Shown here piece after piece: positions 1-58,057 of a stretch of DNA of 58,057 nt. The translations under genes were made by a program, and so were the position numbers. A model generated the notes under the pieces. The model saw only the letters and a program-made list of their open reading frames with translations, was not told the DNA's origin and made no database searches. Source of the stretch: Burkholderiales bacterium (GTDB taxonomy: Bacteria; Pseudomonadota; Gammaproteobacteria; Burkholderiales; SG8-39); NCBI GenBank assembly GCA_014860445.1, contig JACZJT010000047.1, positions 1 to 58,057 of the forward strand, in the 5' to 3' direction. How positions within the stretch are numbered: the stretch's first letter is position 1; every line of letters begins with the position of its first letter.

Positions 1-966
1 CAGCAGCGTCGATCCCGTAGTCTTGCGCGCCTCGAGATCGCGGTGTGCCTGTACCGCGTCCTTGAGTGCGTAGCGCTGCCGCACCTCGATCTTCACCTTT
101 CCGGACAGAACGATGTCGAACAAGTCCTTTGCCGACGCGACCAGATCATCGCGCTTGGCCGTGTAGTGCATCAGGCTCGGCCGCGTAAAGAACAAGGACC
201 CGCGCGAAGCGAGCATGCTCGAGTCGAAAGACGGGGTCGGACCGGAGGCGTTGCCGAAACTCACCATCATGCCCATCGGGCGCAGGCAGTCGAGCGAACC
301 GACGAAGGTATCCTTTCCGATCGAGTCATACACCACCGGCAGCAGGGCACCACCGGTAATTTCCTTCACCCGCTCGGTGAAATTCTCGCGCGTATAGACG
401 ATTGCGTGGTCGCAGCCGTGCGCCTTGGCCAGCGCCGCTTTCTCGTCCGAACCGACGGTGCCGATCACTGTCGCGCCCAGGGCCTTGGCCCATTGGCACA
501 CGATCAGGCCCACGCCGCCCGCTGCCGCATGGATGAGGATGGTATCGCCGGACTGGACCTTGTAGGTGCGTTTGAGCAGATACTGCGACGTCATGCCCTG
601 GAGCATCATCGCCGCGCCCTGCTCGAAGGAAATGCCGTCGGGGAGATTCACCAAACGGTCGGCGGTCATGAGACGCACCTCGGAATAGGCGCCCACCGGC
701 GGAGCGGAATAGGCGACGCGGTCGCCTTTCTTGACATTGGTCACGCCCTCGCCCACAGCCTCGACCACGCCGGCGGCCTCGAGGCCGATGCCGCTGGGCA
801 TGGTCAGCGGGTACAGCCCGGAGCGGTGATAAACGTCGATGTAGTTCAGGCCGCAGGCGTGGTGGCGCACGCGCGCCTGGCCCTTCCCGGGCTCGCCCAC
901 CTCGACGTCTTCCCACACCATGACTTCGGGCCCACCTTGTTTATGCAATCGGATCGCTTTTGACAT
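1..966 (-). CDS. qor: NADPH:quinone oxidoreductase (zinc-less MDR family), 3' end cut by window
   Basis: Encodes a zinc-independent quinone reductase of the medium-chain dehydrogenase family, which reduces quinones with NADPH in the cytoplasm. The frame stays open from ATG at 966 to the left edge, giving 322 codons. The family is usually about 325 residues, so only the last few are missing. Visible are the N-terminal GroES-like fold, the segment ILIHAAAGGVGLI that carries the nucleotide-binding glycines, and the GLNYIDVYHR motif of the Qor subfamily. No catalytic-zinc cysteine cluster is seen. A GGGA-type ribosome site lies about 7 bases before the start. It is the last gene of a minus-strand series after phaM, with a 166-bp gap. 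Family sure; physiological quinone unknown. Confidence 0.9.
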   Translation of the reverse strand, partial: MSKAIRLHKQGGPEVMVWEDVEVGEPGKGQARVRHHACGLNYIDVYHRSGLYPLTMPSGIGLEAAGVVEAVGEGVTNVKKGDRVAYSAPPVGAYSEVRLMTADRLVNLPDGISFEQGAAMMLQGMTSQYLLKRTYKVQSGDTILIHAAAGGVGLIVCQWAKALGATVIGTVGSDEKAALAKAHGCDHAIVYTRENFTERVKEITGGALLPVVYDSIGKDTFVGSLDCLRPMGMMVSFGNASGPTPSFDSSMLASRGSLFFTRPSLMHYTAKRDDLVASAKDLFDIVLSGKVKIEVRQRYALKDAVQAHRDLEARKTTGSTLL

Positions 967-1132
967 GCTCTGTTCCCAACAAAAAGTATGAACTACGGAA
1001 AATCGCCGGCGGGTCGTTTGAATGGCCGCCCCGGGCGAATCCGGGCGGACCCTCATGTTACAACAAAAATTTCCGACAATCCGGATGGCTGCGCATCTCG
1101 CGCGCCGACGGATAGCGCGTTGGCGCCGCGTC

Positions 1133-1531
1133 CTATTTGGGCTTGGGCTTGGGCTTGCGCGGCGCGGGCTCAGCGGGCTTGTTCTCGGCCGGCCTGGCCG
1201 CGGCAGCGCCGGCAGCCGCCTGCATCAAGTTCCACCAGGCCGCGGCATCGGGAACGGGGTTCTTGCCCGTCCCGGCTGCGGAATCCGCTGGCGCGGGCTG
1301 CATCGATTTCATTGCAGCCAGCGTGTTCCTCTGCATCTCCAGCCCCTGGATAGACAGGCGCAACATATTGAGGTTGAGGTTTAGCCAGTTCTCCACCGAT
1401 TTCAAATCGGCGATTTTCTTTTCAACCGCCTCGATGTCGAGCGTGGGCGTCACCATGCCCGGCATGGGCAGGCCCATGGGGTTCCACAGCTTTTGCATGA
1501 ACTCGAACGGATCCGGCAACGGGTCGGACAT
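1133..1531 (-). CDS. phaM: PhaM-type polyhydroxyalkanoate granule regulator
   Basis: A 132-residue protein starting MSDPLPDPFEFMQKLWNPMG. The start at 1531 has GAGGTG four bases upstream; the frame runs further upstream, but without that site. The middle (PTLDIEAVEKKIADLKSVENWLNLNLNMLRLSIQGLEMQ) matches the PhaM family: a predicted coiled coil that binds and activates PHA synthase and tethers granules to the nucleoid. The C-terminus is Ala/Pro-rich and ends in a short Lys-Pro tail (PRKPKPKPK), where longer PhaM proteins carry a DNA-binding PAKKA-type tail. It is about half the size of Cupriavidus PhaM. DNA binding through this short tail is inference. It follows the patatin and malic-enzyme genes on the same strand. 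Confidence 0.8.
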   Translation of the reverse strand: MSDPLPDPFEFMQKLWNPMGLPMPGMVTPTLDIEAVEKKIADLKSVENWLNLNLNMLRLSIQGLEMQRNTLAAMKSMQPAPADSAAGTGKNPVPDAAAWWNLMQAAAGAAAARPAENKPAEPAPRKPKPKPK

Positions 1532-1665
1532 TCGGCACCTCGATTTTCGATGGGAAACGCCAAGTGTAAACCGAATCCTGGGCCTGAGACGGCTGATTCC
1601 GGAACCCTCCAACCGCCTCTGTCAAAGACCGGAATTCCGCTCGGCGCAATCGGCGGAGCGCTCCG

Positions 1666-2814
1666 TCATCCTCCAGCCGGCTCGGCACCCAGAAACTCGA
1701 GAACCGCGCCGCGCTGCGCCATGGTGTCGCGATAGGCGAGGTCGACGAGGGCGCGGCAATAGACCTCCTCGAAAAGCAGGTAGCTTGCGAGGTTAGAGCC
1801 GCTGCGATTCATTGCACCGATGCCGCCCAGCACGAATTTCAGCATCCACGGCAGTTCCTGCACGTGCCTGCCGGCGATGCGCTCGATCGATTCGCTGGGA
1901 GAGATCACCAGCACTTTGACCGGTCGCAGATGCACTCCTGCCTCGACGCGCTTGTCCTCGGGGATGAGGTTGATCGTGCGATTGATACGTTGCAGCCGCT
2001 CGAGGTCGACGGCGAGACCGTCGAGGAAAATACTGTTCAGCGCGTGGCCGGCGATCTGCGCGATCGATGGATAGATGCTGGAGCGCACGCGCGCGGCCTC
2101 GGTATATTGGCGCCCCGTGCCGATCACCAGCACGCGGTCTGCGCCCAGATGCAGCGCCGGACTGATCGGCGCGATCTGGCGAATCGAGCCGTCACCGAAA
2201 TATTCGCGGTTGAGTTTCACCGCCGGAAAAAGAAACGGCAGGGCCGAAGAGGCCATGAGGTAATCGACATTGAGCATGGTGGCCGCGCCGACCCGCTGCG
2301 TTCGCTCCCATGCTTCCAGTCCGGGGCCGCCCTGGTAAAAGGAAACATTCTCCCCCGAGGAATAACCCGAAGCCGTGACGGACACGGCATAAAGCGCGCC
2401 CGTGTCGATATTCGCCTGAATGCGCCCGAAATCCAGGGTCTTTTCCAGCATCTCGCGAATCGGCGTGTTGTCGAACAGCGATGCGGGGCTGTTGCGCTTG
2501 ATCCACAGCATCGATGCGAACCAGCGCGCACTGGTTCGCAGCATGGACCAGGGATCGGCGCGGTAGACGCGCTCCACGCGAAAGTTTTCCCACACTTCCA
2601 GCAAGTGACCCACACCGCGGCGGAAATCGTCGGCGTAGATGGCCAGTACCGCGGCATTGATCGCCCCCGCCGATGTCCCGCAGATGATGGGAAAGGGATT
2701 TTTCGCCTGGTCAGGCAGCAGGTCGCGGATGGCCTTGAGCACACCCACCTGGTAGGCGGCTCGCGCGCCACCGCCAGTCAGAATCAGGCCTGCTCTGGGC
2801 TTGGTCCTTTCCAT
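1666..2814 (-). CDS. Patatin-like phospholipase family protein
   Basis: A 382-residue patatin-fold acyl hydrolase. The oxyanion-hole glycines are in LTGGGARAAYQ (residues 12-22), the nucleophile Ser48 is in GTSAGA, and Asp208 of the Ser-Asp dyad is in FGDGS. All three elements are intact, so the enzyme should be active. No signal peptide is evident, so a cytoplasmic site is likely. The gene starts 13 bases after the stop of maeB and is probably cotranscribed with it; phaM follows. This context fits lipid or storage-polymer turnover, but the substrate cannot be told from sequence. Members of this family act on phospholipids, and some patatin proteins associate with PHB granules. Confidence 0.88.
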   Translation of the reverse strand: MERTKPRAGLILTGGGARAAYQVGVLKAIRDLLPDQAKNPFPIICGTSAGAINAAVLAIYADDFRRGVGHLLEVWENFRVERVYRADPWSMLRTSARWFASMLWIKRNSPASLFDNTPIREMLEKTLDFGRIQANIDTGALYAVSVTASGYSSGENVSFYQGGPGLEAWERTQRVGAATMLNVDYLMASSALPFLFPAVKLNREYFGDGSIRQIAPISPALHLGADRVLVIGTGRQYTEAARVRSSIYPSIAQIAGHALNSIFLDGLAVDLERLQRINRTINLIPEDKRVEAGVHLRPVKVLVISPSESIERIAGRHVQELPWMLKFVLGGIGAMNRSGSNLASYLLFEEVYCRALVDLAYRDTMAQRGAVLEFLGAEPAGG

Positions 2815-2827
2815 CCGGATGCCGAAG

Positions 2828-5122
2828 CTAGTGCTGCAGTTCGCTTCGCGCTGCGTTCGCGTCGACCACCGTCAGCGCCGTCATGTTGACGATGCGGCGC
2901 ACCGTTGCCGAGGGCGTGAGGATATGTACCGGTTTTGCGGAACCAAGCAGGATAGGGCCTAGCGCTATGCCGTCGCCGGCAGCCGTCTTGAGCAGATTGA
3001 AGGCAATGTTGGCCGCGTCCACTGTGGGCATGAGCAAAAGGTTGGCCTCGCCGCTGAGTCGGGAATTCGGAAACGCGGCACGGCGCGTGTCTTCGGAAAG
3101 CGCGGCATCGCCGTGCATTTCGCCGTCGATTTCAAGTTCTGGTGCACGCTCCTGGATCAACGCCAGAGCCGCGCGCATCTTCTTCGCGGTCGGATGATCG
3201 CTGGTGCCGAAGCTCGAATGCGACAGCAGGGCGGCCTTCGGCGTAATGCCGAAGCGGCGTATCTCCTCGGCCGCCAGTACCGCCATCTCCGCCACCTGCT
3301 CCGCGCTGGGGTCGAAATTGACGTAGGTATCGCAAATAAACACCGTGCGTTTGGGAAGCAGCAGCACGTTCATGGTGTAGAAATTCTTCGCGCCGGGTCG
3401 CAGGCCGATCACCTGGTCGACATAGTGCAGGTGCAGCGCGTGCGTGCCAAACGTGCCGCAGAGCATGCCGTCCGCTTCGCCACGGTGCACCATCATGACG
3501 CCGATGAGCGTGAGGCGGCGGCGCATCTCGATTTGCGCATAATGCTGTGACACACCTCGGCGTGCCGTCAGCCGATGGTATTCCTCCCAATATTCGCGGT
3601 AGCGCGGATCGTTCTCCGGATTGACCAGTTCGAAATCCACGCCGGGCTTGATGCGTAGACCGAAGCGCTCCAGGCGCCGCTCGATTACGGCGGGTCGGCC
3701 GACCAGAATTGGTCGCGCCAGTCGTTCGTCGACGATCACCTGTGTCGCCCGCAGGATGCGTTCGTCCTCGCCTTCGGCCAGCACGATGCGGTTCTTCGTC
3801 TCCGCCGTCTTTGCCGCGGCGAACACCGGTTTCATGAGCAAACCGGAGTGATAGACGAATTCGCTCAGTTGCTCCGCGTAGAGATTGAAGTCGGTGATGG
3901 GACGAGTGGCCACGCCGGAATCCATCGCCGCCTTGGCTACCGCAGGCGCAATTTTTATGATCAGACGCGGATCGAAGGGTTTTGGAATCAGGTATTCCGG
4001 CCCGAATGCCACATTCTGTTCGCCATAGGCGGCGGCGACGATGTCGGACTGCTCGGCCATGGCCAGGTCCGCGATGGCATGCACGCAGGCAAGCTTCATC
4101 GCCTCGTTGATGGTGGTCGCGCCCACATCGAGCGCGCCGCGAAAAATGAACGGAAAGCAGAGGACGTTGTTTACCTGGTTGTGATAGTCGGAGCGGCCGG
4201 TGGCGATGACTGCATCCGGCCGGACCGCTTTGGCCAGATCCGGCAGGATTTCCGGTTCCGGGTTGGCAAGCGCGAGAATCAGCGGCTTTGGCGCCATTTT
4301 CTTAACCATCTCCGGTTTGAGTACTTTTCCCGCCGACAACCCCAGAAACACGTCTGCACCATCGATGATTTCCCCCAGGGTTCGGGCGTCGGTCTTTTTG
4401 GCATAGCGCGCCTTGTTCGGGTCCATTTCCTCCTTGCGCCCCGCGTACACCACGCCTTTGATGTCGGACACCCAGATGTTTTCCATCGTCATACCCAGGC
4501 TCACCAGAAGGTCCAGACAGGCCAGTGCCGCAGCGCCCGCACCCGAGACGACGAGCTTTACCTTGCCGATTTCCTTGCCTACCACGCGTAGGCCATTGAG
4601 AATGGCGGCCCCGACAATGATGGACGTGCCGTGCTGGTCGTCATGGAATACCGGTATCTTCATGCGCTCGCGCAGCATTTTCTCGACGTAGAAACACTCC
4701 GGCGCCTTGATATCCTCAAGATTGATACCGCCGAATGTCGGCTCCAACGCCGCAATAACCTCGACCAGCTTGACGGGATCGAGCTCGTTTAGCTCGATAT
4801 CGAAACAGTCGATGCCCGCGAACTTCTTGAACAGGACAGCCTTGCCCTCCATTACGGGCTTGGACGCCAGGGGTCCGATCGCACCCAGCCCGAGCACCGC
4901 CGTGCCGTTGGTGACGACGCCGACCAGGTTGCCGCGCGCGGTCAGATTGCGCGCCTCGGCCGGGTCTCGCACGATCTCCTCGCACGCCTTCGCCACGCCC
5001 GGCGTATACGCCAGAGACAAGTCGTGTTGATTCACCAGCGCCTTGGTCGGGGTCACCGAAATCTTTCCGGGCTTGGGCAAACGGTGATAATCGAGTGCGG
5101 CTTTACGCAGTGGGTCTTCCAT
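2828..5122 (-). CDS. maeB: NADP-dependent malic enzyme, MaeB type (malic enzyme / phosphotransacetylase-like fusion)
   Basis: A 764-residue two-domain protein that decarboxylates malate to pyruvate with NADP, supplying NADPH and pyruvate for gluconeogenesis or acetyl-CoA formation. Residues 1 to about 430 are the malic enzyme domain: [63 protein letters not shown] and the nucleotide loop [13 protein letters not shown]. Residues from about 430 on resemble phosphotransacetylase ([16 protein letters not shown]). In MaeB enzymes this part is an allosteric acetyl-CoA sensor rather than a working transacetylase. It heads a probable operon with the patatin gene and is divergent from the aminotransferase gene across a 136-bp gap. 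Confidence 0.97.
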
Positions 5123-5246
5123 GAGTTTCCTTGGTGTGATGCTGCTACAGGAGGGCGGAATTATAGACCCGCACTGCAGGGAACGCTAACCGCGCGGGTC
5201 CGGTTGGCGCAAACAACGCCGTTCCGGATCCAGGCTCGAGCAGTGT

Positions 5247-5252
5247 CATAAT
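5247..5252 (+). promoter_or_regulatory. Candidate -10 element directly before the aminotransferase start
   Basis: CATAAT lies six bases before the ATG at 5259, and no Shine-Dalgarno sequence is seen. No good -35 hexamer is visible; the best, TTCCGG at 5222, leaves 19 bases. If used, transcription would begin at or beside the start codon, giving a leaderless mRNA. Confidence 0.35.
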
Positions 5253-5258
5253 ACCGCC

Positions 5259-6416
5259 ATGTCGCTCGCCCGCCGAATGTCAGAGATCCAGCCCTTCCAG
5301 GTCATGGAAATATGGAATCGCGCGAAGGCCCTCGAAGCCCAGGGGAAACATATCGTGCAGATGCAAATCGGCGAGCCGGATTTCACGGCGCCGGACCCGG
5401 TGATCGCTGCGTGCGTCGATGCCTTGAAGCAAAACCCGATTCACTACACTTCGGCACTGGGCATGCCGCTGCTGCGCAGCGCGATCTCGAGCCACTATCG
5501 CGATCGCTATCAACTGGATGTGCCCGCCTCTCGCATCGCGGTGACCGCCGGTGCCTCAGGCGCACTACTGATCGCTGCCGGGGTGCTGGTCAATCCTGGC
5601 GACGAGATACTGATGCCCGACCCGGCCTACCCGTGCAACCGCCACTTTGTGCGGTTTTTCGAAGGCCAGGTGAAGAACATCCCGGTTGGCCCCGAGACCC
5701 AATACCAGCTGACACGGGAATTGATCGAAGCCAACTGGACGGAGAAAACCCGCGGCGTGCTCATTGCCTCGCCGTCCAATCCCACCGGGACCATGATCCC
5801 GGCACATGAAATGCGGGCGATCGTCGAGGTAGTACAGGCGCGCGGCGGCGTGACGATCGTGGACGAGATCTATCAGGGGCTGACCTATGCGAGCGGATTC
5901 GCGAGTGCGCTGGCGTGGTCCGACCGGGTTTTCGTGGTGAACAGCTTTTCCAAATATTTCAGCATGACCGGCTGGCGCCTGGGCTGGCTGGTGATGCCGG
6001 AGGAGTGCGTGCGCGAGGTGGAGGCTTTTGCGCAGAACGCCTTCATCTGTCCTTCGGCGCCGGCCCAGTACGCCGGCCTCGCAGCGTTTGGCGCGGAAAC
6101 GACAAGGATCCTCGAGCAGCGCCGCGCCGAGTTCCAGCGGCGGCGCGATTTTCTGCTCCCTGCCCTTCGTGATCTGGGATTCTCGATTCCGGTGACGCCG
6201 GAAGGGGCGTTTTACATTTACGCTGGAATCGAGCGCTTCGCCCGGGACAGCGGACGGTTTGCCTTCGACCTGCTCGAGGAAGCCGGGGTGGCGATCACGC
6301 CCGGCAAGGATTTCGGCGCGAATCAGGCGGAACGCTATGTGCGCTTCGCCTATACGCGCTCATTGAGCGATTTGCAGGAAGGTGTGCGCCGGCTGGGGAA
6401 CTTCTTGCACAAATGA
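5259..6416 (+). CDS. Pyridoxal phosphate-dependent class I aminotransferase
   Basis: A 385-residue fold-type I aminotransferase of the AspC/AlaT-like group. It contains the substrate-loop motif MQIGEPDFTAPDPV, the ASPSNPTGTMIP motif, the VDEIYQGLTY cofactor-ring contact, and SFSKYFSMTGWRLGW, where the Lys forms the Schiff base with PLP; a C-terminal Arg contact sits near RYVRFAYTRS. The cytoplasmic enzyme transfers amino groups between an amino acid and a 2-oxo acid. Exact substrate is unclear: bacterial relatives are often annotated as aspartate, alanine or valine-pyruvate transaminases. The gene stands alone, divergent from maeB, and is closed by a strong terminator. No ribosome site precedes the ATG. 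Confidence 0.93.
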   Translation: MSLARRMSEIQPFQVMEIWNRAKALEAQGKHIVQMQIGEPDFTAPDPVIAACVDALKQNPIHYTSALGMPLLRSAISSHYRDRYQLDVPASRIAVTAGASGALLIAAGVLVNPGDEILMPDPAYPCNRHFVRFFEGQVKNIPVGPETQYQLTRELIEANWTEKTRGVLIASPSNPTGTMIPAHEMRAIVEVVQARGGVTIVDEIYQGLTYASGFASALAWSDRVFVVNSFSKYFSMTGWRLGWLVMPEECVREVEAFAQNAFICPSAPAQYAGLAAFGAETTRILEQRRAEFQRRRDFLLPALRDLGFSIPVTPEGAFYIYAGIERFARDSGRFAFDLLEEAGVAITPGKDFGANQAERYVRFAYTRSLSDLQEGVRRLGNFLHK

Positions 6417-6443
6417 AAACGCCGGCAGCTTGCCGGCGTTTTT
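6416..6443. terminator. Bidirectional rho-independent terminator
   Basis: AAAACGCCGGCA and TGCCGGCGTTTT form a 12-base inverted repeat around a 3-base loop. It gives a T-run on both strands. It lies between the convergent aminotransferase and transglycosylase genes and starts at the last base of the aminotransferase stop codon. Confidence 0.9.
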
Positions 6444-6464
6444 CACTGGAGTCGTTACAGCCTG

Positions 6465-7148
6465 TCAGGCTGCGGTCTTGGGCTTGGCCCGCTTGAGCAT
6501 CAGCAACATGCGCTGTTTCTCAGCCATCACTTTCTGGGCATATTGCTGGCTGTCGTCGGCAAACGCGCCATTGTAAAGCTGCAGACCCGGCATCAAGCCA
6601 CCCCCGCGGCGCACGGCTTCCTTGAGTATGCGGGCACCGACCATGATATTGGTCATGGGATCGAACACCGATTCCTCTCCTCCAAGCGCATCCAGCTTAT
6701 CCTGGTGGTAGCGTGGGATGACTTGCATCAGGCCCTTTGCGCCCACTACACTCTCGGCGATCGGATTAAACCGTGATTCCACGGCTATCACCGCCAGAAT
6801 CAACAGCGGATCCACCCCTGTGCGTACGCCTGCCTGATACGCGGTACCGACCAGCTGCTCGGTCGCATCCTGCGCCACGCGGTACCGGCGCGAAAGATAA
6901 GCGGCCAGCGTCCGATGTTCCGGATTTTCGGCATCGGCGTTCGAAACGAGCAGGGAAATCCCTTCGTGCCGGATCGTCCCGAATGCCGCGGACGCGGGTC
7001 CGGGCTGGATGCTTTGATCTTCTACGGCAGGACGCGCACCCATCATCAGCGCAATGGCCGCGACGGCCCCGAACACGGCCAGGCCGTTGTGCAGGAACGA
7101 ACTCAAAAAGGCATAGGCTCGCACGGCAAACTGTCTGAGATTGTCCAT
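6465..7148 (-). CDS. Membrane-anchored lytic transglycosylase (SLT domain)
   Basis: A 227-residue protein. The start at 7148 is chosen because GGAGGT lies five bases upstream, although the frame extends further. Residues about 12-36 (YAFLSSFLHNGLAVFGAVAAIALMM) form one membrane segment or signal anchor. The SLT domain follows from about 95 to 200: ILAVIAVESRFNPIAES with the catalytic Glu, then GAKGLMQVIPRYH, and ARILKEAVRR...LYNGA. Such enzymes cleave peptidoglycan with 1,6-anhydro product formation in the periplasm. The C-terminus is basic (KRAKPKTAA). It is preceded by an unusually long non-coding region. Confidence 0.9.
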   Translation of the reverse strand: MDNLRQFAVRAYAFLSSFLHNGLAVFGAVAAIALMMGARPAVEDQSIQPGPASAAFGTIRHEGISLLVSNADAENPEHRTLAAYLSRRYRVAQDATEQLVGTAYQAGVRTGVDPLLILAVIAVESRFNPIAESVVGAKGLMQVIPRYHQDKLDALGGEESVFDPMTNIMVGARILKEAVRRGGGLMPGLQLYNGAFADDSQQYAQKVMAEKQRMLLMLKRAKPKTAA

Positions 7149-7231
7149 GTGTACCTCCAAAACGAAAAAGCTACTTACTTTATAGGCTGGGCTACGCTGT
7201 GATCGGCGCGCTACCCAGTCGTTACGGCGCC

Positions 7232-7250
7232 GTCCCAAGTATATTGGGAC
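7232..7250. promoter_or_regulatory. Palindrome, possible operator
   Basis: GTCCCAAGTATATTGGGAC: 7-base perfect arms around GTATA. It lies 84 bases before the transglycosylase start. No T-run follows, so an operator is more likely than a terminator. The binding factor is unknown. Confidence 0.35.
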
Positions 7251-7456
7251 CAGTGCCATCTTTGCCCAAGTGATCTTGCGTTGTTCGCCACCGAAAATCG
7301 GTGCTTGAAGCAACGTTTTATCTTAAGCAAATACTTCAAAAATCTAGTTACTTGAAACGGCTTGTTAAAGTGCCGTTCGAACTCTAAGAAACTGCGATCA
7401 AAACCTGGCTAAGCTAGCACTTGGTTTCGCGGTGGACATCTAGTCGTGGTGTATTG

Positions 7457-7476
7457 CAATAAAACGTATTTTATTG
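7457..7476. promoter_or_regulatory. AT-rich palindrome, possible operator
   Basis: CAATAAAACGTATTTTATTG: 8-base perfect arms around CGTA, in the most AT-rich part of the gap. It contains A- and T-tracts of the kind bound by nucleoid proteins. No regulator can be assigned. Confidence 0.35.
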
Positions 7477-7737
7477 AATATGCTAGCTTATGTCAAGCAA
7501 TTCGATAAAAAAATGCTGCGTCGCAACAATATGATTTCACGCCCGAATTGACGCTAACTCGGACTTCAGGCAATCTAGTCAAGCGCTGCAAGCAAACCGA
7601 GAAACGATCCCAGCCACGCAACCTGCGGTCCCGTCAAAGAATGCGGGTGACGCAGCCGGGAATAAATTAGCTTAAGTCGAATGTCCGCGGTACAGCCTTA
7701 GCTTGCACTAGGGCCGACCGCGAGACATCCATACCTG

Positions 7738-8103
7738 CTAAGGCCGTGAGCCTGTAGGAAAAGGCCAGGCAGCTGCCGGATTCAGGGCGGTTTTCGCCCC
7801 TGGCGTCGCCGCAGTCGATGAGGCAACTGGAGCCATCATCGAACGTGCTGCCGGCTTCGCCGGTTTCACGGTAGCTTTAGCCTTTTTTTTTGCCGCTTTC
7901 TTTTTGGCGGCTGGCTTTTTAACCTTTTTTTTAGCGGGCTTTTTTTTTGCCGCTTTTTTCTTGGCAGGTTTTTTCTTGGCGGCCTTTTTCTTGGCCGCTT
8001 TCTTTTTTACAGGCTTTTTAGCTACTGCCCTCTTCTTTTTGGCTTTTTTAGCTTTTTTAGCCGGTTTTTTCGCTGCTTTCTTTGCTTTTTTCTTCGTTGC
8101 CAT
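7738..8103 (-). CDS. Histone H1-like lysine/alanine-rich DNA-binding protein
   Basis: A 121-residue protein with about 85 residues of AAKKK/PAKKK-type repeats after MATKKKAKKA, then a short neutral tail ending LNPAAAWPFPTGSRP. The repeats resemble eukaryotic H1 tails and bacterial HctB/AlgP-like proteins, which bind and condense DNA without sequence specificity. The fixed C-terminal tail recurs in betaproteobacterial members from memory and is not explained by DNA binding. AGGAG lies eight bases before the ATG. Codons keep the lysine run almost all AAA/AAG, so the DNA is low in complexity and may slip. No folded domain is present. Confidence 0.85.
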   Translation of the reverse strand: MATKKKAKKAAKKPAKKAKKAKKKRAVAKKPVKKKAAKKKAAKKKPAKKKAAKKKPAKKKVKKPAAKKKAAKKKAKATVKPAKPAARSMMAPVASSTAATPGAKTALNPAAAWPFPTGSRP

Positions 8104-8228
8104 GGTAAAGCTCCTTCTTCAAGTTAAAGAAAAACAACTACTGCAACCCGGCTACGCGAGCCCGGATTATCCGACCAGCCAGGGCGAACCCCGGCCAGCC
8201 GAATTCTTTGCCTGCAGGATTGCCAGCC

Positions 8229-8477
8229 TCATGCGGCCTTGCGCTCCAGCAGATCACGATACAAAACAGCGGGGTCAAGTTCAATTCCGCCATCCCAAAC
8301 GAGGGTCTTCGCGGCGGGGTCGATCGCCACGCGGCGAAACTGATCCCGGTCACGCCAAAGTTTGAAGGCGCCGATTTCGAGCAGATTGCCGAGGAATACG
8401 CTGCCCTCCAATCCATCGTCGAAACGCAACCACAAACTGTAGTCACTGTCTGCCCGAAACTCGGTCAGCTTACCCAT
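8229..8477 (-). CDS. DUF2442 domain-containing protein
   Basis: An 82-residue protein matching the small DUF2442 family, with LWLRFDDGLEGSVFLGNLLEIGAFKLWRDRDQFRRVAID and LVWDGGIELDPAVLY. The family has no established biochemical role and is often found beside toxin-antitoxin DUF4160 genes. No DUF4160 partner is present here. GGAGGT sits seven bases before the ATG. The gene lies 39 bases downstream of nrdB on the same strand and may be read through from nrdAB. Confidence 0.8.
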   Translation of the reverse strand: MGKLTEFRADSDYSLWLRFDDGLEGSVFLGNLLEIGAFKLWRDRDQFRRVAIDPAAKTLVWDGGIELDPAVLYRDLLERKAA

Positions 8478-8516
8478 GTTCCTTACCTCCGAAATACGCC
8501 AACGGCACTAAAGTTC

Positions 8517-9689
8517 CTATTCCCAACTGAGCGCCCCACCTGTTTGATACTCGATCACGCGGGTTTCGAAGAAGTTGCGCTCTTTCTTCAGATCGGTCAT
8601 TTCGCTCATCCACGGGAACGGATTACCCGCCCCTGGATAGAGTTGCTCCACGCCTATCTGCTGGCAGCGGCGATTGGCGATATAGCGCAGATATTCCTTG
8701 AACATCGGCGCATTGAGACCGAGCACCCCGCGCGGCATGGTGTCCTCCGCATAACGGTACTCGAGTTCGACCGCCGTTTTCATATACCCCTGTATCTCCT
8801 CGCGGAACGACGCGGTCCAGAGATGCGGGTTTTCCATCTTGATTTGATTGATCAGGTCGATGCCGAAATTGCAGTGCATCGATTCGTCGCGGAGGATGTA
8901 CTGGTACTGCTCCGCCGCGCCGGTCATTTTGTTTTGACGCCCCATCGCCAGAATCTGGGCAAAACCGACGTAAAAGAACAGCCCTTCCATGATGCAGGCA
9001 AACACGATCAGGCTCTTGAGCAACTGCTGATCGGCCTCGGGCGTACCGGTTTTGAACGCCGGATTGGTGAGGGTGTCGATGAACGGGATCAGGAATTCGT
9101 CCTTGTCGCGGATGCTGCGAATCTCGTGGTAAGCGTTGAATACCTCGCCCTCGTCCAAGCCCAGACTCTCGACGATGTACTGATAGGCATGGGTATGGAT
9201 CGCCTCCTCGAACGCCTGGCGCAGCAGGTACTGGCGGCATTCGGGCGCACTGATGTGGCGGTAGGTGCCGAGCACGATGTTGTTCGCGGCCAGCGAGTCC
9301 GCGGTCACGAAAAACCCCAAATTGCGCGTAACGATGCGGCGCTCGTCCTCGGTCAGACCGTTCGGGTCCTTCCAGGTGGCGATGTCGCGGCTCATATTGA
9401 TTTCCTGCGGCATCCAGTGATTGGCACAGGCCGACAGATATTTTTCCCACGCCCATTTGTACTTGAACGGCACTAACTGGTTGACGTCGGTCCGGCCGTT
9501 GATGATGCGCTTGTCTTCCACGCGGATGCGCCGCAATTCATCGGCGCTCACTGCCGGCGTCTGCAGTTCAGCGCCACGCGCCTGCCGGGCGCCCGCGGAT
9601 GATTGCGGCATGAATCCCTGCACCGCCTGCAAGCCCAGGCCGGGGATGGTGGAAACTGCCGCGTCTTCGTCAAAATTTAGCATGCTCAT
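8517..9689 (-). CDS. nrdB: Ribonucleoside-diphosphate reductase, class I beta subunit
   Basis: A 390-residue radical-generating subunit of aerobic ribonucleotide reductase. Likely metal ligands are Asp131 (TADSLAANN), Glu162 and His165 (EEAIHTHAY), a Glu in IMEGLFFYV, and Glu/His in [10 protein letters not shown]. Tyr169 sits four residues after His165, as does Tyr122 in the E. coli protein, so a tyrosyl radical enzyme is expected. The first 50 residues are a flexible extension. MSMLNF offers two ATG starts; the first is taken. It lies 21 bases after nrdA in the same operon and needs that subunit for activity. Confidence 0.96.
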
Positions 9690-9710
9690 CTCTTGAATCT
9701 TCGCGCCCGC

Positions 9711-12578
9711 CTACTGGCAGGCCTCGCAGTCCGGATCGTCTATCGCGCAGAACTTGGGTTCGGCCTGCTCGGCACTCCTCGCCGCGTAACCCGTCCCGCC
9801 TTCCGGCACGGCGTTCAATTGCCCCGCCTTTACCGTCGATTTCTCTGCATGGGTTGCGCCCATCGAACGCAGGTAGTAGGTCGTCTTCAGTCCTCGCTTC
9901 CATGCAAGCTTGTAGGTATCGTCCAGTCGTTTTCCAGAGGCACCGGCCATGTAGATGTTCAGAGACTGGGCCTGGTCGATCCATTTCTGCCGCCGCGCCG
10001 CCGCTTCGACCAGCCATTGCGGTTCCACCTCGAACGCGGTCGCGTAGAGGCTGCGCAGTTCTGCCGGCACGCGGTCGATTTTCGCCAGGTTGCCGTCGAA
10101 ATACTTGAGATCGGCGATCATCACTTCGTCCCACAGCCCCAGGCGCTTCAGGTCGTTCACCAGGTATTCATTTACCACCGTGAACTCGCCCGACAGGTTC
10201 GATTTCACATACAGATTCTGGTAGGTGGGCTCGATCGAAGCGGACACGCCGATGATATTGGCGATGGTGGCGGTGGGCGCGATGGCGAGGCAATTGGAGT
10301 TGCGCATGCCGTGCCGCTTGATGCGCTCGCGCAGACCTTCCCAATCCATGCTTACGCTCATGTCGATTTCGACATGCCCGCCGCGCGCTTCGCGCAACAG
10401 GGCCAGGGTGTCCTGCGGCAGAATGCCGCGATCCCATAGCGAACCGCGATAGGACGAGTAGCGACCGCGTTCCTCGGCCAGTTCGGTCGACGCCAGATAG
10501 CCGAAATAGGCGACCGCCTCCATGGACCGGTCCGCAAACTCTACCGCGTCCTTTGAAGCGTAGGGAATGCGCAACACCTGCAGGCAGTCCTGGAAGCCCA
10601 TGATGCCCATACCCACCGGACGGTGTTTGAGATTCGAATTGCGCGCCTTGCCGACCGCGTAATAGTTGATGTCGATGACGTTGTCGAGCATGCGCATCGC
10701 TGTGCCGATGGTGCGCTGCAGTTTGGCGTGATCGAGCTTTCCGTCCTTGAGATGCGCAACCAGGTTGACCGACCCAAGGTTGCATACGGCTATCTCGTGC
10801 TCGTTCGTATTGAGCGTGATTTCGGTGCAAAGATTGGAACTGTGCACGACGCCGACGTGGGACTGCGGCGAGCGGATATTGCATGGATCCTTGAATGTTA
10901 TCCAGGGATGCCCCGTCTCGAACAGCATCGACAGCATCTTGCGCCACAACTGCAGCGCCGGGAGCCTGCGGAACAGCTTGTGCTCGCCTCTGGCCGCCTT
11001 TTCCTCATAAGCCGTGTAGGCTTTTTCGAATTCCTTGCCGAACTTGTCGTGCAGGTCGGGGCAATCCGACGGGGAGAACAGCGTCCAGTCGCCGTTTTCC
11101 ATCACCCGTTTCATGAACAGATCCGGAATCCAGTTGGCGGTGTTCATGTCGTGGGTGCGGCGCCGATCGTCCCCGGTATTCTTGCGCAGTTCCAGGAACT
11201 CTTCGATGTCCAGATGCCAGCATTCCAGATAGGCGCACACCGCGCCCTTGCGCTTTCCGCCCTGATTTACCGCGACGGCGGTATCGTTGACCACCTTCAG
11301 GAACGGAACCACCCCCTGCGACTTGCCGTTGGTGCCTTTGATGTGCGATCCCAGCGCCCGCACCGGCGTCCAGTCATTGCCCAGGCCGCCGGCGTACTTG
11401 GCCAGCAAGGCGTTGTCTTTGATCGACTCATAAATGCCGTCGAGGTCGTCCGCAACGGTGGTCAGATAGCAACTCGAAAGCTGTGAGCGCTGGGTGCCGG
11501 AATTGAACAGGGTCGGCGTCGAGCTCATAAAGTCGAACGAAGACAGAACCTGGTAGAACTCGATCGCACGCGCCTCGCGGTCGATCTCGTTCAACGCCAG
11601 CCCCATGGCTACGCGCATGAAAAATGCCTGCGGCAACTCGATGCGTTGGCCGTGATCGTGCAAAAAGTAGCGGTCATACAGCGTCTGCAGGCCGAGATAG
11701 CCGAATTTCAGGTCGCCCGCGGCGTCCAGCGATTTCCCCAGACGCACGAGATCGAATTTGGCGAGCCGCTCGTCCAACAACTCCGCAGCGATGCCGCGTT
11801 TGATAAATTCCGGAAAATACTCGGCATATCGACCGCTCATCTGTGCCTGGGGCACTTCTTCACCCAGGATTTCGATGCGGATGGTATTGAGCAACAGCCG
11901 CGCGGTTACGAAACTGTAGCCCGGATCCTTCTCGATCAACGCGCGCGCCGACAGGATCGCCGATTTGCGTACCTCCTCGATCGGAACGCCGTCGTACAGG
12001 TTCTTCAGCGTTTCCTGAAAAATGCCATCCGGATCGACCGCATCGCCCAGCCCCTCGCAGCAGGCCTCGAGCAGGTTTTTCAATCGGCCAAGGTCGATCG
12101 GCCGCCTGACACCGTTCTCGGTTACATGCAGCGCCGGGGCGGTGCCCTTGTCCTTCTGCCTGGACTGCTCCGCAAGGCGCGCCTTGGTCCGCTGTTCGCG
12201 GTAAAGCACATAGGCGCGCGCAACCTCGTGCTCGCCCGAGCGCATCAGCGCCAGTTCGACCTGGTCCTGGATATCCTCAATATGGAAGGTCCCGCCGCCG
12301 GGCTGACGGCGCGCCAAGGCGGCGACTACACCCTCGCTTAGCGTCGCGACCACTTCGCGAATGCGCGCCGACGCCGCGCCCTGCCCGCCTTCAATCGCCA
12401 GAAACGCCTTGGTCATCGCGACCGAAATCTTGCCCGGGTCGAATCCGACCACGGAACCGTTGCGTCGAATAATGCGGTATTCGGGATGGGTTGACTGGCT
12501 CACTACGGACGCTTCTGCAATGTTGGCACCGGCCATGGATGGCGATTTTTCAGAATCGGTGACAAGCTGCATATGCAT
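9711..12578 (-). CDS. nrdA: Ribonucleoside-diphosphate reductase, class I alpha subunit with two ATP-cones
   Basis: A 955-residue catalytic subunit, close to the size of the Pseudomonas aeruginosa enzyme. An ATP-cone at about residues 34-125 (RIIRRNGSVVGFDPGKI) is followed by a second, more divergent cone at about 148-240 (VTENGVRRPIDLGRLKNLL). The cones set activity by ATP/dATP. The barrel carries the substrate cysteines in QLSSCYL and NLCTEI, and the C-terminal redox pair is in PDCEACQ. It makes dNDPs in the cytoplasm with NrdB. An NrdR box overlaps the promoter about 80 bases upstream. It is the first gene of the operon. Confidence 0.97.
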   Translation of the reverse strand: MHMQLVTDSEKSPSMAGANIAEASVVSQSTHPEYRIIRRNGSVVGFDPGKISVAMTKAFLAIEGGQGAASARIREVVATLSEGVVAALARRQPGGGTFHIEDIQDQVELALMRSGEHEVARAYVLYREQRTKARLAEQSRQKDKGTAPALHVTENGVRRPIDLGRLKNLLEACCEGLGDAVDPDGIFQETLKNLYDGVPIEEVRKSAILSARALIEKDPGYSFVTARLLLNTIRIEILGEEVPQAQMSGRYAEYFPEFIKRGIAAELLDERLAKFDLVRLGKSLDAAGDLKFGYLGLQTLYDRYFLHDHGQRIELPQAFFMRVAMGLALNEIDREARAIEFYQVLSSFDFMSSTPTLFNSGTQRSQLSSCYLTTVADDLDGIYESIKDNALLAKYAGGLGNDWTPVRALGSHIKGTNGKSQGVVPFLKVVNDTAVAVNQGGKRKGAVCAYLECWHLDIEEFLELRKNTGDDRRRTHDMNTANWIPDLFMKRVMENGDWTLFSPSDCPDLHDKFGKEFEKAYTAYEEKAARGEHKLFRRLPALQLWRKMLSMLFETGHPWITFKDPCNIRSPQSHVGVVHSSNLCTEITLNTNEHEIAVCNLGSVNLVAHLKDGKLDHAKLQRTIGTAMRMLDNVIDINYYAVGKARNSNLKHRPVGMGIMGFQDCLQVLRIPYASKDAVEFADRSMEAVAYFGYLASTELAEERGRYSSYRGSLWDRGILPQDTLALLREARGGHVEIDMSVSMDWEGLRERIKRHGMRNSNCLAIAPTATIANIIGVSASIEPTYQNLYVKSNLSGEFTVVNEYLVNDLKRLGLWDEVMIADLKYFDGNLAKIDRVPAELRSLYATAFEVEPQWLVEAAARRQKWIDQAQSLNIYMAGASGKRLDDTYKLAWKRGLKTTYYLRSMGATHAEKSTVKAGQLNAVPEGGTGYAARSAEQAEPKFCAIDDPDCEACQ

Positions 12579-12651
12579 TCTTCCCCTCTAGTCCATGTGC
12601 GCCGGTTGCTGCATTTCAGTCCCTGGTCTTATATTTTTAATTCGACTGCAA

Positions 12652-12667
12652 CCACAATATATAGTAT
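12652..12667 (-). promoter_or_regulatory. NrdR box
   Basis: On the minus strand, ATACTATATATTGTGG matches 14 of 16 positions of the NrdR consensus ACACWATATMTWGTGT. It overlaps the -10 hexamer of the nrdA promoter, as expected for repression when dATP is plentiful. NrdR usually uses two boxes; the second is not convincing here. Confidence 0.75.
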
Positions 12668-12685
12668 CTCGTTACCACTTCGCAA
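12656..12685 (-). promoter_or_regulatory. nrdAB promoter
   Basis: Minus-strand TTGCGA (12680-12685) and TATATT (12656-12661) with an 18-base spacer. It overlaps the NrdR box and lies 78 bases before the nrdA start. Confidence 0.6.
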
Positions 12686-12909
12686 CTAATTTTAGGCATG
12701 CACTTTTGATTTTGCAAGAAGTTTTTGAAAAAAATGTGCACGACGAACGTTGGCGCAACAAATACCGGTTCGCACTGCGCCGCGTTGCCGAATGCGCAAG
12801 TTTGCAAGATTGCAGTGCGTGACGCTCCGCCACCATCGTTGCGGCGGATGCAGATCGCGAGCGGTAATTCCGCGCGAGTGGAGTTCTCGCGCCGATGCGG
12901 AATGAAGTT

Positions 12910-13449
12910 CTATCGTCCGATCAAATCGCGCACGCGGACCCAATCGAAGGCCGCACCGGGATCGGTTTTGCGTTCCGGTGCGATGTCGCTGTGGCCGACG
13001 ATGTCGATGATCGGATAAGCAGAGCGCAGCGCGCGCATCAATTCGACCAGGACACTGTACTGCGTATCGGCATACGGCACTGCGTCAGCGCCCTCAAGTT
13101 CGATTCCGATCGAAAAATCGTTGCAGGCCTTGCGCCCGCGCCATGCGGAAACACCGGCATGCCAGGCGCGCATCGTGCACGGCACGAACTGCAGCAGTTC
13201 GCCCGTCCGGCGAATAAGAAAGTGCGCCGATACGCGCACGCCGGTAAGCGTCAGATAGTAGGGATGGGCGCCGCAGTCCAGGGTGTTGGTAAACAAACGC
13301 TCGATGCCGTCGCCGCCGAATTCCCCGGGCGGCAGGCTGATGTTGTGGATCACCAGGAGTGTGATCGTTTCACCCGGCGGGCGCGCGTCGCAATTGTCCG
13401 ATTCCACGTAACGCGCTGCGTCAATGCGCCCGCTGCTATCAACGATCAT
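12910..13449 (-). CDS. ampD: 1,6-anhydro-N-acetylmuramyl-L-alanine amidase
   Basis: A 179-residue cytoplasmic zinc amidase that removes the peptide from anhydromuropeptides during wall recycling. Zinc ligands His35 (VIHNISLPPGEFGG), His153 and Asp163 (GHSDIAPERKTDPG) sit almost exactly where Citrobacter AmpD has His34, His154 and Asp164. Its ATG overlaps the pilR stop (ATGA), indicating translational coupling to the pilSR genes. In enterobacteria AmpD loss derepresses ampC; no ampC or ampR is in this window. Confidence 0.95.
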   Translation of the reverse strand: MIVDSSGRIDAARYVESDNCDARPPGETITLLVIHNISLPPGEFGGDGIERLFTNTLDCGAHPYYLTLTGVRVSAHFLIRRTGELLQFVPCTMRAWHAGVSAWRGRKACNDFSIGIELEGADAVPYADTQYSVLVELMRALRSAYPIIDIVGHSDIAPERKTDPGAAFDWVRVRDLIGR

Positions 13450-14810
13450 GGACGCGGTTCGTTGATTCCCAGCCGCTCCATGCGGTAGCGCAGGGCGCGA
13501 AAGGTGATGCCAAGGAGTCTGGCCGCCGCGGTGCGGTTGAAACGTGTCATCCCCAGCGCCTCGAGTATGGCCTCGCGCTCTATGCGGTCGAGGTAGTCCT
13601 GCAGCGGCCATTTCCCGCCGGTCGGCGCTTCGCCGCTCTGGCGCGCAGGCGTGAGGCGCAGATCGCCCGGCTGGACTTCCTCGCCGCCGCACAATGCCAC
13701 GGCACGCTCCAGAATATTCTCCAGCTCGCGCACATTGCCCGGGAAATCGTAAGCGACAAGCGCGGCCTGCGCCGCGCCGGACAGGCGCAGCACGTTCCCC
13801 TCGGCTCCGGCCAGGCGCTCGAGCATGGATTGCGCCAGCGTCAACACGTCTTCGCTGCATTCCCTCAGCGGCGGCATTTTCAACTCGATCACATTGAGGC
13901 GGAAGTACAGATCCTGGCGGAAGCGGCCCGACTCGACCAAGGTCGTAAGATTCTGATGGGTGGCGCAGATCATGCGCACGTCCACGGCATCCTCGTTTGT
14001 GGCGCCCACCTTGCGCACCCCTTTCTCCTGAATGGCGCGCAGCAGCTTGACTTGCATGGGAAGCGGCAAATCCGCCACTTCGTCAAGAAACAGCGTGCCG
14101 CCATGCGCCGCCTGGAAAAAACCATCACGGTCGGCGTCGGCACCGGTAAACGCCCCCTTCTTGTATCCGAAGAACTCGCTCTCCATCAGATTTTCGGGAA
14201 TCGCGCCGCAGTTCACCGGGACGAACCGTTGCTCGCGACGCGCACCTTGTTCGTGGATCAGGCGCGCGGCCAGTTCCTTGCCGCTACCGGATTCACCGCC
14301 TATGTATACAGGGGCCTGGCTGCGCGCGAGTTTGTGGATCATTTCACGCGCCTGTCGAATTGCCGGTGACTCACCCAGCAATTGCAGGCGCGCCGTCTTG
14401 CCCGCGGACTGCTGCTGCGGCAGACTGAGCGCCGACTTCACCAGGCTGCGCAAATCCTCCAGCGATACCGGCTTGGACAGGTAGTCGAACGCCCCGGCTT
14501 TGAGCGCAGCGACCGCATTCTCCGCGCTTCCGTACGCCGTGATCACGGCTACGGGAACGTCGCCGCAGTGCTCGCTGATATGACGCACCAGATCCAGCCC
14601 CTCCCCGTCGGGCAAACGCATGTCGGTCAGGCACAGTTCGAAGCGCTTCGCCTTGAGCAGCGCCTTGGCATCGGACAAGTTTGCCGCAGATTCCACCACC
14701 AGGCCCATGCGCAACAGGGTCAATTCGAGCAATTCCCGGATATCCGCCTCGTCATCCACCACCAGGACCGCCGCCGCCACCGGCTCAGCTCTGCGTTCGG
14801 CGCGCTTCAT
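13446..14810 (-). CDS. pilR: Sigma-54-dependent response regulator, PilR type
   Basis: A 454-residue NtrC-family activator. The receiver domain has phosphoacceptor Asp63 (LCLTDMRLPDG). The central AAA+ domain has Walker A GESGSGKE, the sigma-54 contact GAFTGA and Walker B GGTLFLDE. A Fis-type helix-turn-helix ends the protein (FNRTAAARLLGITFRALRYRM). The start at 14810 overlaps the pilS stop (ATGA); a GTG at 14828 is an alternative. The context (PP0621-pilS-pilR-ampD) is that of the type IV pilin regulator in beta- and gammaproteobacteria. No pilin gene or convincing sigma-54 promoter lies in the window. Confidence 0.93.
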   Translation of the reverse strand: MKRAERRAEPVAAAVLVVDDEADIRELLELTLLRMGLVVESAANLSDAKALLKAKRFELCLTDMRLPDGEGLDLVRHISEHCGDVPVAVITAYGSAENAVAALKAGAFDYLSKPVSLEDLRSLVKSALSLPQQQSAGKTARLQLLGESPAIRQAREMIHKLARSQAPVYIGGESGSGKELAARLIHEQGARREQRFVPVNCGAIPENLMESEFFGYKKGAFTGADADRDGFFQAAHGGTLFLDEVADLPLPMQVKLLRAIQEKGVRKVGATNEDAVDVRMICATHQNLTTLVESGRFRQDLYFRLNVIELKMPPLRECSEDVLTLAQSMLERLAGAEGNVLRLSGAAQAALVAYDFPGNVRELENILERAVALCGGEEVQPGDLRLTPARQSGEAPTGGKWPLQDYLDRIEREAILEALGMTRFNRTAAARLLGITFRALRYRMERLGINEPRP

Positions 14811-16396
14811 GCAGGCTTGGTCCCGCACACCACCCGGAAATCCGCCCCGCCCTCGTCCGATGGCGACACGACATATTCAAGGATGGCAGAGTTTGCGGCG
14901 CACATCTCGCGCGCGATGTACAGGCCCAGGCCGGTGCCGCTGCTGTACGTAGTGAAGAAAGGTTCGAACAATTGTTGCCGCAGGTGCGTAGGCACGCCCT
15001 CGCCGTCGTCGATCACGTTTAATTCTACCCGATTCGCTCGGCGGCCGACGATCAGGCGCACGCTCGCTTCGCCCTGGCGCGAATGGCGCCACGCATTGCG
15101 CAGCAGGTTCCACAACACCTGCTGCAGATGCACCCGGTCGAACACGATTTCGCTATCTTCGTTCACCTGCAACACGAAGCTTGACCTCGGGACGCGCTCG
15201 TTTTGCGCGAACTCGTCGATGAATGACGGCAGAAAACCGGCCAAGCCGATGGTTTCCGGACGGACGCGGTCACGCCGCGTCAGTTCGAGCACATCCCGCA
15301 CCATACGATCCAGACGTTTGGAGTTGTCCTGAATTATATTCAGCAATCGATCCTGCGAGGGATTGCGATGCTCCTCCAGGAGCAGTTCGCTCGCATGACT
15401 GATCGCCGAAAGCGGATTGCGGATTTCGTGCGCCATATTGGCGGTGAGCCTTCCAAGCGCGGCAAGCTTCAGTTGCTGCGCCTGTTCCTGCAATCTCGAC
15501 AGATCTTCAAGAAACACCAGTGAAATACTGCCGCCGCCGGCCCCTGCCTCGACGAAGCGCGCTCGCACCAGCTTGCCACTTCCGGGCAACAGCAGGGTTT
15601 CCGACGCGCCGCCTCCGGCATCGCGCCAGTGCGCCAGCGCGCGCGCGATTTCCGGCGAATAGTTTTCGATCTGGTCGAGTTCCGGCGCCTGCCAGCCCAG
15701 CAACTGCGAAACCTGCGGATTATGCTGGCGCACCAGGCCGTTGCCGTCGACAACCAGTACCGCGTCCTGCATGTCCTGTATTACCAGCTGGCTGATGCGC
15801 AGTTGATTGCCAAGGTCGACCGAGCGCTGGCGCATGACCCGCTCCTGGCGGATTACGCGCTGCGCGAGCTGGTTGGTGATCAGTGCGGTGGCGAAATAGC
15901 CTATCGACAACAGGCCGGGTTGCACGTAGTTGGCCTCGCTGTGATCGTAACTGAGGATCCAGTAAGTCTGCTCCAGCAGTATTGCGATCGAAGCAAGCGC
16001 GGCGTAGAACAACATCAGCGCCCCGCGGCTCACCAGCGCTGCAGCCGCAAGCGATATCAGCAGCATCACGCCCAGCCCGCTTCTGAATCCGTCGCTGGCG
16101 TTCATCAGCAGCACCGTCGCAACGATGTCTGCGATCACATGCATACTCAGCTGAAAGTTGAAATTGCGGCGGATTCTTTCCAGCAACACCTGAAACGCGA
16201 CCGCCAGCAGCAGATAGGCGGCGCTGACGTACTTGAACTGCGCAAGGTTGTGACTGCCGAAATTGAGGCTGTCGCCGAAGATCGTGACTGCCGCGAGGAA
16301 CACCGCGGCGAGCAGCAGCCGGTAAATGTTGAAAAAACGCAGCGAAACCCAGAACGAATCCGGCTGTGTGTCAGCTGCAGATTGCCAGAGTGCCAT
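14807..16396 (-). CDS. pilS: Membrane sensor histidine kinase, PilS type
   Basis: A 529-residue kinase. Several hydrophobic segments fill residues about 20-185, followed by a PAS domain (VIQDMQDAVLVVDGNGLVRQHNP, about 205-310). The HisKA box is MAHEIRNPLSAISHASELL, and the ATPase domain has NLLRNAWRHS, DDGEGVP and GTGLGLYIAREMC. All catalytic motifs are present. In Pseudomonas, PilS sits in the inner membrane and controls pilin level through PilR. The ATG at 16396 is used; an in-frame TTG lies two codons upstream. It starts 12 bases after the PP0621 gene. Confidence 0.93.
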   Translation of the reverse strand: MALWQSAADTQPDSFWVSLRFFNIYRLLLAAVFLAAVTIFGDSLNFGSHNLAQFKYVSAAYLLLAVAFQVLLERIRRNFNFQLSMHVIADIVATVLLMNASDGFRSGLGVMLLISLAAAALVSRGALMLFYAALASIAILLEQTYWILSYDHSEANYVQPGLLSIGYFATALITNQLAQRVIRQERVMRQRSVDLGNQLRISQLVIQDMQDAVLVVDGNGLVRQHNPQVSQLLGWQAPELDQIENYSPEIARALAHWRDAGGGASETLLLPGSGKLVRARFVEAGAGGGSISLVFLEDLSRLQEQAQQLKLAALGRLTANMAHEIRNPLSAISHASELLLEEHRNPSQDRLLNIIQDNSKRLDRMVRDVLELTRRDRVRPETIGLAGFLPSFIDEFAQNERVPRSSFVLQVNEDSEIVFDRVHLQQVLWNLLRNAWRHSRQGEASVRLIVGRRANRVELNVIDDGEGVPTHLRQQLFEPFFTTYSSGTGLGLYIAREMCAANSAILEYVVSPSDEGGADFRVVCGTKPA

Positions 16397-16408
16397 CGCC
16401 AATATGCT

Positions 16409-16624
16409 CTAGCCCGCCAGCCGGCGGTGCTCGTCGTTGCAAAAGAACCGCTCGCCGTCGCGTACGGCCTCGCTTTGCGGAAGATAGACGCCGCAATGCT
16501 CGCAGTTGACCATCCGTTCCGGTGCCGCCGCGGTGGGCTCCCCTGCTGCGCCCTTGCGCCGGAACCCCTTCGCCAGCCACCACACGGCCGCAAAGACGAT
16601 TGCCAGCAGCAGAAATTTACTCAA
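16409..16624 (-). CDS. PP0621 family small membrane protein
   Basis: A 71-residue protein with one N-terminal membrane segment (residues 3-18, KFLLLAIVFAAVWWLA) and a short tail holding CEHCGVYLPQSEAV and FFCNDEHR. The CxxC plus Cys/His arrangement suggests a small metal-binding ribbon. The family is found just before pilS in many proteobacteria, with no known function. The start is TTG at 16624, since no ATG precedes the membrane segment; GGGA lies six bases upstream. Probably cotranscribed with pilS. Confidence 0.82.
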   Translation of the reverse strand: MSKFLLLAIVFAAVWWLAKGFRRKGAAGEPTAAAPERMVNCEHCGVYLPQSEAVRDGERFFCNDEHRRLAG

Positions 16625-16656
16625 GTCGCGTCCCGACTAGCCGGCGCTGCGCGGAA

Positions 16657-17373
16657 TCACGGTTCCTGCCGCATGTCCACCGCAACGCGCTCCAGCCTGT
16701 AGCCGTGCTGATAGACAGCCGAAAGGCGCCATCCGCGTTCCGGCGTAAGCTGAAGCTTGCCGCGAATGCGGCTGACGTGCGTATCGACGGTGCGCGTATT
16801 GATTTCGGCCGACTGCCCCCATACCGCTTCCAGTATATGGCCACGCGAAAGCAGCCTGCCGACATTGCGCAATAGGAACAGGGCCAGATCGAAATCCTTT
16901 TGCGTCATTGCCACCTCGGCGCCGTCCAGCGTGACCTTGCGGCCGGCACGATCGATCGAAAGCGACCCGAATTCGAGCACATCGTCGTCCTGCTTCTGCA
17001 TCTGGCGAGCACGCCGCCCGAGCGCGTCTATGCGCGCGATCAGCTCGAGCTTTCCCAGTGGCTTGATCATATAGTCATCGGCACCGCTGGACAGCGCATG
17101 CACGATATCCTCCTCGCGCTGGCGTGCGGTGACGAACAGCACCGGAACCGGTTCGGCGATATTTGCCCTGATCCAGACGAGCACTTCCGCGCCGGACATC
17201 CCCGGCACTTCCCAGTCAAGCAAAAACATGTCAAAGGTTTCACGCTGCGCTTCGCGCACCAGATCCTTGCCCAGCAGGAAAGCATGGCAATTGTGGCCGG
17301 CGGCCTTCAACCACGCGCACACCAGGTCGGACTGGTCCTGTTCGTCTTCCAGCAACGCGATACGCATGGTCAT
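16657..17373 (-). CDS. OmpR-family winged-helix response regulator
   Basis: A 238-residue regulator. The receiver domain has acidic pocket Glu9/Asp10, phosphoacceptor Asp53 (FLLDWEVPG), and KPLGKLELIARI at its end. The winged-helix DNA-binding domain covers about 130-232 (MTQKDFDLALFLLRNVGRLLSRGHILEAVWG, TRTVDTHVSRIRGKLQL). The start at 17373 follows GAGG by about six bases. It lies 51 bases downstream of a lone Hpt gene and near a kinase and two single receivers, so it is a candidate output of a phosphorelay. Target genes are unknown. Confidence 0.92.
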   Translation of the reverse strand: MTMRIALLEDEQDQSDLVCAWLKAAGHNCHAFLLGKDLVREAQRETFDMFLLDWEVPGMSGAEVLVWIRANIAEPVPVLFVTARQREEDIVHALSSGADDYMIKPLGKLELIARIDALGRRARQMQKQDDDVLEFGSLSIDRAGRKVTLDGAEVAMTQKDFDLALFLLRNVGRLLSRGHILEAVWGQSAEINTRTVDTHVSRIRGKLQLTPERGWRLSAVYQHGYRLERVAVDMRQEP

Positions 17374-17424
17374 CGGTCCTCGAGCGTTGATGATCGCCGG
17401 TTGTCGCACATGCCTACCGGCGCC

Positions 17425-17754
17425 TTATCCGCTGTGCGGCGCTCGCTGTCCATCGTCAGACTTGATTTCGATACGCGCAAGATACGCCTCCAAACGCGCC
17501 GCAAGAGAGGTGATCGCGGCCGCGTCACGGCGCCGCACGCTTTCCTCCATCTCGGCACCCAGCCGTGATATCTCGGGAAAACCGTAGGCGCCGCCGGCGC
17601 CCTTCATGCCATGCGCGGCGACGCGTACTGCTTCGAAATCGCCCCTGGCCAGCGCCGCGCGGATCTTGTCAACATCAGCCGCACGATTGTCCAGAAAACG
17701 CGGCACCAGCGCCGCAATCTGCGCGTCCACAGCGATTATGAGCTTCTCGGACAT
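17425..17754 (-). CDS. Stand-alone histidine phosphotransfer (Hpt) domain protein
   Basis: A 109-residue protein that is essentially one Hpt four-helix bundle. The phospho-accepting His48 is in AAHGMKGAGGAYGF. Hpt proteins shuttle phosphate between receiver domains in multistep relays and have no kinase activity themselves. A strong AGGAGG lies just before the ATG. It is followed by the winged-helix regulator and is divergent from the triple-PAS kinase across 97 bases. The relay order kinase, single receiver, Hpt, winged-helix regulator is inference from adjacency. Confidence 0.9.
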   Translation of the reverse strand: MSEKLIIAVDAQIAALVPRFLDNRAADVDKIRAALARGDFEAVRVAAHGMKGAGGAYGFPEISRLGAEMEESVRRRDAAAITSLAARLEAYLARIEIKSDDGQRAPHSG

Positions 17755-17851
17755 ACGCCTCCTGGACCTATTTTAGCAGACAGTCCTCCGATCCAGCCGC
17801 GCCACCGCGGTATTTGACGATACCTGCGAAAAGTACGATGCTTTGCCGGTC

Positions 17852-20377
17852 ATGAAATTCTCGTTCAAATCCGGCGTATACCTGGTTCTGGCCACGACCA
17901 TTGCGGTGCTGATCACAATAGGCGGCGCCTATCAACTAAGCGTAACAGAGAACGCGGAGCAAACCGAGGCCCAGGCGCGCGGCCAGAATATCGTTTCCAA
18001 GGTCGAGACATTGCTTGGGTCCAGGGAAGCGGTGGAATCCGCCGCGCTGGCATATATCATCAGCGACTCCGCACATGACTTGCAGCTATTGCATGAGGCA
18101 GAAGCGAGCTGCCGCAACATCATCGGTCAGTTGGCACAGCTGGTTGCAGGCGACGCCGAGCAACAGCGTGGCGCCGCGGCGCTTGGGGCAGCGGCAACCG
18201 TCCTCGAAGAGTTGCAGGAGCAGATCGTGCAACTAAGACGGCAGCATGGCGTGGCTGAAGCAGTCGCGTTCTTCTCGAACGCGCGCTATCGTGAAAGCGA
18301 GCGCAGATTCGAGCAACTGGCGGAAACCATGTTGCAGCGGGAACATGTTTTGGAACTCGCACGCCACGACCGCGTGGCCAATCGGGCCAGCCAGCTAGGC
18401 CGGGTGATCCTCTGGAGCGGGCTGCTTGCAGTCGGGCTGGCGCTTTTCGCCACCTTCGTGATCGCCCGCCAGCGCAATGAAAGGCGCCTGGCTGAAGCAA
18501 ACCTGCGCGAACGGGAGAAGCAGTATCGGCTGGTCACCGGATCCGTTCCGGCGATGATCGGCTATGTCGACAAGCGGCACCGAGTGCAATCGCACAATCG
18601 CGCGATTGAAGAGTGGTTCGACTTGCCAGCCGAGCGCGTCGCCGACCGCCATCTGGCCGAAATCATGGGAAACGACGCCTACGCGGCCATACTGCCCGGC
18701 ATTGAGCGCGCGTTGCGGGGAAAGCGCGTGGAGTACGAGGGCAAGGCATACGCAACAGACGGAAGCGAGCGTGTTCACGCAGGCACGTTCATTCCGGATT
18801 TCGACGACGCAGGCGGGGTCGGCGGCTTCTTCGCATTGGTCATCGACATCACCGAACGCAAGGCCACGGAGGAGGCGCTGCGCGCGAGCGAGGAGCGCTG
18901 GAAGTTTGCGCTCGAGGGTGCCGGCGACGGCGTGTGGGACCGTAACATGCAGACCAACGAGGTGATGTATTCGAAACGCTACAAAGAGATGCTGGGCTAT
19001 TCAGACGATGAATTCGAGAACCGGCGCGAAGAATGGGAAAGGCGCATTCATCCAGAGGACAAAGCGCGCGTGATGGCAGACCTGCATGCGTATCTCGGCG
19101 GCAGCAGTCCGGGCTACGCCACAGAATACCGTATGCTGTGCAAGGACGGCAGCTGGAAATGGATACTCACCCGCGGCATGGTTGTGCGCCGGGACGCCGA
19201 GGGCAGGCCCCTGCGCATGATCGGTACGCACGGTGATATCAGCGAGCGCGTGCAGCGCCAGCAGGAACTCATCCGTGCCAATGAGCGGCTCGACCTTGCG
19301 TTGCATGGCTCGAGGCTCGCGATCTGGGATGTCGATATCGTCAGTGGCGAAATATACGTCAGCGAGGGTTGGGCCGAGATGTTGGGCGATCCGCCTGCCG
19401 CGACGATCACCGATGTACAGTCCCTATACGGGCTGGTGCATCCGGACGATCACAAGAAGATTGCTGAAGCGTTTGTCTGCGCGCTTAAAGGGACGCGCCC
19501 CGAATACCACGTTGAACACCGCGTCATGACGCGCGCCGGCAGGTGGAAATGGGTGCTCAGCCACGGCCAGGTGGTATCACGCGATGCAAGCGGCCGTGCA
19601 CTGCGTATGACCGGCACCAATGCCGACATCTCGGCGCGCAAGGAAGTCGAGCGCATGAAGGACGAGTTCGTCGCTGTGGTCAGCCACGAATTGCGCACCC
19701 CGCTTTCCTCGATCATCGGCTCGCTCGCGTTGCTCGAAAAGAGCGCTTTTTCCGATCCGGAGACCAAGACACTGGTCCGCGTAGCCAGAAGCAATTCACA
19801 ACTGCTCGGGCGTCTGGTCAACGATATCCTCGATCTGGAAAAACTCGATTCCGACACGCTGCAGATTCAGCTCGAACCCGTGGAACTCGAAGCGCTGCTA
19901 TCTACGGCGATCCAGGCGAACCAGGGCTACGCGCATCAATACGGGGTCAGCGTGACGCTTTCGGACAGCCAGGGGCCGGCTTGGGTAAATGCGAATACCG
20001 ACCGGCTCATGCAGGTAATGGCCAATCTGCTCTCCAACGCGGCGAAATTCTCCCCCCGCGGCGCCAACATCGAAGTACGCCTCGCGCGCGGAGGCGATGC
20101 GTTTCGCGTCAGCGTCATCGATCACGGCCCCGGCATTCCGGAAGATTTCAAGCCGCGCGTTTTCGAGCGCTTCTCCCAGGCAGACGGCTCGACCTCGCGC
20201 CAGAGGGGCGGCACCGGCCTGGGCTTGACCATCTGCAAAATCATCGTCGACAAGCTCGGCGGAAACATTGGTTTCGTCAGCACCGCGGGCATGGGCACTA
20301 CGTTTTATTTCGATCTGCCACCCTACCCGCAATCCGACGCGAAACCCATGCAGAGCGGCGGCACGGCACACGGATGA
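17852..20377 (+). CDS. CHASE3-like, triple-PAS membrane sensor histidine kinase
   Basis: A 841-residue kinase. Two membrane segments (about 7-27 and 184-204) flank a mainly helical extracytoplasmic region resembling CHASE3. Three PAS/PAC units follow at about 220-345, 346-470 and 476-600, each PAC ending in a GTHGDIS- or GTNADIS-type motif. HisKA has SHELRTPLSS (His near 611), and the ATPase domain has NLLSNAAKFSP, DHGPGIP and GTGLGLTICKII. No receiver is fused, although such kinases are often hybrids; a single receiver gene follows with a 4-base overlap instead. The ATG is at 17852; an in-frame TTG is at 17843. TTGACG at 17814 with a weak -10 would place transcription very close to the start. 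Confidence 0.92.
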   Translation: MKFSFKSGVYLVLATTIAVLITIGGAYQLSVTENAEQTEAQARGQNIVSKVETLLGSREAVESAALAYIISDSAHDLQLLHEAEASCRNIIGQLAQLVAGDAEQQRGAAALGAAATVLEELQEQIVQLRRQHGVAEAVAFFSNARYRESERRFEQLAETMLQREHVLELARHDRVANRASQLGRVILWSGLLAVGLALFATFVIARQRNERRLAEANLREREKQYRLVTGSVPAMIGYVDKRHRVQSHNRAIEEWFDLPAERVADRHLAEIMGNDAYAAILPGIERALRGKRVEYEGKAYATDGSERVHAGTFIPDFDDAGGVGGFFALVIDITERKATEEALRASEERWKFALEGAGDGVWDRNMQTNEVMYSKRYKEMLGYSDDEFENRREEWERRIHPEDKARVMADLHAYLGGSSPGYATEYRMLCKDGSWKWILTRGMVVRRDAEGRPLRMIGTHGDISERVQRQQELIRANERLDLALHGSRLAIWDVDIVSGEIYVSEGWAEMLGDPPAATITDVQSLYGLVHPDDHKKIAEAFVCALKGTRPEYHVEHRVMTRAGRWKWVLSHGQVVSRDASGRALRMTGTNADISARKEVERMKDEFVAVVSHELRTPLSSIIGSLALLEKSAFSDPETKTLVRVARSNSQLLGRLVNDILDLEKLDSDTLQIQLEPVELEALLSTAIQANQGYAHQYGVSVTLSDSQGPAWVNANTDRLMQVMANLLSNAAKFSPRGANIEVRLARGGDAFRVSVIDHGPGIPEDFKPRVFERFSQADGSTSRQRGGTGLGLTICKIIVDKLGGNIGFVSTAGMGTTFYFDLPPYPQSDAKPMQSGGTAHG

Positions 20378-20778
20378 ACAGACCGCTGAAAAACATCATG
20401 CTGGTGGAAGATGATCCCGATATCCAGTTGATAACCCGCCTGAGCCTGGAGGTCGGGGGCGGATACGACGTGCGCATCTGTGGCAGCGGCGCGGAAGCCG
20501 TGCTCACGGCGCGCTCGTATCCACCGGATCTGATACTGCTAGACATGATGATGCCGGGAATGGACGGGCTCGCCACTATGGACGCCTTGCGCAAGCTGCC
20601 CGAGACGGCGATCACCCCGATGGTGTTTTTCACCGCGAACTCGCAGGAGAGCGTGAGGCTGGAATTGCTTCGCCGCGGCGCGCTGGGCGTGATCGTCAAG
20701 CCGTTCGAGCCCAACGCTCTGGTCGAGCAAATCGGCGCCCTCTGGGAGCGATTCGCGTCCAGCGCATCTGCGACTTGA
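20374..20778 (+). CDS. Single-domain response regulator (receiver only)
   Basis: A 134-residue receiver with acidic pocket Glu12/Asp13/Asp14, phosphoacceptor Asp57 (LILLDMMMPGMDG), Thr in FFTANSQ and Lys in VIVKPFEP. There is no output domain. Its ATG overlaps the stop of the triple-PAS kinase (ATGA), so the two behave like a split hybrid kinase. It is paralogous to the convergent receiver that follows; both share CGSGAEA and KPFEPxALVEQ. It likely accepts phosphate from the kinase and passes it to the Hpt protein. Confidence 0.92.
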   Translation: MNRPLKNIMLVEDDPDIQLITRLSLEVGGGYDVRICGSGAEAVLTARSYPPDLILLDMMMPGMDGLATMDALRKLPETAITPMVFFTANSQESVRLELLRRGALGVIVKPFEPNALVEQIGALWERFASSASAT

Positions 20779-20802
20779 TTTTCTCCCGCTGAAGCGCAGG
20801 TC

Positions 20803-21186
20803 CTAGGCGGAAGCCAGCTCCCCAACGTAGCGGCGCACCTGTTCCACCAAGGCGCGGGGCTCAAAGGGCTTGGCAATCAGTCCCTGTGCGCCGGCGCGCA
20901 GATATTCGTCGCTCTGCTGCGACCTGGCTGTGAGGAAGACCACCCGGAGGGATACGAATTCAGGGCGCTCTCGCAGTTCGCGCAAAACGCTGAAACCGTC
21001 CATGTCGGGCATCATCACGTCCAGAAGAACCAAATCCGGCGCGAATCCCCCGATACGCAGCAATGCTTCTGCGCCGGAACCGCAGGCCAGCACCTCAAAA
21101 CCACCGTCCGACTCCAGCACGTGCCGTACCAGCCACCGCAGGTCGGTTTCGTCTTCTATGTAGAGGATTCGTTTTCGTGACCCCAT
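20803..21186 (-). CDS. Single-domain response regulator (receiver only), paralogue of the neighbour
   Basis: A 127-residue receiver with phosphoacceptor Asp56 (LVLLDVMMPDMDG), Thr in FLTARSQQ and Lys in LIAKPFEP. No output domain is present. It is convergent with the 20374-20778 receiver, leaving 24 bases between their ends. Shared segments (CGSGAEALL, KPFEPRALVEQV) point to duplication. It may be a second acceptor or a phosphate sink for the same kinase. An in-frame TTG lies one codon upstream of the chosen ATG. Confidence 0.9.
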   Translation of the reverse strand: MGSRKRILYIEDETDLRWLVRHVLESDGGFEVLACGSGAEALLRIGGFAPDLVLLDVMMPDMDGFSVLRELRERPEFVSLRVVFLTARSQQSDEYLRAGAQGLIAKPFEPRALVEQVRRYVGELASA

Positions 21187-21463
21187 CAATCTTTCTTCCG
21201 TGTTCCGCGTTCCGAAACCGGCCCGGACCTGGCCGTACCATTCTCATTCATCGCCAAGTGGCTCAACTGCTCGAGGGACTTTACACGCGAGAGACCGCGC
21301 ACTAAAGCCCGTTTAACAATGTTTTACAAGCCCATGACGGAATCTGTCCTGATCGGTGCCGCCCCGCTTTCAAAACAATCCCTACCACATGGATACCATC
21401 CCGATGATACGAGTCACACTTTCGGTTATTCTAGGCCGGTGACTGGCAACGGAATCTCGAAAA

Positions 21464-23758
21464 ATGAAACTGCTTAAATACGCGCTGGCAGGCATCGCCG
21501 CCGCAGCGGCGATCGCAGCCATCGGCGTGGCCGTCCTGATAGCGAATTTCGACGCCAACAAATTCAAGGCGGATTTAGCGGCCGCGGTCAAGGACAGGAC
21601 TCAGCGCACGCTTGCGATCGAAGGCGCGATTAAACTCGCGTTCTTTCCCAAAATCGGCATCGAATTAGGCAGGCTAAGCTTGTCCGAACCCAATGCCGGA
21701 GCGGTGTTCGCCGCAGTGAATTCGGCACGCGTGTCGGTGGAATTGCTGCCGCTCCTGTCCAAACAAATCGTCGTTGACCGGGTCGCGATAGACGGCCTGC
21801 GCGCAAACCTCATCAGCCGCAAAGCCGGCGGCAGCAACTTCGATGATCTGATGGGCGGTCCGGGCGCGACGGGCGGGAAGACGAACGAGGCCGCGGCGGG
21901 GCTTAACCTGCAGATCGCAGGCGTCGATATCAGCAATACCGAGCTGCAGTGGACAGACGAGGCGAACAAGCGCCAGTTCACGATTAAGAACTTGCAGTTC
22001 AAGACAGGAAAACTAAGCGCTGCGAAGCCGGCAAAATTCGAGCTCGCGCTGCACCTTGCGGCCAAACATCCGGAACTCGATGTGCAGATCAGCGGCAGCG
22101 GCAGCCTGAGTTTTGATCCACCTGCGGGTCACTACCGCCTGGAGAATCTCGCTGTATCGGCAAGCGGAACCGCTGCCGGGCTCGCCATCAGCAAACTGGA
22201 TGTAGAAGGCGCGCTGGATTTCAAACCGGACGCGACGAGTATAGACGCACTGCTCGTGAAATTCTCCGGAAAGCGCGGCAGCGATGGCATCGACGCGACC
22301 CTGGGCATCCCGAAAGCCCGGGTTGCAAAGGGCGCCATCAAAGCTGACAGAATTTCGCTGGTGCTCAAGCTGGCGCGGACCGATGGTGGCATCGAAGCCA
22401 CGCTCAACGTCCCGGGCATGCAAGGCTCGGGCAGCGCGTTCAAATCGGCAGGTCTTACACTGGACTTTGCGGGCAAGCAGGGTGACAACAGTTTCAAGGG
22501 CGGTCTTGCGAGCCCCGTTAGCGGCAACGTTGAAGCGGGGCGCTATCAGTTGTCCAGGCTAGCCGGAAACGTCAACGTTACCGGCCCGAACCTGCCCAAG
22601 GGTGCCGTCTCGGTAACCCTGACCGGCAACGCTGCAGTTGATCTCCCCAAAAAGAACGCGCAACTGAATCTCGCAGCAAAGTTCAACCAAAGCAGCATCG
22701 ACGCGAAACTGGACCTGAAGCAATTCGAGCCGCTCGCCCTGGCCTTCGACCTCAGAGTCGATCAGATCAATCTGGACCAATACCTCGCGCCCGGGAACGC
22801 GAAACAAGCGCCAGGGAACGCGCAACAAGCGAAAAGCGCGGCCGCGACTCCGATCGATCTTTCGGCGCTGAAAGCAGTGAATGCGAACGGCGCGATCAAT
22901 ATCGGGACACTGCAGGTATCCGGTGTCAAAGCCGCCGACATCAACACCCGCGTCAGGCTTGCCGATGGCCGGCTGGAACTGAACCCGCACTCGGCCAGGC
23001 TCTATCAGGGCAGCACGGCGGGCGCGCTCACGATTGATGCCAATGGCAACCGCTACTCCCTCAAGGAAAATCTCAGCGGCGTCAACATAGGCCCTCTGCT
23101 GAAAGATCTAGCCAACAAGGACATGCTCGAAGGCCGCGGCAATCTCGCCCTCGATCTGAACTCTGCGGGGAGCAGCGTCGGAGCACTGAAGAGCGCGCTG
23201 GGCGGTAGCGCCCGTATCAACCTCAAGGACGGTGCGCTGAAAGGCATCAATCTCGCGGAGACGTTCCGCAAGGCGAAGGCGGCACTGGGCGCCAAAGCTG
23301 CGACCGAACAGGGAGCGAAAGCGCAAGAGAAAACGGACTTTTCCGAACTCTCCGCCAGTTTCGCGATCAAGGGCGGTATCGCGCACAACGAGGACCTGTC
23401 GCTAAAATCGCCGTTCCTGCGCGTGTCCGGCAGCGGCGATATCAACATCGGCGCGGACACCATTGATTATCTGGCCAAGGCGTCGGTGGTCTCTACCGCG
23501 GGTGGGCAGGGCGGCAAAGACCTTGCGGAACTCAAAGGCCTGACCGTGCCAGTGCGCCTCTCCGGCCCCTACGAAGCGCTTAAATATCGCGTCGACTTCG
23601 GCGCCATGGTGGGCGAAGTCGCCAAGGAAAAAGCCAAGGGAGCGGTGACGAAAGCAATCGGCGAAAAACTCGGCATCGGGGGAACCCAGCAGAGCGGCCA
23701 GGGTGCAGACCTTAAAGATCAGGCCCGGAAAGCGCTCAAAGGATTGTTCGGGCGGTAG
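21464..23758 (+). CDS. AsmA family protein
   Basis: A 764-residue envelope protein. It has an N-terminal membrane anchor (residues 4-28), then an AsmA-type beta-rich region: NKFKADLAAAVKDRTQRTLAIEGAIKLAFFPKIGIELGRLSLSEP. A C-terminal AsmA_2-like part (LNSAGSSVGALKSALGGSARINLKDGALKGINL) and a Lys/Ala-rich tail follow. Family members span the periplasm and are linked to outer-membrane biogenesis and phospholipid transport. No partner genes are adjacent. The 274-bp upstream gap separates it from a divergent receiver gene. Confidence 0.9.
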   Translation: MKLLKYALAGIAAAAAIAAIGVAVLIANFDANKFKADLAAAVKDRTQRTLAIEGAIKLAFFPKIGIELGRLSLSEPNAGAVFAAVNSARVSVELLPLLSKQIVVDRVAIDGLRANLISRKAGGSNFDDLMGGPGATGGKTNEAAAGLNLQIAGVDISNTELQWTDEANKRQFTIKNLQFKTGKLSAAKPAKFELALHLAAKHPELDVQISGSGSLSFDPPAGHYRLENLAVSASGTAAGLAISKLDVEGALDFKPDATSIDALLVKFSGKRGSDGIDATLGIPKARVAKGAIKADRISLVLKLARTDGGIEATLNVPGMQGSGSAFKSAGLTLDFAGKQGDNSFKGGLASPVSGNVEAGRYQLSRLAGNVNVTGPNLPKGAVSVTLTGNAAVDLPKKNAQLNLAAKFNQSSIDAKLDLKQFEPLALAFDLRVDQINLDQYLAPGNAKQAPGNAQQAKSAAATPIDLSALKAVNANGAINIGTLQVSGVKAADINTRVRLADGRLELNPHSARLYQGSTAGALTIDANGNRYSLKENLSGVNIGPLLKDLANKDMLEGRGNLALDLNSAGSSVGALKSALGGSARINLKDGALKGINLAETFRKAKAALGAKAATEQGAKAQEKTDFSELSASFAIKGGIAHNEDLSLKSPFLRVSGSGDINIGADTIDYLAKASVVSTAGGQGGKDLAELKGLTVPVRLSGPYEALKYRVDFGAMVGEVAKEKAKGAVTKAIGEKLGIGGTQQSGQGADLKDQARKALKGLFGR

Positions 23759-23815
23759 CCACCCGCGATTTCGACGCCCGCAGTGCCGGGCCGGTGGATA
23801 AGCCTTTCGGACCGA

Positions 23816-23863
23816 AAGTGTTAAGCATGTCTCCGGTATAAAGTGTCAACCATGTGTCCGGTC
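23816..23863. repeat. Two tandem 23-base repeats, possible transposon-end relic
   Basis: Two copies of AAGTGTYAASCATGTSTCCG (plus GTM) at 23816-23838 and 23841-23863, period 25, match at 19 of 23 positions. The motif resembles the multiply repeated termini I recall from IS21/IS481-type elements. No transposase is nearby. It lies between asmA and tRNA-Pro. Confidence 0.45.
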
Positions 23864-23878
23864 AACGCCATAAAACAG

Positions 23879-23955
23879 TGGTCGGGGTGAGAGGATTTGA
23901 ACCTCCGACTCCTGCGTCCCGAACGCAGTACTCTACCAGGCTGAGCTACACCCCG
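23879..23955 (-). tRNA. tRNA-Pro (anticodon CGG)
   Basis: On the minus strand, acceptor stem CGGGGTG pairs with CACCCCG. The anticodon stem CTGCG/CGCAG encloses the loop TTCGGGA, giving anticodon CGG for proline codon CCG. The T-arm is GGAGG-TTCGAAT-CCTCT. Discriminator A is followed by an encoded CCA (23879-23881). It follows ispB by 42 bases, and a GC-rich palindrome (23969-23982) lies between them. Confidence 0.97.
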
Positions 23956-23997
23956 AGGTGTGACGGAAGGGGGCATGCCCCCCAAAAACGAATGCGG

Positions 23998-25020
23998 TCA
24001 GTAGTTACGATTGACCGCGAAGTCTGCCAATTGTATCAAACTGTCGCGGTAATTAGAATTCGGCAGGCCTTGGATGGCGACGCAGGCCGCCTCGGCTTCA
24101 CGCCTGGCCTGCTCGCGCGCGTAGTCCAGCGCACCGGTATCGGTGATAACGCCCAGCACCGCCGCGAAATCGTCTCGCCCGCCCTGCTCGATCGCATGCC
24201 TCACCGTCTGCGCCTGCGCGAGCGAGCCCTTGCGCATGGCGAAGATCAGAGGCAGCGTCGGCTTGCCCTCGTTGAGATCGTCGCCCAGGTTTTTTCCGGT
24301 CTCAGTCAGATCACCCGAATAATCCAGCACATCGTCTATCAACTGGAACGCGGTGCCCACATGCATGCCGTATTGCGCCAGTCCTTCCTCGATGTCCGGT
24401 GCGGCGCTTCCCAGGATGGCGCCCAACCGTGTGGCCGCTTCGAACAATTTTGCGGTCTTGCGCCGCACCACCTCCAGGTAGCGCGCCTCATCGGCGTCGG
24501 CATTGTGCACGTTCAACAACTGCAGCACCTCCCCCTCGGCGATGGTGTTGGTGGCTTCGGCCAGCACGGCCATCACGCGCATATCGTCGACAGTCAGCAT
24601 CATTTGGAACGCGCGCGAATAAAGAAAGTCCCCCACCAGCACGCTGGCGGCGTTGCCGAATTCCGAGTTCGCGGTCTTTCGCCCGCGTCGCAATCCTGAT
24701 TCGTCGACGACATCGTCGTGCAGCAGCGTCGCCGTATGAATGAATTCGACCACCGCAGCGAGTTCGTGGTGATGCCCGCCGGCATAGCCGGTTGCGCCCG
24801 CTGCCAGGAGCAGCATGGCCGGCCGCAGGCGCTTGCCGCCGCTGGCGATGATGTACTCCGCCACCTGACGGATCAGCACCACGTCGGACTCGAGTCGCCG
24901 GCGTATCATGGCATCCACCGCGCGCATGTCGGCGTCGATGAGAGATCTGATGGATTCTATGGGCACGAGAAGACGGGTGGAAACCAGATTAAAAAACGGA
25001 TTCAGGAGGCCGGAAATCAT
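23998..25020 (-). CDS. ispB: Octaprenyl (polyprenyl) diphosphate synthase
   Basis: A 340-residue trans-prenyltransferase that makes the C40-type side chain for ubiquinone from farnesyl or geranyl diphosphate and IPP. The first aspartate motif is [11 protein letters not shown] and the second [17 protein letters not shown] is the IPP-binding segment. All are intact. The start is uncertain: ATG at 25020 gives the usual length, while ATG at 25062 has a better ribosome site (AAGGA, seven bases) and adds 14 residues. Divergent from rplU, as is typical in beta- and gammaproteobacteria. Confidence 0.93.
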
Positions 25021-25032
25021 AGCATAAAGCTT

Positions 25033-25062
25033 TTGACTGCCCAAGCTAAATTGCTGTATCAT
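25033..25062 (+). promoter_or_regulatory. rplU promoter
   Basis: TTGACT (25033-25038) and TATCAT (25057-25062), spacer 18. Transcription would start near 25069, leaving a leader of about 54 bases before the rplU ATG at 25123. Confidence 0.7.
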
Positions 25063-25122
25063 CTCGGGTTCCTTGGTTTTACCGCAGTTTCGTTTTTGTT
25101 TCGCTTTTTTTGGAGTCTCAAC

Positions 25123-25434
25123 ATGTATGCGGTCATAAAAACCGGCGGCAAGCAGTATCGCGTCACAGCCGGCGAAAAATTGAAGATAGATCAGTTGCCC
25201 GCAGGGATCGGCGCTGAAATCGTTCTCGACAAGGTATTGCTGGTCGCAGACGGCGACAATCTCAAGATGGGAAGGCCGCTGGTCACAGGCGCTTCGGTGC
25301 AGGCGAAAGTCCTTTCCCAGGGTCGCCACGACAAGGTGCGCATCTTCAAGTTGCGCCGGCGCAAGCATTACCAGAAGCATCAGGGGCATCGGCAGAATTT
25401 CACCGAAATCGAAATAACCGGAATCACCGGTTAA
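25123..25434 (+). CDS. rplU: 50S ribosomal protein L21
   Basis: A 103-residue protein, the same length as E. coli L21, starting [18 protein letters not shown]. The C-terminus carries the RNA-binding [19 protein letters not shown] segment. It binds 23S rRNA in the large subunit. GGAG lies eight bases before the ATG. It is first in the order rplU-rpmA-obgE; the T-rich leader sequence just before it is notable. Confidence 0.98.
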
Positions 25435-25449
25435 TCAGAGAGGCAAGAT

Positions 25450-25707
25450 ATGGCACATAAGAAAGCAGGCGGCAGTTCCAGAAACGGTCGTGATTCGCAG
25501 TCCAAACGCCTCGGCATCAAGCGCTATGGCGACCAGTTGATATCCGCCGGCAGCATTATTGTGCGCCAGCGCGGCACAAAGGTTCACGCAGGCGAAAACG
25601 TAGGCATGGGCAAAGATCACACCCTCTACGCCAAGGTTGCCGGCAAAGTTCTGTTCCGGGTCAAAGGTCCGCTGAGCAAAAAGACGGTATGCGTGGTGCC
25701 GGCCTGA
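25450..25707 (+). CDS. rpmA: 50S ribosomal protein L27
   Basis: An 85-residue protein with N-terminus [20 protein letters not shown] and the [10 protein letters not shown] core. The N-terminal tail reaches the peptidyl-transferase centre. No Firmicutes-type cleavable N-terminal extension is present. It starts 15 bases after rplU and is followed by a strong terminator. Confidence 0.98.
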
Positions 25708-25727
25708 AGACCGGCAGGCTCCTAGAA

Positions 25728-25757
25728 AAGCCCTATCCACGCGGTAGGGCTTTTTTA
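25728..25757 (+). terminator. Rho-independent terminator after rpmA
   Basis: AAGCCCTA and TAGGGCTT form an 8-base stem with a 9-base loop and a T-run (TTTTTT). It separates rplU-rpmA from obgE, so obgE needs read-through or its own promoter. Confidence 0.88.
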
Positions 25758-25788
25758 TTTGTAGCGCCGGGTTGAGCGCGATCCGAAC

Positions 25789-26808
25789 ATGAAATTCATC
25801 GACGAAGCCAAGATCGAAGTGCACGCCGGCAAGGGCGGGGATGGTGTTGCCCATTTCAGGCGCGAGAAATTCGTTCCCCGCGGCGGCCCGGACGGTGGCG
25901 ACGGCGGACATGGCGGCAGCATTTACGCGGTGGCGAACCGAAACATCAACACCTTGATCGACTATCGCTACGCCCGCATCCATCGCGCCAAAGGCGGCGA
26001 GAACGGGCGCGGCTCCGACCAGTACGGCAAGGGCGCAGAAGATATCGTGCTGCGCGTCCCCGTCGGCACGGTCATCACTGACGCCCAGACCGGCGAGGAA
26101 ATCGCCGACCTGGCGGTACATGAGCAAAAAGCGCTCATCGCCCGCGGGGGGAAAGGCGGTCTGGGAAATCTGCATTACAAAACCAGCACCAATCGTGCCC
26201 CACGCCAGTTCACTCCGGGCGAGGCGGGTGAATCACGCGAGTTGCGCCTGGAACTGAAGCTGCTTGCCGACGTCGGCCTGTTAGGCATGCCCAATGCGGG
26301 CAAATCCACCTTTATCCGCGCCGTTTCGGCCGCACGTCCCAAGGTGGCGGACTACCCGTTCACCACACTGCACCCCAACCTGGGCGTGGTACGCGTGGCA
26401 GAAGACAGGAGTTTTGTCATCGCCGATATTCCCGGCTTGATCGAAGGCGCCGCGGAGGGCGCCGGACTGGGTCACCAGTTCCTGCGCCATCTGGCGCGCA
26501 CGCGCTTGTTGCTGCACTTGGTAGACATTGCGCCATTCGACGACAGCGTGGATCCGGTCAAGGAAGCACGCGCCATTGTCAACGAGTTAAAGAAATACGA
26601 TCAGGCGCTGTACGACAAACCGCGATGGTTGGTGCTCAACAAGACCGACATGCTCGAAGCGGACGGGCGCGACCAGGCCGTGCAACGCTTCCTCAAGGCC
26701 TATCGCTGGAAAGGCAGATGGTTCGCGATCTCGGCACTCACCGGCGAGGGCTGCCGCGAGTTATGCTTCGCGATTATGGAGCATCTCACCGATAAACAGG
26801 CTGCCTGA
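25789..26808 (+). CDS. obgE: Obg family GTPase
   Basis: A 339-residue ribosome-associated GTPase acting in late 50S assembly and the stringent response. The glycine-rich Obg domain fills residues 1-158. The G domain has P-loop GMPNAGKST, switch [18 protein letters not shown], and NKTD for guanine. The third, C-terminal OCT domain of some Obg proteins is absent, as usual in proteobacteria. It starts 31 bases after the rpmA terminator and is followed by proB after one base, so the two are coupled. Confidence 0.97.
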
Positions 26809-26809
26809 C

Positions 26810-27928
26810 ATGGCCGCGCTGCTCAAATCGGCACACCGGCTTGTCGTCAAGGTCGGCAGTTCGCTGGTTACCAATCAGGGCCAGGGTCTGAATCTGGCGT
26901 CGATTGCGCGCTGGGCGACACAGATTGCGCAGTTGCGTGCGGACGCGAGGGAAGTGGTGCTCGTTTCCAGCGGCGCAATCGCCGAGGGCATGCAGCGGCT
27001 CGGATGGACGCGGCGCCCCCAGGCAATGCACGAACTGCAAGCCGCGGCGGCAGTGGGCCAGATGGGACTGGTGCAAGCGTACGAGTCCTCTTTCCGCGAA
27101 CACGGCCTGAAAACCGCACAGGTGTTGCTGACCCACGCCGACTTGGCCGACCGTCAGCGTTATCTAAATGCGCGTTCGACCCTGCGCACCCTGCTCGCAC
27201 TGGGCGTCATTCCGATCATCAACGAGAACGATACCGTGGTCACCGATGAAATCAAGTTCGGGGACAACGATACGCTCGCGGCGCTGGTCACCAATCTGAT
27301 CGAAGCCGATTGCCTGGTCATTCTCACCGATCAGGATGGGTTACATACGCGTGATCCTCGGGAGCACCCCTTGGCCGAGCTCGTGCGCGAAGCCAAGGCC
27401 GGCGCCGTGGAGCTGGAGCGCATGTGCGGCAAGGCCGGCAGCCACGTCGCCAAAGGCGGAATGTTGACCAAGATTCTTGCAGCCAAGCGCGCCGCACGAT
27501 CCGGCGCGCATACGGTAATCGCTTCCGGTTTGGAGCCGGACGTGCTGTTTCGCTTGGCGCAGGGCGAGGCCATCGGCACCCACCTGATTGCCGAAACCAT
27601 GCCGATCGCAGCACGCAAGCAATGGCTAGCGGACCACTTGCAGGTCAACGGCCGGCTCGTGCTCGACGCCGGTGCCGTGCGCGCGCTCGCGAATGAGGGA
27701 AAAAGCCTGCTGCCAATCGGTGTAAAAGGTGTCGAAGGTACGTTCGAACGGGGCGCGGTCGTCGCCTGCCTCTCGCCGGAAGGCACGGAACTCGCGCGCG
27801 GGCTGGTGAACTACGGCGCACACGACGCCCGCCGCATCGCAGGCAAGACCAGCAGCGAGATCAAATCCATTCTCGGTTATGTGGACGAGCCCGAGCTGAT
27901 ACATCGGGACAATCTCGTCCTGCTCTAG
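26810..27928 (+). CDS. proB: Glutamate 5-kinase
   Basis: A 372-residue enzyme that phosphorylates glutamate in the first step of proline synthesis. The amino-acid kinase domain occupies residues 1 to about 255 ([58 protein letters not shown]). A PUA domain follows (about 275-360, [25 protein letters not shown]). It sits after obgE, its usual place in betaproteobacteria; proA is not adjacent. The last codons and the stop lie inside a perfect inverted repeat. Confidence 0.97.
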
Positions 27929-27998
27929 CAGGACGAGATTGCGGCGTAGGCTAACTTTCGCGAAGCGAAAGTTAAGCTGCGTAGCAGCGACCGTAGCC
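27911..27998. repeat. Cluster of palindromes at the end of proB
   Basis: First, AATCTCGTCCTGCT and its exact complement (27911-27940, two bases between) cover the proB stop. Then TAACTTTCGC-GAA-GCGAAAGTTA (27952-27974) and GCTGC-GTA-GCAGC (27976-27988) sit between GGCTA (27949-27953) and TAGCC (27994-27998). The latter set can fold as a Y-shaped structure. No T-run follows, so these are not ordinary terminators. Confidence 0.6.
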
Positions 27999-28049
27999 AC
28001 AACCATTCGCGGCTCCCGCAGCAACGGACCGCGCGGAATCTCTCCTGGC

Positions 28050-28571
28050 TTAGTAACCCGGGGTAAATGAACGTGGGTTGCCGCCATTCCTGAGCGAACG
28101 CACCGCCTCGTCATTGTCCGCGATGAAGCCGGTCAAAGGACAGAAGAAATCGCTATAGAGCACCACCCGCTGCGCGTTGCGCGGGTCAAGGCGGAGCGGT
28201 TTCCAATTCGAATTTTGCACCTCGGTCCAGGTTTTGTCGGACTGGCCAACCGCGTAGATGCGGAACTCGTGCTCGCCGCAGCGCAATCCCTCGTAGCTGA
28301 CGTTGAGCGCACCGTCGGCGCTTTTCGCGATCAGGCTGTACCGCACCACGTTGTCGGCGACGATGCTGATCGACTTTTCGTCGACGAAAAAGCTGAAAGG
28401 CGTGGTTGCGCTAACTTCGAACGGAAGATAATTCTCCGGCTTGGGGAATTCGGGCAGGAGCGCTTTCGATTCGGCGGCGCGATCGCGCTTGCCGCCGTTC
28501 TCTCCGAATCCAAAAATCTGCGCACCGGCTGCCAGGGGGAAAATCAACAACAGCGCCAGCCACGCGCGCAT
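28050..28571 (-). CDS. CNP1-like family exported protein
   Basis: A 173-residue protein with a signal peptide (MRAWLALLLIFPLAAGAQ, cleavage near residue 17). The body (LPFEVSATTPFSFFVDEKSISI, GALNVSYEGLRCGEHEFRIYAVG, RVVLYSDFFCPLTGFIADNDEAV) matches the cryptic neisserial protein 1 family. It has two cysteines, possibly a disulfide. Function is unknown; it is likely periplasmic. In betaproteobacteria it commonly lies near proB and rppH, as here. It begins three bases after the DUF3501 gene, which suggests cotranscription. Confidence 0.82.
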   Translation of the reverse strand: MRAWLALLLIFPLAAGAQIFGFGENGGKRDRAAESKALLPEFPKPENYLPFEVSATTPFSFFVDEKSISIVADNVVRYSLIAKSADGALNVSYEGLRCGEHEFRIYAVGQSDKTWTEVQNSNWKPLRLDPRNAQRVVLYSDFFCPLTGFIADNDEAVRSLRNGGNPRSFTPGY

Positions 28572-28574
28572 GCT

Positions 28575-29165
28575 TCAGTCCAGGTCTTGCATAAGGGAGG
28601 CGCGCACGCTGTCGGCCACCGCGCCGATCTCCGCCTGATAGTTTCGGTGATCCACGCCCAGCGACAAGGCGACGCCATACTTGAGCGCCTTGACCATCTC
28701 GTCGTTCAACTCAAAGCGCAGGAAGTGCACGGCCGAAGTCTTTTCCGCATTCTCGCGTTCGAGGTCTTCGTCGGCAATCGCATACACGCGCGGGCAACCT
28801 TCCACCTGAATCCAGACGCGGTCTTCGATTCCCTTCAATTTCGACAATGCGACTGCGCGCTCCGCGACGTCCGGATATTCGATCATCATGGTCGCCTTGA
28901 AATTTCGACCGTCCGGCAGTAGCGGATTATAGGCATCGAGTTCGTCCTGTATGCCGGATTCCTCGAACGTGCGTTCGATGCGCAACATTTCCTGTATCTG
29001 GTAGCGCAAGGTCAGCTCGTCTTCGAAGATCAGCGTAAGGTGCGCGCCCAGATGAACCGTTCGAGCTCTCTTGTGCGCCATCACCCTGGCGCGAAATTCC
29101 TGGCGCTGCCGCGCGTAAGCTTCCAGGCTGAGCAGACTGTCTCTGGCGATCGTATGTATTGTCAT
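28575..29165 (-). CDS. DUF3501 family protein
   Basis: A 196-residue soluble protein (MTIHTIARDSLLSLEAYARQ...), with RARTVHLGAHLTLIFEDELTLRYQIQEMLRIERTFE and DEMVKALKYGVALSLGVDH typical of DUF3501. No signal peptide or membrane segment, no cysteine pairs. Function unknown. The family co-occurs with the iron-sulfur oxidoreductase and rubrerythrin genes that precede it here, suggesting one pathway. The start is uncertain: ATG at 29180 adds five residues, and neither has a good ribosome site. It lies 19 bases after the iron-sulfur gene. Confidence 0.82.
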   Translation of the reverse strand: MTIHTIARDSLLSLEAYARQRQEFRARVMAHKRARTVHLGAHLTLIFEDELTLRYQIQEMLRIERTFEESGIQDELDAYNPLLPDGRNFKATMMIEYPDVAERAVALSKLKGIEDRVWIQVEGCPRVYAIADEDLERENAEKTSAVHFLRFELNDEMVKALKYGVALSLGVDHRNYQAEIGAVADSVRASLMQDLD

Positions 29166-29184
29166 TTGGATTGCACCCATGGTC

Positions 29185-30513
29185 CTATAGTCCGTATGCA
29201 ATGCGCATCAGGGTCAGCGGATGTTCCCTTTGCGCTCGGGTATCGCCCATCCCCTGTTGAATGTGACGCGCCGCGATGGCACAGTCCGAGCTGATGTAAT
29301 CCGGATCGCCAGCGGCCATGGCCTTGAAAACCGGTCGGCCAATTTTCATCGAGTTGGCGTAATACTCGGACTTCACGCCCCAGGTGCCATCGTGCCCCGA
29401 GCAGCGTTCGACCGTGGTTACCGTGGTCTGCGGGATCAGCTGCAGCGCCTCGCGCGTCTTCTGCCCCATGTTCTGCACCCGAGAATGACAGGGAATATGG
29501 TAAGAGACCTTGCCCAGCGCTTGCTTGAAATCAATCTTGAGCAGGCCGTCCTTGTGGCGCAAGACCAGATATTCGAACGGATCGAACATCGCCTCTGATA
29601 CCACTTTTACTTCGCCGTCTTCCGGGAAAAGGAGCGGTAGCTCCGACTTGAACATCAACGTACAGGACGGTACCGCGGTGAGAATGGCATAGCCCTCGCG
29701 CGCGAGCCGGGCCAGCGGTGCGATATTCGCCTGCTTTAGGCGCTCAACGCTTTCCAGATCACCCAGTTCCAGCTTGGGCATGCCGCAGCAAGCTTCCTTT
29801 TCCACGATCACGTAGGGGATTTCATTGTGATCGAGCAGCTTGATGAGGTCGTAGCCGATGCCGGGCTCGTTGTAATTCACGTAACAGGTCGCAAAAATGG
29901 CAACTTTGCCGGGCGTACGCTCGCTGTTTTTCACCGCGTGCGTCGGACTCCTGGGTGCATTGCTGCGAAAACGCGAGGGACTGTATGGCGGAAGCTTGCG
30001 CTCCTGATGCACGCCGATGACTTTCTGCATCAGCGCCCGCGCCGCACCGTTTCCGTTGACCGCGTTCACCGTCTGCGCCACCACCGGGATTGCGGCCAGT
30101 TTTCCAATCGCATCGGTGGAAGAAAGCAGCCGGTCACGGAACCGTACTTCGCCCTTCTTGAACTTGACCGCCTTTGCGCGCAGCATCAAGTGTGGAAAAT
30201 CCACGTTCCATTGGTGCGGCGGCACATAAGGACACTTGGTCATATAGCACAGGTCGCACAGGTAGCACTGGTCGACCACTTTCCCGAAATCGCTCTTGTC
30301 CACCCCGTCTACCTCGCCGGTCGTACTCTCGTCTACAAGGTCGAACAGGGTAGGAAAGGCGGTGCACAAGCTGACACAGCGACGGCATCCATGGCAGATG
30401 TCGTAGACACGGTGAAGCTCGGCATTCAGTTTGTCCTCGTCGTAGAAATCCGGTGATTTCCAGTCAATAGGATGCCGGGTGGGCGCTTCGAGACTCCCTT
30501 CGCGCATGCTCAT
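29185..30513 (-). CDS. GlpC/HdrD-like iron-sulfur (CCG domain) oxidoreductase subunit
   Basis: A 442-residue protein. Two 4Fe-4S ferredoxin motifs lie at the N-terminus: C40-C43-C46-C50 (CHGCRRCVSLC) and C83-C86-C89-C94 (CYLCDLCYMTKC). Two CCG-type cysteine-rich domains follow (CYVNYN...EACCGMPKLELG...PSCTLMF, and CHSRVQNMG...ERCSGHDG...SDCA). In the second, CSG replaces CCG. This layout is that of GlpC and heterodisulfide reductase D, which move electrons between a flavoprotein and quinone or disulfide. No flavoprotein subunit is adjacent. It stands between rubrerythrin and DUF3501 genes; electron donor and acceptor are unknown. Confidence 0.88.
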   Translation of the reverse strand: MSMREGSLEAPTRHPIDWKSPDFYDEDKLNAELHRVYDICHGCRRCVSLCTAFPTLFDLVDESTTGEVDGVDKSDFGKVVDQCYLCDLCYMTKCPYVPPHQWNVDFPHLMLRAKAVKFKKGEVRFRDRLLSSTDAIGKLAAIPVVAQTVNAVNGNGAARALMQKVIGVHQERKLPPYSPSRFRSNAPRSPTHAVKNSERTPGKVAIFATCYVNYNEPGIGYDLIKLLDHNEIPYVIVEKEACCGMPKLELGDLESVERLKQANIAPLARLAREGYAILTAVPSCTLMFKSELPLLFPEDGEVKVVSEAMFDPFEYLVLRHKDGLLKIDFKQALGKVSYHIPCHSRVQNMGQKTREALQLIPQTTVTTVERCSGHDGTWGVKSEYYANSMKIGRPVFKAMAAGDPDYISSDCAIAARHIQQGMGDTRAQREHPLTLMRIAYGL

Positions 30514-30615
30514 ATTATTGTTTGGTGCAGAATGGGAAAGGTAAGGCTTGGGTGTAACTCGTTCTGGCTAAGGGAGAGGACGAAAACCGTTCCTGTCCCT
30601 TAGCCTGTCACGCAC

Positions 30616-31035
30616 TCAATCAGCCAGCACGTCCAGGGCTTTCTGGAAGCGGTTGGCGTGCGAGCGTTCGGCTTTTGCCAGCGTTTGGAACCAGTCGGCA
30701 ATTTCTTCAAACCCTTCGTCGCGCGCACTCTTGGCCATGCCGGGATACATGTCCGTGTATTCGTGCGTTTCGCCGGCAACGGCGGCTGTCAGATTTTGGC
30801 GGCTCGAACCGATCGGCAGGCCGGTTGCCGGATCGCCTACCTGCTCTAGATATTCCAGGTGGCCGTGAGCGTGGCCGGTTTCGCCTTCGGCGGTAGAGCG
30901 AAACAGCGCAGCCACGTCGTTCTGGCCTTCGATGTCAGCCTTGTTTGCGAAATACAGATAGCGGCGATTTGCTTGCGATTCTCCCGCAAATGCGGCTTTC
31001 AGGTTCTCTTCAGTCTTTGAGCCTTTGAGTTTCAT
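30616..31035 (-). CDS. Rubrerythrin-type diiron protein without rubredoxin domain
   Basis: A 139-residue ferritin-like four-helix protein. Likely diiron ligands are Glu19, Glu52, His55, Glu89, Glu92, Glu123 and His126, matching the rubrerythrin pattern. The C-terminal rubredoxin domain of classical rubrerythrins is missing, so it needs an external electron donor; the iron-sulfur protein encoded next is a plausible one. Expected activity is reduction of hydrogen peroxide in the cytoplasm. AGGAG lies six bases before the ATG. An AT-rich upstream region carries an imperfect palindrome. Confidence 0.93.
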
Positions 31036-31103
31036 GGTCGCTCCTATTTTTGAGTTGTTAATGACGCAATTATTCGTTACAAATCATACATAAAACACTA
31101 TTT

Positions 31104-31123
31104 ATAGACTTACTCTAATCTAT
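31104..31123. promoter_or_regulatory. Imperfect palindrome upstream of rubrerythrin
   Basis: ATAGACTTACTCTAATCTAT, with ATAGA/TCTAT arms and partial matching inside. It lies 69 bases before the rubrerythrin start in an AT-rich stretch and could be an operator. It does not fit the OxyR spacing or a PerR box. Confidence 0.3.
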
Positions 31124-31184
31124 GACTAAATATATCCCGTTAGCGCCTAGCTGTCAATCCTGCCGCTTTTTCCCTCTATCTTTT

Positions 31185-31778
31185 TCAGTGCCCGAGGGCC
31201 GCGCCTATTTCCGCAAAAGTCTGGGCGACCTCGGTCGTTTGGATCGCCACACCGAGCTGGCGCGCGATCTGCGACGCCGAAAATATTCCGCGCACCGCCT
31301 GCACATTATCGTCTGCGCTCATGTCGGTGACCAGCGCGTGCTGGCGTCCTGAATGCTTGAGCGTCGCCACAACGTGCCCCACCTCGGCCTGGATGAGATC
31401 GGCGTAGGACAACGCTTCCAGCTGTTCGCACGGCGTCATGATGTCGCGCACATAAATCTCCTGGCGCTTGATGCCGCGCTCAAGCGCGAACTGCACCGGT
31501 TTCTCCCCCAGTATGTCGTTCGACGTAATCAGTCCCAGCACCTGCCTGTCGTCGTCGGTCACCAGCAGCAAACGCACGCCGCGCCGGATCATGAAACGGT
31601 TGGCTGCATCCAGTGGGGCTTCCAGATCGATGGTAGCCGCCGGGATCTGCCTCAAATCGGTCATGACGTCCAAGGCTGGCGAATCGATGCCCACACCCTC
31701 CCTGTCGCCACCGGGCTGGTGATAACGCGTACCGGTTTGCAGGCGATGCGCACTCAGGGGATGGTATTCGCGCTTCAT
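31185..31778 (-). CDS. CBS-domain pair protein
   Basis: A 197-residue protein made of two CBS domains, about 35-100 (DVMTDLRQIPAATIDLEAPLDAANRFMIRRGVRLLLVTD) and 110-190 (VRDIMTPCEQLEALSYADL...ALVTDMS). No enzyme or transporter domain is fused. Such pairs usually bind adenine nucleotides and regulate a partner, which is not identifiable here. It lies 46 bases downstream of rppH on the same strand; function unknown. Confidence 0.85.
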   Translation of the reverse strand: MKREYHPLSAHRLQTGTRYHQPGGDREGVGIDSPALDVMTDLRQIPAATIDLEAPLDAANRFMIRRGVRLLLVTDDDRQVLGLITSNDILGEKPVQFALERGIKRQEIYVRDIMTPCEQLEALSYADLIQAEVGHVVATLKHSGRQHALVTDMSADDNVQAVRGIFSASQIARQLGVAIQTTEVAQTFAEIGAALGH

Positions 31779-31824
31779 TGCATGTTCCTCGAATCGGCAG
31801 CGCCCTGCTGCGAAATCGACCCGC

Positions 31825-32343
31825 TCATCGCACCGAGCGCAGTGCGGGGTCGTGCTTCCTGTGGATTGAGTCGCGATTGAGATAGCGTGCCAACTCGTTT
31901 AGCGCCTGGGCATAGACCTCGCGCTTGAACTCGATGACGGTATCCAGCGGAATCCAGTACTCATGCCAGCGCCATGCGTCGAACTCCGGATGTTCGCTTG
32001 CACGCAAGGATACATCGCTGTCGCGCGCGACGAGGCGCAACAGAAACCAGATCTGTTTCTGGCCTCTGTAGCTGCCGCGCCACTCACGCCTGACCCACTG
32101 CGCCGGCACTTCGTAACGCAGCCAGTTTCTGGTGCGGCCAAGGATCTTGACATGGTGGGCCTTGAGCCCTACCTCTTCCTCAAGTTCCCGGAACATGGCC
32201 TGTTCCGGGGTTTCACCGTGCTTGATTCCGCCTTGCGGAAACTGCCAGGAATGCTCCTTGATTCGTTTTCCCCAGAATACCTCGTTCCTTGCGTTACAGA
32301 GAACAATGCCGACGTTCGGGCGATAGCCGTCACGGTCGAGCAT
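31825..32343 (-). CDS. rppH: RNA pyrophosphohydrolase
   Basis: A 172-residue Nudix enzyme that removes pyrophosphate from mRNA 5' ends and so triggers decay. The Nudix box [23 protein letters not shown] is complete. [17 protein letters not shown] and HSWQFPQGG are characteristic of RppH. The C-terminal helix has RLARYLNRD-like character. GAGGTG lies six bases before the ATG. Divergent from proS, a common betaproteobacterial arrangement. Confidence 0.95.
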
Positions 32344-32475
32344 GATATATTCACCTCAAGCTGGTATTTGGATCATTCTTCCACATTTTTGTGTGCAATG
32401 AAAGCAGCTTGTCGCAAGGCCTTGGGCGCTGCGATCTTCGAGTAAAATATCACCGCCAAATCCACCGGATTTCTT

Positions 32476-34191
32476 ATGCGCGTTTCGCAGTTTTTTCTCT
32501 CCACCCTTAGGGAAGCCCCCGCCGACGCGGAAATCGTAAGCCACAAGCTGATGCTTCGCGCCGGCATCATCCGGCGGCTAGCAGGCGGGATTTACACCTG
32601 GATGCCGCTGGGCCTGCGCGTCGTGCGCAAGGTTGAGGCCATCGTTCGCGAGGAAATGAACCGCGCCGGCGCGGTCGAACTGTCGATGCCGGTGGTGCAA
32701 CCCGCGGAGCTGTGGCAGGAATCCGGCCGCTGGGAAAAATATGGCGCGGAACTGTTGCGCTTCAAGGACCGGCATCAGCGCGACTTCCTGATTCAGCCTA
32801 CCTCGGAGGAGGTCATCACCGATCTTGCGCGCAACGAGCTCAGAAGCTATCGGCAGCTGCCTGTGCATTTCTATCAGATCCAGACCAAGTTCCGCGACGA
32901 GCGCCGGCCGCGCTTCGGCATTATGCGCGGCCGCGAATTCACGATGAAAGACGGCTATTCATTTCACGCCGACTACGCCGACCTGCAGCGCGAATACACG
33001 AATATGTACGACACCTACACACGCATTTTTACCCGGCTCGGACTCAAGTTCCGTGCGGTCGCAGCCGACACAGGCGCGATCGGGGGTACGGGCTCGCACG
33101 AATTTCACGTGCTGGCCGATTCGGGCGAAGACGCTATTGCCTATTGCCCGGACTCGGACTACGCCGCCAATATCGAGCTTGCCGAAGCACTGCCGCCGCC
33201 AACGACGCGCCCTGCGCCAGTCGCGAGCCTGAGCAAAGTCCCGACCCCCGGAACGACGCGCTGCGAGGATGTCGCAGCGCTGCTGGGTGCGCCGCTCGAA
33301 CAGACGGTCAAGGCGATCGCCGTGATGCACGAGAACGAGTTCGTATTGCTGCTGCTGCGCGGGGACCACAGTCTGAACGAAATCAAAACCCAAAAGCTGC
33401 CGGGAATGGATCCTTTCCGTTTCGCCACTGACGCAGAAATCGAGCAACATCTCCAGTGCAAGCCGGGCTATATCGGACCGGTCGGCTCGGACGCCGGGAT
33501 CAGGCTTATTGCGGACCGAGCCGTCGCGGTCATGGCAGATTTCATCTGCGGCGCAAATGAGGAAGGCCATCACCTCACCGGCGTAAACTTCGGCCGCGAC
33601 TTGCGCGAACCGGCGCTCGTCGCCGATATCCGCAATGTAGCGCCGGGCGACCCGAGTCCGGACGGGGCGGGCGTCCTCGACATCTGCCGCGGAATCGAAG
33701 TCGGTCATATCTTTCAATTGCGCACCAAATACTCCGAGGCGATGAAAGCCCTGTTTCTGGACGAATCCGGCAAGTCGCGCGCGTTCGAAATGGGTTGCTA
33801 CGGCATCGGCGTCACGCGCATAGTCGGTGCCGCCATCGAACAGAACCATGACGCACGCGGCATCGTATTCCCGCAGCCGATCGCGCCGTTTCAACTGGCG
33901 CTGGTACCGATCGGGTACCGCAAGAGCGCACAGGTCAGAGAAGCCTGCGACCGGATATACGCCGAACTGGCCGCGGCAGGCGTCGAAGTGCTGCTCGATG
34001 ACCGCGACGAGCGCCCTGGCGTGATGTTCGCAGACATGGAACTTGTCGGCATTCCGCATCGCATCGTGGTGGGCGAACGCGGGTTGAAGGAAGGCAAACT
34101 CGAATACCAGGGACGATGCGACCAGAGCGCGACCGCGGTCGCCGCCGGGGAACTGCTCGCCTTCATCCAAGAGAGGTTATGCGCGAACTAG
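32476..34191 (+). CDS. proS: Prolyl-tRNA synthetase (bacterial type with editing domain)
   Basis: A 571-residue class II synthetase. Motif 1 lies near [16 protein letters not shown], motif 2 in [17 protein letters not shown], and motif 3 in [15 protein letters not shown]. The inserted editing domain (INS), which clears Ala-tRNA-Pro, is at about 220-390 ([33 protein letters not shown]). The anticodon-binding domain follows from about 470. It starts an operon whose next gene overlaps its stop by 13 bases. Confidence 0.98.
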
Positions 34192-34784
34192 CCCGCTGGA
34201 CACTGTGCCTTGCCTTGATCTGGGCACATGACGCAGCCTTGGCCGGAGCGCAACGCTACGAACCGCTCGCGGCGAGCGTGCAGGCTGCGCTGTCCAGGGC
34301 GGTAAGCGACAAGGCACCGGATGCCTCGGCGTTCAAGTCCAAGCTGGACGAAGTCAACTGGCTCAGCGCAATGTCGCGGCGGCTGGAAAATCGCATACGA
34401 GACCACGGCAGCCGTATCGCATTTTTGAAATCGGTGCACTACGAAGCCAGCCGCGCAGGTCTCGACCCGCAGCTGGTGCTGGGGCTGATTCAAGTCGAAA
34501 GCGGGTTCAAGAAATACGCCGTGTCCCGGTCCGGCGCGCGAGGGTATATGCAGGTCATGCCATTCTGGACAAAACTCATCGGCGGGAAAGACGACAACCT
34601 GTTTGATATGCGCAAGAACATCCGCTATGGCTGTACCATCCTGCGCCACTATCTGGATATCGAGAATGGCGATCTTTTCCGGGCACTCGGGCGCTACAAC
34701 GGCAGCCTGGGCAAGCCGCAGTATCCGCGTGCGGTGGAAGCGGCGTGGAAGAACCGGTGGCGCTACGAAGGCAAACTTTCCTGA
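34179..34784 (+). CDS. Secreted lytic transglycosylase (SLT domain)
   Basis: A 201-residue protein with a signal peptide ([23 protein letters not shown], cleavage near 21-23). The SLT domain lies at about 95-190: [32 protein letters not shown] with catalytic Glu, then [12 protein letters not shown] and GRYNGSLG. It cleaves peptidoglycan in the periplasm. GAGAGG precedes the ATG, which lies inside the end of proS. It is a second, distinct transglycosylase from the one at 6465-7148. The proS-transglycosylase pairing is common in betaproteobacteria. Confidence 0.92.
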
Positions 34785-35456
<672 letters not shown>

Positions 35457-35457
35457 A

Positions 35458-35811
35458 TTGCAGAAAGCCCTTTATCTCGGCGCCTGCATCAGTTTGCTGG
35501 TTCTGATTTTCCTTTGTCTGGCATGGGAGTTGTGGCTCGCACCGCTGCGGCCTGGCGGCTCCTGGCTTGCGCTCAAGGTACTGCCCCTGCTCCTGCCCTT
35601 GATGGGCGTGCTGCACGGCAGGCGTTATACCTATCAGTGGGCGTCGATGCTGATCCTCGCGTACTTTGCCGAGGGCGCGATGCGCGCCTTTGCCGAATCC
35701 GGCGCAAGCGCAACGCTTGCTCTGGCCGAGGCGCTGCTTTCCCTCGCTTTCTTCGTCAGCGCCGCCTTCTACGCGCGTCTGACGCGCCGATCGCAGCCGC
35801 GCACTGCCTGA
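35458..35811 (+). CDS. DUF2069 family membrane protein
   Basis: A 117-residue integral membrane protein with about four hydrophobic segments (residues 5-24, 37-52, 60-75, 87-107). LPLLLPLMGVLHGRRYTYQWASMLILAYFAEGAMRA is typical of DUF2069. The start codon is TTG, one base after the wrbA stop, which implies coupling to wrbA. The family is often beside wrbA; function unknown. Convergent with leuA, with only two bases between stops and no terminator seen. Confidence 0.85.
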   Translation: MQKALYLGACISLLVLIFLCLAWELWLAPLRPGGSWLALKVLPLLLPLMGVLHGRRYTYQWASMLILAYFAEGAMRAFAESGASATLALAEALLSLAFFVSAAFYARLTRRSQPRTA

Positions 35812-35813
35812 TT

Positions 35814-37349
35814 CTATAGCTGCGGGTTGATGCGCTCGACCTTGCTGTGCAGCTTGTTTAGCGCGGAGAGATAGGCCATGGCCGACGCCACGACAATATC
35901 GGTATCCGCGCCCACGCCGTTGACGATGCGCCCGGCCCTTTGCAGCCTGACAGTCACCTCGCCCTGAGACTCGGTGCCCTGCGTGACGGCATTGACCGAG
36001 TACAGCATCAGCTCAGAACCGCTTTTTGCAACGCTCTCGATCGCCTTGAAGATGGCGTCCACCGGTCCATCGCCCTGGGACTCCGCCCTGCGCTCGACGT
36101 CGCCCTCTACCAGCACGATGTTCGCGTGCGGGCGCTCACCCGTGCCGCTCGCCTGGTTCATGTCGATCAGTTTCCAGTGTTCGCTCTGCGTCGCAACCGC
36201 CTCGCCCGACAGCAAGGCGTGAATATCCTCGTCGAATATTTCGTGTTTTTTGTCGGCCAGATCCTTGAAGCGAACGAAGGCAGCGTTGATCGCCTGGTCC
36301 GATTCGAGCCCGATCCCCAATTCCTTCAATCGCGCCTTGAACGCGGTACGGCCAGAATGCTTGCCCAGCACCAGCTTGTTCGCGTTCCAGCCCACGTCTT
36401 CGGCGCGCATGATTTCGTAGGTTTCGCGGCTTTTGAGCACGCCGTCCTGGTGAATGCCGGCTTCGTGCGCAAACGCATTGGCGCCGACAATGGCCTTGTT
36501 GGGTTGTACCGGAAACCCGGTGATGCTGGATACCAGCTTGGACGCCGGCACGATCTGGGTCGCATCGATACGCGTATCGCAGGAGAAGAAGTCGCGGCGC
36601 GTGCGCACCGCCATGACGACCTCCTCTAGCGAGCTGTTGCCTGCGCGCTCGCCCAGCCCGTTGATGGTGCACTCCACCTGACGCGCCCCGTTCATCACCG
36701 CGGCGAGCGAATTCGCGACCGCGAGGCCGAGATCATTGTGGCAATGCACGGACCAAACCGCCTTGTCCGCGTTGGGAATGCGCTCGCGCAATGTGCGGAT
36801 CAGGCCGCCGAACTGCTCGGGCAGGGTGTAGCCCACCGTGTCCGGGATATTGACCGTCTTCGCGCCTTCCTTGATCACTGCTTCAAGCACACGGCAGAGG
36901 AAATCGACGTCCGAACGCCCCGCATCCTCGGGAGAGAATTCAACGTCGTCGGTGAATCTGCGCGCAAAGCGCACCGCGTTGACCGCGTCGGCCAGCACCT
37001 GATCCGGGGTCATGCGCAACTTCTTTTCCATATGAATCGGCGAAGTTGCGATGAAAGTATGGATGCGCCCCGATTTGGCCGGCTTGATCGCCTCCGCCGC
37101 GCGGCTGATATCCTTGTCGTTGGAACGCGAAAGTCCGCAGACCGTGCTGTCCTTGATAATTTCCGCCACCGCACGTACTGCTTCGAAGTCGCCGTTTGAA
37201 GCGGCAGGAAAGCCCGCCTCGATCACATCCACGCGCATTTTCTCCAGCAGACGGGCGATGCGCAGTTTTTCTTCCTTGGTCATGGAGGCGCCGGGGCTCT
37301 GTTCGCCGTCGCGCATGGTGGTGTCGAAAATGATCAAGTGGTCTTTCAT
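35814..37349 (-). CDS. leuA: 2-isopropylmalate synthase
   Basis: A 511-residue enzyme committing 2-oxoisovalerate and acetyl-CoA to leucine synthesis. The HMGL-like barrel has [12 protein letters not shown] and the metal-site motif [16 protein letters not shown]; the C-terminal regulatory domain (about 390-511), which binds leucine for feedback inhibition, includes [29 protein letters not shown]. The start at 37349 has GGAGG six bases upstream. It is preceded by two hairpins and a leucine-rich leader ORF, so attenuation by leucine is likely. leuB, leuC and leuD are not in the window. Confidence 0.97.
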
Positions 37350-37362
37350 CTTAGCCTCCGGT

Positions 37363-37417
37363 AAAAAATACAATCTTGGATTGCAAAAATCCTGTCCCGC
37401 ACCGGGGATGGTGCAGG
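37363..37417 (-). terminator. Putative leuA attenuator: two tandem hairpins with T-runs
   Basis: Reading the minus strand: hairpin A pairs CCTGCACC with GGTGCGGG (37396-37417, one G-U pair) and is followed six bases on by five T. Hairpin B pairs TGCAATC with GATTGTA around CAA (37369-37385, one G-U pair) and runs straight into six T (37363-37368). Both lie between the leucine-rich leader ORF and the leuA ribosome site. No antiterminator pairing could be established by eye. Confidence 0.55.
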
Positions 37418-37446
37418 GTTCAAACTAACCGAATTGTGGGGTGGGG

Positions 37447-37536
37447 TTATGTGCGCGCGGGGCGCAGCAGCAGGCCGACCAGCAACAGCAGGCTGCTAAG
37501 TAAAGCGGCGATCAGGACTGTGGTATTGAACACCAT
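37447..37536 (-). CDS. leuL: Putative leucine leader peptide (attenuation control of leuA)
   Basis: A 29-codon ORF, MVFNTTVLIAALLSS then four Leu, Val-Gly, three Leu, RPART. Ten of 29 codons are Leu, three Val and one Ile, in runs of four and three. The rare codons TTA and CTT are adjacent (codons 12-13), unusual in this GC-rich DNA. It sits 97 bases before leuA, followed by hairpins with T-runs. A TTGCCT-17-TATATT promoter ends six bases before the ATG and no ribosome site is seen, so translation would be leaderless, as reported for trpL of Sinorhizobium. Alternative: a small hydrophobic membrane protein. The symbol is assigned by analogy. Confidence 0.6.
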   Translation of the reverse strand: MVFNTTVLIAALLSSLLLLVGLLLRPART

Positions 37537-37542
37537 GGTCGC

Positions 37543-37571
37543 AATATATCGGCTTTCCTGAATTTAGGCAA
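37543..37571 (-). promoter_or_regulatory. Promoter for leuL-leuA
   Basis: Minus-strand TTGCCT (37566-37571, over the end of pssA) and TATATT (37543-37548), spacer 17. The predicted start falls on or next to the A of the leader ATG at 37536. Confidence 0.6.
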
Positions 37572-38322
37572 CTGACCGCTTTTTGCGCCAATTCCATGCC
37601 CACATGGCGTATCCCGACAGGGAATATGCGACGAACAGCAGGAAGAGCACCGTCGGCGGATGGGTGGAAATGAGGATCATCGCGAGCGCTACCAGCAAAA
37701 TCGCCCAAAACGGCACGGCGCGGCGGAAGTTGATGTCCTTGAAACTGTAAAACGGAACGTTGCTCACCATGGTCAATCCGGCGAACAAAGTGATGATGCA
37801 GGAAAGCCAGCGCATCGTGCTCACCGCGTCGATATGGAAATCGTCCACCACCCAGATGAAGCCGGCCACCAACGCGGCAGCCGCAGGACTCGGCAAACCC
37901 TGGAAATAGCGCTTGTCCACCACTTCGATATTGGTATTGAAGCGCGCAAGCCGCAGCGCCGCACCTGCACAGTAGACAAACGCGGCGATCCAGCCGATGC
38001 GGCCCATGCTTTTGAGCGCCCATTCGTACATCACCAGCGCCGGCGCCGCGCCGAAGGACACCATGTCCGAGAGGCTGTCGTACTCGGCGCCGAACTCGCT
38101 CTGCGTATGGGTCAGCCGGGCGACCCGCCCGTCAAGGCCGTCCAACACCATGGCGATGAATATCGCCACCGCCGCCTGTTCGAAGCGCGCATTCATCGCC
38201 TGCACGATAGCGTAGAACCCCGCGAACAGGGCCGCGGTGGTAAACAGATTGGGTAATAGGTAGATGCCGCGGCGGCGTATCTCCGCATTGATCAGCGGCT
38301 TTCTCCGTTTGTAGACAGGCAT
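37564..38322 (-). CDS. pssA: CDP-diacylglycerol-serine O-phosphatidyltransferase
   Basis: A 252-residue membrane enzyme that makes phosphatidylserine from CDP-diacylglycerol and serine. The CDP-alcohol phosphotransferase signature is complete: DGLDGRVARLTHTQSEFGAEYDSLSD (D-x2-DG-x2-AR-x8-G-x3-D-x3-D). About six to eight hydrophobic segments follow MPVYKRRKPLINAEIRRRGIYLLPNLFT. It starts nine bases after psd, whose enzyme uses its product. It belongs to the PssA type II membrane family rather than the E. coli peripheral type. Confidence 0.95.
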   Translation of the reverse strand: MPVYKRRKPLINAEIRRRGIYLLPNLFTTAALFAGFYAIVQAMNARFEQAAVAIFIAMVLDGLDGRVARLTHTQSEFGAEYDSLSDMVSFGAAPALVMYEWALKSMGRIGWIAAFVYCAGAALRLARFNTNIEVVDKRYFQGLPSPAAAALVAGFIWVVDDFHIDAVSTMRWLSCIITLFAGLTMVSNVPFYSFKDINFRRAVPFWAILLVALAMILISTHPPTVLFLLFVAYSLSGYAMWAWNWRKKRSVA

Positions 38323-38330
38323 CGCGTCAG

Positions 38331-38969
38331 CTATTCCAGACTTGCCAAAACCGAACTGGAAGCATACACCTTGTCGCCCAGTGCCGCCTTGACGCGCGCA
38401 TTGGGTGGAAGGTACAAATCAACGCGCGAACCAAAGCGAATGAAGCCATAACGCTGCCCGCGCTCGAGCTTGTCCCCCGCCTTGACGTAGCACAGAATGC
38501 GCCGCGCGATCAGTCCCGCTACCTGCACACACACGACATCGCCGCCCGCCTCCGCGCGTATCCACAGCGCATTGCGTTCGTTCTCGGTCGATGCCTTGTC
38601 CAGCGCGGCGTTGACGAAGCTTCCGGCCTTGTACCAAATCTGCGTCACTTCGCCGTCTACCGGCGCGCGGTTGGAGTGAACGTTGAACACGTTCATGAAC
38701 ACGCTCACCTTGATGGTGTCCCGGTTCAGATAGGGGTCATGCGCCTTCTCCACCGCGACGATACGGCCATCCGCCGGTGATACCACGGTTTTTGCGTCTC
38801 CGGGCACGTCCCGGCCCGGGTCGCGGAAAAACTGCAGCACGAACACGGCGACGACCCAGAACGGGATCGACCATACGATGTCATACCAGGACACCAGCGC
38901 CGCGGCCGCGACGGCAAGCGCCAGGAACGGCCAACCCTCGCGGGCGATGAGCGGATGAGGATAATTCAT
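38331..38969 (-). CDS. psd: Phosphatidylserine decarboxylase proenzyme (short, PSD-A type)
   Basis: A 212-residue proenzyme that converts phosphatidylserine to phosphatidylethanolamine. Two membrane segments lie at the N-terminus (about 13-28 and 33-48). Self-cleavage is expected at Gly180-Ser181 in [11 protein letters not shown], which turns the Ser into the pyruvoyl group. [10 protein letters not shown] and [13 protein letters not shown] are family motifs. The short form with a GS rather than LGST site is usual in betaproteobacteria. It is paired with pssA; the gap to ilvC upstream is 79 bases. Confidence 0.95.
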
Positions 38970-39048
38970 CTAAGGCTGCAAATGAGAGGGGTAGTGGTCA
39001 GGGGGATAAATGATGATGCCCTCCCCCTTCCCTAGGCCCTGCGCGCAC

Positions 39049-40074
<1,026 letters not shown>

Positions 40075-40162
40075 TCAGATTGCGAGACAGAAAAACGGGC
40101 TCTGGAGGCTGGTTGCAAAACTACCCGACCAGCCCCGGACTCCCGCCCCCTGCCTCTATTTA

Positions 40163-40654
40163 TCAAATCCTAAGAACCCGCTGACCGCGGGATATGCCGC
40201 AGGCGCCGGTTCGCGCCGTTTCGAGAATGACGCTGCTGCCCAGCGCCTCGATGAATGAATCCAGCTTCTGTCCGGTACCGGTAAGCTCGATTGTGTACGT
40301 GTCCTCGGAGACGTCGACAATGCGCCCGCGGAAAATATCGGACATGCGCTTCATGTCGTCGCGATCCTTCGCATTGGCGCGAACCTTGATCAGCATCAGT
40401 TCGCGCTCGATGTGCGGAGCCTCGAAAAGGTCCACCACCTTGACGACTTCGACCAGCTTGTTCAACTGCTTGGTGATCTGCTCGATCACGTCGCTTGAGC
40501 CCGATGTGACGATGGTCATGCGCGACAGCGACGGGTCCTCGGTCGGAGCGACCGTAAGCGATTCGATATTGTAGGCGCGGGCGGAAAACAGTCCGGAAAC
40601 ACGCGACAGCGCGCCGGCTTCGTTCTCAAGAAGAATGGAAATGATGTGTCGCAT
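40163..40654 (-). CDS. ilvH: Acetolactate synthase small (regulatory) subunit
   Basis: A 163-residue subunit. The N-terminal ACT domain (MRHIISILLENEAGALSRVSGLFSARAYNIESLTV) binds valine for feedback inhibition, and the C-terminal ACT-like domain follows. It activates the large subunit encoded directly upstream (34-base gap). Length equals that of E. coli IlvH. The 97-bp space to ilvC shows no terminator. Confidence 0.97.
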   Translation of the reverse strand: MRHIISILLENEAGALSRVSGLFSARAYNIESLTVAPTEDPSLSRMTIVTSGSSDVIEQITKQLNKLVEVVKVVDLFEAPHIERELMLIKVRANAKDRDDMKRMSDIFRGRIVDVSEDTYTIELTGTGQKLDSFIEALGSSVILETARTGACGISRGQRVLRI

Positions 40655-40688
40655 AGGTTTTTTATGTCGGAGTCAGGTTGCGCGATAC

Positions 40689-42395
40689 TTACAATTCTTC
40701 GGCCAGGATCATCTCGGTGAGCCCCTTGCCGCCGCCGACCATGGGATAGACGTTTTCCTTCTGGTCGGTGATGAAATCCATAAATACGAGTTCGTCCTTG
40801 CGCTTGAACGCTTCCTTAAGCGCCGGTTCGACGTCGGCGGGCTTGTCGATGCTGATGCCGATGTGGCCGTAACTCTCCGCCAGCTTGACGAAATCCGGCA
40901 GCGCATCCATGTACGATTCGGAATAGCGGTTGCCATGGAAAAACTGCTGCCACTGCCGGACCATGCCCATGTAGCGGTTGTTCAGATTGACGATCTTGAT
41001 CGGCAAGCGGTACTGCTTGCAGGTGGAGAGTTCCTGGATGCACATCTGGAAGCTCGCCTCCCCTGTAACGCACACGACCGAGGCGTCCGGATTGGCCATC
41101 TGCGCGCCCATTGCGGCCGGCAGTCCGAAGCCCATGGTGCCCAAGCCGCCCGAATTGATCCAGCGTCGCGGCTTGTCGAACTTGTAGAACTGCGCCGCCC
41201 ACATCTGGTGCTGCCCCACATCGGACGTGATGATGGCGTCGCCCTTGGTGATTTCGTACAGCTTTTCCAGAACGAATTGCGGCTTGATGATTTTGCTCTT
41301 GCGGTCGTAACGCAGGCAGTCCTTCGTCTTCCACAACTTGATTTGTTCCCACCAGGCGGCTAGCGCCTTCGCCTCGGGGCGCTGTTTGCTCGCATCGATC
41401 AGCTTGATCAGGTCGTCGAGAACATCCGGCACATGGCCGACGATGGGCACATCCACCTTAACCCGTTTCGAAATCGACGAAGGGTCGATGTCGATGTGAA
41501 TGATCTTGCGCGGTACCTGGCCGAAATGCGCCGGGTCCCCGATGACACGGTCGTCGAAGCGCGCGCCTATGGCGACCAGTACGTCGCAGTTTTGCATCGC
41601 CATATTGGCTTCGTAGGTACCGTGCATGCCGAGCATGCCGACGAAGTGTTTGTCCGTTGCCGGAAAACCGCCCAATCCCATGAGTGTGTTGGTGCATGGG
41701 AAACCCAGCATCCTGACCAATTTGGTGAGCTGCGGCGCAGCGTCAGAAAGGATGACGCCGCCGCCGGCATAGATCATCGGCCGTTTGGCCTCGAGCAGCA
41801 ATTGCACGGCCTTCTTGATCTGTCCTGTATGCCCCTTCACCACCGGATTGTAGGACCGCATGGTGATCGTTTCGGGATACTCGAATTTGCACTTGTCGGT
41901 GGTCACATCCTTGGGGATATCGACCAGCACCGGTCCCGGCCTGCCGGTTGCCGCGAGGTAGAAGGCCTTCTTGATCGTCAGCGCAAGATCCTTGACGTCT
42001 TTCACCAAAAAATTGTGCTTTACGCAGGGTCGGGTGATGCCCACCGCGTCGCACTCCTGGAACGCATCCAAGCCGATCGCGTGGGTGGGCACTTGACCGG
42101 AAATGATCACCATGGGAATCGAATCCATGTAGGCGGTGGCAATGCCGGTCACGGCATTCGTGACCCCCGGGCCCGAAGTGACCAGCGCGACGCCAACTTT
42201 CCTGCTCGAGCGCGAATAGCCGTCGGCGGCGTGCGTAGCGCCTTGTTCGTGCCGCACCAGTACATGCTTGACCTTGTTCTGCTTGAACAACTCGTCGTAA
42301 ATGTACAAGACCGCGCCACCGGGGTAGCCGAAAACATATTCGACTTTTTCCGCCTGAAGACACTTGATGAGGATTTCTGCGCCCGTTAATTCCAT
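40689..42395 (-). CDS. ilvB: Acetolactate synthase large (catalytic) subunit
   Basis: A 568-residue thiamine-diphosphate enzyme joining two pyruvates, or pyruvate and 2-oxobutyrate. Visible are VFGYPGGAVLYIYDEL, RHEQGATHAADGYSR (catalytic Glu), the FAD-type middle domain, and GEASFQMCIQELSTCKQYRLPIKIVNLNNRYMGMVRQWQ in the cofactor domain. The start MELTGAEILIKCLQ at 42395 matches the family; the frame extends upstream. Closest in style to IlvI/IlvB of betaproteobacteria. First gene of ilvB-ilvH-ilvC. Confidence 0.97.
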   Translation of the reverse strand: MELTGAEILIKCLQAEKVEYVFGYPGGAVLYIYDELFKQNKVKHVLVRHEQGATHAADGYSRSSRKVGVALVTSGPGVTNAVTGIATAYMDSIPMVIISGQVPTHAIGLDAFQECDAVGITRPCVKHNFLVKDVKDLALTIKKAFYLAATGRPGPVLVDIPKDVTTDKCKFEYPETITMRSYNPVVKGHTGQIKKAVQLLLEAKRPMIYAGGGVILSDAAPQLTKLVRMLGFPCTNTLMGLGGFPATDKHFVGMLGMHGTYEANMAMQNCDVLVAIGARFDDRVIGDPAHFGQVPRKIIHIDIDPSSISKRVKVDVPIVGHVPDVLDDLIKLIDASKQRPEAKALAAWWEQIKLWKTKDCLRYDRKSKIIKPQFVLEKLYEITKGDAIITSDVGQHQMWAAQFYKFDKPRRWINSGGLGTMGFGLPAAMGAQMANPDASVVCVTGEASFQMCIQELSTCKQYRLPIKIVNLNNRYMGMVRQWQQFFHGNRYSESYMDALPDFVKLAESYGHIGISIDKPADVEPALKEAFKRKDELVFMDFITDQKENVYPMVGGGKGLTEMILAEEL

Positions 42396-42426
42396 GATTC
42401 TCGCTGGGTTTTTCCCAAAGCCTTGA

Positions 42427-42455
42427 ACACTAATGCCTGCCCCCCATTTGGTCAA
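42427..42455 (-). promoter_or_regulatory. ilvB operon promoter
   Basis: Minus-strand TTGACC (42450-42455) and TAGTGT (42427-42432), spacer 17. A run of A residues lies just upstream of the -35 on the same strand, like an UP element. The leader before ilvB would be about 25 bases, too short for an attenuator. Confidence 0.5.
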
Positions 42456-42607
42456 GATTTTTTTGTTGCGGCGCAACTTATGGCTACGGAAATTGCACAG
42501 CGCCGCGCAGGATTAAGCACTAGAATCCGGAGCAAACCAAGACAGGGGCGGGGCCGGTTTTCCTGTACCCCTGGCGTGTAGGGCCGTTTCGAGACACAGA
42601 AACGACC

Positions 42608-43204
42608 ATGGGAGAAATTTCCGAGGATATCGACCTGGCATCGCGTAGCGAACTTGACGAATTTCTGGCCTCGGTCGAACGGCGCGCCTACAAGCAGGCG
42701 AGATTTGCCGTGCGCGACGAGCAGGCGGCGTTGGACGTCGTGCAGGATTCGATGTTAAAGTTGGCGGAAAAGTATGGTGCAAAACCACCGGCAGAATTAC
42801 CGATGTTGTTCCAGCGCATCCTGCAGAACACCATCCGCGACTATTACCGTCGCTACAAGGTAAGAGCGACCTGGGTCACGCAGTTGTCGTCTATCCTTCC
42901 GGGGAGGGCCGGAGAGGAAGAGACGGACCCGCTGGAGACGATGGCGCCTGCGGACGGCTCGCAACAGGCGCTTGGACCCTCGGATCACGTTCAAAATTCG
43001 CAACTTATTGTTTTGATTGAAGAGGAACTGAAGACACTACCCCCACGTCAACGCGAGGCCTTCTTGCTGCGTTACTGGGAAGAATTGGACGTTGCCGAAA
43101 CCGCGCACGCGATGGGGTGTTCGGAGGGCAGCGTCAAGACCCATTGCTCGCGCGCGACACATACTCTGGCCACCGCGCTCAAGCGCAAGGGGATTACATT
43201 ATGA
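42608..43204 (+). CDS. Sigma-70 family (ECF-like) RNA polymerase sigma factor
   Basis: A 198-residue sigma factor with region 2 (about 20-90: RRAYKQARFAVRDEQAALDVVQDSMLKLAEKYG...FQRILQNTIRDYYRR) and region 4 (about 135-190: EEELKTLPPRQREAFLLRYWEELDVAETAHAMGCSEGSVKTHCSRATHTLA). Regions 1 and 3 are absent. An acidic linker (EEETDPLETMAPAD) joins them. It overlaps the DUF3619 gene by four bases, and that product resembles an anti-sigma factor. The regulon is unknown and no autoregulatory promoter was recognised. Divergent from ilvB. Confidence 0.93.
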   Translation: MGEISEDIDLASRSELDEFLASVERRAYKQARFAVRDEQAALDVVQDSMLKLAEKYGAKPPAELPMLFQRILQNTIRDYYRRYKVRATWVTQLSSILPGRAGEEETDPLETMAPADGSQQALGPSDHVQNSQLIVLIEEELKTLPPRQREAFLLRYWEELDVAETAHAMGCSEGSVKTHCSRATHTLATALKRKGITL

Positions 43205-43575
43205 ACGAACGCGAATTCGGTTTAAAAATCAAGCAGCAACTCGACCGGTCCCTGAATCTCGAGCCGGGCACGCTAGCCCAGTTGAAGCGAGCGCGCGAAC
43301 AGGCCCTGACGCGTCAGCGCGTTACCGAACCCGCATTTGCACTGGCCTGGGCGGACGCCATTGTCGGCCGCCTGTGGGGAAACCCGGCGTCGGCCGGTAT
43401 TGCCTTGGGCGGAACCGCGCTGATATTGGCGCTGGCCGGGGTCAATTATTGGCAGCACACCCCGTCGGTCGAGGAAATCGCGGATATTGACGCCGCCCTG
43501 CTTTCCAGCGACCTGCCGATCAACGCGTACCTGGATAAGAGCTTCGACACATGGCTAAAGCGCTCGCAGCCCTGA
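43201..43575 (+). CDS. DUF3619 family single-pass membrane protein, possible anti-sigma factor
   Basis: A 124-residue protein: about 60 cytoplasmic residues (MNEREFGLKIKQQLDRSLNLEPGTLAQLKRAREQAL), one membrane segment (about 64-83, SAGIALGGTALILALAGVNY) and a short acidic C-terminal part (EEIADIDAALLSSDLPINAYLDKSFDTWLK). The ATG overlaps the sigma-factor stop (ATGA). The layout resembles one-pass anti-sigma factors, but no zinc-binding ZAS motif is present. That role is inference; the family is uncharacterised. Confidence 0.85.
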   Translation: MNEREFGLKIKQQLDRSLNLEPGTLAQLKRAREQALTRQRVTEPAFALAWADAIVGRLWGNPASAGIALGGTALILALAGVNYWQHTPSVEEIADIDAALLSSDLPINAYLDKSFDTWLKRSQP

Positions 43576-44015
43576 TGCTCGGGCTGTGCATCGCCCTATC
43601 CAATTTCGCGGTAGCAGCAGAGAAGAAGCAGCCGGATTGGGCACAGCTCACGCCCGAGCAGCAGCAAATATTGGCTCCCCTGGCCAGCGATTGGAACAAT
43701 TTCGACAACAAACGGCGCAAGAAATGGCTGCTGACGGCCAAACGCTATCCCAAGCTGAAACCGGAACAGCAACAGCGCTTACAGAAGCAAATGCATGTCT
43801 GGGCCAAGCTCACCCCGGAACAGCGCCGCATAGCGCGTGAAAACTACAAGAAACTGACGAAACAGCCCCCGGAAAAACGAGAAGTCGTCAAGCGCAAGTG
43901 GCGGGAACGCGAAACGGCCAAGCAGCCCGCGGGGATAGGCGGTCCGGCTGCACCGGCCAAGCCGAATAGCGATAAACCAACAACGCCGACGGCGCCTTCC
44001 GGCCCGCCTCGCTGA
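43551..44015 (+). CDS. DUF3106 family exported protein
   Basis: A 154-residue protein with a signal peptide (MAKALAALMLGLCIALSNFAVAA, cleavage near 22). Repeated segments LTPEQQQILAPLASDWNNF, LKPEQQQRLQKQMHVWAKL and LTPEQRRIARENYKKL form a helical, Trp- and Gln-rich periplasmic domain. The tail is Pro/Ala-rich. Overlaps the DUF3619 gene by 25 bases, so it is surely cotranscribed. It somewhat recalls the LTPEQR helices of CpxP/Spy-like periplasmic proteins, so a stress-sensing role upstream of the sigma factor is conceivable but unproven. Confidence 0.85.
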   Translation: MAKALAALMLGLCIALSNFAVAAEKKQPDWAQLTPEQQQILAPLASDWNNFDNKRRKKWLLTAKRYPKLKPEQQQRLQKQMHVWAKLTPEQRRIARENYKKLTKQPPEKREVVKRKWRERETAKQPAGIGGPAAPAKPNSDKPTTPTAPSGPPR

Positions 44016-44016
44016 C

Positions 44017-44457
44017 ATGCCGGCACGCGCCGGCCCCGACCTGCAAACCAAATTCGCTTATCCCGGCATCGCGCGGCGGCTCATCTGCATGGTGTATGAA
44101 TTCGTACTCCTCGCCGGCGTCGCATTCGCAGCCGGCCTCCTGTTTCTTGTCATAACAGGCAGCATAACGAGTACTTGGCTGCGGCATGCATTTCAAGCCT
44201 ATATCTTTCTGGCGATCGGCCTCTACTTCGCGAGTTCCTGGCACCGTCGCGGGCAAACCCTGCCGATGAAAACCTGGAAACTGCGCCTGATCGCCGCAAA
44301 CGGCGGACGGATCACCGTGCCACAGGCCATCCTGCGGTATGTCTGCGCCTGGCCCAGCCTCGCTCTGGGCGGAGCGGGCATTTTTTACGCCCTTTTCGAT
44401 CGCGACCGACAGTTCCTGCATGACCGGCTCGCGGGCACCAGAATCGTAAGCGACTGA
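44017..44457 (+). CDS. RDD family membrane protein
   Basis: A 146-residue membrane protein with the RDD domain: the N-terminal RR near YPGIARRLICMVYEFVLLAG, and the closing aspartate-containing FDRDRQFLHDRLAGTRIV. Three hydrophobic segments are visible (about 24-45, 60-75, 110-125). Function unknown; some RDD proteins affect ion exchange. It starts one base after the DUF3106 gene and ends the operon. A weak hairpin (CCGCG-TCTA-CGCGG, 44495-44508, then TTGTT) may terminate it. Confidence 0.87.
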   Translation: MPARAGPDLQTKFAYPGIARRLICMVYEFVLLAGVAFAAGLLFLVITGSITSTWLRHAFQAYIFLAIGLYFASSWHRRGQTLPMKTWKLRLIAANGGRITVPQAILRYVCAWPSLALGGAGIFYALFDRDRQFLHDRLAGTRIVSD

Positions 44458-44529
44458 ATAGCACGGCACGACGTAAGCGTCGGTGGTCACGATGCCGCGT
44501 CTACGCGGTTGTTACCGTCGCCGGCCGAC

Positions 44530-45603
44530 TCAGCGTCGTTCCACCCACCACATCATCGCCATCGCTGCGAACAGGAACAGCACGCTCGGCAGCACCGCGG
44601 AGTAGAACGGCGCCCAGTTCTGGAGAATGCCTACGGACGAGGAAAGCCCGTTCAACAGATGGAACAGCACCCCGAGCATGATGCCGGAAAATATTTTCAC
44701 GCCCACACCGCCGACGCGCACATGCACATAGGCGAACGGCAGCGCCAGCGCCATCATCACCAATGAGGCGAAGGGATACAGCAGCTTCTTCCACATCGCG
44801 ATCTCGTAACGCTCGGTCTGCTGCCGGTTCTCGGAAAGATGCCGGGTGAACTGGTACAGGTTGATTGCCGACATTTTTTCGGGTTGCACCAGCAGCACGG
44901 ACAGAAGATCGGGCGTCAACACCGAGTGCCAATCGGTCTGGGCAAACTTGGACACGCTGGTGCCGCCGCTGTCAAAATTCGTGCGCAAAACCCCGCTCAA
45001 ACTCCATGTATTGCCTTGCTTGAACTCGCCGCGCTCGGCGAAGCTGATGGAACGCAGGCGGTATTCGCTGTCGAATTCGTAGATCTTGACGCCATTCAGC
45101 GAACTGTCCGGCCTGACCTCGCGCACGTTGATGAAACGAAAATCGTCCTTGACCCACAATCCGGAGCGGAATTCCTGCGCCACCACTGCGCTCATGGCGG
45201 CGAGGCGCAGCTGCTGCGCGGCGCGCTCGGCGAAAGGCGTGACCAGTTCGCCGAAAGCGAAGGTAAGCACGACGAATATTGCGCCGATGCGCACCAGCGC
45301 GTTTCCCGCTGCATACGGCGACAGGCCCGATATGCGCATCACCGTGTATTCGGAATTGGCTGCAAGCTGCGACAATGCATAGAGGGTGCCGATCAGCACC
45401 GCGATCGGCGCAAGCTCATATACGTGACCCGGCAAAGACAGCATCACGAACAGCAGTACGTGCTGCAACTGGTAATTGCCCTTGCCCAGATAGTTGAGCT
45501 CGTTGATCAGGTCGAAAAAAGCGAACAGCATCAGAAAAGCGACCAGAACCAGCAGCGTCGCCGCATAGATCTCGCGCGCCAGATACTTTCGCAGAATGAT
45601 CAA
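44530..45603 (-). CDS. lptG: LPS export ABC transporter permease LptG
   Basis: A 357-residue inner-membrane permease of the LptB2FG complex, which extracts lipopolysaccharide and passes it to LptC. It has three N-terminal membrane helices (YLAREIYAATLLVLVAFLMLFAFFDLINEL...), a periplasmic beta-jellyroll (about 140-265) and three C-terminal helices (KKLLYPFASLVMMALALPFAY, FSGIMLGVLFHLLNGL). The start is TTG at 45603, inside TTGA with the lptF stop; AGGAGAGGG precedes it. A longer upstream extension of the frame is spurious, as it lies inside lptF. Confidence 0.95.
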   Translation of the reverse strand: MIILRKYLAREIYAATLLVLVAFLMLFAFFDLINELNYLGKGNYQLQHVLLFVMLSLPGHVYELAPIAVLIGTLYALSQLAANSEYTVMRISGLSPYAAGNALVRIGAIFVVLTFAFGELVTPFAERAAQQLRLAAMSAVVAQEFRSGLWVKDDFRFINVREVRPDSSLNGVKIYEFDSEYRLRSISFAERGEFKQGNTWSLSGVLRTNFDSGGTSVSKFAQTDWHSVLTPDLLSVLLVQPEKMSAINLYQFTRHLSENRQQTERYEIAMWKKLLYPFASLVMMALALPFAYVHVRVGGVGVKIFSGIMLGVLFHLLNGLSSSVGILQNWAPFYSAVLPSVLFLFAAMAMMWWVERR

Positions 45604-46679
45604 CGCCCTCTCCTGAAGGCCGAGTTGACGCTCATGCGACGATAGAACAGCAGCAGCAGCAAAAACAGCATTGCGACATGCACGACCCACCAGCCGATCT
45701 GGAACGACAGTCTCCCCTGCGACACCCAGGCCTGGCTTACGCTGATCAGATTGCTGTAGACCATGTAGGTAAGCAGGGCGAACACCAGATTGGTCGACCG
45801 GCTGGCACGCGGATTGACGAAAGCGAGCGGAATCGCAAGCAGCGTCAGATTCAGGGCCGCAAGGGGCAGCCCGACGCGCCACAACAATTCCGCCAGATTG
45901 CCCTGATTGGGATAGTCCAGAAGCGTTTTCGTGGAAAGGGCACGTGCAGGAATCTGCCCCACCTTGGCTTCGCGCGTCTCGATGCGCGCCGCATAGCGCT
46001 TGAATTCCATCACGCGATACTCTGCATCTCCCGGATTTCCCTCGTAGCGTCGGCCGTCCGCAAGTACGATGAAACGATCGCCATTGGCGGCCGTTTCAAC
46101 GAATCCGTGGCGGCTCACCATCACCCCCAGCCTGCCGTGCTGCATGGAAGTGACGAATACATTCTGCACTTTGCCCGAGTCGCCGGCGACGCCTTCGACG
46201 AAGAACACGCGTTCGGCGTTGGCCGATTCCCGAAACACGCCAGGCGCAATCCGCGACAATTCGTCGCGGCTGTCGAGTTGGCGCCTGTATTCCTCGCTCC
46301 GGCTGTTGGCCCAGGGGGCAAGAAACAGGGAAAGCAGCGCAATTACCAGCACCAGCGGCAGAGCGAACGTCAACACCGGCCGCACCCAGGCGGTAAGCGG
46401 AAGCCCCGAACTGAACCAGATCACCATCTCCGAATCACGGTAGCTGCGGCTGATGGTCAGCAGCACGGAAATGAACAGGGTCAGGGACAGCAGTACCGGA
46501 AGATAGTTGAGCGAGGAAAACCCGAGCAGCGCGAGCACCGCCTCCGACAGCAACTTGCCGCTCGCGGCCTGTCCCAGAAAGCGTATCAGCTGCGTGGTAA
46601 GCGTGATCGCGAACAAAGTGGCAAAAACAGCGACCGCGAGATTGCCGAATTCGCGCAGCAGGGAACGTTGGAATATCAC
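45600..46679 (-). CDS. lptF: LPS export ABC transporter permease LptF
   Basis: A 359-residue partner permease of LptG with the same plan: N-terminal helices (MIFQRSLLREFGNLAVAVFATLFAITLTTQLIRFLGQAASG), a periplasmic domain (about 130-260, SRHGFVETAANGDRFIVLADGRRYEGNPGDAEY) and C-terminal helices. The start is taken as GTG at 46679, giving MIFQRSL, which fits the family; a TTG three codons earlier is also possible. Overlaps lptG by four bases and is divergent from pepA, the usual proteobacterial order. Confidence 0.95.
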   Translation of the reverse strand: MIFQRSLLREFGNLAVAVFATLFAITLTTQLIRFLGQAASGKLLSEAVLALLGFSSLNYLPVLLSLTLFISVLLTISRSYRDSEMVIWFSSGLPLTAWVRPVLTFALPLVLVIALLSLFLAPWANSRSEEYRRQLDSRDELSRIAPGVFRESANAERVFFVEGVAGDSGKVQNVFVTSMQHGRLGVMVSRHGFVETAANGDRFIVLADGRRYEGNPGDAEYRVMEFKRYAARIETREAKVGQIPARALSTKTLLDYPNQGNLAELLWRVGLPLAALNLTLLAIPLAFVNPRASRSTNLVFALLTYMVYSNLISVSQAWVSQGRLSFQIGWWVVHVAMLFLLLLLFYRRMSVNSAFRRGR

Positions 46680-46824
46680 CGCTGGCAACCTACCGCGGCC
46701 GACGGGGATCTATCCCCTCGCGCCCAGCCGGACCCCGCAGTCGCAAACCCATGCTTGCGCCGGACTCCAATGCAGCCGCTTGCGCTCCGGCTTTGCGTCG
46801 ACGCCGCGCCTGGACGCAACGGCT

Positions 46825-46854
46825 TTGACTTGACTGGAACAAAGCAGGGATAAT
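46825..46854 (+). promoter_or_regulatory. pepA promoter
   Basis: TTGACT (46825-46830) and GATAAT (46849-46854), spacer 18. Predicted start near 46861, giving a leader of about 36 bases. It lies in the 217-bp gap divergent from lptF. Confidence 0.6.
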
Positions 46855-46896
46855 CGGGAGTAGTCGTTCAATTGAAAAATAGGGAAGGAGCAGCCA

Positions 46897-48381
46897 TTGC
46901 AATTTAGCACAAAACGCGGCGCGCCGGAGATGCGCGCCACGCCCTGTATAGCCGTAGGCGTATATGCGGGCCGCAAACTGAGCGCGGCCGCCGGAGCACT
47001 CGACCGCGCGGCGCAAGGCGCGCTGGGCGAAATCCTGCGCCGCGGCGACATGGAAGGCAAACTCGGTTCAGCGCTGCTTCTGTACCGCGTCCAGGGTGTT
47101 GCCGCCGAACGCGTGTTGCTCGTCGGCCTGGGCGAAGAAACCGAACTGCGCGAACGCGAGTACCGCGAAGCGGTGCGTGCCGCGATCAAGGCTGCGCAGG
47201 AAACCGGCGCCGGCACCCTCACGCTGTGCTTCAGCGATATCAAAGCCGGCCGCCGCGATGCGAACTGGAAAGCGCGCCAGATAGCGCTGGTGGCCGTCGA
47301 GTGCGCCTATCGCTTCGACTACATGAAAAGCAAAAAGAGCGAACCGCGCCCGCTTGCACACGTCGAATTGTTGACCGTGGCGCGCGACGCGGCGGCCACC
47401 GGGCGCGGCTTGCGCCAGGGACAGGCCATCGGCGCAGGCGTGACGCTGGCCAAGGACCTGGGCAACCTCCCGGGCAATATCTGCACGCCGACCTACCTGG
47501 GCGAGCAGGCGAGGAAGCTCGCGAAGGAATGGAAGATCGGACTCGAATTGCTCGAGCGCAAGGACATGGAAAAGCTCGGGATGGGTTCGCTGCTATCGGT
47601 GGCGCAGGGCTCGCGCCAGCCGCCCAAGCTGATCGTGCTCAACTACGCAGGCGGCCGGAAAACGGCGAAGCCCGTGGTCCTCGTCGGAAAAGGTGTCACC
47701 TTCGACACCGGCGGCATCTCGCTCAAGCCGTCGCCGGAAATGGACGAAATGAAATTCGACATGTGCGGCGCAGCAAGCGTGCTCGGCGTGTTGCGGGCCT
47801 GCGCGGAAATGAAGCTCAAACTGAATGTCGTCGGCATCATTCCCACCACGGAGAACATGCCCGGCGGCGCCGCGACCAAACCGGGGGACGTCGTCACCAG
47901 CATGTCCGGGCAGACGATCGAGGTACTCAACACCGATGCCGAAGGGCGCCTGATCCTGTGCGACGCACTGACCTACGCCGAGCGCTTCGAGCCCGACGCC
48001 GTGGTCGATATCGCTACGCTGACCGGCGCCTGCGTCATCGCGCTGGGTCACGTAGCAAGCGGCTTGTACAGCAACAAGGACGCGCTCGCGCGCGAACTGC
48101 TGGCCGCGGGAGACGAAGCCTACGATCGCGCCTGGCACATGCCGTTGTGGGACGACTACCAGGAACAGCTGAAAAGCAATTTCGCCGACATGGCCAATAT
48201 CGGCGGCCGGCCCGCCGGCAGCGTGACCGCGGCGTGTTTTCTTTCGCGTTTCGCCAAGAAGTTCGACTGGGCGCATCTGGACATCGCAGGCACCGCGTGG
48301 AAATCCGGCAAGGACAAGGGATCTACGGGACGGCCGGTCGCGCTGCTGAGCAGCTTTCTGATGAAACGGGCAGGAAAGTGA
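46897..48381 (+). CDS. pepA: Leucyl aminopeptidase (cytosol aminopeptidase)
   Basis: A 494-residue M17 metallopeptidase that removes N-terminal amino acids, leucine preferred. Two-metal site and catalytic residues lie in [33 protein letters not shown] and [18 protein letters not shown]. The start codon is TTG at 46897 ([12 protein letters not shown], aligning with E. coli MEFSVKSGSPEK), with GGAAGGAG six bases upstream. No ATG would keep the conserved N-terminus. In E. coli PepA also binds DNA at cer and carAB. Followed by holC and valS, a conserved order. Confidence 0.97.
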
Positions 48382-48448
48382 CAGAAAGCAGCGCTTGCAG
48401 AGAAATAAACGGTGCGCACAGCGTTTATCGATCGCCGTTTGATCGCAG

Positions 48449-48877
48449 ATGACGCGCATCGACTTTTATTTCGAGGCCGACGACAAGCTGCAGGTCGCCT
48501 GCCGACTGTCGGCCAAGGCAACAAAGCAAAAGTTAAGGGTGCTGATCTACGCACCTGATGAAGCCGGCGCACAGAAAATCGACCGGATGCTCTGGACCTG
48601 GCAACCCGCCGGATTTCTGCCGCATTGCATGACACGCAGCCCGCTCGCCGCGCAGACGCCGGTGCTCATCACCCACGATCCCGAGGACACGCCGCATGAC
48701 GAGGTGCTGCTGAATCTGCATACCGCGTGGCCGCCCGCATTCAGCCGATTCCAGCGACTGGTGGAAATCGTAGGACGCGACGAAGAGGACCGCGAGACCG
48801 CGCGCGAACGCTTTCGCTTTTATCGCGACCGCGGCTACGCGATCGAGAAGCACGACCTGTCCAAGACCAATGGCTGA
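48449..48877 (+). CDS. holC: DNA polymerase III subunit chi
   Basis: A 142-residue clamp-loader accessory that links the psi subunit to single-strand binding protein. MTRIDFYFEADDKLQVACRLSAKA, VLIYAPDEAGAQKIDRMLWTWQPAGFLPHC and PVLITHDPEDTPHDEVLLNL are typical of HolC. It lies between pepA and valS as in most proteobacteria. The next gene starts eight bases before its stop. Confidence 0.94.
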   Translation: MTRIDFYFEADDKLQVACRLSAKATKQKLRVLIYAPDEAGAQKIDRMLWTWQPAGFLPHCMTRSPLAAQTPVLITHDPEDTPHDEVLLNLHTAWPPAFSRFQRLVEIVGRDEEDRETARERFRFYRDRGYAIEKHDLSKTNG

Positions 48878-49274
48878 GCCAGACGATCTGCTGGGCAAGG
48901 CGGATGCACTGATGGCGCGCAACCGCCCGGGACGCCCTCCGGGGACGCCCTACGCCGAGATTCCCATCCTCGACGAGGTGGTGGCCTTCCATCCCGGGAC
49001 CGACGACCTGCCGGTGCTGACCGAATATGTGGTGACCGAGCCCCCCGGCGAAGAGCAGATCGCGGCGCTCGCCGAGAACATTCGCACATCGCTGCTCGCC
49101 GATATGCAGCCCAGGATCGATGCCTTGATCGAACAGCGCCTAAGCGATGAGCTCGCAACCCGGGTGGAGCGGGTGTTCGATGCCCTGCGCGGCGACCTGC
49201 AGCTGCTTGCGCGCGAAATCGTGGACGAAGCCATCCATGACGCGGTAGAGCAGGAGCGGAATCGGCGCAAATAG
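48870..49274 (+). CDS. Conserved hypothetical protein between holC and valS
   Basis: A 134-residue soluble protein. The first 25 residues (MAEPDDLLGKADALMARNRPGRPPGTPY) are polar and basic, followed by an acidic stretch (AEIPILDEVVAFHPG) and a helical C-terminal half with heptad-like spacing (QIAALAENIRTSLLADMQPRIDALIEQRLSDELATRVERVFDALRGDLQLLAREIVDEAI) that may form a coiled coil. No signal peptide or membrane segment. I recognise it only as a gene that recurs at this place in betaproteobacteria. Overlap with holC suggests a shared transcript, perhaps a replisome link. Confidence 0.8.
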   Translation: MAEPDDLLGKADALMARNRPGRPPGTPYAEIPILDEVVAFHPGTDDLPVLTEYVVTEPPGEEQIAALAENIRTSLLADMQPRIDALIEQRLSDELATRVERVFDALRGDLQLLAREIVDEAIHDAVEQERNRRK

Positions 49275-49377
49275 GGCGGGCCGACGGGGCTATCCGCTAT
49301 AATTCGCGCTTTGCTCGTTCGAGCCGGTCGCCTTTCGGGCATGGTGCCGCTCGATTCCCGCCGCCCCCAGAGAAAAG

Positions 49378-52152
49378 ATGGAACTAGCCAAGAGTTTTGA
49401 ACCGCACGCCGTCGAGGCGCACTGGTATCCCGAATGGGAGCGGCGCGGTTATTTCGCCCATTCGGCGGATACCGCCAAACCGGCCTATTGCATCCAGCTG
49501 CCGCCCCCGAACGTGACCGGCACCCTGCACATGGGCCACGCATTTCAGCAGACGCTCATGGACACGCTGGTGCGCTATCACCGCATGCGCGGCTTCAACA
49601 CCAATTGGGTGGCAGGCACGGACCATGCCGGGATCGCCACCCAGATCGTGGTCGAGCGCCAGTTGCAATCCCAAGGCAAGACCCGCCTTGAGTTGGGCCG
49701 CGACAAGTTCCTTGAGCGCGTGCGCGAGTGGAAGCAGGAATCCGGCTCGACCATCACGCGCCAGATGCGGCGCCTGGGCGCCTCGGCCAACTGGACCTAC
49801 GCCGATACCGAGGGTCAGAACGCCGGCTACTTCACCATGGACGAGCGCATGTCGCGCGCGGTCATCGAGGTATTCGTGCGTCTGCATCGGGAAGGCCTGA
49901 TCTACCGCGGCAAGCGCCTGGTCAACTGGGATCCGGTGCTCGGCACTGCGGTTTCGGACCTGGAAGTCGACAGTGAGGAAGAAGACGGAAAGATCTGGGA
50001 AATCAGCTATCCGTTCGAGGACGGGGTCGGCGCGGTCGTAGTCGCAACGACGCGTCCGGAAACCATGCTCGGCGACGCCGCCATCGCGGTCAACCCTAAG
50101 GACGAGCGCTATCTGGGGCTGATCGGCAAATCGGTTCGCCTGCCGCTCACCGACCGCACCATCCCGGTGATCGCTGACGACTACGTCGATCCGGAGTTCG
50201 GCACCGGCTGCGTCAAGATCACGCCGGCGCATGATTTCAACGACTACCAGGTCGGCCAGCGGCACAGCCTGGCGCAAATCAGCGTATTGACTCTGGATGC
50301 CCGGATCAATGAAAACGCTCCGGCGGCTTATCGCGGTCTCGATCGTTTCGAGGCGCGCAAGCGCATTCTGCAGGACCTGAAGGCTCAGGGATGCCTGGTC
50401 TCGGAAAAGCCCTACAAACTCAGGGTGCCGCGCTCGGGCCGCACCGGCGTGATCGTAGAACCCATGCTGACCGACCAGTGGTTCGTCAAGATGGAAGGAC
50501 TGGCGCAAAGCGGCCTGAAGGCGGTGGCCGATGGCGAAGTCCGGTTCTACCCCGACCACTGGACGACGACCTATAACCATTGGCTGGAAAACATCCAGGA
50601 CTGGTGCATTTCGCGCCAGCTCTGGTGGGGTCACCAGATACCCTGCTGGTATGACGACAAAGGCGAGGCCTACGTCGCGCGCAGCGAAGAAGAGGCCCGG
50701 GAGCAGGCCAAGGCAAAGGGTTACAGCGGCGCGCTCCGGCGCGACGAAGACGTGCTCGACACCTGGTTCTCGTCGGCCCTGGTGCCGTTTACTTCGCTGG
50801 GCTGGCCGGAAAAAACCGGAGACCTGGAAGTATTCCTGCCCTCGTCGGTGCTGGTCACGGGTTTCGACATCATTTTCTTCTGGGTCGCGCGCATGATCAT
50901 GATGACCCTGCATTTCACCGACAAGGTGCCGTTCCGTCATGTCTACATCAATGCCCTCGTGCGTGACGCCGAGGGGCAGAAGATGTCCAAGTCCAAGGGC
51001 AATACCCTGGATCCGCTGGACCTGATCGACGGCGTGAGCTTTGACGCACTGCTCGAAAAATCGACCCAGGGCCTGATGCTCGCCAGCCACAAGCAGAAGG
51101 TCGAGAAATACGTGCGCAAGAACTACGCGAAAGGCATACCTTCGTTCGGCGCCGACGCGCTGCGATTTACCTTCGCCTCGCTCGCGAGCTTTTCGCGTAC
51201 GCTGAACTTCGACCTGAATCGCTGCGAAGGCTATCGGAACTTCTGCAACAAACTTTGGAACGCGACGCGCTTCGTGCTGATGAATACCGAGGGCAAGGAC
51301 TGCGGCGCGGACGAGTCCCTGCCGCTTGCGCCCTCCCTGGTCGACCGCTGGATCGTGAGCCGGCTGCAGCGCGCGGAAAAAGACGTGTGCGAAGGCTTCG
51401 ACAGCTATCGCTTCGATCTGGCGGCGCGTGCCCTGTACGAATTTGTGTGGGACGAATACTGCGACTGGTATCTCGAACTCGCCAAGGTGCAATTGCAGGC
51501 GGGCAGCGATGCCGAACAGCGCGCCACGCGCCGCACCCTGGTACGCGTGCTCGAGGCCGTGCTGCGGCTCGCGCACCCGGTGATTCCCTTCATCACCGAA
51601 GAGTTGTGGCAGCGCGTCGCGCCGCTGGCAGGGCGCACCGGCGACAGCATCGTGCTCGCGCCCTACCCGCAGCACAAGGCCGAGCGCCTGGACGCCGCAG
51701 CCGAGACGGAAGTCGGCTGGTTGAAGGACGTGGTCGGTGCCTGCCGCAATTTGCGCGGCGAAATGAATGTATCGCCGGCTCAGCGCATCCCGCTGCTTGC
51801 CACGGGCGACAGGAACAGGCTGGAGGCCCTTGCCCCTTACATCCGCACACTGGCGAAGTTGTCCGAAGTGGGCGTGGTGGATGCGCTGCCCTCTGCGGAC
51901 GCCCCTGTCGCAGTGGTCGGTGACTGCCGGCTGATGCTCAAGATCGAAATCGACAGGGCGGCGGAACGCGAACGCCTGCAGAAGGAAATTTCCCGGATCG
52001 AAGCCGAAATCGCCAAAGCCAAAGGCAAGCTATCCAATGCCGGCTTCGTGGAGCGCGCGCCTGCCCAGGTCGTGGCGCAGGAGAAGGAGCGCCTGGCCGC
52101 TTTCGCAACGACGCTGGAAAACCTCAAACCCCAGCTGGCGAAGCTAGCCTAG
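49378..52152 (+). CDS. valS: Valyl-tRNA synthetase
   Basis: A 924-residue class I synthetase with HIGH-type [15 protein letters not shown], the editing CP1 domain (about 180-400, [36 protein letters not shown]), KMSKS in [10 protein letters not shown], an anticodon domain (about 650-800) and a C-terminal coiled coil ([28 protein letters not shown]). Motifs are intact. A TATAAT (49298-49303) lies 74 bases before the start without a clear -35. GAGAAAAG is the ribosome site. No T-box is seen. Confidence 0.98.
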
Positions 52153-52190
52153 TCCGGTCTTTCCGGAAGATCGCAGTCTCGTGCAGCGGC

Positions 52191-53102
52191 TCAGCGCGCG
52201 TCTTCCTTGCCACCAACGGTCAGCGCGAGCGCTGCGCGTATGGCTTCGGGCGAACTCATGATATTCATGAAACTGTTCGCGCCCATCATGGAAAGATCGG
52301 GGAAGGAGATCGCAATGCGGAATCGTGCGTACAGCGCATAGACTTTGTTGTCCGATACCAGGATGTCGTAAGGCAGGTGTGCGGTGGATTTCACGTCCTT
52401 GAAGTCGATTTCGCTCATGAGGTACTTGTCGTCCATGTATTTGTTGTCGCCCTCGCCCTTCATCGCGACGCCGAACAGCGTCTCTTTTTTGCCGGCGACG
52501 TCCACACGGTAGACCTTGGTCACGCCCTGCTTGCCCGCAGCGAGTCCCGCCTCGACGGCTTTCACGGCTTCCTCGTAACTACCGTAGCTGGCCAGGGTGT
52601 TCGGCTCGTCGAAGTATTCCATGCCGAAGGTATAGTGATACTTGCGCAACTGCGCCGGGGTGAGGCCCGCAGCGCCGAATTCCTCGATCCTGCCGAGCGC
52701 AGACTGCAGCTTGGCCGTCGTCTCCTTGAGCTCTCCGGCCATGCGGTAGGCGTTGGCCATATAGGCGGGATTGGTATAGGACACCTGGACCTGGTCCTTG
52801 ACCTTGGTGACCGAAACGCGCACGGCGGCGCCGAATCCGCCGCGCTCAGACTTGGCAGCAGTGCTGCGCAACTCGTCGTTGGTGACGCCGATCACATTGA
52901 CACCCGAATAGGGCGAATAGCCGCCGGCCACGGTGAAGCCGGCCTTGGTCAGCGCCGCTTTGGTGGCGTCCAGTTTTTGCGCCAGGTCCCCCGGTCCTCT
53001 GGAAGCCAGCACGAACGGTTTTAGCACTGCGTCCTGGGCATACGCGAGCGTCGCGCTCAATGCCAGCGCGACAGCGCCCAGAGTTTTGCAAATTTTTGCC
53101 AT
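52191..53102 (-). CDS. Exported protein of unknown function
   Basis: A 303-residue protein with a signal peptide (MAKICKTLGAVALALSATLAYAQ, cleavage after AYA). Residues about 30-110 (PGDLAQKLDATKAALTKAGFTVAGGYSPYSGVNVIGVTNDELRSTAAKS) have the alternating plan of DUF302-like proteins, but I am not sure of the family. The rest (HYTFGMEYFDEPNTLASYGSYEEAVKAVEAGLAAGKQG, FKDVKSTAHLPYDILVSDNKVYALYARFRIAISFPDLSMMG) is not recognised. It has no cysteine after the signal peptide. GGGAGAAA precedes the ATG. It follows the FadL gene but a strong terminator separates them, so it needs its own promoter. Confidence 0.8.
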   Translation of the reverse strand: MAKICKTLGAVALALSATLAYAQDAVLKPFVLASRGPGDLAQKLDATKAALTKAGFTVAGGYSPYSGVNVIGVTNDELRSTAAKSERGGFGAAVRVSVTKVKDQVQVSYTNPAYMANAYRMAGELKETTAKLQSALGRIEEFGAAGLTPAQLRKYHYTFGMEYFDEPNTLASYGSYEEAVKAVEAGLAAGKQGVTKVYRVDVAGKKETLFGVAMKGEGDNKYMDDKYLMSEIDFKDVKSTAHLPYDILVSDNKVYALYARFRIAISFPDLSMMGANSFMNIMSSPEAIRAALALTVGGKEDAR

Positions 53103-53142
53103 GTTTTCTCCCGGTTCGAGTAGAGGGTGTTGGACGAATAAG

Positions 53143-53182
53143 TGAAAAAAAAAGCTGAGGGCGTTCCGGCCCTCAGCTTTTT
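53143..53182 (-). terminator. Strong rho-independent terminator after the FadL-type gene
   Basis: GCTGAGGGC and GCCCTCAGC form the stem around GTTCCG, extended by A/T pairs. On the minus strand nine T follow. It ends the fadL-like transcript; the shorter T5 on the other strand could also work. Confidence 0.92.
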
Positions 53183-53212
53183 CTTAAGCGCAAATTTCTT
53201 GGCTGCTTCGGC

Positions 53213-54607
53213 TTACTTCAGCTTCTTGCTGTAGGCAATGCCGAGCGAGTTTTGATACATCTGGATCTTTTCCGTACTGGCCGGAACACCGAAAGCATTG
53301 AACAGGCTGGGCGCCTCGACCGAGTTTTTGAACGCGTGCATATAGGCCATGGTCAGTTCGGAGTCTTTGTCCAGGTTGTAGGTGAAGCCCATGGTCATAT
53401 GATCCTGAACTACCCCCGGCGCGATCATATTGAAGGTGACGTCGCGGCCCTTGATCGGGTTGTCGGTATGATTGTACCCCGCGCGCAGAAGCAGGTTCGG
53501 CTTGTACTGGTATTCGGCACCGAGCTTGATCACGTTGATGCTTTGCCAGCCGAAACCGCGGCAGGTGTCGCAGCCCAGCGTATTCGGGATGCCGCCAAAC
53601 GGCGGAAGTCCATCACCCGCGGTCGTACTCGGATTGTTGACCGACTTGATACCAGCAAGGTTGATTTGCTGGTAATCGGCGGCGACAGTCCATTTCGGGG
53701 CGGTCTTGACCGAAATTCCGAATTCGAAATGCTCGGGAATGTCAAAATAGCCCGCCCCCGCGAACAAATCCTTGTATTTGTCGAACTTGCCCATTTTCAG
53801 CTTGCTGGTGTAGCTGGCACCCAGGGTCACGGTATCCGAGACCTTGCCCATCCAGCCTAGCTTGAGCCCGTAGCCCCAGTTCGTATCCTTGCCGCGGTTG
53901 GTCAGGTTGTTGCCTGTCGAATACGGCAGGCCCGCGAAGGGGGCCGAGGTGAACGAATAAAATGCGCTCAAACCCTCTGCGTGGAAGGTCTGGCGTGCGA
54001 CCAGCAGGGACGCGCCAAAGGAGTGGTCCTTGTTGATTTTCTTCGCGAATGTCGGCGCGATGATCAACTGCTCGAGATTCATGCCGAGCTTGCCCGAACC
54101 GCAGAGCAGGTTATACGGACCGACTTCGCCTGAGGCTGCATTGAAACCACCGGCAGCAGTACCGCAAACGGGACTGGTCGCGGGGATCTGTCCACCGTCG
54201 AAATCCGTATTCATGCCGCCGTTGCCGTAGACGCTGACGCCCACGGACATGTCCCAGCCGATCATGCGGTTGTAACCGAATTCCGGAATGAAGAACAGAT
54301 TGCTGCCGCTGTCCACGTTGCCGTCTATGCTGGCAAAACCGCCGCTGGAGGCGAAGCTGCCGCTGCGCGAAATGTCACGTCTCGGACTGAACAGGTCCAC
54401 GCCCACGTCGAAGCGGCTGCCCGCCCAGACCATGCTGGCCGGGTTATTCGCGCCGCCGAAGGAGTCGCTGGCCGTCGCCGTCGACGCGCCGCCCATGCCC
54501 TTGGCTTTCATGCCGTAGCCGTGTGGAAAATAACCGTCCGTTGCCAGCGCGACCGACGGAATCGCGAACGCGGCAAGCAGCGCCGATGCCAGTACTGAGC
54601 GTTTCAT
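53213..54607 (-). CDS. FadL/OmpP1-type outer-membrane transport protein
   Basis: A 464-residue beta-barrel protein. Signal peptide MKRSVLASALLAAFAIPSVALA, then DGYFPHGYGMKAKGMGGASTATASDSFGGANNPASMVWAG with the NPA motif of the FadL hatch. Barrel strands alternate through to the C-terminus. The family moves hydrophobic substrates (fatty acids, aromatics) across the outer membrane. An insertion with CDTCRG (about 345-352) and a loop with two more cysteines (PVCG...NLLCGSG, about 145-170) are unusual for FadL and may form disulfides. It follows DsrE2 by 46 bases; whether they share a transcript is unclear. Confidence 0.9.
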   Translation of the reverse strand: MKRSVLASALLAAFAIPSVALATDGYFPHGYGMKAKGMGGASTATASDSFGGANNPASMVWAGSRFDVGVDLFSPRRDISRSGSFASSGGFASIDGNVDSGSNLFFIPEFGYNRMIGWDMSVGVSVYGNGGMNTDFDGGQIPATSPVCGTAAGGFNAASGEVGPYNLLCGSGKLGMNLEQLIIAPTFAKKINKDHSFGASLLVARQTFHAEGLSAFYSFTSAPFAGLPYSTGNNLTNRGKDTNWGYGLKLGWMGKVSDTVTLGASYTSKLKMGKFDKYKDLFAGAGYFDIPEHFEFGISVKTAPKWTVAADYQQINLAGIKSVNNPSTTAGDGLPPFGGIPNTLGCDTCRGFGWQSINVIKLGAEYQYKPNLLLRAGYNHTDNPIKGRDVTFNMIAPGVVQDHMTMGFTYNLDKDSELTMAYMHAFKNSVEAPSLFNAFGVPASTEKIQMYQNSLGIAYSKKLK

Positions 54608-54653
54608 TTCAATCCCCTTTTCTATGTAATTACAACGATCGTTTCTGACGATT

Positions 54654-55271
54654 CTAGATAAACAAAGTGACGTCGGCCTCCTGCGCCATCGGCAGGAAGG
54701 AGGCGGCGCCGCAGTATTCCTGCACCTCGGGGATGAAATCCTCGTGGGTGAAGCCGAACAAATCTACCGTCATCTGGCAGCCGATCATTTTCACGCCGGC
54801 CTCCAGGCACAGCGAACGCAATTCGGAAATGTCAGCCACGCCGTTGTTCTTGATGGTCTGCTGCATCAGCGTGGTGGCGAAGGATTCAAAGCCGGGAATG
54901 CCGGCCTGCACCAGATTTGGAATGTTCCAGTTGATGCCTTTGAACCAGTCGGGCCCGAACGGCATTTTCATGGGCATGCCGGGATTGCCTAGCGGGCTGA
55001 TCTTGAGGTCCGAAATATCTTTGCGCAGGAGTTGCAGACCGTAGAAGGTGCAGAAAATCGACACGTCCCAGCCCAGCGCCGCTGCCGTCGAAGACAGGAT
55101 GAACGGCGGGTAGGCCCAATCCAGGGTGCCCTTGGTGGCAATGATGGTCATGGAAGGCGTCTTGTTCGCCTTCATTTCCGCGAGCTTTTCCTCGAGTTTC
55201 TGCGGCAGAATTTCGTCGAGCCGCTGGCGGACGATTTCCTCGATCAGCGCAACATCAGGCGTAGCACCCAT
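54654..55271 (-). CDS. DsrE2-like (DsrE/DsrF/DrsH family) protein
   Basis: A 205-residue protein. An N-terminal helical part (EEIVRQRLDEILPQKLEEKLAEM) precedes a DsrE-fold domain with MTIIATKGTLDWAYPPFILSSTAAALGWDVSIFCTFYGLQLL and AGVKMIGCQMTVDLFGFTHEDF. Cysteines are Cys74, Cys155, Cys165 and Cys187; Cys74 and Cys165 sit at the places of the conserved pair. DsrE2 proteins carry sulfane sulfur together with TusA and rhodanese proteins in sulfur oxidizers; neither is adjacent here. GGAGGGG is a very strong ribosome site. A FNR-like palindrome lies about 180 bases upstream. Confidence 0.9.
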   Translation of the reverse strand: MGATPDVALIEEIVRQRLDEILPQKLEEKLAEMKANKTPSMTIIATKGTLDWAYPPFILSSTAAALGWDVSIFCTFYGLQLLRKDISDLKISPLGNPGMPMKMPFGPDWFKGINWNIPNLVQAGIPGFESFATTLMQQTIKNNGVADISELRSLCLEAGVKMIGCQMTVDLFGFTHEDFIPEVQEYCGAASFLPMAQEADVTLFI

Positions 55272-55369
55272 ATTCCCCTCCAGTTGTAGTCCCTATCGGC
55301 GTCACAGCGCGCCGGGATCTGGTGTTTTGCAATCTCGGCAATAATGCACGATCTTCCCCGTACTTATCC

Positions 55370-55387
55370 AATCAGAATTATCTGATT
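55370..55387. promoter_or_regulatory. Inverted repeat, possible operator
   Basis: AATCAGAATTATCTGATT: 6-base arms around six bases, 99 bases before the DsrE2 start. No regulator recognised. Confidence 0.35.
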
Positions 55388-55452
55388 CGACAATAGTTTT
55401 CACTGATACTCGGACTTTTGTCTATGGAATTGTCTACCTGGCCCGGCGCGTA

Positions 55453-55474
55453 GGCATTGAGAATTGTCAATGCC
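55453..55474. promoter_or_regulatory. FNR/CRP-family binding site
   Basis: GGCATTGA-N6-TCAATGCC, an exact 8-base inverted repeat whose core TTGA-N6-TCAA (55457-55470) equals the FNR/Anr/Dnr half-site pair. It lies midway between DsrE2 and the GAF kinase and could serve either. Oxygen- or nitric-oxide-dependent control is the likely meaning. Confidence 0.6.
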
Positions 55475-55672
55475 TGTAGGATGGGCTTACCGCCGTCCGC
55501 TTCCTCTGCCTTCCCGCTCGAAATCCGCCGCCGCTGCTCCTGCCCCAATGGCCATTGATACCATGCCGCACGACGCGTGCAGCCCGAACCTCGCGAGTTG
55601 CCGTGGTAGTATTTCTCTGAGACGAAGTCATGACGCCGGCGCATCGCGAATCCGGCGCGAGTGGAGCAAACC

Positions 55673-56884
55673 ATGAACCAGCCGGGCATACACCCTCTGC
55701 AGGCCGCCGGCCCCGCGCGGGAAACCGACCTGCAGGCCTTGCGCGCGCTGTCGGAACTCACCGCCGTACTCGCCGAGGAGCACGACCCGGAGAAGTTGCT
55801 CGAGCGCTCGCTCGGCACCATGGTGCGGCTTGCGTGCGCCCAGGCCGGTGTCGTGCGCGTGGTGACCAGCGATGGCGCCCACCTGCGCCTCGTGGCTTCG
55901 CAAGGCCTCACCCCAGATGTGGTTGCACAAGAGCAGTTGGTTCCGCTGGACTGCGGTGTCTGCGGTGCGGCCGTGAGCGACGACGCGGTGCGCCAGAGCT
56001 TTGAACTAAAGCATTGCACAGCGCAAACCGGCACGGACTATTTCAGCAGGCTGGGAACCGCCTTGGTGGTGCCGCTGCGGCACATGGGCCGCGTACTGGG
56101 CGCCTACACGCTCTTCTTCGACGAACAACGCGATACGCCTGAGGAACTCGGCCTGCTGTTCCGCTCGATCAGCGAACATCTGGGCATGGCGCTGGAGAAC
56201 ACCCGGCTGCTGCGCGAGAACATGCGCATGACGCTGATGAGCGAGCGCCAGTTGATCGCGAACGAGGTGCACGACTCGCTCGCGCAAACCATGGCCTATA
56301 TGAAGATCCGGCTTGCAATGATGCAGGAGGCGCTGGAGGCAAGCGAGCAGGAACGCGCGCTCAAACACTCCAACGAGGTGCAGCAGGCGCTGGATGACGC
56401 CTATGCCGACCTTAGGGAGTTGTTGTCGCAGTTCCGCAACCGCATGGACCCGCTCGGCCTGGTGCATGCGCTGCGCGAACTGAAAACCAGGTTTTACGAT
56501 CGCACCGGTATCGCGCTCGCCTTCGACGATCGCACCACCGACCTGAATTTGAGCGTGGAAGAGGAAGGACAGGTGTTTCATATCATTCAGGAGGCGCTCG
56601 CCAATGTTGCGCGCCACTCGGGCGCGAAACACGCGCGCCTCAGCATGGAACTGGTCCGCGGCGAATACCGGTTTTCAGTGGAGGACGACGGAATGGGCTT
56701 TTACGCATTCGGCCGGCGCCTGGGCGGAGCGGAGCAGCATTCCCATCTGCGCCATCATCTCGGCGTCAACATCATGCGCGAGCGCGCGCAACGGCTGAAC
56801 GGCTCGATCGAAATCGCGAATCTGCGCGAAGGAGGCGCGCGCGTCAGCCTGGTGTTCCCGGCGCAGCGCGGTAGCGGCGCATGA
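55673..56884 (+). CDS. GAF-domain sensor histidine kinase, NarX-like (HisKA_3)
   Basis: A 403-residue soluble kinase. The GAF domain (about 25-175) contains Cys55, Cys94, Cys97 (DCGVCG) and Cys115, which could hold a redox centre. The HisKA_3 box is RQLIANEVHDSLAQTMAYM with His200, and the ATPase domain has HIIQEALANVARHSGAKHA, EDDGMGF and LGVNIMRERA. No membrane segment is present, unlike NarX, so it senses an internal signal. The ATG at 55673 has GGAG six bases before it; a GTG at 55661 is an alternative. It is coupled to a micro-ORF and a NarL-type regulator. Confidence 0.92.
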   Translation: MNQPGIHPLQAAGPARETDLQALRALSELTAVLAEEHDPEKLLERSLGTMVRLACAQAGVVRVVTSDGAHLRLVASQGLTPDVVAQEQLVPLDCGVCGAAVSDDAVRQSFELKHCTAQTGTDYFSRLGTALVVPLRHMGRVLGAYTLFFDEQRDTPEELGLLFRSISEHLGMALENTRLLRENMRMTLMSERQLIANEVHDSLAQTMAYMKIRLAMMQEALEASEQERALKHSNEVQQALDDAYADLRELLSQFRNRMDPLGLVHALRELKTRFYDRTGIALAFDDRTTDLNLSVEEEGQVFHIIQEALANVARHSGAKHARLSMELVRGEYRFSVEDDGMGFYAFGRRLGGAEQHSHLRHHLGVNIMRERAQRLNGSIEIANLREGGARVSLVFPAQRGSGA

Positions 56885-56943
56885 GCACGATGGACCACAC
56901 CAAGCCTGAAACGTCGGCGCCGGGTGCCATGGCGGTCCGATGA
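56881..56943 (+). CDS. 20-codon micro-ORF linking kinase and regulator
   Basis: ATG overlaps the kinase stop (ATGA) and its TGA overlaps the regulator ATG (ATGA). It encodes MSTMDHTKPETSAPGAMAVR. The start resembles that of the regulator (MSTIR). It may be a coupling device that carries ribosomes across the gap, or a remnant of a moved start. No function is claimed. Confidence 0.4.
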   Translation: MSTMDHTKPETSAPGAMAVR

Positions 56944-57617
56944 GTACGATACGCGTCATGCTGGTCGACGACCACACGCTGTTCCGCAGGGGACTGGCCG
57001 AATTGCTGCATGGGAGAAACGACATCGAGGTGGTGGCCGCCACAGCCGGGGCCAGCGAAGCGGCGCGCCTCATGCAGGAGGAGAAACCCGACGTACTGCT
57101 GCTCGATCTCAATCTGCCGCCGCACGGCGGGCTCGCGCTTCTGCGCACCCTGCAGGACTACGGCTGGAGCGGGCCGACGCTGATCCTGACCGTGTCCGAC
57201 TCCGAAGACGACCTTGCCAATGCACTGCACGCCGGGGCGCGCGGCTATCTGCTCAAAGACATGGAGCCCGAGGATGTCACCGACGCGATCCTGCGCGCGG
57301 TGCGCGGCGAGACGGTGGTCGCTCCGGCCATGACGATGAAGCTCGTCGATCTGCTGCAACCGGGACGGCAAAGCAAGACCAGGGAAAATCTGTTGGGGCA
57401 ACTGACCGATCGCGAGCGCGAGATTCTCGATCATCTGGCGCAGGGCATGTCGAACAAGGCCATCGCACGTGCGCTCGACATCAGCTACGACACGGTGAAG
57501 CTGCACGTGCGCCACATCCTGTCGAAGCTCAATTTCACCTCGCGCGTGGAAGCCGCCGTGTTCGCCGTGGAGCAAAGGACGGGACCGCAAGGCTCCTCGG
57601 AGCCGCGCAAAGCCTGA
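56940..57617 (+). CDS. NarL/LuxR-family response regulator
   Basis: A 225-residue regulator. The receiver has Asp10/Asp11, phosphoacceptor Asp56 (LLLDLNLPPHGG), Thr/Ser in LTVSDSEDD and Lys in YLLKDMEPEDV. The LuxR helix-turn-helix lies at about 150-210 (LTDREREILDHLAQGMSNKAIARALDISYDTVKLHVRHILSKLNF). It resembles NarL/NarP. With the upstream kinase it forms a two-component pair. The adjacent siroheme methyltransferase gene hints at nitrite or sulfite metabolism as target, by inference. Confidence 0.93.
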   Translation: MSTIRVMLVDDHTLFRRGLAELLHGRNDIEVVAATAGASEAARLMQEEKPDVLLLDLNLPPHGGLALLRTLQDYGWSGPTLILTVSDSEDDLANALHAGARGYLLKDMEPEDVTDAILRAVRGETVVAPAMTMKLVDLLQPGRQSKTRENLLGQLTDREREILDHLAQGMSNKAIARALDISYDTVKLHVRHILSKLNFTSRVEAAVFAVEQRTGPQGSSEPRKA

Positions 57618-57659
57618 ACCCCGTTCGCGCGCAAACGCTTGCGCACGGTCCCGCCCGCG

Positions 57660-58057
57660 CTAGTCGGCGCCCGCGCCAACGGCTGCGGATTCGTACCAGT
57701 CTAGTTGCGCGTGCAGCCGCACCACATCTCCGATGATGATCAAGGTCGGCGGCGCGAGCCGCGCGCTCTGGGCCAATTGCGGAAGGGTGGCCAGGGTCCC
57801 CGCCACCGTCTTCTGGCTCGAGGTCGTGCCATGCTGAATGATCGCGGCGGGTGTGGTTTCCGGCACCCCGTGGGCGACCAATTTTCCGCACAAAGTGCTC
57901 AAACCCAGCAAGCCCATGTACACCACCAGCGTCCGTCCCGGGCGGGCGAGAAAATCCCAATCCAGATCGATGCTGCCATCCTTGAGATGGCCCGCGACGA
58001 ACAGACAGGAATTGGCATGATCGCGATGCGTAAGCGGAATGCCGGCATAGGCGGCGA
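57660..58057 (-). CDS. cobA: Uroporphyrinogen-III C-methyltransferase, 5' part beyond window
   Basis: Open from the right edge to TAG at 57660; about 132 C-terminal residues are present. AAYAGIPLTHRDHANSCLFVAGH, GRTLVVYMGLLGLSTLCGKL, PAAIIQHGTTSSQKTVAGTL and PPTLIIIGDVVRLH match SUMT (CobA/CysG-A), which methylates uroporphyrinogen III at C2 and C7 on the way to siroheme, cobalamin or heme d1. Whether it is fused to CysG-B is not visible. Convergent with the NarL-type regulator. Confidence 0.92.
   Translation of the reverse strand, partial: AAYAGIPLTHRDHANSCLFVAGHLKDGSIDLDWDFLARPGRTLVVYMGLLGLSTLCGKLVAHGVPETTPAAIIQHGTTSSQKTVAGTLATLPQLAQSARLAPPTLIIIGDVVRLHAQLDWYESAAVGAGAD

Follow-up and report, generated by a model that had tools for sequence, protein, structure and literature searches.

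Leucine leader peptides that act together with intrinsic attenuators are established, according to the available portions of two reports (PMC6123439, PMC2659441). An actinobacterial LEU element, in which a leader with a run of Leu codons lies ahead of leuA, is described in the accessible part of a third (PMC1262725), which also names a Rho-dependent leader-peptide attenuator in the tna operon. For trpL of S. meliloti (PMC7298713) and ilvL of C. glutamicum (PMC11857589), the accessible text places the start of the transcript at, or one nucleotide from, the start codon of the leader, and in the betaproteobacterium B. cenocepacia leaderless transcripts have been mapped that are directly preceded by a TA-rich box, as stated in the part available of that study (PMC4603805). 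Neither leaderless leader peptides nor leucine attenuation is new in itself; the leader family described here was not found in Rfam or in the literature searched. A search of Rfam 15 with window positions 37000-37900 returned three matches at E values of 10 or less, each scoring far under the gathering cut-off and none to a leader family, and 20 loci of the family gave no match at gathering. No description of a betaproteobacterial leuA leader peptide was found in the literature searched, in which subscription papers are thinly covered and an earlier report is possible, and the accessible part of a survey of premature terminators (PMC2965389) names no leu leader.

The window analysed here is a contig of 58,057 nucleotides from a Burkholderiales bacterium. 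The features on which the analysis depends lie on its minus strand and are given below in the direction of transcription.

37564-38322, minus strand: pssA (TIGR00473), the upstream neighbour of the leader
37566..37571, minus strand: -35 hexamer TTGCCT, from the promoter scan, overlapping the 3' end of pssA
37543..37548, minus strand: -10 hexamer TATATT, separated from the leader ATG by 6 nt; transcription would be expected to start at or beside the A of that ATG
37447..37536, minus strand: leader open reading frame (leuL-like) of 29 codons, product MVFNTTVLIAALLSSLLLLVGLLLRPART
37468..37498, minus strand: P0, a hairpin within the reading frame whose 3' arm reaches the Leu triplet; the weakest of the three hairpins
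37465..37473, minus strand: Leu-Leu-Leu codons (CTG CTG CTG), immediately 5' of P1
37452..37466, minus strand: P1, hairpin UGCGC-CCCGC-GCGCA, which runs from within the last Leu codon to just short of the stop
37432..37446, minus strand: C-rich, G-free tract after the stop, predicted to be single-stranded
37419..37436, minus strand: conserved linear stretch CAATTCGG..AGTTTGAA, which in relatives reads CAATTCGG-n-AGTACC or TTGTTTGA
37396..37417, minus strand: P2, hairpin CCTGCACC-ATCCCC-GGTGCGGG, with no U-tract directly after it
37363..37383, minus strand: weak hairpin CAATC-CAA-GATTG followed by TATTTTTT, the T-run hairpin of the first-pass annotation, not kept across the genus
37355..37359, minus strand: GGAGG, the Shine-Dalgarno (SD) site of leuA
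35814..37349, minus strand: leuA, 2-isopropylmalate synthase (TIGR00973, NF002087)

The layout first reported for this locus is upheld in part. The 29-codon frame contains ten Leu codons, grouped as runs of four and three, and its stop lies 97 nt from the leuA ATG (37349), exactly as the first-pass annotation had read it. The promoter TTGCCT-17-TATATT, which had been placed six bases 5' of the leader ATG, was recovered as the sole promoter-like site in a scan of 37150-37700 (9 of 12 matches; 0.4 sites expected in shuffles), and the reported lack of a ribosome site is also correct, AGGA, GGAG, GAGG and AAGG all being absent upstream of the leader ATG in the window. The adjacent TTA and CTT codons had been described as rare, which is true of TTA (6 of the 290 Leu codons in ten window genes) and not of CTT (35 of 290); among ten congeners, the adjacent pair is present in the window only. 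The suggestion of a control for leuA separate from that of the ilv-psd-pssA genes agrees with the arrangement, since the leader supplies leuA with its own promoter downstream of them. No leader was seen by eye ahead of ilvB in the window.

The distribution of the leader was examined in leuA genes with their upstream DNA, gathered as 30 loci from a search of 60 relatives' genomes and as 80 named contigs, which left 97 loci after deduplication (the upstream DNA of one, L030, being just 34 nt long). A homologous leader is present in 58 of the 97, of which 52 were recognised by pattern, with L069 dropped, and six by eye (L040, L053, L086, L096, L098, L106). A covariance model, R1, was built on 43 of these 58 leaders and extends from the Leu triplet through the hairpin at the stop to roughly 30 nt beyond. 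It matches 147 of 399 Burkholderiales genomes, the genome of the window included, and 63 of 158 genera, about six in ten of the genomes searched being without a match; the matches number 149 in total, one per genome except in two genomes. The loci of 130 of these matches, the window's own among them, were fetched, and 129 have a LeuA homologue with the leader upstream on the same strand, the exception (L236) being a false match inside the coding region of another gene. In a class-wide search of 369 genomes, R1 matched 7 that lie outside the Burkholderiales. Five of these seven loci have a LeuA homologue (L242-L244, L246 and L247, the leaders of L244 and L246 having been read by eye as they fell below the score of the script), one (L241) has the same leader as L242 and no LeuA match, and one (L245) is a false match in other coding region. 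The leader was also recognised by eye in five of twelve further leuA upstream regions from twelve genomes (L248, L249, L252, L255 and L259, the last a duplicate of a genome already counted, G056), and the remaining seven showed no clear leader. An apparently leaderless, leucine-rich leader ahead of leuA, as first proposed for the window, is a feature conserved far beyond chance, and comparison of the relatives shows the Leu codons kept while the rest of the peptide drifts. The 178 unique leaders were thinned by similarity to 131 representatives, 20 of which precede type 2 leuA; limits of length and class left 110 of the 131 for the unpaired probabilities, 125 for the P2 hairpin, 122 for the comparisons with shuffles and 111 for the terminator count.

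Among the loci without a leader, a long upstream frame stops 15-17 nt 5' of leuA in L036, L071, L077, L082 and L091 and overlaps leuA in L051; leuA in these six loci may depend on the upstream operon, because the upstream frame is so close. Two Pandoraea loci (L096, which is included in the 58 leaders, and L097) retain a -10 box ahead of an ATG, together with a GCGCG hairpin at the stop, yet no adjoining Leu run, a layout that may represent decay or a different signal. Four metagenome bins titled Bordetella parapertussis or Klebsiella pneumoniae (L042, L062, L070, L085) carry a leuA whose product is 73-78% identical to the window protein, and their titles look doubtful.

The gene that follows the leader is not always an orthologue of the window leuA (type 1). 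A distant LeuA homologue (type 2), less than 45% identical to the window LeuA, is preceded by 24 of the 178 unique leaders, and the seven of those 24 genes that were scanned all score above the cut-off of TIGR00970 (leuA_yeast). Two genomes (G416, G308) possess two copies of the element each, one before a type 1 leuA and the other before a type 2 leuA, and at G047:C3:349468-353180 the element precedes a type 2 leuA, downstream of which lies a type 1 leuA in the same orientation. The presence of one element ahead of two non-orthologous enzymes suggests that it tracks the reaction catalysed and not a single lineage of genes, and nothing else speaks as strongly for leucine as the signal as its occurrence before both kinds of 2-isopropylmalate synthase.

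The sequence around the leader start resembles that of a leaderless message. None of the 58 leaders has an SD-like tetramer (AGGA, GGAG, GAGG or AAGG) before its ATG, as against 56 of 58 before leuA. In 53 of the 58 leaders 6-7 nt separate the end of the -10 from the ATG, and in five the distance is 8-9 nt (57 of 58 lying within 6-8 nt); the best -35 is found at a spacer of 17-18 in 52. In the larger set, a perfect TATATT or TATAGT lies 6-8 nt 5' of the ATG in 91 of 131 leaders as compared to 3 of 5913 other ATGs at the same loci, the latter figure bounding the bias towards a leaderless reading that comes from taking as start codon the in-frame ATG with the best -10 match. Hexamers with five or six of six matches precede 96 of the 131 leader ATGs and 63 of the 5913 others; by gene, they are found in 92 of the 111 leaders before type 1 leuA and in 4 of the 20 before type 2, so that the leaderless spacing is clear in the former and weak in the latter. 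This spacing points to a leader transcript that would begin at or beside the A of the ATG and to a ribosome that would load on a leaderless AUG.

Leucine makes up 26.9% of the residues of the 131 thinned leaders and 7.4% of those of LeuA. Near the end of the frame, a Leu codon abuts CGC or TGC in 126 of the 131, and a second Leu precedes it in 125 of these 126; the Leu codons in this position are mostly CTG, with TTG, CTA, CTC, CTT and TTA also in use, and one leader (L086) carries six consecutive Leu codons of four kinds. P1, a GCGC-loop-GCGC hairpin, is found in 127 of the 131 leaders (L086, L098, L106 and L195 give no GCGC-GCGC match), and in 118 of the 127 its first base coincides with the third position of the last Leu codon. 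Three leaders are without a Leu codon in reach, and seven have the stop 23-31 nt past the hairpin, in which the hairpin identified is probably the wrong one. The stop codon itself floats, from inside P1 to 12 bases beyond it apart from seven outliers, and on reading lies inside the P1 loop in L014, L086, L098, L235, L238, L243 and L246. P0, the hairpin within the frame, appears in the consensus fold of the genus and has no pair in which both sides have changed.

P1 is more stable than its shuffles (Stouffer -10.1 over 122 leaders, a value overstated by the relatedness of the leaders). At each of its four core pairs, between 97 and 100 of the 100 alignment rows have G-C or C-G; the rows include two chance second matches (L017, L019) and no row for L086 and L106, though both were searched; compensatory double changes number two (L195, L244). 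When the register was slid as a control, 96.7% of the countable cells still paired with the 3' side moved by -3, and a shift of +1 gave a covariation score of 0.037 as against 0.018 for the real register, while two outer pairs that were tried are formed in just 20 and 37 of the 100 rows. As the slid controls are not clean and the outer pairs are sparse, covariation alone is no proof of P1. Better evidence for the predicted hairpin is its stability together with the odd members that keep it although their peptide tail differs or their stop falls in its loop. A conserved arrest peptide was rejected, the tail after the Leu codons being variable (LLLRPART, LLLRASAN, LLLLLLP, LLLPCQGR, LLLLRR) while the hairpin stays. 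P1 as a pause hairpin of the his type was set aside, since, judged against the pause consensus, the 15 nt that follow contain hardly any G.

The 15 nt after the leader stop are 51% C and 3% G in the 131 leaders, as compared to 27% and 31% after 112 leuA stops, and positions +3 to +14 are free of G in 94 of the 131 leaders and in 3 of the 112 controls. The tract has a mean predicted unpaired probability of 0.77 (110 leaders), and its YC content is 10.8 per 40 nt as against 5.1 in the control. P2 follows, with a sequence that varies among leaders and a stability greater than that of shuffles (Stouffer -13.9 over 122 leaders, again overstated as the leaders are related); the mean of the best P2 hairpin is -14.5 kcal/mol, compared to -11.7 kcal/mol in shuffles (125 leaders), and two of its pairs show compensatory changes among ten congeners. 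In three AT-rich relatives (L207, L220, L229) a near-identical TAAAATTCG-n-CGARTTTTA stem is present as P2.

Classical attenuation requires an intrinsic terminator and a competing pairing. Applied to this leader, P2 or the T-run hairpin would be the terminator, and the leader end would serve as antiterminator when the ribosome stalls. The two hairpins with T-runs from which this reading arose do not bear it out: a terminator scan of 37150-37700 found none (0.6 expected), and P2, real and conserved as it is, yet has no T-run directly after it. The T5 of the window sits 6 nt past P2 and is absent in congeners, and at least five T in the 8 nt after P2 occur in only 9 of 125 leaders. The CAATC-GATTG hairpin before TATTTTTT, kept in L005, broken in L004, deleted in L007 and absent from the consensus fold of the ten congeners, was rejected as a terminator as it is not conserved in the genus. 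Intrinsic-terminator-like sites occur in 7 of 111 leaders and 42 of 1110 shuffles, with no clear enrichment. As for the competing pairing, the Leu-codon stretch has a weak excess of complementarity to P2 (mean z -0.39, Stouffer -4.3, 59% of 122 leaders below zero), and in the genus of the window a pairing between the P2 3' arm and leader CTGCGCC looks possible by eye. Complementarity of the P1 3' arm to P2, however, is no greater than in shuffles (Stouffer -1.0, 122 leaders), and the AT-rich P2 stems of L026, L207, L220 and L229 give GCGCGC no partner, as judged by eye. With the P1-P2 pairing at chance, a classical antiterminator was not accepted as the general model. Two loci, L094 and L106, do have a GC hairpin and then a long T-run, a U-tract terminator, before leuA, and in L106 the end of the reading frame can by eye pair with the 5' arm of the terminator; lineages may therefore differ, and intrinsic termination may be used there. 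The likely leader of L094 would open with a GTG six bases after TACATT. Of the attenuator first proposed, the conserved Leu leader is supported and the classical terminator and antiterminator as a general scheme are not, and intrinsic attenuation is rated as unlikely for the family. Translational attenuation, in which the leader structure would mask the ribosome site of leuA as suggested for the actinobacterial LEU element, is rated a little lower still. The Leu-codon stretch has a weak excess of complementarity to the leuA SD (mean z -0.40, Stouffer -4.4, 122 leaders) and the tract tends the same way (Stouffer -1.9), but self-folding of the SD region is slightly below that of shuffles (Stouffer +2.3), and SD sequestration found little support in these complementarity and self-folding tests.

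Were transcription to end ahead of leuA, the leader would amount to a small leaderless mRNA, and the peptide or the short leader RNA might act in trans, as the accessible part of the S. meliloti trpL report describes (PMC7298713). The drift of the peptide outside the Leu codons and the residues encoded by P1 speaks against this, as does the nature of what is conserved, namely a cis anatomy beside 2-isopropylmalate synthase genes, and action in trans is considered quite improbable. A promoter alone, with the reading frame present by chance, would account for the -10 as conserved DNA upstream of the frame; it is contradicted by the conservation of the Leu enrichment, of the Leu-Leu before P1, of the register between Leu codons and P1 and of the absence of an SD, and is hardly credible.

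The reading preferred here is a leader-peptide attenuator with leucine codons, of whatever termination type, for 2-isopropylmalate synthase, to which we assign a probability of roughly three in four, a share that overlaps with intrinsic attenuation. Sequence comparison establishes the reading frame, the Leu codons, the spacing between promoter and ATG, P1, the tract and P2; from these we infer leucine as the signal and termination as the off step. The anatomy fits a sensor of ribosome position, as P1 has to stay open while a ribosome occupies the Leu codons and can close after its passage. Transcription would begin at the A of the ATG or next to it, and the ribosome, loaded on the leaderless AUG, would have to translate two or more Leu codons, with P1 opening at the third base of the last. 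When charged tRNA-Leu is plentiful, the ribosome would clear these codons and depart, P1 would close, and the C-rich unstructured tract and P2 would end transcription before leuA, perhaps via Rho. When leucine is scarce, the ribosome would be held on the Leu codons, P0 and P1 would remain open and transcription would continue into leuA.

Rho-dependent terminators typically present a C-rich, G-poor, unpaired tract and then a hairpin. The resemblance of the tract and P2 to such a terminator, with a YC content twice that of the control, makes Rho the favoured agent of the off step, with odds close to even if the leader is an attenuator. Given the usual ribosome footprint, a ribosome stalled on the Leu codons leaves the C-rich tract exposed, and the Rho scheme consequently needs an extra step. 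The complete proposal, that is, a leaderless peptide read against a hairpin locked to the third base of the last Leu codon, a Rho-dependent off step without an intrinsic terminator, one element for both kinds of synthase and a widespread family with no description in the literature searched, is put forward tentatively, with the balance tilting somewhat against its being right in every part. In many betaproteobacteria the leader is probably a leucine sensor that works mostly without a textbook termination signal. If true, leucine attenuation would extend to a large part of the Burkholderiales, and conservation of leaderless initiation at a regulatory peptide over many families is suggested. The leader could also be used to study, in a natural setting, how termination is governed by a stalled ribosome without an intrinsic terminator, and the register between Leu codons and hairpin makes the question of ribosome position directly testable.

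Among known systems, the tna attenuator resembles this leader in having C-rich, G-poor, unpaired RNA right behind the leader stop. Its response depends on arrest of the nascent TnaC peptide; the peptide here, by contrast, has a variable tail and kept Leu codons. With the leuL-leuABCD arrangement of enterobacteria and Shewanella, as given in the accessible text (PMC6123439, PMC2659441), the leader shares a short reading frame with Leu codons before leuA and hairpins between the two; it differs in lacking a clear excess of intrinsic terminators and a general pairing of P1 with P2, and in having an apparently leaderless start and no Rfam match. The LEU element is described, in the available part of its report, as a pseudoknot with a base stem between Leu codons and the SD, whereas the present element has P1 at the Leu codons, the C-rich tract and P2 as its recurring parts. 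The leader is apparently leaderless, like trpL of S. meliloti and ilvL of C. glutamicum as presented in the accessible portions of those reports, although here this is judged from the spacing of the -10, and it differs from both in belonging to different operons and lineages.
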